A stretch of DNA of 64,000 bases from Ilyonectria destructans. Taxonomy: Eukaryota; Ascomycota; Sordariomycetes; Hypocreales; Nectriaceae. How positions within the stretch are numbered: the stretch's first letter is position 1; the number at the start of each line of letters is the position of its first letter. A program made the position numbers and the translations under genes. This document shows, piece by piece, positions 1 through 64,000 of this stretch. The stretch spans positions 4,278,001 to 4,342,000 of the forward strand of contig JAHEWK010000002.1 in NCBI GenBank assembly GCA_020740775.1, written 5' to 3'. Below the pieces are notes generated by a model, which was not told where the DNA came from, did not search any database, and saw nothing but the letters and a program-made list of their open reading frames with translations.

Positions 1-2543
1 CCGTCTCTGTCTCCTGTTTCCGGGAACTGTGGCTGGTATGCAAGTTAGTCAAGTCCTCTGTAGAACTCTCGCTACGCCGCTTTCGAGTCCTGAGATGCCC
101 TGGAAGGACACGGCGGCCACCAGTCTGCCTTGCCCGCTGTCAGGTTCGGCCTCTGATGGGAGACGGGCGTGGGTGGATAGGGCCATGGATGCCGGTGCGG
201 GCGTGGGTGTGGGGGGCGTGGGTGTACACTCAAACGTTGAAACCTCACCTACCCTTCTTTGTGCGCTTTTGGCGATCGGGTACCCGGGATAAGTTAAGGG
301 TTCGATTGAAGGTTGCAGATAGAGGCAATCCGGGGCGGCCTGGGGAAAGACAAGAACGTTGAAGCTAAGCTAGGGGCGGGATTCCCTTCTACTGGGAGCT
401 GGCTGGGGAGGAGGACAATGGGGGAAAAGAGGATGAGATTTTTGGAACGGTGACGATGACGGCGGGGAAGAGAACTGATGAGCGCAGACAAAGGTGATGA
501 CGAACCACCCAGCTCGGCCACCCAACCCAGCGACGACGTTGTCGCAGGCCCTTTGTTGACGTGGACCGGTTCGGGGATGACGGGTTTGACAGCAGGATAC
601 TACAGGGGGATCCCCAGGGGATGCGATTCGATGCGATACTGGGCTCCCTCACCAAGGTCCAGGTCCAGTAGATGATTCCATTCGTGCCTGTTTCTGAGCC
701 CGTCCGACGCCTATTCACCCACGAACCAACTCTCCCCGGCGACGACACACTCGCTCTCGCTTTTTGCGAGAGAGTGGGGGGCGGCCTGGAGACCCAGCAG
801 ACGTATGCGAGTGAGGCTGAGACGCCCTGGAACACGAACCTTGGCGGGAATAGGACCAGCTCGGGTGACAAATGCAGTATGCTGGACGAGCCCAGAGCCA
901 GAGCCATGGAGATCCAGGACTCTGTCTAGGACTTTGCTTCCCCTGGGTCCGTGGCCTGTGGCCTTGTGGGGACGGTTCAGGCCCCTGTGGTTGGCTGGTG
1001 AGCCCGCTTCCGCTGCGTTGGGCCTCGCCCGGTGCCCAGCGGTGGACTGACTGGCTGATCTGGATTCTGCATCTGTGTTTATTAAGTTACCGTATCGTCC
1101 TCCGCTCCGTATCTGCTCCGTCTGTTAGAATGCCTTGGCCGTCGATGTTCTGGCTGTGCCTCAAAGTCAATATGTATCACGGCGGCTCTACGTCCCACTC
1201 GCTTCTCCTTTGTCCCCATTCCCATCCCCGTCCCTTGGCCTCCTGCATCCCCGGTCCTACGCCGGGTTTTTTTATGTTGTCCTGGCGTCCAGCACAAAGC
1301 CCTGGACGAGCCGAGACCAGACTAGGCCATTCCTCACGCTCATCAGGCTCTGGTCTCACTTGGGTGACTTGACTCTCTGTTGCCCTCTCATGCACGGCGC
1401 CGATCCCGCCCATGAGGCGCCGTGATTATTGCGAATTATTGAACCTTTTCCCAACGATGCGGATGCCACGAGGCACGACCGAGACCCTCCTGCATCTTCC
1501 CATCCATACCGTCTCAATCCATCCAATCCATCCAATCCATCCCACCCACCCGGCCACCCGCCCACACCGTCCACACCGTCCTCGCCTCGTACAGCTACGC
1601 GTATTTGCATCCCGAAACCCACAGTCTCATTCCCCATCATCTCGCTCCCCAAAGCCAGCTACCGAGAAAACCACTTTTCCACCATCGCTATCCCTCGTCC
1701 CGCTCTGGCCGCAACTCGAACCCTCCGCCCAAGCGCTGCCCACGATGAGGCTGAGCAAGAAGCAGTGCCTCAACGGCTCCTAGGTCGCGGCGTTGCAGGG
1801 GGCCCAACCTGGCGGCAGGGGTGTTCATTTTTGGATGCTCAGCCGCACCCTAAGCGGGAACCAAGCGGAAGCTTGTCTGTCATCTCGCCCACCCACTTCT
1901 TACCCCCCCTTCTTCACCAAGCAGCTTTACGACAGTATTCGCATGAGCCGGGCCACCTCTCGCTGATTCCGAATCACGTGGATTCCTAAGCGTCTGTTGC
2001 CATCCCCCTGATCTTCGATAGCCTTGTCTTACCGATACAAGAAACCTTCACCGCGGGAATCCTCCGATTTTAGCTTCCCAGCCGAGGCGCACAGGCTCTC
2101 CTATCCTGGTCCAGAGCAGAGACGCTCTAAATAAAGCATCTGTGGACAGGCACGTGTGGGGCATCAACACCACAACCCCTCCTTACCTGGCACCAATGCG
2201 GGGTCCTACCGTATCTCTGCATATGACTGATTGAACGCCAACCTGTCGGTAGTTGCTAATGCTAGAAAATACCCAATGCTGGCATTAAGAACAGGCTGAT
2301 AGACCCGGTCACTTGGTATGGACCATGCAAATATTCACGCGTTTAATCTAATTGGCTGTTGGCTGGCCTCAATTCAGGATCGAGTCTGAGACGCGGGCGC
2401 TTAAATCAACTGCTTCTCTCTTGTCCAAATAATTGTTCCTTTACCATTCGCTATGCTACCTTGCCTTTTTTAGTCAGACATATCATACACAAACTGGCAG
2501 CTTCATTACCCCCTCTCGCGCTCAAACCCCTTTCCCCACTCCT
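1..2543. other. Gene-free left flank
   Basis: I see no credible gene in this stretch. Open frames on both strands are short, overlap each other, and are rich in Pro/Ser/Arg with no domain character. It holds a short ATCC-rich tandem tract near 1516-1550. The last few hundred bases are probably the 3' UTR of the glycerol kinase gene, which ends at 2544 on the minus strand. Confidence 0.6.
1516..1550. repeat. ATCC-rich microsatellite
   Basis: Short tandem copies of an ATCCATCCA-like unit are followed by a C-rich tract. It is non-coding and makes the local frames Pro/Ser/His-rich, which explains the spurious 120-186 codon ORFs across it. Confidence 0.6.
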
Positions 2544-4437
2544 TTAATCCTCCTCGTCGTCCTGAACCCATCCCCTGCTCATTTCTACTGCCCGCTCCCA
2601 TCTCTTGCGCATCCGCTTGCGCTGACTAACCTCAAGCTGAGGCCTGAACACTTTGCGGCCCTTGCTGTTGACTTGATGGAGTTCATCGAGTTCGTTCCAA
2701 ACACCAGTAGCCAGTCCAGCCGCAATAGCAGCGCCCAATGCCGTTGTCTCACGCATCGCGGGTCGATCGACGGGAATACCGCTGAGGTCAGCCTGGGTCT
2801 GCATACACAGGTCTGAGTTGGACATTCCACCATCTACCGCCAGCTTCTCGAGAGCGTGACCAGAATCGGCGGCCATGGCGTCAAGAATTGCTGCTGTCTG
2901 GTGGCAAGTTGCCTCGAGCGTCGCTCGAACAATATGGCCCTTCTCCGTGTGCTGGGTCATACCAACTAGAAGATATTAGGTTAACTATACTCAACAGGGA
3001 ATGGAGAGACTAAACGTACACAGGGTGCCCTTGGCATCGTCGATCCAGTACGGAGCGAAGAGTCCGCTAAAGGCAGTGACAAAGACAACACCACCATTGT
3101 CAGGGACTGTTTTGGCGACGGCGTCTACCTCCGCGGACGCCTTGATGATGGAGAGGTTGTTCTGGAGGAATTTCACACCGGACCCAGCTACAGCGATACT
3201 GCCCTCAAGGGCATAAACGGGTTTCCGTCCCTGACCAAAGTCATACGCGACCGTGGCAAGCAGGCCCATCTTGGAGATGACAGGTTCATGCCCTACATTG
3301 TAGAGGAGGAAACAGCCTGTGCCATAAGTATTCTTGGCCTGGCCCGGACTGAAACCACACTGGCCCACGAGGGCTGAGGACTGATCACCCAAGCAGCCGG
3401 CAATGGGTGTGCCCTTGAGGGATCCACGAGCCAGTGAGCCAAAGGCAGTGGCATGGGATGATGGAACAATCTTGGGCAGACCAAGCTTGTTACGGTCGAT
3501 CTCAAAGAATGAGAGAAGAGAGTCGTCATAGTCCAGGGTATGGAGGTTCATGAACATGGTCCGGCTAGCATTGGTTGAATCGGTGACGTAGATGGGACCA
3601 CCTTCCCGATCATGGCCTCCGTTGAGACGATAGATGAGCCATGAGTCGACTGTGCCAAATGACAAGCGCCCTTCCTCATACGCCTTACGCACAGAGTCAA
3701 CATTCTGGAGGACCCAGAGTAGCTTGACACTGGAAGGATAGGTGGATAGGGGGAGGCCGCAAAGCTCCTGAAGCTTCTCGGCACCTGGGCGACTCTTCAG
3801 CTCCCGGACGAGCGAAGTAGTCCGGGTATCAGGCCAAACTACAGCATTGTACAAGGGCTCGCCGGTGGTCTTGTCCCAAAGGACAGTGGTCTCTCGTTGG
3901 TTGGTGATGCCGACCGATCGAATCTCGGACAGGGAGTGGCCCTGTGCCACGAACTTCTCGGTCGCCTTGTCAATGCAAACCTCAACAGACTCGAGGAGCT
4001 CGATAGGGTCATGTTCATGCCATCTACGAATTTCGTTAGAACAATTTTGTAAGACAAAAGGGAAATTAGACTTACCCAGAGTGGGGGTACTTGTTCTCAA
4101 ACTCAATCTGATGGCTGGCAACGGGCTCACCGTGGCCGTTGAAGATGAGGAAGCGGGTTGACGTTGTGCCTTGGTCAATGCTGCCAACAAACCAATGTTT
4201 CTGCTTTTCCTCCTCTGTCTCAATAATTCCGTCGGGGAGTTGCTCCTCTGTCTCAACAATTCCGTCAGAGAGTTGTTCCTCTGTCTCAGTAATTCCGTTG
4301 GGGAGTTGCTCCTCTAGCAAGACGTCGGCGGTACGAGGCCGCTTAGCCTCTCGAGCATTGTTCAAGTTGCTCGATGCCTTGATATCATGCTTGTAGGGGA
4401 CTGCGTGAGGCGACGCAGTAGCGGTTGTGAATTCCAT
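2544..4437 (-). CDS. Glycerol kinase (FGGY family)
   Basis: Predicted to phosphorylate glycerol to glycerol-3-phosphate with ATP in the cytosol, the first step of glycerol use. Three exons, 4437-4076, 4023-3020 and 2965-2544, give 595 residues. Intron phases agree, and the second junction restores the family's GTLFGMTQHT-type segment. The kinase domain starts near residue 82 (FVGSIDQGTTSTRFLIF, phosphate-binding loop). Further matches are TNQRETTVLWD, GCLGDQSSALVGQ, the TYGTGCF block and GGMSNSDLCMQ near the C-terminus. Family members are usually about 510-530 residues. The excess is an N-terminal extension of about 80 residues that carries three 11-residue acidic repeats (residues 42-74) and a basic KRPRT patch. 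The start is the first ATG of the open frame; initiation closer to the domain cannot be excluded because no internal Met lies just before residue 82. Identity is firm; the role of the extension is unknown. Confidence 0.95.
4212..4310 (-). repeat. 33-bp x3 coding minisatellite in glycerol kinase
   Basis: Three imperfect 33-bp copies lie in frame and encode EEQLPNGITET, EEQLSDGIVET and EEQLPDGIIET directly before the kinase domain. Copies differ at a few bases. Because the unit is a multiple of three, copy-number change would preserve the frame. Confidence 0.85.
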
Positions 4438-5980
4438 CCTTGCGCACGACGCGATCGCAAATGACCGTCTACGTTTTACAGTGTCGTGGCAAGGGAGCCG
4501 GTCCTAGCAGGAACGTGGAGGTAGAAATGTGGGGGAGTGGAAAGTTCGCAGGGAGCAGGAGGATCGGGATAGGGATGTGGATGTGGAGGCTGATGTCGAT
4601 CGCTGTGCCAATCTGGGGCGCTGAAAGTGCAGGAAACGGGCGGTTCTAGGTATATTGGACAGAGAAGAAGCCGAGCGTGCAGTGAAGATGAAGGAGGGAG
4701 TAAAAGGAGGACACGAAGGTCGAGGAGAGGGAGGAGGGGATAAATGAGTAGGGAGACGGGTGGCCGAGAGCAAGTGGGGGAGGGTCGGGCCAGACACTCC
4801 GAGCCGCACTCGCGGGAGAGTGCGGCGCACTGGCATTAGCATTGGCATTGGCAGTGGCAACGCCAATGGCAGGAGCGAGGCAGCTGACATGTGCTTGCGA
4901 CGTCGGGGGCCGGAAAGGGCAAGAGGGGAGCGAGAGGGGGCAGGTACCACGAGGGGGGGAGATTGCCGTCTACTGCCGCTGCCGGAGAGATCGATCGCCG
5001 CGCACGCGCACCGCAAAGAGCAGTTTTGGATATTGGTGAGTTGACTTTTGCCATGGTGGATCTCAACCCCAACTTGCAGGTCACACGGGGGACTGGGGTG
5101 GCTTAGGCGCGGTGGAGTTCGACACTGCGGAGCCCCAGCCGGCCCCAGACGAGGAAGGACTCTGTGGTAAATCCCCAGCGGGGCCTCGATTTGGGAGCCT
5201 GGTTGGTGGACAATCTGTGGGGCTGCAGAGACAATGGGGGACTCTGGACTCGCCCACCCCCAATTAACCCCCAAATACTGAGAAATGCTGAGCTCTATCA
5301 AAATTGGGGGACGGCAAATTGATGGGGAGGCCAGGGACCTTCTGCCGGTCTTGTTCGTAAAGCCGATATTGCTTCCGGTGCTTTCCTGGCCTTGCTTCGG
5401 CATAAGACACCCAGGAGCACCGGATCTCATCTCATCTCACCACATCTTATCTCGTTTCCGGTGCGGTGCGAGAACATAATCCTCGTCCTTATACTGAGAA
5501 GAAGGGCGCATGGATCTAAAGAGTCAAGCTTGCTCTCCCCGACGCTTGTGAATCCACGACTCTGGAAATATAGGAGCCCAAAAGCATCAACCGTCGGATT
5601 AGTGTCTGCCTTGCTTGTCTGCATTTAGGCCTACTTATCATTCCTTTTCGATGCCTCCGATGTTGATGTGGGTGGCCGAGTCTGGTCACGGGGCTGGTCC
5701 CGATGTGGCATGCGAGACAAAAGGAAGGTGCAATCAAGGCGTCTCCTGCTGACAGGATGGCCACTGTCCGTCACTGCCAACTCTTCAACTTCCCCCTGGC
5801 GAGAAAATTTGCTTCACCAGTACGAACCCTCATTCCTTGAATCGAATGATCCTCAGCCATTGCCCTCTTCACTTGGAAAAGCCGGACTGTCATATCTGCT
5901 CTCAACAACTGTAAGTGACAGAAGAACTTACAGGCAGTCAACCCCCACGGCAACTTCGTCCACGCATCCAAGCCACGACA
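4438..5980. other. Intergenic, divergent promoter region
   Basis: Separates glycerol kinase (-) from the unknown gene at 5981 (+). The minus strand has a 308-codon open frame (4504-5430), but it is low-complexity Ser/Pro/Arg with no domain features, so I do not call it. A GCATTGGCA-like repetitive patch lies near 4831-4875. No motif can be assigned with confidence. Confidence 0.5.
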
Positions 5981-7227
5981 ATGCCGACTCCACCATTGCA
6001 GAGACGACTTGCCGGGAATCCCGAGACTACTGACACAAGGTGAGCACAGAACTTGACTTGTCAGAACATTGTCAAGGTGTTGCGCCTTTAAAGGGCTAAC
6101 GAGCCTTAATCAGCGCTTCCAAATCCACCCGCCTTGAATCCCAAACGGTTTCCTTCACACGGCCCTCGCAACAGCGAGACTTGGTATCGGGATTTACTCC
6201 ACCTGACTCGGGCACTACCAAGCGGCATGCATTCAACAGCCTGGGTGATGACCCTTACAACTCGAAACACAAACGCCTGCGTACCGGAAACCAGCCACTA
6301 CCAGCTTCTCCGCCAGCCTCGCTGCTTTGTCTACGAACCCCCACCCCCTCGTCTTGTCTTCCTAGGACTTCCGATGTGTTGGTTGAGGATCAAAGTTACC
6401 AGGAACATGGTCCTACTCCCCACATGTGCGGTGACGCTACATCGGCCGTATCCATCAGCAGTCCATGGCGGGATACCAATAGACTTTCACAAACTTCTAG
6501 TATCCCTGACTTATTCGACGACTCGGACCTGGAGCAATTCATGGACAAAATAAGCGAGGATCTTTTAACAAGTACACCTCGGAGCCTAGCCAACCAAAAC
6601 GACGCCGAAGAAACGTTCTCTTTGACGGACTTTGATGAGGAGACCATGACCGAGCTTTTGAATGGGCCATCCTGCCAAGAGACGCAGAGACCGCCATCAA
6701 GCGTCGTACGAGCGTATGATTGCGATTCTAGGTCCGCCGATGAATTTGACCCAAATTTACAGCACTCTTCCCCATCCAGTAGCGTGGGCCTTGCGATTCT
6801 AGTCAAGGATGATTCACCACTGGAGCAAGATGTTGATTGGGGCCAAGTGCATGAGCGTGCGCAGCTGCCCAAGGTCAATTCAACCCCCGGTTCACAAGGC
6901 ACGCAAACACTACAATCAATTGGCTGTGAATCTACACAACTCACATCGCTTTCCCCTATGTTACGGTCTTCGGCTGCGAGTAAGCCCAGCTCCCCTGTCC
7001 CATTTGCCACAGAGATGCTACTTAAACCGCACAAAACGTTCTTCCACATCCAGGAAATGTTGAGTGCCAAGGTGGAGATGTTCAAAAACCAACCAGATGC
7101 CATTTTTGAACTATTTGCTCGAGTAGTGTACTCGAGCCGCGAAAACTTTTACCGGAAGCAGCACTTTCAGTTTAGAAGCCTGTTCAAGGAGTCACCACCG
7201 TATCTAAATGGGATCCTTGTTGGCTAG
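5981..7227 (+). CDS. Unknown protein, conserved-looking C-terminal block
   Basis: I do not recognise a named family. Two exons, 5981-6039 and 6114-7227, give 390 residues. The intron has GTGAGC, GCTAAC and CAG, and joining it makes an in-frame ATG start (MPTPPLQRRLAGNPETTDTS) for a frame that is otherwise open upstream of 6181. Most of the protein is Ser/Pro/Thr-rich and looks disordered, with acidic patches (DLFDDSDLEQFMDKISEDLL and TDFDEETMTELL). The last ~70 residues differ: an ordered, helical segment with aromatic and basic residues (FHIQEMLSAKVEMFKNQP, FELFARVVYSSRENFYRK, FQFRSLFKESPPYL). This looks like a conserved binding module. No membrane segment or signal peptide is visible. A nuclear or regulatory role is possible but is only inference. 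Confidence 0.75.
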
Positions 7228-7727
7228 GAAGCCGGAGGTCCCTTAGATTGCGGGACCCGTGAGTTTTTATGGCCGAATGTTGCGGGTACCAAGTGTTTTT
7301 GTCAGTGCAAACTTCGACTGGACACCCGATCAGATCTAGGGTGGTCAATCAGGGTGGTTTCTATTCGGCCGACGACCTGGAAGGAGATTCAGAATGTTAT
7401 GGATGTGCTTGGGAGGACAGATCTCGACGATGTGAGAATTCCCTCAGCATGAAGGGTGATGAAGTGTGTATCATGGAGGTGCTATTTTGTTTCTGCTCTG
7501 TTGCTCACAAGTGAGACTGGGGAACTCGATACCGTTTGTCTTCTCTACAGCTTCTGTCGATATCAATCGCATGTAGCTCTGTTTCCAATCCCGTTCCAAA
7601 TATGTTTCCCTGCCTCGACCATTTCGAATCCCAATCCAAGTTTATCCAATACCCATTGCTAAAATCCATCCAATCCCAAACGCTCACTCCTATTGTGCCT
7701 TAACAGGGCACCCCGGGTCTACCACAT
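7228..7727. other. Convergent 3' intergenic region
   Basis: Lies between the 3' ends of the plus-strand unknown gene and the minus-strand histidine phosphatase. It contains AATCCAATCC-like short repeats near 7620-7680 and no credible ORF. Probably both 3' UTRs. Confidence 0.5.
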
Positions 7728-8562
7728 CTAGTTCTTTACATTGATCAAGTGGAGGTAGGCACCCATCTTCTCAATCATGAGCGGGCGCAACTCACGCTGC
7801 TCCGTCACCGTCAGCGGGACTGAGTTGCCATGTCGACGGCACCAGCTCTCGCTGGTTTCACGGAGGGCAGCCTCCTCGTCCTTGCCTGTGGGGTCGACAA
7901 ACTGGTATGAGCGGTACTCGCAGTTCAACCAGCCAGTAGCTGTGTACTAATTAGCGACAACTATCGTCTTGGGGTCGTCGGGTCTCCTCCCTGTTATTCC
8001 TGTTGGAAGTAGAGGGTGGTCACATACCATGGTCAGGATCAACACCCTGCCAGTCATCAGTTAAGAAGTGTAGGAATCCGCCATGAGTGACGACAAGGAT
8101 GTGCTCATCATCGTTGCCGGCAGCATCCCTCAACGTGTGGCGGGCCAACTTGGCGCGAGCCATCAGCTTCTCCATCGTGGGCTCATACGGGCTGTCAACA
8201 CCCTTCTCAATCCACGTCTCCTCAACGTGGGAGTAGTCAGCCTTGCCGGCGAACTCGGCCGAGACCTTGGGGACGGCCGTGCCGATGTCACAAGGCGTGT
8301 GCGAGATCTCCTGGAACTCGGGCAGCGCGGTGATGGGTAGCAGGGTGTCGTTGCCAAAGGCCTTGAGGCAAGTATAGACAGTACGGCGCATGGGGGAGGC
8401 CAGCAGCTTGGTCACCTTGGCATGGTGCGGGAAGGCGGCGCGCAAGTCAGCGCACTGCTGCTCGCCAAGGGGAGTCAGATCCGGGTCGTGGATCTGCTCA
8501 GCGGCCCGGGAGAGGTTGTGGAAGCCCTGGGCGTGGCGGACGAGGTGGATTGTGGGAGCCAT
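7728..8562 (-). CDS. Histidine phosphatase family protein (phosphoglycerate mutase-like)
   Basis: Two exons, 8562-8028 and 7939-7728, give 248 residues. The intron has GTATGT and ends ACACAG, and the join is in phase (DPDHATGWLNCEY). The catalytic signature HLVRHAQGFHN lies at residues 5-15, where the RHA His is the phospho-acceptor. A second conserved stretch, SPMRRTVYT (residues ~56-64), and the later VVTHGGFLHFL (second catalytic His, ~161-171) complete the active site. Length fits the fungal cytosolic branch of the superfamily. Substrate cannot be read from sequence; small phospho-metabolites are likely, and true glycolytic mutase activity is unlikely without the usual insert regions. No targeting signal is visible. 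Confidence 0.9.
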
Positions 8563-9744
8563 GATGGAGGAGTTGTTGTTGTTTCTATTCTGTTGTTGAG
8601 AGAGGGAGTGGATGACGGGGTGTTAATAAGTAGAGTGAGGGAGGGTGAGTAACACTCGAGAATGATGACGATGTGAGGGATATAGACGAGGTAGCCAACG
8701 GGAGTCCGGCAAGCTCAATCGTCAGCGAGATCACAGGATCGCAGGAAGAAGCACGACGATAGGAAAACAGGAACAAGAAAAGGAAAAAAAACACGCCTTA
8801 TCAGTTCTCTCCTCCAGGGAAGACCCCACGACAGCGCTCCAGCCCTCGTGTCCGCACGCGGCCGCATCGACGATCCCATCACACGCACCCCTCTCCTGCG
8901 TCCAGTCCAACAGCCCTCGCGGCCCCCGCGGCCACCGACTCTTCTCTCCAAAACCGCGTCGCATCTTGGCCAACCCCAATGACTCCCACACTGCCCGCCG
9001 GGCGGCCAACCGAAGTCCGGGTCCGGCGCCGCCTGCTGCGGAGCTACCCTGCAGGGCCATGACGGGCGTGGGCCGCCCCGCGCCGCCGATTGGTCCGGCC
9101 TGCGGAGGGGCGGGGGCGGACCGCGGTCAGTCTTGTTTGACATGTTCTCGCGCCTGTTGCGTCGTCGATTGAGGGACCGAGGTGGCGGAATGCCCACATA
9201 GCGCGGCAATAGCTTTTTTCCCTGGCTAGTTGACCAGGTTTAGCATCAGCGACTACATCATCGGGATTTATCATCCACGACTTTGTCATCTGTCATTTGT
9301 AGTCATCGTCCTGGTTGGAGGGTCGTGTGTTGGTGGTGGTGTGAAAACCCCGCTGCCTTGCGTCTCGGCTTGCTTCTTGCGGGAACCATAGGGACAGGGA
9401 GTAGGAATACTTCACTTGCCGGCAGTTCACTTCATCAGATCGATGTGATCTAGGGCCTCTGGCATCTGTAAGCGCTTAGGATCAGGACGTGGGACACATG
9501 ACACGCAAGCCAACATCAACTACGGGTCCCAATGGCACAAGCCGGCAACTGAGAGCTCTTCATAAATCGCGGTATTGTAGTAATCGCCTGGGTTGTCCAA
9601 GCCTATCGGATGCCCCTGCAGTACATTCTTGTCGCCGAATAAAACGGATCCCCGCCCAACGCCGTTGGTTCACTAGAACCCAGTCTCCGACACACGCAAT
9701 AGCAAACACCTTCTGACAGTACCTTGCTCTACCCCGCTTACCCA
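8563..9744. other. Intergenic region
   Basis: About 1.2 kb between the phosphatase start (promoter side) and the Vps27 3' end. Open frames here are Arg/Gly/Pro-rich overlaps on both strands and have no domain character. I see no RNA gene or mobile element. Confidence 0.5.
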
Positions 9745-12227
9745 TTAAAGCTCAATAAGTGCTTCCTCCTTGACAGGCTGCTGCTGCTGCTGCTGCTGGT
9801 GACCAGGCTCGTGAGTCGGCACTGCTGGAAAAGGGTCTTGGCCATAGCCTGCGTATGCCCAGTTCTGCGGCGCGGCGTGGGGTGCCTGGTGTTGCTGGGG
9901 CATTGATGGTTGCCAGTATGGTTGTTGCTGCGGAGGGGGAGCTTGCTGAACCGGTTGCGACGGCTGAGGTGGCTGGTGTTGCTGAGGGGGTTGGGCGAGT
10001 TGCGTGGTTGAAGGCGGTTGAGATGGCTGAATAGGCTGAGCAGCCGGGACCGGCTGAGCAGGAGTCTGAATTGGCGTTGGCAGTGACGGGGCTGGGATTG
10101 AGCCTATCGGGTACTGCATGGGTTGCTGTAGATTCGGATAAGGAGATGGTCCGGCTTCAGGGGCCGGCCCGGGGGCTGACGGCCCAAGGGGAGCTGCTTG
10201 AGGAGTCTGCTGCGGTGGGAGGTAGTATGAAGCATTGGGGTCCGTAGATGGCGTTGCAGTAGCTTGCTGAGGTGTCTGGGCCGGCTGAGTCGCATCGAGG
10301 GGAAGCTGCTGCTGGTATGGGTCCTGGGGCGCAGATGGTGCTGACGGTGCCTTATCCCGCCAGCTCTCGGCCCGCTGCAGTTGCTGTGGCGGCATCTGCT
10401 GTGGCGGCAGCTGTTGGGGTGGTGCGTATTGGCCGGGTTGAGTTGGGACGGGGCCGTACGATGCGTATTGAGGCTGCGGAGTTGCCTGCGGCGGTTGTTG
10501 TTGATAAGGGTGCTGCGGAGGGGCTTGGTAGCTCGCTCGTTGCTGGCCAGTATAAAAGCTCTCCGCTACCCCGGGGTTGCTAGCCATATGCGAAGGCATG
10601 GACGGGTAGGGACTAGCCTGTTGGCGAGGAGGGAGGTTGTATCCACCTAGGCTTTGTTGGTGATAGGCCTTGGATAGTCTCTCCTCCAGCATGCGGTCGT
10701 AGTACCGGACCACGGTTGAGAGCTTGGCATGAAGATCCAAGAGGGTATCTGAAGATGAGTTAGTCCTGCCGAAACATTCAACGCGGGGATGAACCATACC
10801 ATGCTTGCTCATAGATTCTCCATAGGTCCGCGCCAGCTTGGGACGTAGTGATCCGATGCTGTCATAGAGCTCCTGAATTTGGGGCTCCCGGAGGATGGTA
10901 CCAGGCGGCTGCGTCTGCAGCCGGTCAACCAGTGTCGAGAAGAGGTTGATGTTTTCTGCCTCCACAGGTGTCAACTCATAGTCGTTCTTGGGCATGACGA
11001 AAGCGGTGGTGCCGGCTCCGGCGCTACTCGACGTGTGCTCCTTGAGCACCGCAGCGTGCATTTGTTTCTGCTTCTCCATATCGGCCAAGGATGCTGCAAT
11101 TGCTGCCCTTAGGTCTTCATCCTCCTCCTCGGCTTGCTTGGCAGCCGAGGCATCCCCATTGGTCTTGGGGGCGCTTATAACAGGCTCAGCATACGCACGC
11201 GTGTGAGTCTTGACTTCCTCCAAGCTCATTGCCAAAGCCTTCTTCAGATCCTCGTCGAAACCTTCATCCACACGGGCGTTCCGTGGCTGCATGGCTGAGG
11301 TGCTGCGAGTTTTGTGGGGGTACGTCGGCGATCGATCGAGGGATGGGCTAGGCTCCTTGAAACCCTTGCTTGTGAGTTTGGCATAGCAGCCATCGTCGAC
11401 TCGGACGGGGGTCATGATTCCTAAATGCGGGAGAGCGACAGTCTTAGTTGAGCACTGCTGGTCGAAGCAGTTTCCGCAGTTTCGGCAATGGTGCTTGCGG
11501 TTGGTAAACGTAAAGGCGGTTCGACATCGCATACAGACTTCCGAGTCCGACCACTCTGGGGGCTAGAATCCGGCATTGTTAGCTACCCATCATGTCATGT
11601 TCTGTTGGTCCTCTCTTACCGCACTGCTATCAATCATGCTGCTCGATACCGAAATCTTGGGTGGGAATTGGTGTCCCTCTCGCTGCAACGTCTTGTACAC
11701 CTCACCAATATAACCAAGATCGTATCGGCCTTCAGTGGCTCCCGCCCACGATTGTATCAACTCGAGAATCTTCGATTTAACTTCGGCGTTGACGGCGGCG
11801 CCTCCAACGGCCTGGAGAAGCGACACTAAATTGTCCATGAACTCGCGAGAGGCGATCTCGGCGAGGAAATGCGATCCGCCATTCTTAACACAGGTATCGG
11901 TAAGCTAGATCAGGTCAGCTCCAGAACATCCTACAGTAGCCATGGGGATCCGTACGCTCAGAGCGCTCAGCTGGGAGTTGGGGTTCTTGTTGCCGATGCG
12001 CCGTTTGAGAGAGCGCATGGCCTCCTTGGGCGCGACCGTCTTGGATCTGATGACATCGGAGATTTCGAGGTTCAGCGCAATATCCTCCCTGGGCATCAGG
12101 TCAGTCAGCGAGGGAGAAACAATAAAGCGCGGGCTGGTTTGGGGGGCGCATACAGGCTACTGCTCGTGGCCTTCTCGATCTGCTCGTCCAAGGCCGTGTT
12201 GGCCGAGGACGACCACCAGCTCATCAT
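9745..12227 (-). CDS. vps27: Vps27, ESCRT-0 subunit (VHS-FYVE-UIM protein)
   Basis: Endosomal sorting protein that binds PI3P and ubiquitinated cargo and recruits ESCRT-I. Five exons, 12227-12154, 12088-11956, 11904-11620, 11562-10800 and 10748-9745, give 752 residues. The VHS domain covers about residues 5-150 ([36 protein letters not shown]). The FYVE finger covers about 168-228 with RKHHCR at 186-191 and paired CxxC motifs. Two ubiquitin-interacting motifs follow, [13 protein letters not shown] (~267-281) and [15 protein letters not shown] (~312-328), then a helical core and a long Gln/Pro-rich tail. The last intron (10749-10799, GTATGG/ACTAAC/CAG) is 51 nt and stop-free, so the raw frame reads through it; removing it restores a continuous [16 protein letters not shown]. 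The first Met pair (MMSWW) is typical of the family. The gene is head-to-head with a deubiquitinase of the same pathway. Confidence 0.95.
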
Positions 12228-13337
12228 CTTGGGGGCGACGGCGGCGGCGGCGGTTGGGTGGCGGAACGAAGGGAGGGGCTCTGGACGCTCGGATGATGAG
12301 TAAACTGGGAGAATTATTGAGGCTCGCGGACGGCGGCTTAAGCAGCAGAGCAAAGAGATGGATGGTGTTGACGGGGTCAAGATGGATGTCGAGTTGAGGT
12401 TCGCCAGGCGTGTTCCAGGCTGTCGTCGCCCCAGCCTCAGTCAGTCGGAGGCGGCGATGAGGTACGACGTAGGAGGTACGAGAATGGGTTAGCTTCCAGG
12501 CGTTTGGCCTACGCTACTCCGTCGTAGGTGCCTCTCCAGGCCCCCAGCGCTGCGGCCTCTGCTATTGGCAGAGCGCCATTAGGTAAGGACCCTGCTGAGG
12601 CAGCTGTCCGGGCAATCCAGGTCCCCCGTAACGCCTAACGGACAGGGGCTCCTTGAGCCTGAGGGATCCACTGACGCTGCCCGTCCAGTGGGTGTAGCTC
12701 AATAGTGTCTGCCTTGCGTCACAGTGGGCGGGCGACCCGCTAACTCCCAGTGCAAGCAACCTCCAGAAACATGCGGCGAGCAGATGACGACGGTGTTGTG
12801 GCGTACGTGGCTCGTGGCCGCTAAGCTGGGGAAACGAGAAACTCTACCCGCGTGCAAGGACTAGGTACTTGGGCCACCTCCTTACCACAAAGGGGGTCAA
12901 GGTACCCCCGCCACACCTCCATGTACCTCCCCGCGAAACCACATGGCCATGAGAGCTGTCGTTCACCTGCCCGCCGATGTCCGCCGGTTTCTTTGTCGTC
13001 GGCATGACCACCAAGCGTCTCCAACTTCCAACATCGACTCGCGCCCGCATCGTGATTTCCTGCAAGGGGCGTGTGAGAGTTTCGTCAAAGAATCCTTTGA
13101 GAGGATGCTGCATGTTCTAGCGACTGCCCCGTGGACAGAGCGCTGATCCCTCGTGTCCCTATATCTGCTATCCAGCCGTTCATGCTCCTCCATTGTTCCT
13201 GATACTTGGTCGACTCCTCCATCCCCTCCTTGTTTCTGCGCGCGCCCACGACCCGACCCGACCTCGATTTCCGAATACCGCCCTTATCAGAAGCGACATG
13301 ATTCGTCGATAACCGTTCCACCCGATCCAACACTGTG
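12228..13337. promoter_or_regulatory. Divergent intergenic region between Vps27 and Doa4-like genes
   Basis: This 1.1 kb holds both promoters of two ESCRT-pathway genes. It has several GGTACC/GTACCTCC-type words (12860-12930) and a CT-rich run before the plus-strand start. No protein-coding feature is credible. Shared regulation is possible but not shown by any motif I can name. Confidence 0.45.
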
Positions 13338-16300
13338 ATGACGTCCCTGGGCCATTCGCGAGCGACCAGCCTGGTCGACACCCGCAACCGACCCATGGCC
13401 ACCAGCGGCGCCTTCAATCCTCCGCCGCCATCAGGCCGCAATGGAGGCGATGCCAGGCCCGGCGGGGCTCCGATCCCGCACATTGATGATATCTTGGGGG
13501 CTCCCAGAGATATCGACATAAACCAGTCTATCCGCAGGTTGTTGGAATCGGCCGAGGCATCGCTGCGACAGGCGGAGATGAGCCGCGACTTCAACAGGCC
13601 TGCGCTGGCCTTGAAAGACTATATTCGAGCGTCTGTTATTGCGATCCAGACAATCCGTAATCACCGAGACTATTCCTCCCTCAAGGGCGACCACAATGAC
13701 CTGGCACGAGCACACAGTTCCCTGCTCAAGAAGATTAGCCAGCAAGATGCTACCTTTGCGAGAATCAAACAAGACATTATCGCAGACAACAAGAGGACCG
13801 GCGTGCGACCCGCCAGCCACAAGCCCGGATCGTCCCAGGAGAATGGCGTTGGCTCTCGGTCCAGATCTCCGGTCAAGGCGACGCGAGATGTCGGCTCATC
13901 ACTATCCTCGGTGAACCGGTCACCTACTGCGTCTCCGCGATCGAGCATGAACGGGTCTCCGGCGAGAGCCAGGCCAAGTATTCAACCGAAGCCCCAAGCT
14001 CTCCACGGGAATGCAATCAGCTCAGCCCGTTCAAGTCTGAGTCTTTCTGTCTCTGCCGCCCAGGAGCTTGCCGCCCGCTTCGCCAATCTCAGAGGCCCTC
14101 AAGCGTCTCCAAGCCCCCAAGCATCCCCAGGCCAGGATCCCCGCATTAAGACACACCAAATCATCCCCCCCAAGCCTGCCGGCCCTCGAGAGATGCCACC
14201 GCCACCGCCGAGACCACCAAAGATTGATATCAATACCAATATGCCGAGTTTACCCAAGATGCCGGATGCAATTTACAGTCCCCGCGGAAGCATTTCAGGA
14301 GAAACACCGAGACCTCCAGGCACAACCCGTGCTGTGTATAATCGAAACGGCACCACGACCCCCTCTGTTCCCGGTACCCCTACACAACAGTCACAGGCCC
14401 AGGCTGATTACTTTGCGCCAGCCCAGAGCTATTCCAACATATCAATACCCCCTACACCACCAGAGAATGCTATGAAAGTACCAGAAGGAGATTCAATAAC
14501 TCCCGACCAGCTTTACCAGGCCATGAAGGCGAAAGGCTCCATTCTGGTCATCGACACCCGGCTTCGAGAAGATTTCAATGAAGGTCACATCATGTCTTCA
14601 TCGACCATCTGCATTGAGCCGAGCGTCTTGCTGAGGGAGAATCTTTCCGCGGATCAGATATCCGAGAGTCTGGTGTTGTCCCCGAACCAGGAAGAGTCGC
14701 TATTTGAACAGCGAGACAAGTATGACCTAGTTGTCTTTTACGACCAGGATTCCGAAGAAGTCCCCAAGAATCCTCGCAGTTCTGACGACCTGGTTCTCGT
14801 TTCACTTCGACGAGCGTTGGTGGATTACAACTATTTGCGAGACCTCAAGAATCCCCCCAAGATTTTGAAAGGAGGTCTTGATGCCTGGGTGGATCTGATG
14901 GGCCCTGCATCACTGCAGTCAAGTACGCAAACTATCACACCCAAACCGACCAAGCGAGTCCGAAGCAGTACGATTGAGCGGACAAAGTCGAAGTATGTTG
15001 TCAAAGCATTGAAGCCAGACGATGTCAAGGCTTGGCAAGAGACTTTAAAGAATGAGGACATGGAGACGGCAACCTCGCCCAACTTCCTCCGGTCCCAGGA
15101 GGAGTTCCTCAGGAGGTATCCGCCCGTGGCTACGGAGCAAGAGTCCATGTCATCGCAGGACCAGCCACATGACCGGCCAGCATACGGGCTATCCCATAAA
15201 GTCGATTTATATACCGACCTCCCTTCACCTCCAACTAGACCCGCTCCGGCCCTGCCACGGCCAAGCTATAATGGTCTGACCGAGGGTGCGGATGAGAGCG
15301 AGCTCTACGGGAAAGCCAACGGAACGCCGACAAACCGGCAGGTAACCCGTGCGCCCGTGAAGGCCGTCGAGCAACCGCCAGTGGTCGACAACACCAAGTT
15401 TTACACGGGACTCAACAACCCCAACAACTGGTGCTACGCAAACAGCACCCTGCAGTGTCTCCTTGCCTCCCCCGAGTTTGGAAGGGAGCTCGCGGACTCG
15501 ACTTGGATATCCAAGTACAAGGCGCCAAAAAAAGACGATGAGAAGATTGAACATCCTCAGCTGATGATTCGAATCATCACCAACCTGTTTCACTGGATGA
15601 GCTCTGGCAAGTTCCAGGTTATGAAAGCCCAGACGTTGATGGTCAGTGATGCGCCCCTTTTCAGACACATGCCAGAATTCGGCTAACTAGCGAACAGAAT
15701 TACTCGCGCCACCTCTGTAAACAAGCCCAGGGCCTTGAGCCGTTTGGTGGAGACCAGCAGCAGGACGCACAGGAGTTCATGTCATTTCTTCTCACTCACC
15801 TCCATGACGAGACCAACACGCGGCGAGACCGCAAGGGCCATGTCGAACAGCCCGACACAAAGCGCCAGTCGCTGCTCCAGGCGGCGGGCGAGTACTGGCA
15901 CAACCACATCGGCCTCAACCAATCCATCATCGACCGGTACTGGCGCGGCCTCGAGCTGTCGACAGTCAAGTGCGAGGAGTGCCACACTAAGACGTACTCC
16001 TTTTCGCCCTTTGAATGGATCCCCGTCACCGTGAATAGAGGCCGCGGCATGACACTCGACGAGGTTCTCGGAGAGCACACGGCCGGGAACCATCTCAGCG
16101 ACTTCTCCTGCGACAAATGCCGTCGTCCCACCCGCGCCCTCCAGTCCCTCTCCTTCGCCCGCATGCCCTCGCTCCTCTGCGTCTGCCTCCGTCGCTTCCA
16201 GTACCAGCCGACCTATGGCAAGTCGGTCAAGTCGTCGGCGCCCATCACATGGGACTTCAACGACACTGACATGTCGCGCTACTTCCTCACGTCTGCCGAC

Positions 16301-16600
16301 CAGACCCCGGCCAACGGGACCACGGGCCCCACGGACCCGGCCTTTGCGGCGCCGTTCCGCTACGAGACGTATGCCGTCATCATCCATGAGGGCAGCACCA
16401 CCAACAGCGGCCACTACACGGCGTATGTCCGGGATTCGTCTTCACACGACCCCTACGCTTGGTTCTACTGCAACGATTCGAGCGTGACCAAGGTCCGTAT
16501 CGGCAGCGGCGACCGTGACGACGTCCAGGAGGCCGTCTTCAAGACCGGCCGTGACAAAGTCCCCTATCTCATCTTCTTCCGCCGCAAGGGCATGCGGTGA
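13338..16600 (+). CDS. Ubiquitin C-terminal hydrolase, Doa4/Ubp4 type
   Basis: Deubiquitinating cysteine protease, expected to remove ubiquitin from cargo at the late endosome. Two exons, 13338-15641 and 15698-16600, give 1068 residues. The 56-bp intron has GTCAGT, GCTAAC and CAG. An N-terminal helical region (~45-135) resembles the USP8 dimerisation/MIT-like module. A Ser/Pro-rich linker with PPPPPRPPK-type tracts follows. The rhodanese-like domain (~385-515) lacks the catalytic Cys: its loop reads VVFYDQDSEEVP, so it is probably structural. The USP domain (~685-1065) has catalytic Cys699 in NNWCYANSTLQC and His1007 in SGHYTAYVRD, with zinc-binding CEEC and CDKC pairs. I chose ATG 13338 because the codon before it is GTG; Met20 is an alternative. 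Its head-to-head neighbour is Vps27. Confidence 0.94.
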
Positions 16601-17751
16601 GACTGATATTGGTACAGTCGGAACGCCTCTCCCGTCCCGTCCCTTGCGTCTCCTCCTACCTAGCCTTATCACGCCTAGCCTCTCCGAGAGACCAGACCCC
16701 TACGGTCGACTTGTCAACTGCCACGACTCCCTCGTATTAATAACCTCGGTACATCCGGAAGAGCCTCCAAGGCCCCCCGTCTATCAGGCTCATTTCCTCC
16801 CATCCTCGTTGGATACCGTCATGCGCATCTCCCCTGACCCCTGACAAGGCAAACCATACTCTCATATTCGGCTGTTTCCACATGCATGTGTTTCCTACGA
16901 CACCGGCATCATCCGTTTTGACTGCTTTTTTCTTTATTTACTCAGCTCTTGTCTTTTGTCCTTTTCTTCTTTTCTTCTTTGTGCTTCTTTGTCCCTATCT
17001 AGCAAGCAGGCAACAGGCAAGCAAGCATGGCACGGTGCAGGGGTGGGCGTTTTCATCGAGCTTTGCTTCTTCCGGCGGTGTGTGAGAGATTACTAGTCTT
17101 TTTTACCAGCATGTTCTGATTTCCCCGTCAAATAATGACCACGACCATGAACCATACCATACCATGACCATTCTCGATAAGAAAAAGACCACAAAGCTGA
17201 AAGGTGTTGAAGAGACACATGACGTGGATACGTGGATGTGTGGATACGAGTCCGAGTGAGGCCGCAAGATAGAAATAAGACCCATCCACGTCTCTTGGCC
17301 GTCCCTGTTCATTCGTCGCCCCACTCAGCGTTTCGTTGTCAACTGTACGAATTAGGCTTGACATGTTCCTGGTGGAGGACTTTCACATGTCAAGACGGAG
17401 CTGAGCGCAATCACATCAGATCACGTTGTCCGGGATATTCGGAGGGTCAAGAGCGAGCAGGGTCTTTAAAATATGGAACCATTCACATAAAACCGAGAGG
17501 GCGGCTGGTTTAAGGCATTGAAATGAAATCCGATAAAACAGCATGGAGCCAACGCCGCACAAGCTACAGTACATACAGTTCAACACACTCTCCATCAGTG
17601 CCAACATGAAAAGCTGCGCGCACGCAAATCATAGAGCCCTCGCGCCTGGTATCCCTCGTCGTCTCGTCCGACCATCCGTCCATCCATCCGTTCTCGCTGC
17701 GTCCCGATCGCCTATCCCTTCCGACATTACCCACGTCGCGTATGACGTCGC
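16601..17751. other. Convergent 3' intergenic region
   Basis: Lies between the stop codons of the deubiquitinase (+) and the acyl-CoA synthetase (-). It contains T-rich tracts near 16925-17000. No credible ORF or RNA gene is visible; a minus-strand frame that reads past 17752 is readthrough of the unspliced last intron in another frame. Confidence 0.5.
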
Positions 17752-20064
17752 TTAGGCAGTGCTCTTGAGGCACTCGTCGATGTCCTTCTTGAAGGCCTCG
17801 CGGATTACTTTTCGGTTCAGCTTCTGGGTGGCGGTGACAAGGCCCTGCGGAATCATTGTTAGCCATGGTTTGTACTGCAAAACTTGGGCGGGGAATTCTT
17901 ACACTATCAGGAATCCACTCCTCATCGGTGATGACGACACCCGACACGGTTTCCATGCTGACGAGACCGGCTCGCTTGGCTGCGGTCTGGAGATCCTTGA
18001 GGACGAAATTTCGGACCTTGGCGTTATGGTGCATGGTGTGGATGTTATCCTCGTGGACACCAAGCTCCTTGGCCTTCTCGACAAGCACCTTCTCGTTGGG
18101 CATGATAATAGCAATGGGACGAGAGTACTCGGGATCAGCGTGGACCATAACGTTGGCCACGGTCTGGGCGCCACGGTAGACGGCCTCGAGCTTCTCGAGA
18201 GCAATGTACTCACCACCCTGCATCTTGACCAGGTTCTTCACACGATCGAACACTCGGAGATGTCCGTCGGCGTCGAACTCGCCAATATCGCCAGTCTTGA
18301 ACCAGCCATCGGGGGTGAGAGCCTTTTCCGTCTCCTCCTGGTTGTCCCAGTATTTGGTCATAATGGGAAGACCCCTAAGCCAGATCTCACCCTGAGGCGG
18401 GGTCGAGTCGGCTGAGTAGCCGAGGTCGGGAATCGACACCAGCTTAGCCTCACAACTAGAGGGGATAGGACCGATGGCGTTTGGTGAATACTCGAGGGGG
18501 CAACCGAGGGAGCCGTTGGCACAAGTCTCAGTGAGACCATACCCAGCCAGCATGGGAGCAAGGACCAGCGAGAGGAAGTGCTTGGTGCCGTCTGAGATGC
18601 CGCTAGCACCGTTCATGGTAAAGCGGAGGCGGCCACCTGTAAGTTCTCGGACTTTGCTGAAGACGATGTTGTCGAAGATGTTCGCACCTGGCAACTTGTT
18701 CCTGGTCATGAACCCCTTAAAGTTGAAGGCGGTCCAGAACAAGCCTCGAAGGACAGGGCTGGCAGTCTCTAGCTTGGATACAACTCCCTTCTTCACCGTC
18801 TCCCAGATCTGAGGCACACCAACCATGACGGTGGGCCGGAACTCATGCATGTCACCGAAACAGTTCTTGACCATGCTGTCGGCCAGTGTTCGGGGGTTGC
18901 CGTATCCAAGGGTTCCGCCGATGAAAAGGACGAGATTCTCGAGGGCCATTTCGAAGATGTGGGCCAGGGGCAGGTAAGCCAAGATGCACTCTTTGTCACT
19001 CACACACTCTTCGACGCACGTGAAGAGACCGGTCACTAGTCGGCAGCGGTTAGCTTAAAATTCGGCTACATCAATGAAAGCAGCAGATTGGAAGGCACTG
19101 GGTAAGTGGCGACGTACCTCCAGCAACGAGACCCTCGTGGGAGATGCACACGCCCTTGGGCAGGCCAGTAGAGCCAGAGGTGTACATGACACAGTAGAGG
19201 TCGGAAGGATTGGGCGGGTTGGGCTCCACGGGTGTCTCCTCGCCAAGCTTGCGCAGCTCCTCATAGGTAATAACCTTGATATCAGGATTGCTGTTCTTGA
19301 ACTCTTCAATCTCGCCACCCTTGGTGAAGACGCAGGCCTCGTTGACGATGACGGTCTTGACGTTGGACTTCTTGATGGGTTCGGAAGCAGTCTTGAGCAG
19401 GTGAGGATCGGTGTACATGACGCTGCAGTTGGTCTGGACGAGAGAGTGCTCGACGCCGCTGGGGCCAAGAGTATCATATGCGGTTACGATGGAAATGGAC
19501 TGCGAGGCGCATCCATGGGATACGGAAATCCAGCCGACGCTGTGCAAAGTCTAGTTAGCGCTATGGTCCGGGGCAAGCTGGCCACGACCAGAAAGACTAT
19601 GACCAAGATATTCTCAGAACATACCTCGTGGTTCCAAAGAGATGGAGCTTGTCCGCGCTGGTTACCCCCAGGTTGCGCAAACCAGAGCCGATCTGATTAA
19701 CACGCTCCAGATACTCCCCGTGGGTCAAGTACTCGAACTTGGAAAGCTCAAAGAACTGCCACTCCTTATCGACTTCCCGGACCTCGCCATCGATGTTCTT
19801 CTTGACCTTCTTGGTCTCCTTGTGTAGCTTGATGAGCTTACGGGAACCGACAGCCGTGTGTTGGGGGTAGAGTCGGGCGCTGCGCTTGACGATGTCGTAG
19901 ACGGTATGGACGCCCTCGGCAGGGCTGTTGAGCAGGCCGTCCTTGGCCTTGGGGTGGCGACGGGGGAGGGTCTCGCCTTCGATCTTCTCAGCGCCGGGAG
20001 ACTCGATGGTGAATGGCGCCTTGTGGACCTGGCCCAAAGGCATGATGCCCTTCGTGTAGTCCAT
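17752..20064 (-). CDS. Long-chain acyl-CoA synthetase (Faa1 type)
   Basis: Activates long-chain fatty acids to acyl-CoA with ATP, for lipid synthesis, import or beta-oxidation. Four exons, 20064-19625, 19539-19118, 19035-17903 and 17844-17752, give 695 residues, close to the ~700 of yeast Faa1. All junctions are in phase and restore family blocks: LHLFGTT-SVGWISVSHG and the C-terminal GLVTATQKLNRK. The AMP-binding loop YTSGSTGLPKG is clear, as is the YGLTE motif. The fatty-acyl signature runs through GWFKTGDIGEFDADGHLRV to DRVKNLVKMQGGEYIALEKLE. No membrane segment or PTS1 ends the protein (C-terminus ECLKSTA), so a peroxisomal PTS1 form is unlikely. The preceding 5' flank is long and gene-free. 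Confidence 0.95.
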
Positions 20065-23000
20065 GATGACAGCGACGGGATGCTCGGATCAGAGCAGCCG
20101 GGTATTACGGAAGTGGGGAGGGGAAGAAGAGGGCGCCCGAGAGTCGGATGTGCGCAGGAGAAGTGAATTGGGGAGGAGGCGGATGATGAGAAGCGGAATG
20201 GGGTATCTTTGGTGTTGTGGAGAGAGAGGAGGAGGAGGAGGATGAGTGGATGAGCAGGCAGATAAAACCAGGAAGAGGAAACCACGACGACAAAGGCAAG
20301 CGAGGAGGCGAGACAGGCAAAAGGCTTCTGCGCAGGCAGGGAAGGTAAGACTGGCAAAGCAACCCGGAAAGCAGGGGAAGGTGCTGTAGGTTGGTTGGGC
20401 AAAGTACCTCAGGCAGGGTGCGAGGTATCTTTGATCCTCCCCAGGTAGTAATGTGCCGCCCAGTCAACGAGCCGTCAGAGACCCCCCTGCCCCCCATCTC
20501 AGCGAATGCTACAGTGCAGATGGCCGCCCACAGGGCCTAGGTCGCAGGGGCCCGGGGTAGGCCCGCCCTCCACAGGAAGCGGCTGAGGGTGGTGCTCCCT
20601 CCCTCCGAAAACCTGACCGGCCGCGGAGTACCTGCTAAGTCAGTCGCTGGCCGCTACCTGCGCGAGGTACCGCATGTACTGCATCTCCGCCTGGGGCCGG
20701 CCCTGTTGCTGGGGGTTGTGGAGTTTGGCCCAGCCAGGGAGCTTTTTAGCGGATCCAGGCTACGACGCCACAGCGGCCCAGGTGCCCGCTTGCAAGGCCC
20801 CAGCGGCACGAGACCAGGCCAGCGTGTACCCAAGACTTTTGCGTGCCAAGAAGGGCTGAGGAGCTGTGGAATTGCCAGACGCAGGGCAGCAAGAGGATGC
20901 TGCATCTTGTGCAACGAGCTGCGCTGTTGTCCCGCCCACGGCTGTGGTTGTCCGCGACATCTGAGCTGGCTCGACGCGTCGTTTCGTGGCGCTGGCAAGG
21001 TGGCTTAAGCTCGGTGCTTAAACTTGCTTGGTGCTTTGCAGTAGCACCAGTCACCCCCAGAGCCAGGGCGGCCCGCCAAGGTATGGGAGGTACCTGGCCA
21101 AGAACACGAGGTACCTCGTGGCACTTCCAGTGGACAGCCGTCGGCCAGCTGGTGGAGCCGGATGCCATGGAGATCAGGCCGTCAGAACCTACAGTAAACG
21201 TCCCGGTCTCACCCACTACGTAGCACCTCCAATGCGCTAGAGGCACCTAGGCTCTAGCAGCTGCGACACCTGGGCCAGGCCACGGCCAATGCGCAATGCG
21301 CCAATGCACCCACTGGGCCACAGCTGCACCTCCACTGTTGCTTGAGCCGGTGGGCAGGGAGCTAGGGGGAGCTTGGCCCCGCCGCAGGTGTTTTCAATTG
21401 CGTCACAGATGGAGGGCCCGACTTGCGGGTTGCACGTTGGGGCGACTTCGCAACCAGTTTTTATCCTGATGAGATGCACGTACGTGGTGCGGTGGCCGTG
21501 GCCGTCGACAAGCCAGCCCGCCGATCGTCATGCAGCCGCCTTTGATAGAAATCTCCGCTGGGCTTTTCGTTCGGCGCATGGTTAGTGTGGCAAGCCGTAC
21601 GTAGCAGTAGCTAGTTCGCGCGTTTGGTTTGATGTAATTTATTTCATCGTCTGGTTCCATATTGGGTCGCGGATGGATCTTTTTCAGGGTTGCATCCATC
21701 CACCCAATCCTTGCCAGTGCCAATGCCTTTACCATTTACGTCCCCTGGTGTTGGTCCGTTAGGTGCTGGCCGGTGCGCGATGCTCCCAGGGCCGAGAGAA
21801 CCTCGCGTCATTGTGGGTTACTTTGCCCCAGTCCACATACTACATGCAACTGCACGAGGACCCGTCAGAGATTCCTTGTTGACCACAACGCCGAGGATGA
21901 GATGCGGACACCAGCCACAGGCGAGAGTGTGGGTGAAATCACAAGCTAAAAGAGAGATAACTCGGCATGCACGAAGAAGGGTTGTACAGAGCGAGGTAGG
22001 AGAGTCGAGGGCTTGAGAGGCGCGAGGCCGTAGACGAAAGTCACGATGCCTCGGGAAAATGGCATCTAAGGGAATCAGCCATCAACAAAATCCCATGACA
22101 GAAAATACAAAGTACTCCATACCTAACCGGACGCCACACTTACTTTTTAGCTCCATTGCCCCTTGACACCTTCCCCCTCACCAACAGAAAGCGACAGTCC
22201 AATGCCAAGTCGAGGAGATGGTGGGAGGGTGACATGTCAGCCGTGCCGCAAGTCCCGTACTATCAGCGTGTATGTGTATCTCTCCCCCAACACTTTTCCT
22301 TGCTGCTCGGATCTAAGTCTGCGAACTCGGAGCTATTTCCATGGCACGTCTCATGATTCTGCCTCTGACTCGGTTCTACCACGAGACGAAAAAGATGCCG
22401 CAGCGGTACGCGTCAATTCCTGAGTCCATCACCGTCACCGTCACCGTACGATTTGGTTCCTCGTTTCAGCGCCGCCGAGGCCTCTGTGCCGCCGCCGCCT
22501 CCCCTCCATCCGGCTATTCCAAGCTTCAGACCGGGGACGGATGCACGGAGACGGAGTGGAGGGCCTGGTCGATCGGTCGACAGGCTTGTTCCCAACCGGC
22601 GCCCGCCTCTCCCTGGTCGATGGTTTCTCTCCGATCGCTTCTGAGCGAGCCGTGAGCATCTCACAATGTGATCCAATCTTGTCGCCTCGCTCCGCGGCTG
22701 TCCCGTCCATCCAGCCGAGGCGATGCCTGCATGTCACTGCCAACAACATGTGTCTTGTGTCACGGCCCCAAGCGACGCGCCATGGCCTGCTACCGCGCAC
22801 TATCGCAGAGTACATTGGGTAACCTGCTACGCCGTCGGAGCCAAGCCCTTGATCTCCTGCATCTCGACGCAGTAATTCGTCGGTTCGTAGCCAAGACCTG
22901 GGGTTGTCATCGGGTCATCAGCTGCTCCAAGCCCCCTTCTCAACAATGCCATACCCCTCGGGGGCTGCCCATTTGGACACCTTTTCGTCCATGTCCTTTG

Positions 23001-25058
23001 AGGTTCTGTATTCACTGCCCCAGGATGATGCCCTTGGCACGTCCAAAGACAAGCCGCGACACATCTCACCCAGAACCAGGTGGCGGCCCATCGACAGGGT
23101 GCTAAATGTCTCGGCCTGCATCAGCACGGAAGCAGCTAATTTTCGGCATTGCTTGCACATCCCCCGGCCGCTTGGACACCCGCCGTCAACCTTGTGCTGG
23201 TCCTGGCTCTGCAGGCGCAATCAACCTCCCAAATCGAGCATCCGCCCCCAGCTTCGCTTCGATGCGAGGACCCCGGCGGCGTCATGATTGTCTCGATGCG
23301 GTGCAATCGCCTCGTCTGAATCCTGGTCTGAATCGGCCCACTCGCGTGTGTCGTCAACATCGCATCTGCGAAGCAGCACGTGTGGCCGAGCATGTTCTCT
23401 TTCTCTCTCCCTCGTCCATGCTCCAAAAGCCAAGACCCAAGCAACCAAGCCTCACTTGGCAACATGGTTCAGGCGCGAACGTGGATAGGAGGCCCGCCAA
23501 TGAGTGGGCGTAACGCCACATGCACGATTCGAGACAACCTGGCTCTTGCGATATGTACTACCTACCCAGTACATGCCTCCAGTCCCCAGCTACCTAGGTA
23601 CTCAGCATTTCATTTAGGTCCATACCGGTCAGAAGCTTCCACTGCGCCAAAATGCTTCTTCAATTCCCCAGTTACGTACTCCAGAGCGCCAACGTGCGGT
23701 CGAATTGGATGACTCGCAGTGACTCAAGCCTAGCTCAAATTCCATTTGGGTGTGTGGCTGTCATGCTGACACCTCTCCCTTGGTCGAGAAAGCACAAAGT
23801 GGCCGCTGCTTCCGTTGTCCTCTTGCAACATGTTAGTGCAAAAGACCATTCTTAGCTTCGTCTGTGTAATTACTGCTGCTGGATACCGTGGATACTACTC
23901 CGGACCCATAGGGCTGTCGCTCTGTCAGGTCTAGGCCCTTCCATCACAGCGTCGTCCACATCTCTACTAATCAACGTTGTATTAATTAGCAGCGCGGATT
24001 ATTGCGTTGTAGAGTACATGTTATCAGCATGTCGTTACTTGTCCCGGTAGGTTCCGGGAACGCGCTAGAACCGACCTACGAGATGGCTTGTGTGGCAGTG
24101 TAAGCCATCATTAAACTTGGTCTGACATGACAGCTCTATCTCGAGTTCGACGAGTGCCACGACGCCGAGGTGTCACCTTCTCAGGCACCAATGGTCGCCG
24201 ATGAACCCGGCACGGTGACGGTTATCCTTTAAGTAGGCCTCAAGCATAAGCCTCTCGCTCCCAGTAGCACCAAAGCTGTGGACAGTCCAGAACAATCGCC
24301 GTCAAGCAGCGGAAAGTGTCTTCAGTCTTGCACCTGTGGCAAGCCGTTCTTGTCCATGGGAGCATTCGCCAAATCCTTGTAAGGATCCAACGCTAGGAAT
24401 TTATTAGCGGCACGGTTTCTGAGTGCCGAATCCTTTGCGAGCTCATGACACCGGACGGCCACCGGCAGTACACAGTACATGCGTTGTCTGCGCGTTGCCA
24501 ACCCACTCTAGTGATAAGATGACTCTTTATTGTTCTTCAGTCACTTGGATCAGACTTCGTACGTACACCTTTGGCATGAGCGGCCAATCTTGATCCAGCT
24601 TGCTGACGGTGGGGTTTTCGAGGCGCTGGCCACTGCCTCCCCCAATCTCTTGGCATTGCCGCCTGGATTCGCAAGATGCTTTCAGATCCCCCTCCAACAT
24701 CTCTCAATGTCACTGAGGAACACTCAATATTCAAAACGACGATATCGAACCGTGCCAGAGGCCGTGTATCAGATGCTCGGAAGCCCACTATCGCAATTCC
24801 AGCCGCTAGACCAAGAATGACAATCTGTCGGAACTGGCGGGGCGGGTCATGGAGCAGTGCGCGTCGCCGATTGGCTACCGCTAGGTTTCGTCTTCAGGGG
24901 TTCCAACGTGCTTCAAATTATACATTCGGGGGTCTCATCTTCCTGTTCTCCTTGCATCGTAAACTCCATCGAATTCTGGCGCTTTTCGTCGTCAGAGGGC
25001 TTGATTGCGGTCCACTACTCGGCTTGGAGGCTTCGCTGTAGAATTGCTGAAATTCGCC
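20065..25058. other. 5-kb gene desert
   Basis: No frame exceeds about 166 codons, and none shows domain character or splice sites that link into a gene. The first ~350 bp are the purine-rich 5' flank of the acyl-CoA synthetase. GGTACC/AGGTACCT words recur (for example around 20401, 20666, 21088 and 21112). One frame near 22200 has a CQPCRKSR string like the start of a zinc-cluster motif, but the next Cys is missing and nothing supportive follows. It may contain decayed sequence; I see no transposon ends or long repeats. Confidence 0.5.
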
Positions 25059-27380
25059 ATGACACGGTCCAGTTCTGAGCGCACCGGCGACTGGCTGCGG
25101 CCCGTCGACGATGAGGAGGACGAGGCCTTCCTCTCCGGCCCTGAAGACGCCGAGGCAAAGGGATGTCTCGACGACGGCAATAGGTCGACTCTCAATCTCG
25201 TGCCCGAGGTCCTTCCCGTGTATATGACGATTCACCGGTAAATCTGCCTGCCTCCGACGCAGCTTGACGCGTCCCCAGACCTTCGCGGCAGCGTGACCAC
25301 CGCCAAGTCGTGACATGACGAGGGAACCAGCGTGCTAACACCTCTTGAGTGTAGAGTCCGGCGTCTAGTGCTTGCGAGCATCGGTACGTATGCCTGGAGA
25401 ACTGCAGCCTCGTGTTGCGTGTCGAAGTCGATGGCCGCTAATGAAATCCTGCAGATGATCCTTACACCTTGGAGCATTTCAGGGACCCCAAGATGAACGC
25501 CCTTGTGGTGAGACCATTGGTTGACAGGCTCTACAACCCCGATGACATCTCTGTTGGTGAGTTCGCCACACGTGATGTTGCCCACGAGCTTCATCTAACA
25601 TGAGATCGCAGTCTATTGCTTGCTGGCCAACCGCGTCTCCTTTCTGCGAGACCAGTCAAAGACGGTGCACCAGAGCGTCAACGTTGCGCGTGCGACGCTC
25701 TGTGAGCTGCTCGCAAGCCGAATCCTCCGTCGCTTTCATGAAGACAACCCAGGGCCTCAGGGCCTTCTCCTGCTTGCTCACATCCTCGTCGAAGGGTTCG
25801 ATCCGTTCCAGGGCGCCCCAGAGATGGTCCAGCGCCGGGGCCGGGGCCGGACGAGCAAGCCCCAACGGTCCGACCAGGAGAAGAACGGCAACGAGAAGAA
25901 GGTCACTGCTCTGGAGCTTGCCATCCTCTCTGAGAGCAAGACCTTCATCAGCTCCTCAGCTTGCCAGCGTGCCGTCGACGCGGTCCACGACGGCGAGATC
26001 GTCTACACGCCCCAGTCCTTCATGGATATCCTCCCAGATCACTACAAGCGCCGTCCCATCTCTCTCTACGACCCTCGCAAGGCTCCTCTCCTTAACCATC
26101 ACCGGCTGATCGTGCCCCGGACGAGGAATCTCATCGAGCTGCTTCAGTTTATCATTCTTCTCGGCCTCTACGTCATGACCATGGTCTCCCGGCACTCGGA
26201 GTTCAACCCCTGGGAATTCGCATTCATCATCTACACGGCCGGCTGGGTCCTCGAGAAGCTGGCGGCCATCATCGAGCACGGCTGGGAAGTCCACGCCCAG
26301 AACCTGTGGGCCTTCCTCGACATCGCCTTTACGTCCGTCTTCGGCGCCTACCTCCTCGCCCGCCTGTCCGACCTGCTGCTCGACCAGCTACACAGCGGCT
26401 GGGGCTTGCCCATCCTATGCATTGCGGCGCCGATTATGCTGACCCGCGTCGCCTTTAACCTGCTACCAAATAACATCGTCTTCATTTCGCTGCACGCCAT
26501 GATGCGGGACTTCACGGTGCTGACGTTCCTGGCAACGTGGTGCTTCACGGGTTTCCTGCTCGCGCTGCAGTGGCTCGTGGCCGCGGGCAACGACGGTCGC
26601 GAGGAGTTCAGCTGGGTCGTTGTGGGCAAGTGGATGCTCTGGATCTGGTTCGGCCTGGATGGCGAGGGTATCGAGGAGTCGGTCCGCTTCCACACCATCC
26701 TCGGCCCGGCGCTTATGATCTCATTTGCCTTCCTGGGAAACACGCTGTTCCTGACCATCCTAATCGCCATGCTCACAAACACTTTCTCCAAGATCATCGC
26801 CGACGAAACGGCCGAGATCCAGTTCCGGCGTGCTGTTTTGACCTTTGAGGGCGTCAAGAGCGACTCCATCTTCGCCTACCCGCCGCCCTTCAATATTGTC
26901 GCCCTAGTCATCCTCCTCCCGCTGAAGCTAGTAGCGTCGGCGCGCGTGTTCCACATCATCAACGTGGCGCTGATTCGCACGCTCAACTTCTTCACGCTGC
27001 TGCTCATCAGTTTCTTCGAACGTCGTCGCTTCGCAGCGCAGTCGTCCAAGACCAAGAAGCCGTCCAAGTGGCAGTTCATGAGCTTCTCACCGTACGGCGA
27101 CGTCCAGGCCGTGTTCAGGGCGGCACCGCCCCCGGACATTGCCGATGTCATCGACCAGCTGGATCCGCTCTCTGAGGTGCCCATCCTGGAGGACGACCTG
27201 ATGCCGACGATGCTGGGCGACAACCCCCGGTCGAAGCTGCGGCGGTGGAGGCTTCTGAAGAGGGAGACAACGATGCCGGAGGGATCGGTTGTTGAGGCCG
27301 GGGAAGAGCGTCCCGGTCACAGCCGTGCTCCGAGCGTTGTTGTCAGTGCGTGTCCCAGTCCTGTTTTCAAAGAAGGCTGA
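25059..27380 (+). CDS. yvc1: Yvc1-type TRP calcium channel
   Basis: Vacuolar TRP-family cation channel, expected to release Ca2+ from the vacuole under osmotic stress. Four exons, 25059-25237, 25355-25383, 25455-25556 and 25612-27380, give 692 residues; yeast Yvc1 has 675. Exon 2 is only 29 nt but is needed to keep the frame (MTIHR-VRRLVLASI-DDPYTLEHFRD). The cytosolic N-terminal region spans ~1-200. Six hydrophobic segments follow, from LIELLQFIILLGLYVMTMV to LMISFAFLGNTLFLTILIAML. The pore loop lies between the last two (WMLWIWFGLDGEG). A TRP-like helix (NTFSKIIADETAEIQFRRA) comes directly after. The acidic C-terminal tail (LDPLSEVPILEDDLMP) is typical of fungal Yvc1. The start is the first ATG that keeps the acidic N-terminus; an in-frame upstream non-ATG frame was not used. 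Confidence 0.93.
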
Positions 27381-28033
27381 AGTAGAAGTGGCTACACATC
27401 AAATCATTATTCCGGCGAAAAGGGGTTGTTTCCGTACCATTAGCATATTGCATTTTTTTTTCCTGAGGAGAACAGCGCATAGAGAGAAGATAAAGAAGAG
27501 CCTTTATAATTAGATCAAACTACTATTATTCGAGCCATTCTTATTCTGCTTTCTTGATACTTGACCTGGTCTCCAGCTGGGCGCCGTGTAAGGTCTTTCT
27601 TTGTTCAATATGCCCATACAAGGGATGGACGCTTGTACCTGGGCCTCGAACACTTGATTCACATCCAATGTTACTGAGCCAACTTGAACACATTTCTATT
27701 TCTACAAATGCATGATAGGCTTTTTATGAGAATATTCACCGTCCTCACCCACACCGAGATTTACGTTCAAATTGAGTTGTAGATCGGCAGACACACACAA
27801 GGTGGAGCAACGCCACACCGAAACTTGCCCCTCCACTGGCTGCCCGCCCGCGCCACTTCAACAGGGTCACCGACGAGGCTGAACCTCGATTCAACTCCAA
27901 CCAACTTACATCGACGAACGCTTCAAGACGGCGCAACGACGAGACATCACCCCACGACGCGACAACTCACTTCCACTCCACTCCTCGCAGCCAACTGCAG
28001 CTTCAAGTATCTTCGAAGAGCGCCCTCGAAACC
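27381..28033. other. Intergenic region
   Basis: Carries the A/T-rich 3' flank of the Yvc1 gene and the 5' flank of Med17. The plus strand just before 28034 is CA-rich, as common in fungal 5' UTRs. No gene is visible. Confidence 0.5.
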
Positions 28034-30059
28034 ATGGCGCCCGGCGACGACGGCCCGCCGCTCTCCCTGCGGCCGCACCCCGTCGCCGACCGCAAGCCCA
28101 AGAACCTCGCCGAGTTCATTGGCCGCGTCAACGCCCAGCCCGGCGGCTTCCGCGCCGTTTCCGAGGACAAGCTGCGCGAGGAGATCCGCACGCGCGAGGC
28201 GAACAATGCGAATGGTGAGGCGGCCGACGAGGACGTCGACATGTCCGAGGGCGGTGATGAAGAGGACGAGGATGCGGCTAGGGACCCCCACGAGGCGCGG
28301 ATGGAGGTGTTGAAAAATATCGAGTATGTCTTGCCCTGCGCTTGAGCTCTAGAGCGCACCCGCTGTCGCCAATTCCAAGCTAACACTGAGATTCAAGCAT
28401 CGCAGGGAACACGGCGCTGCTCACCCTCGACTTCCTCTCGCTCCTCCTCTCCAAGCAGAACCCGACGCAGGCAGGCGTCACGCTGTCCCAAGGCCTGCGT
28501 GACATGGTTGGAATTGGCACCATGGGAGCCGACAAGCTCGACGACTCCAACATCACCCCGGCCAAGGTCAAGGAGCAAGAGGAGGTGGCCATTGGCTGGA
28601 CCCTCATGGAGATCAACAAGACGCGTGACGCCGCCGAAGCCGCCAGCTCGTTTCTCCAGCGCGAGATCGCCGCCGAGGGCAAGTACTGGGAGGAGATTGT
28701 GGCGGTCCAGAAGAGCGGGTGGTCCATCTCCAAGGTCCCCCAGGAACGACACAGCCTCGGTGTACGATTTGGCTTCTCAGAAGGTGACCGCCAAAGACAG
28801 CCCTCTTCAAGGCCGATGCTGACAAGCCGTGGATAGCTGCCCCAGAGTTCAGGAGCAACGGCCTCGCCCCCATGAGGCGAGGTGTCGACGGCGCAGTGCA
28901 GCTGGACCTTGGCCGACTAGGCGGAGTCTCTGAGCGCCTCGTAGTAACGTACGAAAAGGACGGCCAGGTCACTGGCCGCTCTGCTCTACCTGCACACACC
29001 ACCGACGACGCTCCCCTCGAGGCGCGCGTCCTTGAGGCCCGAAACACCATCTTCTCGCAAGAGCTGTGGCACGAGCTCACGCGAGAGGCTCGGACACTTG
29101 CCGCATACGACGTGCGACCGAACGGGTCCAGCCTCACATGCGCCCTAGACTCGACGACCAAGGTGACGGTGGAGTTGGTGCCGTTGGGTTCACAGCCGTC
29201 TGGAGATGCGTTACCAGACAACAACATGGCCGAGACGATATCGCTCGCGCTGCACATCCTTCTCAGCTATGCTCACCGGCACAACGAACTTATGAGGACT
29301 CGACCCATGCCTGCGCATATTACCCGGAACCGCGGCCAACAGACGTCGGCTCTCCTGCGACCCATCATTGCACGTCTGATGCATATTCGCAACGTCCACG
29401 CTTGCACCGAACACGTCGGCGCTCTTGTCCAGTCTCTACAAAAGGCCGGAATGCCTGCCCGTTTCATCCTCCACACGCCATCCCAGAGGGACACCTACGC
29501 CACGGGGCGTGGCCCTAACCAGCCTTCGGCCTCCCAGACGCTTATCCGCAACGTGCTCCAACCCACTGACTTCAACACCAAACTCACTCTCTTCCCGGAT
29601 ATTACCTTCACCATCCGAGGCCGCACGTTCCTCTTCCCCGTTGCCGCCACTTTCTTCTACGTAATCCTCCCGCCCGCCTCGCCCCTCGCGTCCATCTGCC
29701 CCCCCTACAAGGACGGGTATCAAGACCTCAAGGCCCTCGCCGACTACCTCCGCACCGCAATCGCGCGCGTCCTAACCGAGCACTTCCTTGACAAGCTTCC
29801 CGCCCCTGCCTCTGGCTCTGAATGGGTCAAGAGCGTCGGCGGCACCTCTATCGTCGACGTCGAAAAGGAGGACTTCGAACTGCGCTTCGACGTCGTCAAC
29901 GTCAACACCGCACCATCTCTTCTTGTTACAAGCACCTCCCTCGTTGACGGCCGGCCCTCCAGCAGTAAATGGACCTGGTCCGCCGACCCTGCAACGACGA
30001 GCGAACCCGCCAGTGTGGAAAACATCGTCGACCTGGCTGTCAACCAGGCGCTCTCTTAG
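28034..30059 (+). CDS. med17: Mediator complex subunit 17 (Srb4/Med17)
   Basis: Scaffold subunit of the Mediator head module, linking activators to RNA polymerase II in the nucleus. Three exons, 28034-28323, 28398-28783 and 28837-30059, give 632 residues. The first acceptor is AAG rather than the nearby CAG because only AAG keeps the frame (VLKNIDIAGNTALLTLDFLSLL). The second intron (53 bp) joins FGFSEAAPEF. The N-terminus has LREEIRTRE, an acidic tract (EDVDMSEGGDEEDEDAARD) and the family's ARMEVLKNI helix; DFLSLLLSKQNP and QERHSLGVRFGFSEA are further family-type blocks. Length fits filamentous fungal Med17. I assign it from recalled family pattern, not alignment. It is essential in yeast; no unusual feature is seen. 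Confidence 0.88.
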
Positions 30060-31141
30060 GAAAGAGACAGGCCGGCCGTCGTAGTCGATTTCGATGCAAC
30101 CATTCACCTAAAGCCGTGCACCCGTATTGGTGACTGGATTTTGGATGTGGAGGGTGGGACGCCCGAGGACTCGAGAGAGAGCATCGTTGCAAAAACACCG
30201 ACTGATTTCCTTTTTTGCTCAAGGGGGAGCAAAGAAGACTAGAATCACGATGAGGAGGATCTCTATATCAGGGGGACGAATTACGGCGTTGAGTGGCAAA
30301 AATAGCAGGCAATATATACCCAGAAGTGATTTCCCCTTTAGCCATCCCTATGAATATGGCTATCCACGTTCAAGATACATGACGTTTGCATGAGCGTTCG
30401 TTACATAGCTTATCCCATCAACCTACAACTGTAAACTTGCTCAACCTCAGACTGCTAAGTCTAATGTTTTTGAGGATGTGTACCATATTTACTATATCAA
30501 GACAATACGTTCAAGAAAGCTGAAGAAGCTGGTATAACTTTCATTTTAAGGAAGATGTGATATATTTTACGTTCGTTTTTCTATGTCCACGGCATCAAAC
30601 CGCCAAATCCGAAGTATTGAATAGTAATGGCAGAGTGTGAATAACATACCCTCTCTGTCAGGTTTTGCTTCTCGAGTTCATGTGTGGTGTGATCTCGTCG
30701 TTGAACCTAGTAGATCAAGATTGAGACAGGACTACGCGAACCATTTACCACAAAACTGCACAATATCATTTAGTGGCAATCCACATTGCTTCTGCAAATA
30801 TTGTCTCATTTCTCATTCTACTCTCAAAATCCTTTCTCCTCTGCGGAGACGCCGCGGGAGAGAGAAATAGTCTCATATCGCATTACCAAAACCAATGTAT
30901 CTCCTTGCATAGCAACCAGTCCGTCAGTCAACCCAGCACCGCGAGGTGTGACTCTTCTTTTTCGGTATCATGGAATCTCCCTTAAACTCCGCCCAACCTC
31001 TGCCCTCAAATCCTGCTTCCACAGCAAGCCACGGGTCTTGGGAAGGTAGCAAACAAAACAAAACATCCCTGTATCACTGTCATATGCCGTTTCATGAATG
31101 GCCATGCTGCCTCTAGAGCTGCCGCCTTTGTCGGATATCGT
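30060..31141. other. Convergent 3' intergenic region, A/T-rich
   Basis: Lies between the stops of Med17 (+) and the Uls1-like gene (-). Base composition is visibly more A/T-rich than flanking coding DNA, especially 30300-30650. No gene-like frame or repeat is evident. Confidence 0.5.
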
Positions 31142-34100
31142 CTAACCGCGCGCGTTGAAAAGGAACTTCAGTTCGTTCGTGCTTAGGCGTCCAATCTTGA
31201 CGCTCTCAGCCTCATCTAAGGCCGCCTCCACAATCGACTTCTTCTTCTCCTGTAGTGCGACAATTCGATCCTCGACCGTGTCCTTGGTTAGGATACGGTA
31301 AACCTTGACCTCCTTCTGCTGACCGATGCGATAGGCACGATCAACGGCCTGCATCTCAATGTATGGGTTCCAGAAAGGATCCATGATAATGACTCGGGAC
31401 GCGGCTGTCAAGTTGAGTCCCGCGTTACCCGCTCGAAGGGAGACCAGCATCACCTTGACATCTTTGCGGTCTCGGAAATGGTGAGCCGCAATGTTGCGAT
31501 GCATGGCTGACATGCTGCCGTCATATCTTTCCGGTTTCGCCATCTTCTCATGCCACATTGCTACCTCGAGGAGATCAAGCAATAGGGTCCACTGGGAGAA
31601 GATGATCGTTTTCTCTCCTGTTTCGGCGATCGTCGTCAGGAGCTTCATGCATTCGGTTACCTTTGCGGCAGGCATCCACGTCTTACGTAAGTATCGCATG
31701 TACTTTTTGAAGGCATCTCGATTCTTGTAGCCCTCCTTGCGAAGGGTCTTGAGCATCGAAGGCCGGATGTCCGATGCCTTCTTCTTCCCCTTGTTCTTCT
31801 TTTTCTTCTTGCCCTTGTCAAGCACCTTCTTGTCTGGCTTTTCGTCATCATCGTCTTCGTCCGCGACGATGAAGTCTTTGAGGTTGCCCTGCTTATCGAC
31901 TTCATCATCAGAGATAAAATCATCAGAGTCAGACTCGTCATCATCATCATCGTCGTCGTCACCTGATGCCTCTCCACCAGACTCTGCCTTCTCAACACAT
32001 TCCGGCATGTGAATCTTCTGAAAGGTTTCGTAGTTGAAACATTTGCTAGGATCGAATGCGCCACGGCAAACAGGACACTTAGCCTTGTCGCCCTCGTTTC
32101 CTTCCTGCAAATTGAGCACTGTAGCGTTTTCAGTGAGACGGCAGAGGCACTCGTTACAGCTGTCATGGCCACAGGGAATGAAGAATGTGGGACATTGTAC
32201 CGCATCGTAACAGATGGGACATTCGAAGGCCTCAATGCCCTTGATTCTCTCCACGATTGCTACATCCAGTGCCTTGACCAGGTCCTCCTTTTCTTTGTCG
32301 GAAACAGGGCTGACATCGTCGACGTCCAAGTTGAGGTGTGGATGGCAGCATGCCTGGCGTAGTCGAAGTAGAAGAACCAGGATGCTGGAGTAATTCTTGC
32401 CGATGCTCCCATCTCGAAGATACTTGCTGAACTGCACTTGGGACTTCTTCTCCAGCTGACTGTAAAAGTCGTGTTCCTCGGGGGATAACTCGGCGTAAAC
32501 AACCTCCTCAATCTTCTCGGGAAGTTTGAGAATTGGCTTGCCATCAAGCTGCGAGTTCTTCTTGCGTCGAAGCATGATGGCTTTGAGCAGTGCTCTGAGT
32601 CGGTTCATGGCCACGCTCTTCGGGTCACCATTTCGACCAAACAGAACACCAAATGACTGGGAAAAAATTAGTGGTCTGGGCAAAATATTGACGCTTGTAA
32701 CATACCTGGCGAAACTGTTCCCATGCGGAATATGGCTTGATCTGAAGAAAATTGAGCAAGGAGTAGAGTTCCAGGACCCCGTTCATCATTGGGGTTCCGG
32801 TCAAGCACCACCGGTAGGTTGCCCTCAACTTGGTGCATGCCTTTGAAGTCTTCGTATCTTTGTTCTTGATGCATTGCGCTTCGTCGAGAATGACACGATA
32901 GAACTTTGCCTTGTTCGGATGAAGCAGGGGGCACTTGACGGCAAAACTCTTGTCATTGAAGTCGATGTTGCGATCCTTGTTGTCCTCGAGATATTTCTCG
33001 AGGCGTTTCAGCTCTTGAGCGATGGTACCGTACGTTGTCAAAACGACATCATACTTGAGCAGGTCTTCCGTCGTTGCCTTTTTATTATGGTATAGGAAAA
33101 CCGATAGTCTGTGAGAAAGCTTTGTCTTCGTGGCGAGCTCTTCCTCCCACTGCCGGATGAGAGCAACCGGGCCCACGATTAAGTTTGTCTGTGAAGGTTA
33201 GCACCAAGAACATGGGGGAAAGGATTTGAACTCACCTTTGGGCGGCTGGTTGCTGGACGGGATAAGAGAAGAGCGAGGGTGGATATGGTCTTCCCGAGAC
33301 CCATGTCATCCGCAAGAATGCCCCCTTTGTTCGTTCCCTCTTCCATCTTCTTCATCCAGGTGAGAGCTACTTCTTGATGGGGGTACAGCGGCCTCTTTAG
33401 TCCAGCTGGCGTTCCATCTCGGTTTCTCTCCGGAATGTCCATATCCGGGCGGATGTTCTGCAAGAGATTATCCAAGTCTTGATCGGTCATTCTAGGATCG
33501 TGGTAAGCATCCTGGATAAAGTTGGTCAAATGTTCGGGCAGAGCATTTCCGGCTCCATCCATGCCGTTTGTGTAGTCGAACATGCTTGTCTTGGTGATAA
33601 TATCAGCCAAACCTGACATGCCCTGACTCGGAAGAACAGGAGTCGAACGAGAGCCGGGAATCCATGGTGTGTTGCTAGACCCCCCAAACGTCGGCCCAGG
33701 TCGAGCCTCAAAATTGTAGCCTGGGATAGGAGTCGGGTCGGAGATTTGGTTTGGGATCTGACCCATATTCTGCAATGGCATCCCTGATTGGTAGGTAGGG
33801 TAAGGCACGGTACTGCCAGCGGCCCCATAGGCGCCGAATGTAGGTACCTGCGGAGTTGTCACGACGGGCCCAAAGCCTCTAGCCATGGAGTTTGCCGGGG
33901 GCATTTGAGAGGCCTGGCGAAAAGGAACGGTCGCATCCCAGGTTGGATCATATCCTCCTGGCATTTGGCTTGCAGGCTGTCCGAGTACGGAACTTGTGAA
34001 GGGAGCTCCGAACGATGACTCCGAATCTCCATCCGTGAGGTCTGTTTCAACGATGCCGGATGGCTGACTACCCATCAACCGAGTGAAAGCATTGGTCTCG

Positions 34101-35357
34101 GCTGGTAAGGTGGATGGGCCTGGGACTGGAGATCCCTGGCTAGAAAGCATGCGAGCCAACTCATGGTCTTCTCTCTCCTGCTTGCGTGTTTTCTCGGCTT
34201 TGACTTGCTGGGCAACGAAATAAGAGTTGAGATCATCATCGTCCCTGGTTATCTATGGTTAGCATACGCTCGACGGCAGGCGTAGTGGAAAATTATGCCA
34301 GAAATTACAGTCAGGATGGAAGAAACGTACCCAGTAAGGTCGATGACGTCGACGTGGCTTCCGTTGCCGTTGAGAGACGACGAATGAAAGAAGGGATCGG
34401 AAGCTGCGATGGGAGTTGTACGTCGAGACTTGTTATGTCCGACGGGTGCGAAGAGGCTAGCCGATTCAGAGTCCCGCTTACGACTGGGCACCGAACGCGA
34501 CCCCAGGTCGTTCCATGCGCTGCTGTTCCTGACAGGCGTTGACATGGCTACTGGCATCTCTGGGGGTTCGTACACTTGTGGGATGAGGTCAGTCGAGAGG
34601 CCGTCTGTTGTGGAGAGAAAGTGGTTGTAAGAGAGCGGCAGCTCAGGGAAATCTGCCATTTGTTGGATGAGATAATCATGATCGTAGAAGAAAGACATCA
34701 GGGACGGGCAGAGGGGTTTTTATGCGATGTGAATGAGGCGAGAGCCAAGGACAAAGGGAGGAACAGGTCGAGACGTCCAGGCTGTGAATGAAGATGATGA
34801 AGGAAGGCGGGGGGACAGGTCTTTTTGATACTGGTACAAGGGCGAACGAAGACCTAGGAGCACGAGCGAAAGACAGATGTGCGATGGCAGAGGCAGGTTG
34901 AAAAAGGCGGGTTGAAGAGGGTCATGTGCGACAAACGCAGATCCAGGTAGAAAGAAGAAAGCAAGGAAACAGAAAGGAGTGAGGCGCAGAACCACCAAGC
35001 CACCGAGGAAACAAAATGAAACACAAACGGCTCATACCTGGAGATGGCCCGGCAGGCGTCCGGTTGGCGCGAGGCCTTGTGGGCAGAGCGGGAGGGAGTG
35101 TTGGCTCTATCAGTTTGGTCAATTTACATCCATCAACAAGTATCCGAGCTGCTGCAGCAAGCAAAGCAGGCGGAGCGGGCAGCCTTACCGTCAGCATGTT
35201 CCCGAGGCTTGGTGATGCGCAGGAGCTTCTTTAGACGATCAATCTCCTGGCGAATCTCGAACCGCTCCTCCTCGACGCCCTCAAATACCTCGTTTTGCAG
35301 CGAGTCGAGGATGACATTCTGGATAGTCAGTTCCTCCGTCAACGCGGCGACGTCCAT
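31142..35357 (-). CDS. Uls1-like SNF2 translocase with RING finger
   Basis: Swi2/Snf2 DNA translocase with an embedded RING, related to yeast Uls1/Ris1 (SUMO-targeted ubiquitin ligase). Proposed exons are 35357-35189, 35106-35038, 34652-34331, 34244-33236, 33188-32706 and 32656-31142, giving 1188 residues. The first two exons are less certain; a shorter model starts at ATG 34698. The long model is favoured because donors, acceptors and phases agree and the first exon encodes a helical N-terminus (MDVAALTEELTIQNVILDSL). A SUMO-interacting motif (VDVIDLT, then acidic DDDD) spans the third junction near residue 185. Walker A is DDMGLGKT and Walker B-like is LDEAQCIKN. The RING (CPICYDA to CPVC, ~830-881) interrupts the helicase lobes, followed by a poly-Asp/Lys insert. 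Motif VI is QAVDRAYRIGQQKEV. Confidence 0.88.
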
Positions 35358-36564
35358 GATGCGTGCGGGTGGTGCGCCGAGGCGAGCAGTGCACAAGGAG
35401 TCTTGAACACCAGGCACCCGCCAGGAATAGCGGCACAGCGGCAGCGGTCAGTGCTGGACGCCGAACAGGCAGGGAGCCGCTCGCGTGGTCGGGGGTAGAG
35501 TGAACGGGCCAAAATGAGTGGATGGGGAGCGTTGAGTTGGTGATACCGGCCCCGTGCTGCAGGGTGACTTTGTAATGAGGGAGGGCGCCGTTGGTGGGAA
35601 GGCTTGGGGATGAGATATCCCGAAGTTCCCGTTCAGGCAATCTGTTAGTGTAGTGGTGGGAAAGAAAGAGCCGCGTCACGCGTTCGCGTTGTAGTTTCTT
35701 AACGTTTTAGATGCCGAGCCGACGGGAGTGGAAGGAGCAGAAAGCCTTGGGCTTCGGGGCTAGTGAGGCAGGAAGGTCACTGTAAGGCAACGCTACCCGT
35801 AATAATGGCAGGTGCTGCGGGTTATTTTCAGCTGTTTGCCCCAGCCGCCACTAGGGCCATGTCTTAGGGGCCTTAGTGCCCTCGCCCGGTGGGAGAGGGC
35901 CTAAATAAAGGGCCTGAGCAAGGGCCCAAGCAAACGGGCAGGTACCTGTAGACGTGCGCTAAGCTAAACAGCGGGAAGCACTCCGCAAACGAACAACATT
36001 CAGAGGGTGTGCAAACGACATGCCATCAGCCCGCCTTTGCACGGGTGGATGCCTGCCCATCAGCAAAAACAAACAAGCCCAACAGCGGATTGTGAGGCGA
36101 ACCAGAACATGGCTTGCATGCTAATGCCAGTGCAGCCTATTCCATGATGCACAATGTGCTTATCGCCCGCCACGGCTCAAACCCCTCTAAAACGAGGCAA
36201 CGAATCATGTCGCACATCCCGGCCCTCTAGAATCAGCTGGAACAGACAACGCCTCCAGGTTCTGAATGAGGCCACCCGCCTCAACAAATGTACATGGAAT
36301 TATTGGTTTGTGCATGAGAAAGTGCAAACTAAAATGGATTATCCCCGCAGCGAAAATCGTGATACTCTGCGGGTGGACGGAATAATGTGCAATATTAAGA
36401 GTCTCTTGATACAAACTCGAAGCCACCATTCTATCCACAGGTAGTCAAACGCCACTCAACACTGCCCATATACCCATGACCCGCCGGAACGCCGAGGGAA
36501 AGAAAGCACACACAAAACTCAGGTCGCACACGCTCGGTGGCGACAAGTAGACACGTGTCCGCTC
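35358..36564. other. Intergenic region
   Basis: Separates the 5' end of the Uls1-like gene from the 3' end of the phosphodiesterase gene. Around 35850-35950 there are repeated GGGCCT/AGGGCC words and one GGTACC. No credible gene or RNA is visible. Confidence 0.5.
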
Positions 36565-38958
36565 TCAATCAGAGCCTGATCCCGTGATTTTGTGCCATGC
36601 CTTGTCCACCTTGTCGGTCAGCCAATCCCACCAGTTCTTGTCATCGTCGTCGTCGTCGTCGTCGTCGTCACCGTCACCTTTATCATCACTACCAGATGTC
36701 GGTTTGGCGGCGGGCTTGGTGGGCTCTGCCGGTTTGGTGGGCTCTGCCGGTTTGGTGGGCTCTGCCACCTTGGTAGGCTTTGCCGGCTCCGTTGGCTTCT
36801 CGGGTGCCGTCGGGCGAGCTGGTTGTGAGGGCGCAACAGGCAAGGTTGGCCGCGCCGGCTGTGTAGGCTTCTCATGGACCGCTGGTTGCTCCAACTTCGT
36901 TGACTCGTCCGGTTTATCTGAAGTCGCGGGATCTGCCGGTACATCGGGCGACTCCTCGGGGTTGTGGAGTCCGATGGGCTTCAGCGGCAACCGCAAGGTT
37001 CCGTTATTCGGGTGTGGCTCGAGGCCGATTGAGTCGCACAGCATGTTGTACACCTCGATATTTTCTGTGCAATGTTAGTCAACGTATCCTTGGCACCCCC
37101 GCGTTGCTTTGCACTTACGGAAGACATCGATCTGGCTGTTTGCCGGGTGGGGGAACGCAGGGCCCCGAGCAATGAAGATGGCCCGCATCAACGGGTGCTC
37201 ATGATCATACCCATGCAGGCCAACAGGATGGTAGATCAGTCCCTTCTCCAGTCCTTCCTTGACATTGAACTCATCCTCAGTGACAATCGCCCATCCCGTC
37301 TCAGGGACAATCCACAGAGGCGCGATACGATTATCCTTGGTGAAGTGATACCGCTCAGGCATGTTGACGTCACGAAGGTAAACCTCGAAGTGGGTGTTTG
37401 ACTTTGAATGCTCTACAAGCTCGTCATACAGACCTTGTAAATCCTCGGGGTTTTTGGGACGGAGACCGTACAGCGGCCAGCCATCAATGTGCTCAATTTT
37501 GTTGGTGTCGATAAGATCCTCGAGCTGGATCAGCCTGGTGATGTCCGTTGTCGCCATGCCATGATCTGAGACGACGATGACATTGACAATATCGGTCAGG
37601 TTGCGCTCATCTAGGCCCATAAAGATCTGGTCCATCATCGTGTCCACCTTGGTAATAGTCTCGTGGATTTCGGTGCTGTTTGGGCCGTATTTGTGTCCAT
37701 CGGAATCAACATGGGGGACATAGGCCGCAATCAACTGAGGGCGTGTATCCTTGAAGTCGGCCGACTTGTCCTCCAGGCCTGGCATGTCCAAGAATTCGAG
37801 GATTCTGGCAACCTTGCCATCGAGCGTGTCCTCTCGGCTGAACTTGTCCATTATGCTCGGCTCCGTGTGCAGGACATGCGCCTCGCTTCCAGGCCACATA
37901 TGAATGGCACTCCGAACTCCCTGCTCCTCAGCAGTCACCCAGAAAGGCACTCCACCCCACCACTTGGGGTCGAGGCTTCGCGCAGGGTCGGTGTAGTAGA
38001 ACTCGGCTCCAAGCTCGGGGTCCCAGAAGGTGTTTCCAACAATGCCGTGACTCTCCGGATACAGTCCAGTCGCGAGCGTGTAGTGGTTCGGAAAGGTCAC
38101 GGACGGGAATGATGGATGCATCCACTTTGGCGAGACGCCCTCTTTGACGAAGGCGTTCAGTCTGGGGGTGAGGCCGCGCTGGAGGAAGTCGGCGCGGAAG
38201 CCGTCTAGGCTGATGATGATGGTGGTGGGCGCAAAGAGCGCAGTGCCATTGCTCACCATCGCCTGCATCTTGGGTTGTACTCTTTTCCGGTTGTTCGACA
38301 GCTTCCAGGCGATCAGGATCAGGATTGCGAAACCGATGGCGATGAGGCTGTGAATGAACACCCACCGACGCCAACTCCGTCTTCGCTGGGCTTTTGCGTC
38401 GGCCATCATGTTGAGGTGTAGCCTATCCATCTCGTCGCTGTCATCCCTCTCGCTGCTTTCTCCGGTCGAGCTGCCTTCCTTCATACCTCCCTCTTCCATC
38501 TCGTACATCAGCTCTCCGTCCTCGCCATGCTGCGCATCGTCCAGCAACCGCTCGCGCTTCTTCTGTCTCCTCGTGCGCCTGGCGACCCTCTTTTCGGATA
38601 CCAGGTCTTCGGTCGAGCTGCTGGGATCTAGACCCCGGGAGGAGCCAGGGCGCCGTCCGAACATTTTCAGCGGGTTGGGAACGGCCAGTCCAGATCCGCG
38701 ACGCTCTCGTTCCTGCCTCTTGCGGGTGTCGGTGACCAGCTTGTCCGTCTCCTCCTCTTCCATCAATACAATGCGATCGTGGGCGCGGAGCTCGCGGCTA
38801 TTTCTTGCGCGAGAGATGAGCTGGTCATCGTCGCTGTCGGTGTCTTGGTCGCTTCGAGAATGGAGGGATGCTGCATCGTCGTCGTATCCAATAGGGGACA
38901 GGAGAGAGGCATTGTCTCTGCCCCCGTTGGGCGCATTCGTGTCAAGATTGAGAGACAT
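36565..38958 (-). CDS. Type II membrane nucleotide pyrophosphatase/phosphodiesterase (NPP)
   Basis: Ecto-type NPP of the alkaline phosphatase superfamily, expected to hydrolyse nucleotide di- or triphosphates in the vacuole or outside the cell. Two exons, 38958-37119 and 37064-36565, give 779 residues; the join reads DVFQNIEVYNMLC. An Asp/Arg-rich cytosolic N-terminus of about 198 residues precedes one membrane span (WVFIHSLIAIGFAILILIAW, ~199-218). The catalytic domain has SLDGFRADFL (metal Asp), the nucleophile Thr288 in SVTFPNHYTL, and the metal ligands HVDSDGHKYG, VSDHGM and HGYDHEHPLM. The C-terminus is unusual for the family: a Pro/Thr/Lys-rich stretch with EPTKPA repeats, ten consecutive Asp residues, and an amphipathic WWDWLTDKVDKAWHKI end. 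The Asp run corresponds to a GTC microsatellite at about 36645-36670. Confidence 0.93.
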
Positions 38959-39454
38959 TTTTGAAAGCCTTCACAAGCCTCTTAGACACATGGAATGGCA
39001 CGCATCAAAAGTCGCGATTGCTTGGAAAGGGGATGCAATGGTAACATTGAACTCGATAAGCTTATACTGACATGGACGAGACCGGGGTAAATATCCACCG
39101 GGCTCCGGTGAAGCCGTCTGACACACGGCCGATGTTTCTAAAACGGCACGACAAGACAGGCGACCTTCACATTGGTGGGGATTCACGCCAGCTCCTCAAT
39201 CCCATTACCTTATTTAATACAACGGAATCCACGCAAATCCCTTTGTTTGAGATAAATAATGTTGTCTTGTTACCAAGCGGAGGTATTTCCTTGTTTAAAG
39301 TTAATGTCACACCACCAGAAAATATCCACATCCGCCCTGCGCTCCGCCAAAAAGTAGGCCGCGCCAAACCCATGTCTGCATTGCATGGCATGCCACCCTG
39401 GTGAGGCCCCTCAGAGTAGGCAAAAGTAGTGGAAAACGGCAAAAAATAAGTCCT
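38959..39454. other. Intergenic region 5' of the NPP gene
   Basis: Promoter side of the phosphodiesterase gene, up to the tRNA-Phe 3' end. No ORF of substance. Apart from the oligo-A block at 39441-39446 (tRNA terminator on the minus strand), I see nothing assignable. Confidence 0.5.
39441..39446 (-). terminator. Pol III oligo-T terminator of tRNA-Phe
   Basis: Six A residues on the plus strand give TTTTTT on the minus strand, 8 nt past the tRNA discriminator base. This is the expected RNA polymerase III stop and argues that the tRNA gene is a normal Pol III unit. Confidence 0.85.
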
Positions 39455-39581
39455 TGCGGTTTATGTGGATCGAACACATGACCTTCAGATCTTCAGTCTG
39501 ACGCTCTCTGCCAGTGAAGGTTAGTGATTTGCTTGAGTGAGGGATTAATGTGTAAACATACCCCAACTGAGCTAAACCCGC
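39455..39581 (-). tRNA. tRNA-Phe(GAA) with a D-loop insertion
   Basis: The gene is 127 bp. Removing 39508-39561 leaves exactly 73 nt, the expected length without CCA. The 5' end is GCGGGTTTAGCTCAGTTGGG and the remaining mature part starts AGAGCG. The anticodon arm TCAGA-CTGAAGA-TCTGA has anticodon GAA and no intron at 37/38. The T arm is ATGTG-TTCGATC-CACAT. Box A (TAGCTCAGTTGG) and box B (GTTCGATCC) are intact, though 54 bp further apart than usual. The acceptor stem pairs well except for one G5/A68 mismatch. A TTTTTT terminator follows. The insertion falls between nucleotides 20 and 21 in the D-loop, which is not a normal tRNA intron site. Confidence 0.92.
39508..39561 (-). other. Spliceosomal-type intron candidate inside tRNA-Phe
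   Basis: 54 nt that begin GTATGT, contain CACTAAC with the putative branch A at 39521, and end GGCAG, 13 nt after the branch A. These are the same signals as in the protein-coding introns of this window. The ends can shift by one nucleotide because a G is repeated at the junction, but every option restores the same canonical D-loop. No bulge-helix-bulge context for tRNA endonuclease is apparent at this position. Confidence 0.75.
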
Positions 39582-39936
39582 GTGTTGATTGGGAAATATG
39601 CTCACAAATTATGCTAAGTATGCAATTCATTCTGTCCGGCTGCTGGCTGGGGGTTCTCAATGGGAACTCTGAAGTGCACAAATCAACACATTGCCGCCGT
39701 GTTACAATAAACGCTCCTCTATCTTGTCATGGCAATTATCTCATGAGCCGGCTAGTTCTATTTTCGTAACCAAGGGAATATCGTCGGGCTTGCTGAGAAA
39801 CTTGGCGGGCATGACGTCGTCGAGTAATGCATTCGATCTTATATCCATCATGTTGCTCATTCAACTACTCGGGCAGATGCAAATTGGCGTTCGTATCAGT
39901 AAATACCCCCAATGAAAGCCATCGTTTACAGCTCTT
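39582..39936. other. Intergenic region
   Basis: Lies between the tRNA 5' end and the stop codon of the zinc-cluster regulator. No ORF or motif that I can support. Confidence 0.5.
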
Positions 39937-41249
39937 TCAAAGACTGCCCCCTCGACTTGCAAACCACCCTTCCGCCTCATCAATCCCCATCAATGATGTG
40001 ATAAATATCTTTCCATACGAATCTATATCACCCGCCATCGCCTCCTGCAGCAACTCAGTAAAGCTAGCATTCGTTACCACAAAATGCTTTTTCTTCGTCC
40101 ACGCCTCCGCAAATTCCATCGGCGTCCGCGCCCGCCACAAGTAAGACGACACCGTCCATGAGTGGCAGAGCCCCAACTTTCCATCGCACTGCAGCCCCTT
40201 TTGGAGCGTCATGATTCGATACGCTTGCAAGAAGTAGAAGGTTAGGAGGAGTGTGCGGCGTATCGACTCTTGTAGGACCCACTCGATCCAAAACGTCTTG
40301 GTGGGTGCGACGGGAAATAGTGGCAGCTCTTTTGCGGCTGGGTCGAGGTCGAACTGGGCGTGTGCAAACAGGGCAATAGCAGAGGTCTCAATAGCTACGA
40401 GATCGCGCTCGGCAGAGACCCGAGCACCAATGTCGCCGTCGAAGAGACGGATTATCTGGTAGAGTAGCAGGGCTTGGGTGTGTGCAAGACACTCCTTGGG
40501 AGCGTTAGGGGCAGGGAAACAGAGGAGGTCGCTGACCCGGGATTCGATGGAGCGAAAGATGATGGGTGCATTCACGCGGTTCTTTGCTAGGTACAATGCA
40601 CAACAGGCGTGGGCATCTAAATCCAGTGTCAGTTGACGTTGTCTAGACGGGGAACGAGGTGCTTGCCTTGCATGGACCGAGGCATCTCATCCTTGTATAC
40701 CATCGGATGACACCAAGGTGTCTGATTTTCTAGAACCATACTCTTTGGTGCCTTGCGGATCTCATCTATGGACCACTGCAACCGGTTTGCGATTATTTCC
40801 GGAACCGCATCAAACACCCTTGTTGATGGAGGAACTAGCGTTGATGGTTGTTGTTGTAAAATATCCAAGGTATCTAATAGATCCAAGGTGTCGTCATAAA
40901 TCGGAAGTTCAAAAGGTGCTAAGTTGCTAACGCTTGGATCGATGTTTGCCGCATCGATAGTTGCCGCAACCGAATTGAAGTCCTCGTTGCTTCCCTCAAG
41001 CTGCCCCACTGTCGATGGCGATAGACACACCGCATCCCCGATCAACAGACCCGACATCGGGTCTAGTTGGGACCTTACGGGATTCTGGTTTTGGATGCCC
41101 CGGCTTGGATACTGACAACGCACGCGTCGCTGAGAGCATCGCATACACGCTGGGAGGGCCATGTCGCAGCGCCGCTTAGCCTTGATGCATGCGGCGCAGG
41201 ACTTCCGCCGCGGCGGAGGATTTCGTCGTTCCCGCGCACTGAGTGACAT
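39937..41249 (-). CDS. Zn2Cys6 transcription factor
   Basis: Fungal binuclear zinc-cluster regulator, nuclear. Two exons, 41249-40667 and 40616-39937, give 420 residues. The cluster is at residues 18-45 (C18, C21, C28, C35, C38, C45: CX2CX6CX6CX2CX6C), in the context KSCAACIKAKRRCDMALPAC. A basic PPPRRK stretch precedes it. The C-terminal half resembles the short regulatory domain of fungal cluster regulators (aflatoxin regulator-like), with helical segments but no named domain I can fix. The 50-bp intron appears to use a GC-AG pair (donor GCAAGC); no GT donor fits the frame, and the join reads RSMQDAHACC. The gene faces the NmrA-like gene across 508 bp that carries CGG/CCG palindromes, which suggests auto- or local regulation. 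Confidence 0.9.
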
Positions 41250-41757
41250 GCTGGATGGAGTACACGAGTTCTCAATGACCCTCGAATGGTAGAATGGATC
41301 TGTATTCGTAAGAGAAGTAATGCGAGGGCGGAGATCCGATGAAGTGGGCGGTAAAAGAGGATGTGTGAAGTTCAGTCACGACGTCCAGAATGGAGCTGGA
41401 CGGTAATTGTGGGGCCTGGGCGGAGTTCCGCCCGGTGCGGCGGACTGCCGCATACCCGGAGGATGAGACCCCGGCATGCGGAGATGCGGAGGTGTGTCCG
41501 CAGATTTCCACTCTCTGTTCACCGGGGAGGCAGTAACAATATGATACCATGAAACCTAATGACACTTTACCATCAATTTACCTATATAACTATGATGGCC
41601 AGCCCTCAAAAGTTATCAAAAACCTCTACAACCAAATCACACCCTACACACCTTCATCTACACCTACAACTACACTTACACATAAAATTGCATTTACAAC
41701 TGCATCCAACTACACAAAAACCACTTAATTGTTAAATTCACCACGGCAACTCTCAAC
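41250..41757. promoter_or_regulatory. Divergent promoter with CGG/CCG palindromes
   Basis: The 508-bp gap has two CGG-N4-CCG palindromes 20 bp apart (41421-41430 CGGAGTTCCG and 41441-41450 CGGACTGCCG). A third inverted pair, TGCGGA-N6-TCCGCA, is at 41485-41502, with another TGCGGA at 41477. These resemble targets of Zn2Cys6 dimers, and such a regulator starts at 41249. A TATATAA lies at 41583-41589, followed by a CA-rich leader up to the NmrA-like ATG. Confidence 0.65.
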
Positions 41758-42684
41758 ATGTCTGCCTCTAAAGTCTTCGTTTGCGGTGCCACTGGCACCC
41801 AAGGCGGCTCCCTCGCCCGGTGTCTTCGCGCAAAGGACATCGAGGTCCACGCACTGGCCCGAGACCCAACTTCCGACAAAGCCAAGGCGATAGAGGCTCT
41901 CGGTGTCAAGCTATGGCACGGGGACTACGACAACAAAGAAGCCATTGCCTCCGCTATCGCTGGCTGTGATGCTATCTTCATCAACCTGATGCCCAACCTT
42001 ACAGATCTGTCCACCGAGATAGTTTGGGCCAAGAACCTTCTCGCAGCCGGCAAAGCTGGTGGTGTCAAGCATGTCATCTACTCGAGCAGCTTTAACCCCG
42101 GCAACATCGAAAAGTTAAAGTTCCTGGACCAGGAAAGCATCGTAGCCACAGTCCTGCGCTCCAAGCAGAACATTGAGCAGGAGGTCCGAGACGCAGGCTA
42201 CGACCACTGGACGATTCTCCGCCCCGGAAACTTCATGGCCAACTTCCTGCAGCCGTTGGTACGAATGTACCCTGGGCTTGTCGATCAGGGTGTGTGGACC
42301 ACAGCCATGACACGAGAGACCGTGCTACCCATGGTCGACACGAAGACAATCGGGCTCTTCGCCAGCGCGGCAGTTTTGGAGCCCAAGCGGTTCAGTAACA
42401 AGGAAATTACCTATGCGGATGAGCTTGTGGGCATAGATGCGCTTCTAGAGGAGCTTTCGAAGGCAACGGGGCGGGACCTGAAAGCCGTGTATCTGACCGA
42501 TGCGGAGATTGAGGAGCAAAAGGCAACTAACATTTTCATCGGAGGACAGCTTGTCATGCGGGACATGTCCAAGTTGGTGAACATGGACGAGGTCAAGGAG
42601 TGGGGGATTCCGTTGGGCACATTCAGGGAATTTCTGATCAGGGAAAAGGAGGCATTGGATGCGACTTACAACAGCTCTGCTTGA
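41758..42684 (+). CDS. NmrA-like NAD(P)-binding protein
   Basis: Atypical short-chain dehydrogenase of the NmrA/HSCARG group; members act as redox-sensing regulators or as isoflavone-reductase-like enzymes. Single exon, 308 residues. The dinucleotide-binding motif is near the N-terminus (VFVCGATGTQGGSLAR, GxxGxxG type), followed by a conserved basic ALARDP segment. VKLWHGDYDNKEAI and KHVIYSSSFNPGN are further family-type blocks; the YxxxK catalytic motif of classical SDRs is not evident. WTILRPGNFMANFL is typical of NmrA proteins. It is divergent from the zinc-cluster gene and convergent with an FAD oxidoreductase 160 bp away, consistent with a small metabolic unit. Regulator versus enzyme cannot be decided from sequence. 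Confidence 0.92.
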   Translation: MSASKVFVCGATGTQGGSLARCLRAKDIEVHALARDPTSDKAKAIEALGVKLWHGDYDNKEAIASAIAGCDAIFINLMPNLTDLSTEIVWAKNLLAAGKAGGVKHVIYSSSFNPGNIEKLKFLDQESIVATVLRSKQNIEQEVRDAGYDHWTILRPGNFMANFLQPLVRMYPGLVDQGVWTTAMTRETVLPMVDTKTIGLFASAAVLEPKRFSNKEITYADELVGIDALLEELSKATGRDLKAVYLTDAEIEEQKATNIFIGGQLVMRDMSKLVNMDEVKEWGIPLGTFREFLIREKEALDATYNSSA

Positions 42685-42844
42685 GGGGCTTGTTTTAGGA
42701 GGGGAGGGGTTCTGACAAATAGGTATCGTTCCATGTATCCTACTTCTGACAATTACTTGACTTCGGACAATTACTTGATGATCAAATATATTGACTGAAC
42801 TCTGCTCTGCGTATACTTTGCTGTTGTCCAACCAAAGCCTGTAA

Positions 42845-44354
42845 TCATTGACCTTCAGCTTGAGCTCCAAGTTTCCACATCTTGTCGAATACATTCTTGG
42901 GATCATACTTCTCCTTTAACTCCCGTAGTCGCTTGGCATTGGACCCAAAGGCCGTCGTAGCCGTAAGCGTATCGCCGTCGTAGTTCACATACCGGCCCAC
43001 GCCGTCCTTCAAGTCCGTGTCGTTGTACCCAAATGTGCGGATATCTTTCTGAAACGCACGATTGTTGTCGCGGATTGTCTGGTCGAGGGAGTCATGTTCC
43101 CATGTCCACAAGGTTCCAATGTTGAAGTAGTTGCCTCGGTTGTTGAATGCCGTGGCATCGGCCGGGACCAGCCCGCTCACGCGTTTGGAGAAGCACTCGA
43201 ACATGCACGCACTGCCCTTGGCTTCCGGGTTGGCTTGGATGAAACTGACAAATCGGTCTCGGCAAGCCTCTGCTGTGGAGAGCTTAAGCGGAATGGTGAA
43301 GTTGCATCCGCCAAATAGATATTTTTTGCCCGAACAAAAGATCCCGTCGGCCCTTTTGTTGATTTCGGGATACGGCATGGGCCCGACATGCTTCATCAGG
43401 GCTTCCAATTTCAGTAACGGAGCAAAGTACTCTGGCCCTGCCGTCTCCCCATCGCTACCGGTATGCATGACGTTCAGAATCAACACCGGAGGACGCGGCG
43501 CTTCAGGGTCTGCCCCTGGGAACAGCGGTGCATGGGTGAAGGATGCTCCAAAGGATTGATAGCCATCATTAGTCTCGTCCCAGTGATTGATGAAGTCAAC
43601 AACAGCAGGGAGGTTGTCCAGAGGGAGGACGAACATGCCGCCCCAGATGTCGCCCTGTGGGTAAGCTTTGCTGGTAAACTTGGTGACAACGCCGAAACTA
43701 CTGCCAGCGCCACGCAGACCCCAGAACAGGTCCGGATTCTCCGTCTCCGACGCCGTGACAATGCTTCCATCAGCTAGGACTACCTCGCAAGAGATCAAAA
43801 TATCCAGCGCCAAACCACGACGACCCGTCAGGGCCCCATACCCGCCGTGCAGGATGAGTCCACCAACGCCCGTGTGCGATACAGTACCGCCCACAGTCGC
43901 GAGACCATGCTTCCACAGCGCCGCGTCAACCTCTCTCCAGAGACAGCCTCCTCCGAACGACACGGTCTGCGCGGTAGGGTCCACAGCGATATCCCGCATC
44001 AGAGACAGGTCAAGGACCATGCCTTCGGGAGAGGGCGCGCTCGACACTGGCGCGGTGCTATGCCCGCCGCACTTCACATTGAAGGCGATGTCATTGGCGG
44101 TTGCAAACTTGACAACAGCGCTGGCTTCTTCAGCGGTTGCGGGCTGGGCTACAGCTGCCTAGACTTGAGGTCAATCGCCAATTTCTGAAGCTCGACATGG
44201 GAATGTGTCGGTGCTTATCAGAACAACTCACGGCTGGCCTCACGCAAGTGAGACTCCATCGCTCCAGACTCTCCTCGTAACCATCATCATGAGGAAGGAG
44301 AAGGCGTCCCTTGATTAATGCCTTTCTTAGAGTCGTATACTTGTCTACGATCAT
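42845..44354 (-). CDS. FAD-linked oxidoreductase, BBE/VAO type
   Basis: Berberine-bridge-like oxidase that uses FAD to oxidise small molecules, common in fungal secondary metabolism. Two exons, 44354-44232 and 44158-42845, give 478 residues. The join reads TCVRPAAAVAQPATAEEASA and is in phase. The FAD domain contains KCGGHSTAP, whose His is the usual covalent FAD attachment. The second attachment, a Cys in the GGxCPTVG-type loop of bicovalent enzymes, is absent; the corresponding stretch reads GGTVSHTGVGGLILHGGYG. The C-terminus has a BBE-type segment (YVNYDGD and RLRELKEKYDPKNVF). No signal peptide is visible, so a cytosolic enzyme is more likely than a secreted one. It is convergent with the NmrA-like gene. 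Confidence 0.92.
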
Positions 44355-45247
44355 AGTCGTTTAGGTGTGTGGTTAGTATGTATGTGCTAGTAGAGTTCTA
44401 GGCCTGATGGGCTTTGTGCTGCTGAGCGCTCACTGTTCCAAACCCTGGGGCTTCACCGTCTTTTAACCTACTTCATAGCGGTGGCTTCTCCCCCATAGCT
44501 GCCACATCAGAGAGACACGCGCCCCAAATCCCCAGCTCCAATGGTGACAAATTAGCGTCCATCTCACCTCAGACTTCCCACTACCGCAAGCCACGCTGAC
44601 GGGTTTTTGCAGCCCAAGCCAAAGGAGGCCACAACGCTCATGCAGGATTGGTGGTTGAAACCGCCCCGACTAAAAAGAGAATCAGATTCCTGATTCAGTT
44701 AACTTAGTCTGAGGTGGAGGGCCTGAATCTGACGGTCTAACTCGCCTCGTCACTCAGCTGGGCTTTGTGATGAACAATTGACGTCATGGCTGGACTTCCA
44801 GACAAAGGACTAGTACATTCGTGATAAATGTATAACGCAAGGGTTCAATACCTTGTTCTAGAGCATAGTTTCGGAACATTCCATCGGGCCAAGTGCGGGG
44901 GAATGGCAGAAGCTAAGCCCTCGGCCAAACAATAGGCGCCCAATACGCCCTACGACCACTTCAAGAACAATCACAACAAGTCCAGTGAGGGGTTACATGC
45001 ACACAAGCCCATCGGATTACATGTATGTGAATCATTTTCTAGTCCTTTCAAATGGCTGTCAAGCTCTAGCCAGTGTTCATCCCCTGATAAGATGCTCGTG
45101 TAGAGGTCCAATAATGGTTGTTATAATCGATTTGCGCCGCCTCCGTCAAACGCCACCTAGAAATGCAGCAGTCCAACGCCATGTTGTCCCAAGGAATATT
45201 TAATACCCATAAACCTTCATAAGATCCCATACATATTGGGTAATTGA
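44355..45247. other. Intergenic region
   Basis: Contains the 5' flank of the FAD oxidoreductase and the 3' flank of the GH76 gene. A CAAGG/CCTTG stem with an 8-nt loop near 44838-44855 resembles a T arm, but no tRNA surrounds it. No credible gene. Confidence 0.5.
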
Positions 45248-47575
45248 TTATTTCGTCACAATCGGTGTTTCTCCCGACGATTCGCTTTCCTTTGGCGACG
45301 AATCGGATTCTTCTTTGTGATGAGTGTCCTCGATAGGAGCTTCATGACCCTTGCCCTTGTCCTCCAAAGGGACGCTATTTTCTGCTGGTCGATCGTTTTC
45401 CTCCATATCACGGCTGGTTCCTTCAGATGAATCGTGTTCTGTGGAACTGTTGGTGCCATCTGTCACTTGGTTCTTCTCTCTAGTCGACCCCCCCGTTTCA
45501 GTAGAGTCGTAGAAGTCCTCTCCAGAGCGCCTCGTTTCCTCGATCTGGTTTGTAATTTCGGAAGTTTGGCTGTGTCTCTCCGTTGAGCTCAGATCTGGTC
45601 GAGAGAAGTTTGGCGTTTTGTAGAGGCTTGCGAGGTCGACTCTGGACTGAGTTCCAGACGCAGGGTAAATACCGTCAGGGTCATACATGACACTGCCTCT
45701 CATAGAAGGGTTATGCGGCCATCCTATGGGCATGCTTGACACCCGACGATGCTGCAGACTCGGCTCTTGGTTACGCACATTTCCGATCACAACAGGGGGA
45801 AGATCGGCAATTTCCTTCTCGCTACTGCGTTCGCTGGTTGAGTCAGCTCCAACAGCTTTTTCTCTGACTACTGCTGCGTCCTTCCGATGCAGAGCTGCAG
45901 CGACTGCCCCAGACCCAGCAAAGGCTGCGATGGTGGCCATTGTCGAAGCGTAGGAACCGTTGAATTGGTCCATCGCACTCTTTTCCGACCTCTCGTCGAC
46001 CATTAGCCATCCAATGCCAAAGAGGAGCAAGCCGATGACGAGCGTGGTAAGGATGGCGGCCCCTGCTCTGTCGCCCGCGGTTATCGTCTTCCAATTCCGG
46101 TTCGGCTCGGTCCGTCCAATATCCTCAGAACCAGCGCCCGCGTCGCCCTTGCTGGTACCTCCAGTGTCGGCTGTCAGGGGGGCGGGTCGTTTTCCAACTA
46201 TACAGGAGAGGGTAACTTCCAAGGCGGCCATTTGCTGTCCTACACCGGTCGTTCCATCGTATTTGTCCTTGGTCCAAATCATACCACACATGTGTCCGTT
46301 GTCACCTCCGACACACTGTTTCGCAGCGGCGACAGCAGATGTTCTCAATAGTGGCCTGATGATATCGGCGGTGTGAGGGGCCCACTGGGTAGTAACGGCC
46401 AGCCAGCGACTCAAATAGGCCTTGAAGGATTGCTGATCGAGATTGCAAAGTTTGACGGGCTCACAGGCGACCTCGGCCATGATGTCGCTGTCGGGACCCG
46501 TGAAGAAGACTTTGACACCCTCAATCAAGCTGTCGAGACGATATTTCCATTCCGCGCTCTCGGTGTAGTTGTACATGGCTGCCGCGCCGAGGATGAAGCC
46601 GCCGACATTGTACGAAAACTGGTAGGGGACGATGTTGGTGCAACCGGTTTCGATGTGTGCGCCATCGTAAACAGCCCAATTCTTATCCTTGTTGATGAAT
46701 TCGACCTTTTCCATCCAGTCCCACGACTTGTCGGCCCAGTCGGCATAGGTCTTGTTGCCAGTGAAGAGGGCGAGCCGGGCGCCGAGGGCGAAGAAGCACG
46801 CCTGGGAAATCGAGTTTTTGTAATTGTAGCCAGTGTTCCACTGGAAAATTTGCCACCGTAGGCCACCTCCACAATGTTCAGTATCCCATCTGGCAGCCTG
46901 CGTGTTGAAAACGGCCTGTGCTAAGGCGAGCCATTGCGGTTCGTCTTCGTTGGGGTGAGGGAAGTTGTATTCGGCGGCGGCCATGACGGCGAGACCCCAG
47001 AAACCCTGGTCATCGTTTCCTTCGGTTCTGGTTTGGTTAATGGGCATGTAGTCGTCGTATTCGCCAACCTGGAAAAGCAGGGCTTGTTTGGTGACGTTGA
47101 CATATGCATCGTCCTTGGTATAGTGCCAATATTCTAGATGTCAAGTTAACACCGGCGTCGGCGACCAAATGCAATGTGTATACGTACCAATGAGCGTGCC
47201 CATCATGGCACCGGCCTCCCACCCTACGAGAATGATTAGCAACGAAACTGAGGGTGACCGAGTCACCAAAAAGGGGTCGAGAAAGGACATACAGTAGTAC
47301 GGATCAGGAAGCAGACCAGGTGTGTGACCGGGCTGGTCGCCTTTGTAGAAGGACATGAGGTCCGCAACCATGGTCTTTGCAATTGTCGTGACCGATTCTG
47401 GCCCATGGGAAGGTAATCAGCATGCATCCTCATCAAAGCCGGGGAAAAGTTGCGACGAACGGGTCGAGTTGGGGTTCAAGTCGTATGCATTAGCCAAGCT
47501 GCTGAGGGAGAGCAGCAAGGTTGCAACGAGCCCGCCAAAGCTGAGCCTTGGCTCCGATCCCCACGTCGGGAGCAT
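45248..47575 (-). CDS. Dfg5/Dcw1-type GH76 cell-wall protein
   Basis: Predicted endo-1,6-alpha-mannosidase/transglycosylase family 76, thought to attach GPI proteins to the cell wall. Four exons, 47575-47461, 47397-47293, 47223-47188 and 47133-45248, give 713 residues. Exon 3 is only 36 nt; exon 1 uses a GTTCGT donor. A signal peptide ends at LSSLANA. Family blocks are GLLPDPYYWWEAGAMMG, MPINQTRTEGNDDQGFWG (the Asp pair, ~126-127, is the proposed catalytic site), YDGAHIETGCTNI, and the C-terminal CGMIWTKDKYDGTTGVGQQM. After the catalytic region there is a membrane span (~442-464, GAAILTTLVIGLLLFGIGWL) and a ~250-residue Ser/Glu-rich tail, so the protein looks anchored by a transmembrane helix rather than by a GPI anchor. 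Confidence 0.93.
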
Positions 47576-50500
47576 GGCGATGGTTAGGCCTGGGCGACGA
47601 TGAGCTCAGCGACGGCGAGGTGCATTGAGCGACATGGGGAGAAACGAGCGGAGGAGAAGCTGAGAGCGACGGGAGTCGATAGGAGGTGAAAGGATGCGAA
47701 GAGAGTAAGCGAGCGACAGCGGAAGCGGCGGATAGGAGGAGCCGCGGAGGTGGTGGATGGGGAGGAGAGGGAGAGGAGTAGCAGGCGCCGAGAGGCGGAC
47801 GGAAGGATATTAGGGCACAACCTCACGATGGGAGCGATGGAGAATACGAAGGGAGGGAGGGAGCACAGAGATGAGAGAACGAGAGTATGAGGAGGTGTGT
47901 GATTGTGAGATTGTGAGTGTGTGTGTGGGCGGAATCGGGTATGGTTCGTGTTGTTGAGCCTCGTCTGTCCCATCTCACGTCGTCAGACAAACCGTAGACG
48001 AACAGGCCAAAGGAAAAAACGCTACGTCTCTCGGCAGCGGGTCAATCGGTCATTAAGCTATTAGGCCATCAAGGCCGTTTTACGAGCCCACCCAACGTCA
48101 GAGAGGGGAAGCAGGGAGACTTTGGGACTTTGCGGCTGATCTTGCCAAGTCTGTAACTTATGTGCACTTGTGCCTGTGCCTGAGTAAGGTACCGGCCGAC
48201 TGCGGAAGTATCGTGCAATGCAGTCCACATGCGTGCAGACCGTCTCAGAATTGCAGCTTCATCACGCCGGCCATGGCTGACATGGCAGACTGATGGAGCA
48301 GCTCGTAACGGCTGGCATGCGAAGCCGACGACAGCGCCAAAGACGACCATCGTGGCCGCTCCCCATACGCGTTTGACAGCCGCCAGCTTCATCTTCCCAT
48401 CATTCCCCCAGGCCCCCCGGTGGCCTTGGCCCGCGAGATTGAAATCCAAATACGAGCTTCTCTAAGCCCAGCCACGCCGATACGGGCCACAGGGCTGCCC
48501 AGCGGCCCCAGAATGGGCCAAGCTCGCTGGCGAATGTGGACATCTGCTAACTAGGTCTAGTTAAGCAGCCATCATCTTCCCCCATGTCCCCAGCGCGAGG
48601 GCCGACTCAGAAGCTACACGACAGGGCCAATAGCCTAAGTTAAGTTACAGGACTGCAAGCTGCAAGCTGCAAGGGAGCAGCCGAACACGACCTACACAGG
48701 AAGGTGGCGGGGCCAAAGACCCGACTCCGTTTAGACGTGCGGATCTACTGGAGCAAGCTGACGATGCTGGATGACATGGGCTGACTTGAGTGGCCGCCAT
48801 AAACATCCATGCGAAATTTGGGCCTTCTACCGTCTCCGTCGCCCAGCTGAACCCGCCTGTGACGTAGAGACCATACCGTTTAATTAGGCATGTCTGTCCT
48901 TCGTCTGTCCGCCCCCGTCCGTTGTGCCCGTCTTTAATTCTCGGCGCCGAGTCGCGTGGAACATGGAGCCCTTTGATCCACCTGTTGGTCTCCTCTGCAC
49001 CCAGAAACCATATGCCAGTCACAAACTACATATTTTAAACATTTGTCTCTGGGTATGGGGAAATATCCTGGCATTCCCCGTCGAGAGACATGGCTCCCCG
49101 AGAAAAGGAGAAAAAAATTAGAGAAAAAAAGAAGGAACAAAACAAGGACCGGCGGGGCGCGCATAATCGCAGTCGCTGACAGGCACAATAAAATCACAGT
49201 AAGCACTTGGTCAACAGCGACAAGCAGACACCCGGCCAAGGTTGTCCGAAATCGTTCATGGCACGAGGCGAGATCCAAACATCCCAGTCGAGTCGACTCG
49301 CTGTGAGCGGGGAATCCGAGTTTAGCCTGTTTTGGCCCAGTGTCCCCTCACTCACCGGATCCATGCCGAACACGGGGAACGGACGTTATGGTCCTTGTGG
49401 CAACAGGCTGGCTACTTTATTGCGATTGAGCCCACAAACGATGGGAGCAACCGTCATCAGCATTCCCATCACCAATCATCAATCATACCCTCATCGCAAT
49501 GGCCACGTATTTAACGAGGCTATGCTTCGTGTACCTTAGGCAAGCAACACGAAAGGTACCAGCGCATTTGTATTGCATCTGCGTGTCTCTGCCTCAAACC
49601 TTGCCCCTGCACTAGATTCTCGAGAGACATGGCACGACAGGCTCGTTCCTGAGTTGTGAGATGCAACTGGTCACGAAAGGATAAACCATATACGCCACGT
49701 CTGTTCGAGTCGGTGACGAGAAGCAAAGTCTGTGGCAAAAGCACATGGTTTCAGTGTTTTCTTATGCTTTTCTTTTTGGCACCATCCAATCACTCCCGCG
49801 ATCCTCACCACCGCCACCACCGTCGCACTGCTCGTAAACCGCTCGCTACCAGATAAGGAGTATGAATAGTACTCGTGTTCTGTGCCTGCTACATCCATAC
49901 CAACAGCTCTATTCGTACAGGCGCTGTACGTCACTGCATGTGAGTGCAACAGTACGGCGCAGCGTGCACCGACGCGGGGAGGGGGGATGACCGCATGACT
50001 GGTCCAGTCGGCTGTCACCTGAATTCGGGGTCCAAGACGCCCGGCGTTCTTCTTAATCGCTCAACCAGGCTTCCTGGATTAATCCGCAGGCCCTTATGGC
50101 TGACATTAAGTTTACCGAGGAATTGGCGACTTATTTGACACACGCGCTGTGTCTCCCTGGTGCATAATACCCTCGTTCCTGTCCCAGATTCCCAGCACGG
50201 GACGACGAAGACCCACGAAGCCAATCAAAACGCATTCTTCAGAGGCTGGGCTTGAAAATCACACAGGGGGCAGCCAACTACTCCAGCGCTAGACGGTGCT
50301 GGTGCCATTATTTTTGCTGATGAAGGATGACAGAAGGCTGATTTGATATGATGATGAATGGGTTGACAAGTTGGCGTGCCCTGTGCTGGATGACTTAATC
50401 GGGAGATCCGTTCCGAACCGGGCCTCTCCAAACCTACTTCACCTCAACGGCCATCCATCATGGCCTTGACAGCCACATTTCGCCGCACGTGGTCCTAAAG

Positions 50501-51095
50501 GCCCTTCCCCGGTGGTACCGTTGAATTGGCCCGCCCGCCGCATTCCCGTTGTACCCCAAGTCCCCCTCAATTGCTAGAATCTCGCTTTTCCGGGTGCCGC
50601 GGCGGAGAGAACTCCGACATTTCCGGTCTCCCTCAGCCGTGGTGGCGCAAAATGGCGATACCCATGAACTGACGGCGCCTGGCAAAGCATCAGATGTGTC
50701 CCAGGGAGCTCCCCACCCAGGAATTACAGCAGCCCGGTCTGGCAGTTCCGGATTCATGGACCCTGGGAGAATCTCCCGAGGCGGCCCTACTACGTGGACG
50801 CCAATGCTGTGTTCCCTGCCGCCCCGTCCATGCCGTCGGGGCCTGGGTACTTCACGCTGATTATGGCGAGATTCATCTGATTCAAGGCACTCAATTCTGG
50901 TATCCCTTTCTCAATCTAAGCTCAATCCAATGAATGAACAAACCCGGTTGACAGTTTCCCGCCCAAGCCAAGTAACCCCCAGTCACGTTTTGAAACTTTT
51001 CAATTCACATTGGACTCCAAGATCAGTGATGCCCATATTTTACTTCATTTTTCCTTCATTACCCATTCGTAAGACATTAAACCGCGGGAATTAAA
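47576..51095. other. 3.5-kb gene-free region
   Basis: 47580-47980 is strongly purine-rich on the plus strand, so pyrimidine-rich on the minus strand, consistent with the GH76 5' UTR and promoter. The rest has only short overlapping frames. A GCAAGCT short tandem occurs near 48655-48672, and single GGTACC words occur near 48187, 49553 and 50513. No RNA gene or mobile element is evident. Confidence 0.5.
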
Positions 51096-52645
51096 TTAAG
51101 CAAGCTTCTCCTTGATAATGTTCTTAAGGGTAACGGCGTCGGCAGCGAACTTGCTGATGCCCTCACGGAGCTTCTCGACGGCCATCTGGTCCTCGTTGAA
51201 GGCGAATCGGAATGCAGCCTCGGAGTTGATGTAGGTCTTCTTCTCAAGATCCAGAGAAGCGGCCGCGACGGCGTCGAGCTTCTTGGGGACAGCCTCGGTG
51301 GAGTTGAGGAGGTCCTCGAGCAAGCCGGGCTGTACAAGGTCAGTAACACATTCATATTGGTGGTAGTCACACGTCAGTGTAGGCAAGTTGGGGACTTACG
51401 GAGATAGTCAGGTAGTCGCATCCAGCAAGCTCGGTGATCTCACCAGTGTTGCGGAATGAGGCACCCATGACGATGGTCTTGTAGCCGAACTTCTTGTAGT
51501 AGTTGTAGATGGCCTTGACGGAAGAAACACCGGGGTCAGCCTCCTTGGCGTACTCCTGCTTGGTGTGGGCCTTGAACCAATCAAGGATACGGCCAACGAA
51601 GGGGGAGATGAGGTAGGCACCGGCCTCAGCGGCAGCAATGGCCTGGACGGGGGAGAACATGAGGGTCAGGTTGGTGTTGATGCCGTGGTCGCGCTGGAGA
51701 ATCTCAGCAGCCTTGATACCCTCCCAGGTGGAGGCAACCTTGATAAGAATGCGGTCCTTTTCGATACCCTGCTCCTTGTAGAGCTATGAGGTGTGTCAGA
51801 ATGAGCGTTTCACGAGCCTGAGCTTTGCAAAAGTAGGAAGCAGAAAACCTACCTCGATAATGCGGAGAGCCTTTTTGACGGAGGCAGCAGTGTCGAAGGA
51901 GAACTGAGCATCGACCTCAGTGGAGACCTTGCCGGGGATGATCTTGAGGATCTCGCGGCCGAACTCGACCAGGAGGTGGTCGAGAGCAGCGTCAACCTGC
52001 TCGTCGATGGTGCTGCCGTCCTTCTTGCCAGCGGCGACGGCGGCATCGATCAAGACGGCGTACTCGGGCTTCTTGGAGGCAGCGAGGATGAGGGAGGGGT
52101 TGGTGGTGGCATCCTGGGGCTTGTACTTGCCAATGGCTGTGGTAAATTGTAAGCTTCCGATTCAAATATCTCATAAAACCGCCGTCATGGTGGGGGAGAG
52201 GTGGGGTATGAGGCAAAATGGCTTCGTGACGCGTTGTCGGGATATCGCGAGACGATGACGCCAATGAGGGCGAAGAAGGGCAGACTAACAAGTAAAGTCA
52301 CCTGTGGAATAGTGGTTAGCAATGCGAGGTAAATCGAGGGGAAGGTGCGGTAATTACCAGAGTCGGACACAACGACCTACAAGTCGCAAAGAAAGCTAGC
52401 GGTCAGCGAGTGGTTCTCATGATCGGAGCTGTCGGGATGAGCGTGCGCGAGGAGACGGCAAAAGCAGACTCAACAAAAACAGCTACACCGAGAAGCTGCA
52501 CCAGGTGTGATGCTCGTTCGGTGGGCGTCGAGTTTGAAGCTCTGGGTTTGCATATCTCGCGGCGCAGCTCTGTGTCATGGAGGGGCAAAATGGAGGGGTT
52601 ACATACGGTGCCGGTAGCCTTGAGCTGATCCAGAGAGGTGGACAT
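51096..52645 (-). CDS. tal1: Transaldolase
   Basis: Pentose-phosphate enzyme that moves a dihydroxyacetone unit from sedoheptulose-7-phosphate to glyceraldehyde-3-phosphate, cytosolic. Six exons, 52645-52607, 52376-52358, 52301-52290, 52136-51853, 51783-51400 and 51329-51096, give 323 residues, matching the family. Exons 2 and 3 are 19 and 12 nt. They are required: together they supply VVVSDSGDFTS, which links the start ([13 protein letters not shown]) to [17 protein letters not shown]. The Schiff-base lysine is Lys133 in [38 protein letters not shown] and [10 protein letters not shown] are further conserved segments. The first intron (230 bp) is longer than most here. The N-terminus is short, with no targeting signal. 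Confidence 0.95.
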
Positions 52646-54159
52646 GTTTGCGGTAGGAGGAATGGTGGTGGTTTTTGGGGCGAAGCTCTCGAAGGTGAGA
52701 GAAGAGCAATGGGCGATGGATGGAGATGTAAGAAGGAGGAAGGATGAGGAAAAGAAGAGGAGAGGGAAAAAAAGATTGGGAACTTTCAGACCCAAAAGTG
52801 TTTCGGTTGGGATGGGTGACCGACTCGCCACGCCCGTGTCCGTGGCTCCTTCCCCTCGTTCGATCGCTCCTGCCTCCCCCCAATCCACGATTCCACCCCT
52901 CCATCAACCCCCTCCGTCCGTTGTCGGTGTCGGTCGGCACGGCGAGGCGCATACACCCACCGAAACGTCAGTATCCGACAGGACGGACTGCTCTGCTCCT
53001 GTGTGCTAACCCCCACTCCATAGCAGATGCGCCAGAGGAGCGGTAGACGGCGTGCTACAGGTTGTAAGAACCCATGGTGGGGGTGGCATGGGCGGCACCA
53101 GTTTCCACGACGAGACTACCGACGTGTCATCATAACATGTAAATCTCCATTTTTCGTCTAGTTCCGAGATTGGGGTATGCTGCGATCATGTCTGCGCTGG
53201 ATTTCCCGAGCCGTAGGATGACGACAGAGGGTCAAGTGGAGAGTAGAGCAGGATCAGTGCTCACCCGCCACATTCTCATGAGCTACCATCCGCTACGGCG
53301 ACCACGGCGACCACGGCGACCACGGCAACGTACCTAATTAAAGACCAAAAACCGGTATGGACAGACAGGCGGAAGAGGCGGACAGAAGAGACAGCTAGAA
53401 ATGATAGTCACGTGGTATCATCTCGCCAGCCAGCCACCTGCCAAGAGAGCCAAGCCACCTTGCCGGCTCATCCAATTGGGCTGGCTAGGTCGGGCGGTTT
53501 GGTGGACGGAGGCTGGGGAGCCGTGGCTACGTAACCAGGCTAGTTCCCCCAGCGCATTCCAGTCCACCAGCCCTTCCAGGCGCCGAATAATTCCTGAGGC
53601 ATCACCTGAGGCATGAACAGCGTCACCAGCCTCGCCGCATTCGAGAGACTACCGGACCCCCTCGAAGGCGGTCTTGTGCAGATTGCAGCGACACCACCTG
53701 AGGCGTAGGCCGTGTCACATCAATCAGCATCTACCTAATTACCAGTCGACGCATGCTCAGCTCCAGGCGCCGATGTGCTAGTAAAGCCTGGAATCAGGCC
53801 AAAAATAAACCCAAATAGCAGGAGGCTTTGCCGTAGCACGGTACCCCGTCCCTTATAGTGCTCTTTAGGTACCGGTAAATGGTCAGCAAGGGCCCCCGTC
53901 CCGCTGCCTCCGTGCCTCGTCACCCCGTGCAGCGCCTCACTGCCAGCCCACCTTCGTCCCTTTGACCTGCTTGTTTCGCCTAGGCCAGCGCAACGTCTCA
54001 CATCAACTTCCCACCTTCATCACCCGTATTCGCACTTCCAGCCTCTGTCTTCCGCAAACCACCTCGACACAACCAGCGCGCCGTCCATCGTTCGCCCATC
54101 GATCTCTTTTTGCCGTGCCGACCGTCTTTCTCCCCCGATCACCCCAAACCACCGCCAAA
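52646..54159. other. Intergenic divergent promoter region
   Basis: Lies between transaldolase (-) and synaptobrevin (+). It holds a 9-bp tandem repeat (53296-53330), three CCTGAGGC words (53594-53705) and two GGTACC sites (53840, 53870). Open frames are short, overlapping and Pro/Arg-rich. No gene called. Confidence 0.5.
53296..53330. repeat. 9-bp minisatellite (CGGCGACCA)
   Basis: About four tandem copies of CGGCGACCA, the last one altered (CGGCAACG). It is non-coding, about 0.65 kb upstream of the transaldolase start. Confidence 0.75.
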
Positions 54160-55007
54160 ATGCCTGAGCAGGAAGCCCCCTACGACCCCTACATTCCCAG
54201 CGGCCAGCAGGGCCAGCAACAGCAGGGCCAAGGCACCGCGAGGACACAGGCGCTGCAGGCTGTAAGTTATGATCTTGATGTTTTGAGTGCTGCGCGAGCG
54301 ATGGAGATGTGTGTGGATTGCGAGACCCGGGAGACGATGACGACACAATTGCCACTTGGCCATCACCCGACCGACTTCTGCGGACGAGGTAGAAACGGCG
54401 GCGTCCTCGCATCGACGCAGGCAGCTGTCCCTAGGCGATGCGATGCAAATTGTCGCCTTGACTGAGCTCTTCGGAGCATGCGATGCTCTACCATTTTGCG
54501 ACAGCTCAATCCGCAAGGTGCTCAATCTTGCAGCGCTGTCAGCTTGATTGTCGTGCCAAGCTCTCTCGTGGATGTTCCGCTCAGCCTCGCCCCTTTCCCT
54601 GCCCCGTCGAACGTCTCGCAATCCACTCGCATTCTCGTTGACCTTGTCATGATGAGATTTCTGTGACACGTGCTGACATGATGCTGGCAGCAAATCGATG
54701 ACACTGTTGGTGTGATGCGCGATAACATCAACAAGGTCTCTCAGCGTGGCGAACGTCTCGATGCTCTCCAGGACAAGACGGACAACCTGGCCGTCTCTGC
54801 ACAGGGCTTCCGTCGCGGAGCCAACAGAGTCCGCAAGCAGATGTGGTGGAAGGATATGAAGATGCGAATGTGCCTAATTGTCGGCATCATCATTCTGCTC
54901 GTCATCATTATCGTTCCAGCCGGTAAGTTTACCTCGCCTTAAATCCGACATCCTCAGAACTCCTGTGCAAATACTGACCATCGGCAATAGTTGTTGCTAC
55001 TCGCTGA
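54160..55007 (+). CDS. Synaptobrevin-like R-SNARE (Snc type)
   Basis: v-SNARE of secretory vesicles that fuse with the plasma membrane. Three exons, 54160-54261, 54691-54922 and 54991-55007, give 116 residues. The last exon is only 17 nt and encodes VVATR and the stop. The Gln/Pro-rich head is [19 protein letters not shown]. The SNARE motif starts at [20 protein letters not shown], and its zero-layer Arg is in SQRGERL. The basic juxtamembrane [11 protein letters not shown] and the C-terminal anchor ([19 protein letters not shown]) are typical. Length matches yeast Snc1/2 (117/115). Intron 1 is 429 bp, unusually long for this window; a non-coding RNA inside it was considered and not supported. 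Confidence 0.95.
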
Positions 55008-55860
55008 TTCCTCACGCCGTTTTTGGGTAACTCGGTCCTCATGAATTACTCTAGGACTTGACGACATCGAATATCGCAAAGCTACGACCATGGGAAATGG
55101 GAACTTTGGGCAACGGGCCATCATTGCAGTGGGAATATGTTTTTAAGCACGGTGGAATTTGTTCACGTAGGGCCCGGTCATGATATGCGGGCCACTTAGC
55201 TCTCAGGGCCGAGGCGCCGACGACACATCTCGGCGTTGATCCCGGAGATGCAGACCGGGCCTGATGTATGATTGAGGTTAGGCGTTCCCCGATTAATTGA
55301 GATGAATACCATTCACTGTGGATTCCCCTAAACCGGTGACGCCTTGTGGAGTGGGGGCCTGCTTGCCTCGTTTGGCCCGTCTGCCTTGTGTGCGAAGCAG
55401 TTCCGTCAGCAGTTGCCTTACTCTCATGGTGATTGGTGTGTCGTTGGACTTGAGGTTAGAATATTTGCGGTCACGAGTCCTGCATCTGGCTCAGTAATGT
55501 AAAGCAACTGCTAGCTGGTACCCAGACACATACAAGGCCATAGATATGCCGCTCCTCATGACAACACATTGGCCGGAAGGGGCATAAGAACTGATCGCAA
55601 GTGCAGCTAAATCCCACATCCCACCACGAAGGCGTGGCCAAGATGGCACCTCTCTGCATTCGCGGCTCTCGAGGACGCGAAAGAGAAGACGCCATGGCCC
55701 GTCGTGGCCTGTCGTAGCCATGGGTCTCTTGCACTGGCGTCATTCCGAGGCGGACTCGGGCGTTGAGTAGCCCCGGACTGCCTGCAGGGTGCCAGAGATT
55801 GATAATGCCTCATCCGATCTGCACCTTGCTCGGGAGGGATAACCGACTACTCCCAGCACT
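55008..55860. other. Intergenic region
   Basis: 3' flank of the synaptobrevin gene followed by the 5' edge of the arg5,6-like remnant. No credible complete gene or RNA; the open frames are short and overlap. Confidence 0.5.
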
Positions 55861-55949
55861 TTGGGTCTTGGATCCTGGGTGGACGGACGGACGTTATGGG
55901 TTCACGGGATACCCAGTGGCGGGCGGGAAGCAGAGCGAGAGGAGGTCGT

Positions 55950-57152
55950 GTTGGTTCACGGCGAAACCAACTGCCGTGCCCTCACTAAGTACCTTGACGA
56001 GCTGTGCCGCAGCTTGCTCTTCCTCAATGAGCTGGGTCTCTACCCGGTCATCGTCCACAGTGCCGGCCCCCAGCTCAACCACCTGCTTGAGGCGGCCGAG
56101 GTCGAGCCTCAGTTCGAGGAGGGCATCCGTATCACTGATGTCAAGGCCCTCGGTGTCGCCCGCAAGCTGTTCCTTGAGGAGAACCTCCGACTGATCGACC
56201 GCCTCGATGAACTTGGCTTTGCCACTCGATCCATCAGCGGTGCCTTTATGGCCGACTACCTTGACAAGGACAAGTGGCAGTACGTCGGAAAGATCACCAC
56301 GGTCAACAAGGCGGCCATCGAGAACTCCATTGAGGCCGGCTATATTCCGGTTCTCACCTCAATGGCTGAGTCCGAGGACGGCCACCTCCTCAACGTTGAT
56401 GCTGATGTTGCCGCTGCCGAGCTCGCTCGTACCCTTGAGCCTCTAAAGGTTGTCTACCTCTCTGAGAAGGGTGGCCTGTTCAACGGTGATGGCAAGCACA
56501 TCTCTCACATCAACCTCGACGCCGAGTTCGATGACCTGATGTCCCAGCCTTGGTGTCGATATGGAACGCGCCTCAAGATTAAAGAGATTAAGGAGCCGTA
56601 CCTCCTCTGTTGCTATCATCCACCCCAGTGACTTGCAAAAGGAGCTCTTTACCGACTCCGGCGCTGGTACCCTGACCCGCTGGGGCGATTCCGTTCAGCA
56701 GGCGTCTGCCGTTGAGGAATTTGAGGACCTTGAGAAGCTCAAGGCCACCCTCACCCGAGACCGCGAGGGCATGGATGCCGAGGCTACCGTCGACCGCTTC
56801 GTCGATTTCCTCAAGGCTAACCCCTTCAGTGCCTACTACGATGACGCTATGCAGTGCTTAGCCGTCGTCCTGCCTGCTGGTGAGCAATCGGTGGCTACTC
56901 TGGCTACCCTAAATATCACCAAGTCTGATTAGCTCAGCAACATCGCCGAGAATGTTTTCGACACCATCAAGAAGGACCACCCTAGCCTCGTTTGGACCGT
57001 CAGCGAGGAGAACGAGAACTTGACCTGGTTCTTTGAGAAGGCTGACGGAAGCCTCAATAAAAATGGCAGCACCCTGTTCTACTATGGCTGTGACAGAGAA
57101 CATCAACCTTGCCTTGGGCTACGCGGAGTTTGAGGGAATCCCTACCATGTAA
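55950..57152 (+). pseudogene. Decayed, internally deleted copy of arg5,6 (acetylglutamate kinase part)
   Basis: Three frame segments resemble the fungal mitochondrial arginine precursor ARG5,6. 55950-56606 matches the N-acetylglutamate kinase domain from a YLDELC helix to KYGTRLKIKEIKE-type sequence. A small deletion then shifts the frame. 56603-56932 continues (SVAIIHPSDLQKELFTDSGA, then DREGMDAEATVDRFVDFLK) into the vertebrate-type NAT/DUF619 region. A TAG at 56930-56932, where a Trp codon is expected, interrupts it. 56933-57120 resumes (LSNIAENVFDTIKKDHPSLV). A short tail, NINLALGYAEFEGIPTM and a stop, may be the C-terminus of the reductase domain; the whole reductase core is missing. The N-terminus with its targeting signal and ATP-binding KxGG is also missing, and the expected HGAGP motif reads HSAGP. 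It is not functional as a whole; identity is from recalled family pattern. Confidence 0.85.
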
Positions 57153-58003
57153 AGGGCGTCAAGAGTAAGGATTAGAATGAGGTTGTCCACGGGAGTTCAT
57201 CGGGATTATCATCAGCTTAGCCACGCCCGGGTTTGGGTTCAGATTCACTATTGTACATAAATCGCGTCCGTTAGCAGCCACTTGTTCGTGATCGCGAGCA
57301 TGGCTTCTATTTTTTATTTGTTTATTCATCTTCTGTGCGCACCTCTCGGTTTATGTGAAAGTGACTTTTATAGATTATGCTGTCAAGGTACGGACGGCTT
57401 ACGTCCCCATCATCTCATTGGACATGATACTGTTCCGCTGTGCCTAACTCTCACCTATGTGTCCAAGAGAGATGGCATATTGCTAGCATCGACTCTGAAG
57501 TTGATGAGTATGCGTGAGATGGGGGCTATATTGGTTCGTATTATAAACTGTTTCGGTTGCTCACATCAGCCATGGTAGCACGGCGCTAGTTGTTTCTGAC
57601 GTCCAAATTAGGTGTGTGGGGATGTCGATATTCACATGCCAGAGTCTTTGTGTACGTGGGAAACTCCATTCCAGGTGCCCACGGGACACCAACGCCATGG
57701 CGGGGAAGAAACCACACCGTTCGGTCTGGACCGAGACGGTCCGGCACGAGGTTTCATTCGACGGGTGACACGGCACTACGGCGGGGGGATGACCTATAAG
57801 TGCATAACAGGGGAGCCAGCGTAGCGATAATCGGTCACCAGATGGAGGGATGGGGGATGGAGGGGTTCGAGAAGCTCCTGCCTTTTTCGATGAGGTGGTT
57901 AAGGTTTAAGTTTCCCGTAAGTATACATATAAGGTAGACAATGCCCTAGCGCAGCTATGACAATACCGACCTCAATTGAACTCATCGATTAAGTTGATGA
58001 AAT
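57153..58003. other. Intergenic region
   Basis: Lies between the arg5,6 remnant and the P450 start. No ORF with domain character. The last ~100 bp is A/T-rich with a TATA-like ATACATATAAG near 57922, a plausible P450 promoter element. Confidence 0.5.
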
Positions 58004-59772
58004 ATGTCCAACATCGCGAACGAGTTCACTTATCTCCTCCTTGCTCTCGTCTCCGGGACGTCCATAGCTTTGGTCATTGGAGGACACTTGGTATCACGGC
58101 TTACAAGCAGCGGCCATGTCTCATCACTTCTCCCGCTCTGGGCTGTTGTCCCCATGACACCGGTAGCTCTCTACTTCCGTTCGAAGCACTATTGGCTTCA
58201 CAAGATGCGCATTCACAACACCCAACCCGCAATTACCTACCCTCATCGCGAGCCCATTCTCGGCACTGACTGGATCACCGACATGTTGAAGGCCGTACGG
58301 GCGTACAAAATCCTGCAAGTCTGGGATTCGCTCTTCGACACTGTCGGGAGCACGTACTGGGCACAGAACATTGGCACCTGGATCATCATGACCAACGAGC
58401 CTGACAACGTCAAGGCGCTGCTATCGGGTCAGTTCGATAATTGGCAGATCCTCGGCGTTAGGCAAAAGGTCCTCCAGCTCGCCGTCGGGCCTAGGGGGAT
58501 CTTCTCAGTGAATGGCGGGGAGTGGCATGAGGCGAGAGCCATGATTCGGCCAAGCTTTGTACGGAACCAGATTGCCGACATGGAGTGCACGGATCGGCAT
58601 GTGGATAACTTCCTCGAGAGGGTACCCCGCGATGGGGGGAAGGTGGACCTGCAGGAATTGTTCTATCTGTTTACGATGGATGTTGCGACTGATTTCATGT
58701 AAGTCACTCGTGAATGGCGACGACAGTCACTTATAGGTTACGGGCTTCAGGTTCGGATACTCCACCGAAACGCTGGTAAACCCAACACCCGAAGCCCTTG
58801 ATTTTACCGAATCCTTCGACTATGCACTCCTCTCTGCGGCCAACCGCGCACGGCTCGGCTGGATCGCCTTCCTGGTGCCGGACAAGAAGCTCGATCAGAG
58901 CGTCGCGACGTGCCAACGCTTTATCGACCGGTACGTCGAGGAGGCGCTGCGCGAGGATCGGGCCAAGGAGCGGCCGTATGTTTTTATGACCGAGATGCTT
59001 GCCACGGGGGCATCGAAGGAGTACGTCCGCGACCAGCTTCTGGCGATGATCTTGGGTGGGCGGGACACGAGCGCGAGCACGCTAAGCTCGCTGTTCTGGA
59101 CATTGGCAAGGAGGCCGGATGTGTTGAGTAAGATGAGGGAGGAGGTTGGGCGGTTGGAGGGGAGGAAGCCAAGCTGGGAGGAGCTCAAGGAGTTGAAGTA
59201 CTTGAGCATGGTTCTGAAAGAAGGTTTGCATGCGTCCCCCGGTAAATAGGTGGGCGATGTGATGCTAATCGGATTAATAGCGTTGAGGCTATGGGCGCCA
59301 GTGTCAACAAACATGCGAACAGCCACAGCTGATACCATCCTACCTCGTGGAGGCGGTCGAGATGGAAAATCGCCCCTTTTCATCCCCAAAGGCACAGGAT
59401 GTCGGTGGTCGCTGTACAGTCTGCACCGACGGACAGACATCTTCGGCGACGACGCGGAGGAGTTTCGACCTGAACGCTGGGAAAAGCTTCGAACGACGTA
59501 CGTTTTTCCTCCCCGATGGCCATATTTTATTGTGTCCCTCTCTTGTCACTAACAAATCGATTTCGCTCAGGTGGGAGTATCTGCCCTTCAGCGGCGGGCC
59601 GCGAATTTGTATTGGGCAGCAATTCGCGCTGACCCAAATGTCGTATCTCGTGACGAGGCTACTGCAAAGGTTTGACGAGGTTGAGGCTGTAGACGATGGG
59701 CCGATGTTGCAGGAGGTGAGTACGACGATGAAGATTGTCGGGGGGTGTTGGGTGAAGATGCGAGCGGTTTAA
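58004..59772 (+). CDS. Cytochrome P450, CYP52-like
   Basis: ER-anchored haem monooxygenase. CYP52 members hydroxylate the ends of n-alkanes and fatty acids. Four exons, 58004-58698, 58751-59223, 59281-59497 and 59571-59772, give 528 residues, the normal length. Two hydrophobic N-terminal segments precede the catalytic part. The I-helix oxygen site is [13 protein letters not shown]. The ExxR motif is created by the second splice (LKE-ALRLW). The PERF-like segment is FRPERW, and the haem loop is [18 protein letters not shown] with axial Cys475. The exact subfamily cannot be settled without alignment; related fatty-acid hydroxylases (CYP539, CYP655 and others) share these features. No reductase or oxidase partner is adjacent, and an acyl-CoA synthetase lies 38 kb away, too far to argue for a cluster. 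Confidence 0.92.
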
Positions 59773-60317
59773 AGCGTGGGTGCGCTAGGAAGTGGGAAGA
59801 GAAAGGCGTGTCGGAAGGGGGGGTAAATAGAGGGAGGATCGGTCCCCTGGTTTCACGAAGTCCCTAAACCGTTTAGTTTCGTTTGGCGGGGAGATCCAAA
59901 GCCGTCTTGCCTTGGTCGTGTAGTCGTTGTCGGATAATAGGTGGTAGTCAAAAAAACAATACGTCTCTTGTGAGTCAAAGACCAAATAACGATCCCGTGA
60001 CAAATGGCTGTTGTTCAGGGGCTGCCAGCTGCCAAACAGCTGCCACTCCTCTGGTCATTCATAGAGGTACGTAGTTGAGCGTCAAACAATAAGTCATCAA
60101 CAGGCAGAGGCGCGAAGAACAATGCGACAAAAGCTATTGTGCCGGAATCCTTGCTTGCTGCTGTGTTTACATTTCCTAGCTTTACCACTCTTTGCTGCTT
60201 TGCTTTCTCTCTTCTTTTTTTCAGCAGTCTCGACATTATCAGCACTTTGCGCTTTCTCGGAGTCTTCTTTGATCACAAGTTCCCCACACGGTCCTCTCTC
60301 AGTGTCAGAAATCCACC
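59773..60317. other. Intergenic region
   Basis: 3' flank of the P450 and 5' flank of the small membrane protein, with a T-rich run around 60195-60225 before the ATG. No gene visible. Confidence 0.5.
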
Positions 60318-60784
60318 ATGGCGGACGAAAACACGGCTGAGGAACCCCTGTCGGACGGCAACCTGGGAACTCATCGCCTGACGGGGCTCGAGATTGGGGT
60401 CATCGCCGGCGCCGTCATCTTCTTTGTCATTATCGTTCTCTTTACCTTCTTCAGCCGTCTCAGAGCTCAGCGTGCCAAAGTCAAGAATGCGTTGCGGCAA
60501 ACCGAGGAGGGTGGGGCCGGACGGACGGAGGATCCGCATCAGCAGCAAGACCAGGGGCTGGAACTCCAGCAGACGGTTCCAGGCGATCGGGAGCCGGAGA
60601 CGAGACGCTACTTTTGGATGTCAGACACCGACAAAGAGGGTAAGTCGTGTACGAGGAAACGCGGAAATAGTGCGGAAAGGCGGCCCTAACGATTGTGAGT
60701 ACAGAGCCGGAGAGGGGCTTCGCGCCTAGCAACGTGCCCATTCACCAACCACCAATCTCAGCACAGCCCGAAGCACGAGGATAA
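60318..60784 (+). CDS. Small single-pass membrane protein, unknown function
   Basis: I do not recognise a family. Two exons, 60318-60639 and 60705-60784, give 133 residues. The intron has GTAAGT, CCTAAC and ACAG; the chosen phase gives DKEEPERGFAPSNVPIHQPP and a stop, while the unspliced frame would end at 60689. An acidic N-terminus (~23 residues) leads into one membrane helix (LEIGVIAGAVIFFVIIVLFTF, ~24-44), then SRLRAQRAKVK as a positive-inside flank. The rest is Gln/Glu/Pro-rich and likely disordered. The charge pattern predicts the C-terminus in the cytosol. The ATG has a good context (CACCATGG). It is probably a real gene, given the splice signals and hydrophobic design. Confidence 0.72.
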
Positions 60785-61425
60785 ACAGCTGGCAGAGGAG
60801 GTGCTCAAGTAGGCGGGTGGAGTGGGAGTAAGCACAAATGGAAGACTGCGTGAAACAATCACTGGTGACTGGCGTGGACGCAACGGAGGCTTCGTGATAG
60901 CGGGTCAGGCTTGGTCGTCATCTTTCCCATTGTCAGGAGATCAGACCATGGAGAATGAGGCTCCCAACGTGGCTCAGGGAGGAGGCTAGGCTTTGATCAT
61001 CAGGGGCATTGGGTTGCCTCGAGGCACGGGGATCTACTTTGCCTTAAGGGGGAACCGACTAGAACAACAACCTTGTTCGCCTCGGACACATTTTGGGGAC
61101 ATGCATTGGCGTCTTGGGGAACCTTGGGGGTGTGTCTCCGGGGTGTTAGGGCTAAATAGAGTAGATGCAGGGCGCTGTCAAGCACGTTGCCGGGATAGGC
61201 CGAGAACTGAGAGTTGCATCAAGCATCAGGCCTAGTTGGTTCAGATGTGCAGCGAGATTCGCGTGAAGTCAAAGCAGGCTACCCTGGACCAAAACACGAC
61301 CTCACCCAACGACAGGTGCACGTGACCACCCGTCAAGGCTCACTCAGGCACTTACCTACCTTGCCTAGCAGCTTTCTCTCCAACCACGACGACACGTCGC
61401 ATCCACGCCAACGCGCTCAACTACA
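60785..61425. other. Intergenic region
   Basis: Separates two plus-strand genes. Only short frames are present. The last ~80 bp before 61426 is C/A-rich, typical of a fungal leader. Confidence 0.5.
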
Positions 61426-62488
61426 ATGGTATCGCCGTCGCCTCCCCGAGGGCGTAATCGCTCGCGCTCCCGCACGCGCACGCGCTCGCTGACCCCACGA
61501 TCCGACGCCTCGCGTTCGCCCGATCGCCGCCGCCGCTACGACGACTCGCGATCCCCTGCCCGATCGCCTACACCGGGCCGCCGCAACGACCGCTTCCGGA
61601 GCCGCTCTCGCAGCTGGAGCCGGGGCCGCGACCGTGACCGCGACCGCAGAGACCGCGGCGACTCCCCACAGACGAAGAGCACCAAGGTAGGTGGTCTTCC
61701 CCTTTGAAACGTGGACATCCGGTGAACTGACGGGGTCGCGACAGATTGTGGTGGAGCGCTTATCCAAGAACATCAACGAGCAACACCTGTATGAGATTTT
61801 TGGCCAGTTTGGTCGTGTCAAGGACCTGGATCTACCTATCAACCGAAACTGTGAGTTGGTCCCAACCCGATCGCGTACGCCCTGGTCCCTGAATATCAAC
61901 TAATCGTCATTGGTCACAGTTGGAACCAACCGCGGCACGGCGTATATCCTATTCGACTACGAGGCCGATGCGGAGGCGGCGATTGCGCACATGCACGAGG
62001 CGCAGGTAGATGGCGCAACTATCAACGTCTCCATCGTGTTGCCCCGTCGCAAGCTCTCGCCTGCTCCCCCGACCGCCAGACGTGGCGCCAATATCGACCC
62101 CAGAATCCCCTTCGCGGGGCCACGTGGGGGGCTTCTTGGAGCGGGTACTGGAGGCACCCCGAATGTAGCTGGCGGAGGTGGCCGTCGTCGTATGTCGCCA
62201 GGGAACAGGTATGGCCCAAGGTCGGACGTTTACCGGCCGGGATCCCGCTCGCCCTCAAGATCACCCGGCGGGCCGCCAGCGTCGCGCGGGGGTGGGAGTC
62301 GCTACCGCAGCCACTCAAACGGCTCCTACTCGTCGCGGTCGAGGTCGAGGTCGCCGGGGGCGCCAAGACGTCGGGGCGGCGGCCGAACCGATGAACACGA
62401 GACAAGGCGTCGCAGTGCGAGCCGAAACAGCTACAGCAGCGACGGAAACAGAAGCCGATCTCGCAGCCGGGGCCGGGGCCACCGGTGA
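61426..62488 (+). CDS. RNPS1-like SR-type RNA-binding protein
   Basis: Nuclear RNA-binding protein of the RNPS1 type, linked in other eukaryotes to splicing and the exon-junction/ASAP complex. Three exons, 61426-61686, 61745-61850 and 61920-62488, give 311 residues. The N-terminal RS domain (residues ~1-87) has repeated RSRSRTRTR, SRSPDRRRR and RDRDRDRR. One RRM (~88-165) contains IVVERLSKNINEQHLYEIF and GTAYILFDYEADAEAAIAHM as its RNP motifs; the canonical RNP1 Phe/Tyr core is partly changed to AYILF. The C-terminus is again Arg/Ser/Gly-rich with RSRSRSPGAPRRRGGGR. Introns have GTAGGT and GTGAGT donors. Interaction partners cannot be read from the sequence. Confidence 0.92.
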
Positions 62489-64000
62489 GATGCACCGGTC
62501 AGAGACTGGTCAGAGATTTATGCCAAGGTGTATTTTAAAAACGGGATTACGGGTGGCGTTCAACAAGGAAGACCAAACCAAACAAGGACGACCAGACAAG
62601 GAAGATGGTCCTGTGGAAATTTATTTTAGCTCACGAACAAGTTTGTGGTTGCTGACACGCTTCATCCTCGACTAGCTAACACTTTTCCAGATGGAGAATG
62701 ATGCACAAGTCTCGATGGGGGGCTTTTCCGCAGGATGGTTCCCGGAACCCTGGTCCCTCCTGATTCAGCTCGGACCTATTTCCTGTTATGTTCAGTTCAG
62801 TTGCTCCAACGCCCCATCACCTCCCCTTTCCAACAAATGATGTCCTTGTCTGCGTGAATTTTACTTTGAACCGCCGTTATGGATATCTCCCCTGGACTTG
62901 CAAGTGCTTGTTTCTCATCTTATCTGGCGTGGATCATCGGATACCAAGCCCACCACTGCCGCACTCTGCACTGCATGGTCACATCTCCTCCGCGCCGCGC
63001 AGCCGCATTAGCCCTTAGCATGCGAACAAGTATCGGCCCTTCCAGGATTCCCAGATCTCATCTGTTATTTGTCATTTCGCTCTCCACACCGGACAGTGGT
63101 GTGGGGATGTGGTACGTTTGGCGGGCCTAGAACTGGAGCTGCTCTCACGCCTGGCCATAACGGCTCGCGAGAGGCTGGCAACACACTGAATAAGGATAAT
63201 ATTGCATCAATGACAAGACTAAGCAGCGTGACGCAAGCACCACGTGCGGCCTGCAGAGCAGCATGACCTCAGCTCACCCGCGTTGGCTGGGCTTATAGGG
63301 CTGAGTGATATCGTCACCTCTACCCAGCCGCGAACCCGCGACGGAGCCCGTGCTGCGGGTAAGGTCCAGGGCATAACTCGGCCGATAGTTTTGGATGCGA
63401 CTTTGAGCCGGGGGCCTTTTGAGACGGGGCCGTGCCATCGAGCAGAGTCCCATCGAGCAGAGTGCCACTCATACCGTGACGATTCGTCATCACCCCGCCG
63501 GTCCTTGGCTGCTCGGTCAAGCAACGGCGAGCGGCTACTTCCACATCCGTGGCGACCGGCGGCGGTAGACTGCGGTCGATGGTCGATGGTCGATGGGAGG
63601 AGTGCTTAGACTATTACACGAGAACGAGTCTGACGGCGTCTGGCCGCCAGGATGCGCTGAGGTTGTCGCGGCCTCATGCTTGAGTCGCCACTTCCCAGGA
63701 CGGCTTCAGCAGGACATCGTCATCACGTATCACCCAGACGATTCGGGCGACGACCTTCTCTGCTAACCATGGTCGCGGGCATCAGCTACAGAAGCTACTG
63801 CAGCGTCCATGGCATGTGATCCATCTGCATGGTAGCCAATGGCAGCCGCCGGGATCAGGTATGGCAGAGGCACCCGTGGCCCTGTCTCCCCGGCGTTGCA
63901 GGCAGAGCTCCCCCTCCTCCAGCCCTCCAGGGATTTGCATCAACGGGGGCTCTGAATGGAGCCTCAAAGGTCGAACAAGCCTGACGGGCAGGGCCGGTCT
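62489..64000. other. Gene-free right flank
   Basis: Only short overlapping frames. CATCGAGCAGAGT (63436-63448) is repeated directly at 63450-63462. No gene, RNA or mobile element is supported. Confidence 0.5.

Follow-up and report, generated by a model that had tools for sequence, protein, structure and literature searches.

In teaching, the introns of tRNAs and those of mRNAs are kept apart as two separate worlds, each served by its own enzymes. The window analysed here, a 64,000-nt stretch of DNA, contains a tRNA-Phe(GAA) gene whose D-loop is interrupted by a short insert built like an mRNA intron. The locus raises the question of which splicing machine would process such a gene, and whether the interrupted copy is an isolated oddity or one member of a larger set.

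An mRNA-type insert in the D-loop of a tRNA-Phe gene

The insert is 54 nt long and lies between nucleotides 20 and 21 of the tRNA, exactly where an earlier note on this DNA had placed it; the GTATGT start, the CACTAAC motif with its branch A followed by 13 nt, and the CAG end all read as that note had claimed (Table 1). The edge of the insert carries a one-base ambiguity, with the product the same either way. Excision in silico yields a 73-nt tRNA-Phe(GAA) that is called by ARAGORN. On the intact window ARAGORN calls no tRNA, and the Rfam tRNA model gives no match to the window at its gathering score, reaching a partial match of 25.9 bits where the cut-off is 29. As the note had also stated, the gene has no intron at position 37/38. 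Its description of the tRNA as otherwise perfect had overlooked one mismatch in the acceptor stem, G5·A68. Position 5/68 is mismatched in the other Phe copies too, being G5·G68 in the uninterrupted copy and in the copy on C34 (both by eye). We take TAGCTCAGTTGG to be the A box and TGTTCGATCCA to be the B box.

Table 1 Features of the interrupted tRNA-Phe gene (window positions; splice and branch sites as predicted)
Feature	Position	Strand	Detail
tRNA-Phe(GAA) gene with D-loop insert	39455..39581	minus	127 nt
5′ tRNA part	39562..39581	minus	nt 1-20
A box (presumed)	39563..39574	minus	TAGCTCAGTTGG; intact, just 5′ of the insert
Spliceosomal-type intron	39508..39561	minus	54 nt; D-loop, site 20/21
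5′ splice site	39556..39561	minus	GTATGT
Branch-site motif	39520..39524	minus	CTAAC; branch A at 39521
3′ splice site	39508..39510	minus	CAG
3′ tRNA part	39455..39507	minus	nt 21-73; anticodon loop uninterrupted
Anticodon	39492..39494	minus	GAA
B box (presumed)	39466..39476	minus	TGTTCGATCCA
T run	39441..39446	minus	T6; presumed Pol III terminator

Twenty interrupted tRNA genes in one genome

The window gene belongs to a group of 20 tRNA genes with D-loop inserts of spliceosomal type, 51–56 nt long, in the one genome covered (71.7 Mb, 74 contigs). These comprise seven Phe, six Arg(ACG), four Asn, one diverged Asn-like and two Pro(CGG) genes. An anticodon-arm search returned eight tRNA-Phe copies; seven are interrupted by 54–55 nt at one common site, and the eighth is uninterrupted. 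The same eight are the sole exact matches to a T-arm pattern, none of which is a Phe copy with a 37/38 intron; the pattern also gave six two-mismatch matches, one of them identified as tRNA-Cys. T-arm patterns allowing up to two mismatches place the insert in six of eight tRNA-Arg(ACG) copies, the six forming a tandem array, and in four of five tRNA-Asn copies. Interrupted genes are thus the majority in these three families (17/21), which also hold one Phe, two Arg(ACG) and one Asn copy without an insert.

Ordinary introns at 37/38 are present in the genome as well, for example in tRNA-Glu and tRNA-Pro(AGG), and four of the 20 genes carry two introns. One Asn gene has a second, 11-nt insert in its anticodon loop, positioned by eye; the second introns of the other three were placed by ARAGORN. 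Both Pro(CGG) genes combine a 53-nt D-loop insert with a 27-nt anticodon-loop intron. The Asn-like gene (C2:1410401-1410536) has many base changes, a D-loop insert of the form GTGAGT..CTGAC..CAG and an 11-nt intron at 37/38; with the D-loop insert removed it is still called as tRNA-Asn by ARAGORN, and it could be an ancient paralogue that remains functional.

Once the insert is removed in silico, ARAGORN calls the expected tRNA for 19 of the 20 genes, the twentieth being the two-insert Asn gene, for which the anticodon is undecided. With the insert left in, ARAGORN calls four of the 20 and gets the anticodon right for one of these, by way of an odd fold. A run of at least five T residues lies downstream of all 17 Phe, Arg and Asn genes and, by eye, of the Asn-like and both Pro genes.

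The searches behind these counts were directed at the D-loop. The tRNA-family model scored 63 of 2006 first-look candidates, with mostly partial matches, making this a partial survey biased to intact genes. The two Pro(CGG) genes came from a search for an A box joined to a 5′ splice site. Contiguous patterns of this kind gave 21, 23, 17, 12 and 10 matches, against 27, 33, 58, 21 and 40 for the respective reversed-pattern controls; because the totals never rise above the controls, the counts alone prove nothing, and matches were judged by the tRNA downstream. A pattern combining CTAAC with a spaced B box recovered the two-intron Asn copy among 64 matches in total (98 in the control), the remainder being copies already known, uninterrupted tRNAs whose D-loop contains CTAAC (Gln, Glu and probably Leu) or matches unrecognised as tRNA. 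Pattern matches on C6, C9 (two), C12, C13, C15, C16, C25, C40, C45, C67 (two), C73 and at C74:2222079 have no recognisable tRNA by eye, and several are tandem repeats. A pattern scan gave no match in viral contigs, and the lone match on a prokaryote contig, with no ARAGORN tRNA nearby, looks like chance. Organelle-like tRNA genes were also seen on C31 (298,608 bases), at C31:205700-207000; this contig may be a very large mitochondrial genome.

Splice signals are kept in diverged inserts

All 20 inserts begin with GTRNG, contain a CTRAY branch motif (defined as lying 8–20 nt upstream of the 3′ end) whose A is followed by 11–13 nt, and end in AG. The terminal trinucleotide is YAG in 16 and AAG, a weaker 3′ splice site, in four (three Asn, one Pro). 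Extra AGs lie between the branch site and the inferred 3′ end in three of the four Asn copies, and in the Asn-like gene too by eye. The three-signal rule holds for 17/17 inserts, against 11 of 2,000,000 random 54-mers of the same composition; together with the recurrence in 20 genes, this excludes a chance origin of the signals. Minimum-energy folds of the insert-bearing precursors are not cloverleafs.

The tRNA parts are 97–100% identical among the seven Phe copies and among the six Arg copies, and identical among the three Asn copies that lack a second insert; the Phe copy on C34 carries two differences, and the Arg copies also include variants. The decay expected in the tRNA part of a pseudogene is accordingly not seen in the Phe and Arg families, and the Asn-like gene is diverged yet still called. 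Mean identity of the intron bodies (5′ hexamer to branch site) is 0.69 for Phe, 0.64 for Arg and 0.68 for Asn, against 0.59, 0.58 and 0.57 after shuffling. The flanks stand at 0.62–0.63 for Phe (shuffled 0.57) and at 0.62–0.65 for Phe and Arg together (shuffled 0.57–0.58). The Phe intron tail, behind the branch site, is fairly conserved (mean 0.79, shuffled 0.54); the CTGAC within CACTGACAG in four Phe copies is not the branch motif used for these body and tail figures. Likeness within the Phe family beyond the core signals could partly reflect shared recent descent. For the Phe copy on C8, the intron body exceeds the shuffled 95th percentile against only one of the six other Phe introns. Even so, this insert retains GTAAGT, CTAAC and TAG and is 54 nt long, and five of the six other copies match the tRNA part of the C8 gene exactly.

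Since the tRNA parts are almost unchanged and the signals are kept in diverged inserts, the tRNA and its splice signals are conserved while much else drifts. Gene conversion would be an unlikely cause of this pattern, because identity changes sharply at both exon edges, and the 20-nt 5′ part seems too short and too closely framed for it.

Comparable introns in a U6 gene and a neighbouring mRNA gene

A U6 gene of this genome (C1:6743874-6744043, minus strand) carries a 66-nt insert of the form GTAAGC...TACTAAC...CAG after ACAGAGAAGAT. The insert (C1:6743931-6743996) contains a B-box-like GGGTTCGAACCC. mRNA-type introns in Pol III-type genes therefore occur elsewhere in the genome. Two further U6-like copies, on C15 and C2, have no intron and differ in their 5′ part.

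The phosphodiesterase gene beside the tRNA (37078-38958) supplies a local mRNA intron for comparison: 54 nt long, with GTAAGT..CTAAC..CAG, it has the same build as the tRNA inserts. Joining its exons by eye gives F-Q-N-I-E-V, as in the Dactylonectria homologue. The best match to the protein is 97% identical; the best named ones are Dactylonectria macrodidyma (92%), then Neonectria (86%) and Thelonectria (83%), so that the genome most likely belongs to a member of the Nectriaceae. The agreement in size and signals with host mRNA introns is drawn from this one of 32 candidates, verified against the homologous protein; the other 31 are heuristic. At least one of those is false, as it overlaps the tRNA-Phe gene on the plus strand.

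Which machine would remove the inserts

We consider it very likely that the inserts are true U2-type spliceosomal introns in Pol III-type tRNA genes, removed as lariats before the tRNA folds. The earlier note had read the insert as an mRNA-type intron in a Pol III-type gene, and the 20 genes of four isotypes, the signals kept in diverged inserts and the U6 intron give that reading strong support. In the pathway we propose, Pol III would use the A box 5′ of the intron and the B box 3′ of it, and would stop at the T run. The nuclear spliceosome would then recognise GTANGT, CTAAC and AG, the 51–56-nt intron would leave as a lariat, and the D-arm and cloverleaf would form only once it had gone. 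Genes with two introns would meet the spliceosome first and the tRNA endonuclease second, because Sen54, a subunit of that endonuclease, reportedly makes contact with the D-arm (PMC4090602). We infer the transcription, splicing, order of steps and mode of gain of these genes from their sequence.

The endonuclease itself is the obvious competitor. The inserts would on that account be oddly placed tRNA introns cut by the tRNA splicing enzyme, a route that has been reported or presumed in archaea, Cyanidioschyzon and nucleomorphs. D-arm introns do occur in some eukaryotes (PMC4090602), and the ordinary 37/38 introns of this genome mean that the enzyme pathway is presumably present. All 20 inserts, by the positions we assigned, lie in the D-loop and none at 37/38. 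The earlier note had named endonuclease cleavage at the insert site as a finding that would speak against its reading; a bulge-helix-bulge does not form at the observed junctions, with at most two of four central-helix pairs in 17/17 genes (Phe, the window gene's own family, Arg and Asn) even when a one-base shift is included. This test applies the strict form, with a 4-bp central helix, to these 17 genes. The elements that are conserved—GTRNG, CTRAY and AG—are none of them required by a bulge-helix-bulge, and the insert disrupts the very D-arm that Sen54 is reported to contact. We therefore regard cleavage by the endonuclease as very improbable.

Nor is it probable that the interrupted copies are dead or nearly so, with the mature tRNA coming from a few intact genes, although at least one intact copy exists for each of Phe, Arg(ACG) and Asn, and eukaryotic D- and T-arm insertions are described as falling mostly in one of many copies, supposed pseudogenes (PMC4090602). 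Here the interrupted copies make up the bulk of three families, their tRNA parts are nearly or wholly identical beside diverged introns and flanks, and splice signals and T runs are retained in all 20. The alternative offered in the earlier note, that the insert is a neutral leftover in a dispensable copy, agrees poorly with the data for the same kind of reason: seven of eight tRNA-Phe genes carry the insert, and their tRNA parts are nearly unchanged. The count of Phe copies that the note called for did turn up one intact gene. The remaining possibility, that the loci are kept as binding sites for Pol III factors or as some other small RNA to which the insert is irrelevant, would account for an intact A box, B box and T run, but the anticodon, acceptor and T stems are conserved as well, and it gives no reason for branch and splice sites to persist in a diverged insert. 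We find it scarcely credible.

If the inserts are indeed spliceosomal introns, a dependence of the tRNA supply on the spliceosome may follow, as we infer; because intact Phe, Arg(ACG) and Asn copies exist, the interrupted ones may not be needed. Our joint reading, which we hold to be reasonably probable, is that most copies for at least three and perhaps four isoacceptors would be spliceosome-dependent, tying translation directly to splicing; that some genes would need two machines in a fixed order; and that there would have been at least four gains at four neighbouring D-loop sites.

Proposed origin and spread of the introns

Each of the four families has its own D-loop site: 19/20 in Arg, 20/21 in Phe, 20a/21 in Asn and 21/22 in Pro (numbering assigned here). 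All four lie just behind the A box, which would fit a need to retain both internal promoter boxes. With the signals masked, intron pairs within a family exceed the shuffled 95th percentile in 17/21 cases for Phe, 4/6 for Asn and 3/15 for Arg (a weak result), against 1/94 for pairs across these three families (1/42, 0/28 and 0/24), the comparison covering the 17 Phe, Arg and Asn introns. The pattern suggests either that the gains were separate and the genes duplicated afterwards, or that an earlier likeness has been lost with age. We think it probable that Phe, Asn, Arg(ACG) and Pro(CGG) genes each acquired their introns independently, with reverse splicing as a possible route, and that duplication of the interrupted genes then raised the copy number. 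On this comparison among tRNA introns, an origin from introners is not favoured, because Phe, Arg and Asn introns show likeness only inside their own family.

A separate observation concerns tandem arrays of intron-like units (GTAAGT..CTRAC..AG) arranged head to tail, at C67:1060200-1061400 (period 79) and C73:2404674-2404969, and by eye on C13 and C25. In places only 3 nt separate an AG from the next GT, as if these were single-codon exons.

Implications and relation to known systems

The genes described here suggest a part for the spliceosome in the making of these tRNAs. If so, a spliceosomal step enters tRNA making and ties tRNA supply to splicing, and one must ask how the spliceosome is recruited to a Pol III transcript, which has neither a cap nor a Pol II tail. 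The genes would also offer, within a tiny structured RNA, a naturally occurring series of intron gains, of which all those found so far lie just behind the A box. Because both ARAGORN and the Rfam model at its cut-off missed the window gene, other fungal genomes may hide the same introns.

Among the matches listed in the open-licence literature, judged by titles and the starts of abstracts, we found no paper that describes tRNA genes with spliceosomal introns. The string 'spliceosom' does not occur in the text of the tRNA intron review (PMC4090602) or in the tRNAscan-SE 2.0 paper (PMC8450103). The canonical 37/38 introns, which also occur in this genome and in four cases share a gene with a D-loop insert, differ from the inserts in site, signals and presumed enzyme.

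Inserts in the D-arm of eukaryotic tRNA genes, as here, are described in the tRNA intron review for Cyanidioschyzon merolae and for the nucleomorphs of cryptophytes and chlorarachniophytes, sometimes with a second intron elsewhere in the gene. The same source reports that bulge-helix-bulge motifs seem critical in Cyanidioschyzon; for the nucleomorph inserts (3–24 nt in Guillardia), removal is shown and its mechanism is given as unknown, and these lineages are treated as exceptions to the pseudogene rule. The inserts described here differ from both, being 51–56 nt long and having no bulge-helix-bulge in the 17/17 genes tested.

Spliceosomal introns in structured non-coding RNA, as we read the tRNA inserts, have a precedent in the U3 snoRNA genes of fungi. 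There, normal spliceosomal introns fall almost without exception in one 5′ stem-loop (PMC5832005). According to that 2017 survey, frequent interruption by an intron was so far known for no small structured RNAs other than U3 and U6, a statement in which tRNA is not named.

The U6 snRNA gene of fission yeast has an mRNA-type intron for which reverse splicing is the proposed origin (PMC10484740). That origin was proposed because the U6 intron lies near catalytic nucleotides, a closeness that the tRNA D-loop does not share. The feature in common would be a short Pol III transcript interrupted by a spliceosomal intron, as proposed here for tRNA, and the U6 gene of this genome carries a similar insert; in the present case, however, the host is a tRNA, and the introns extend to four isotypes and 20 genes.
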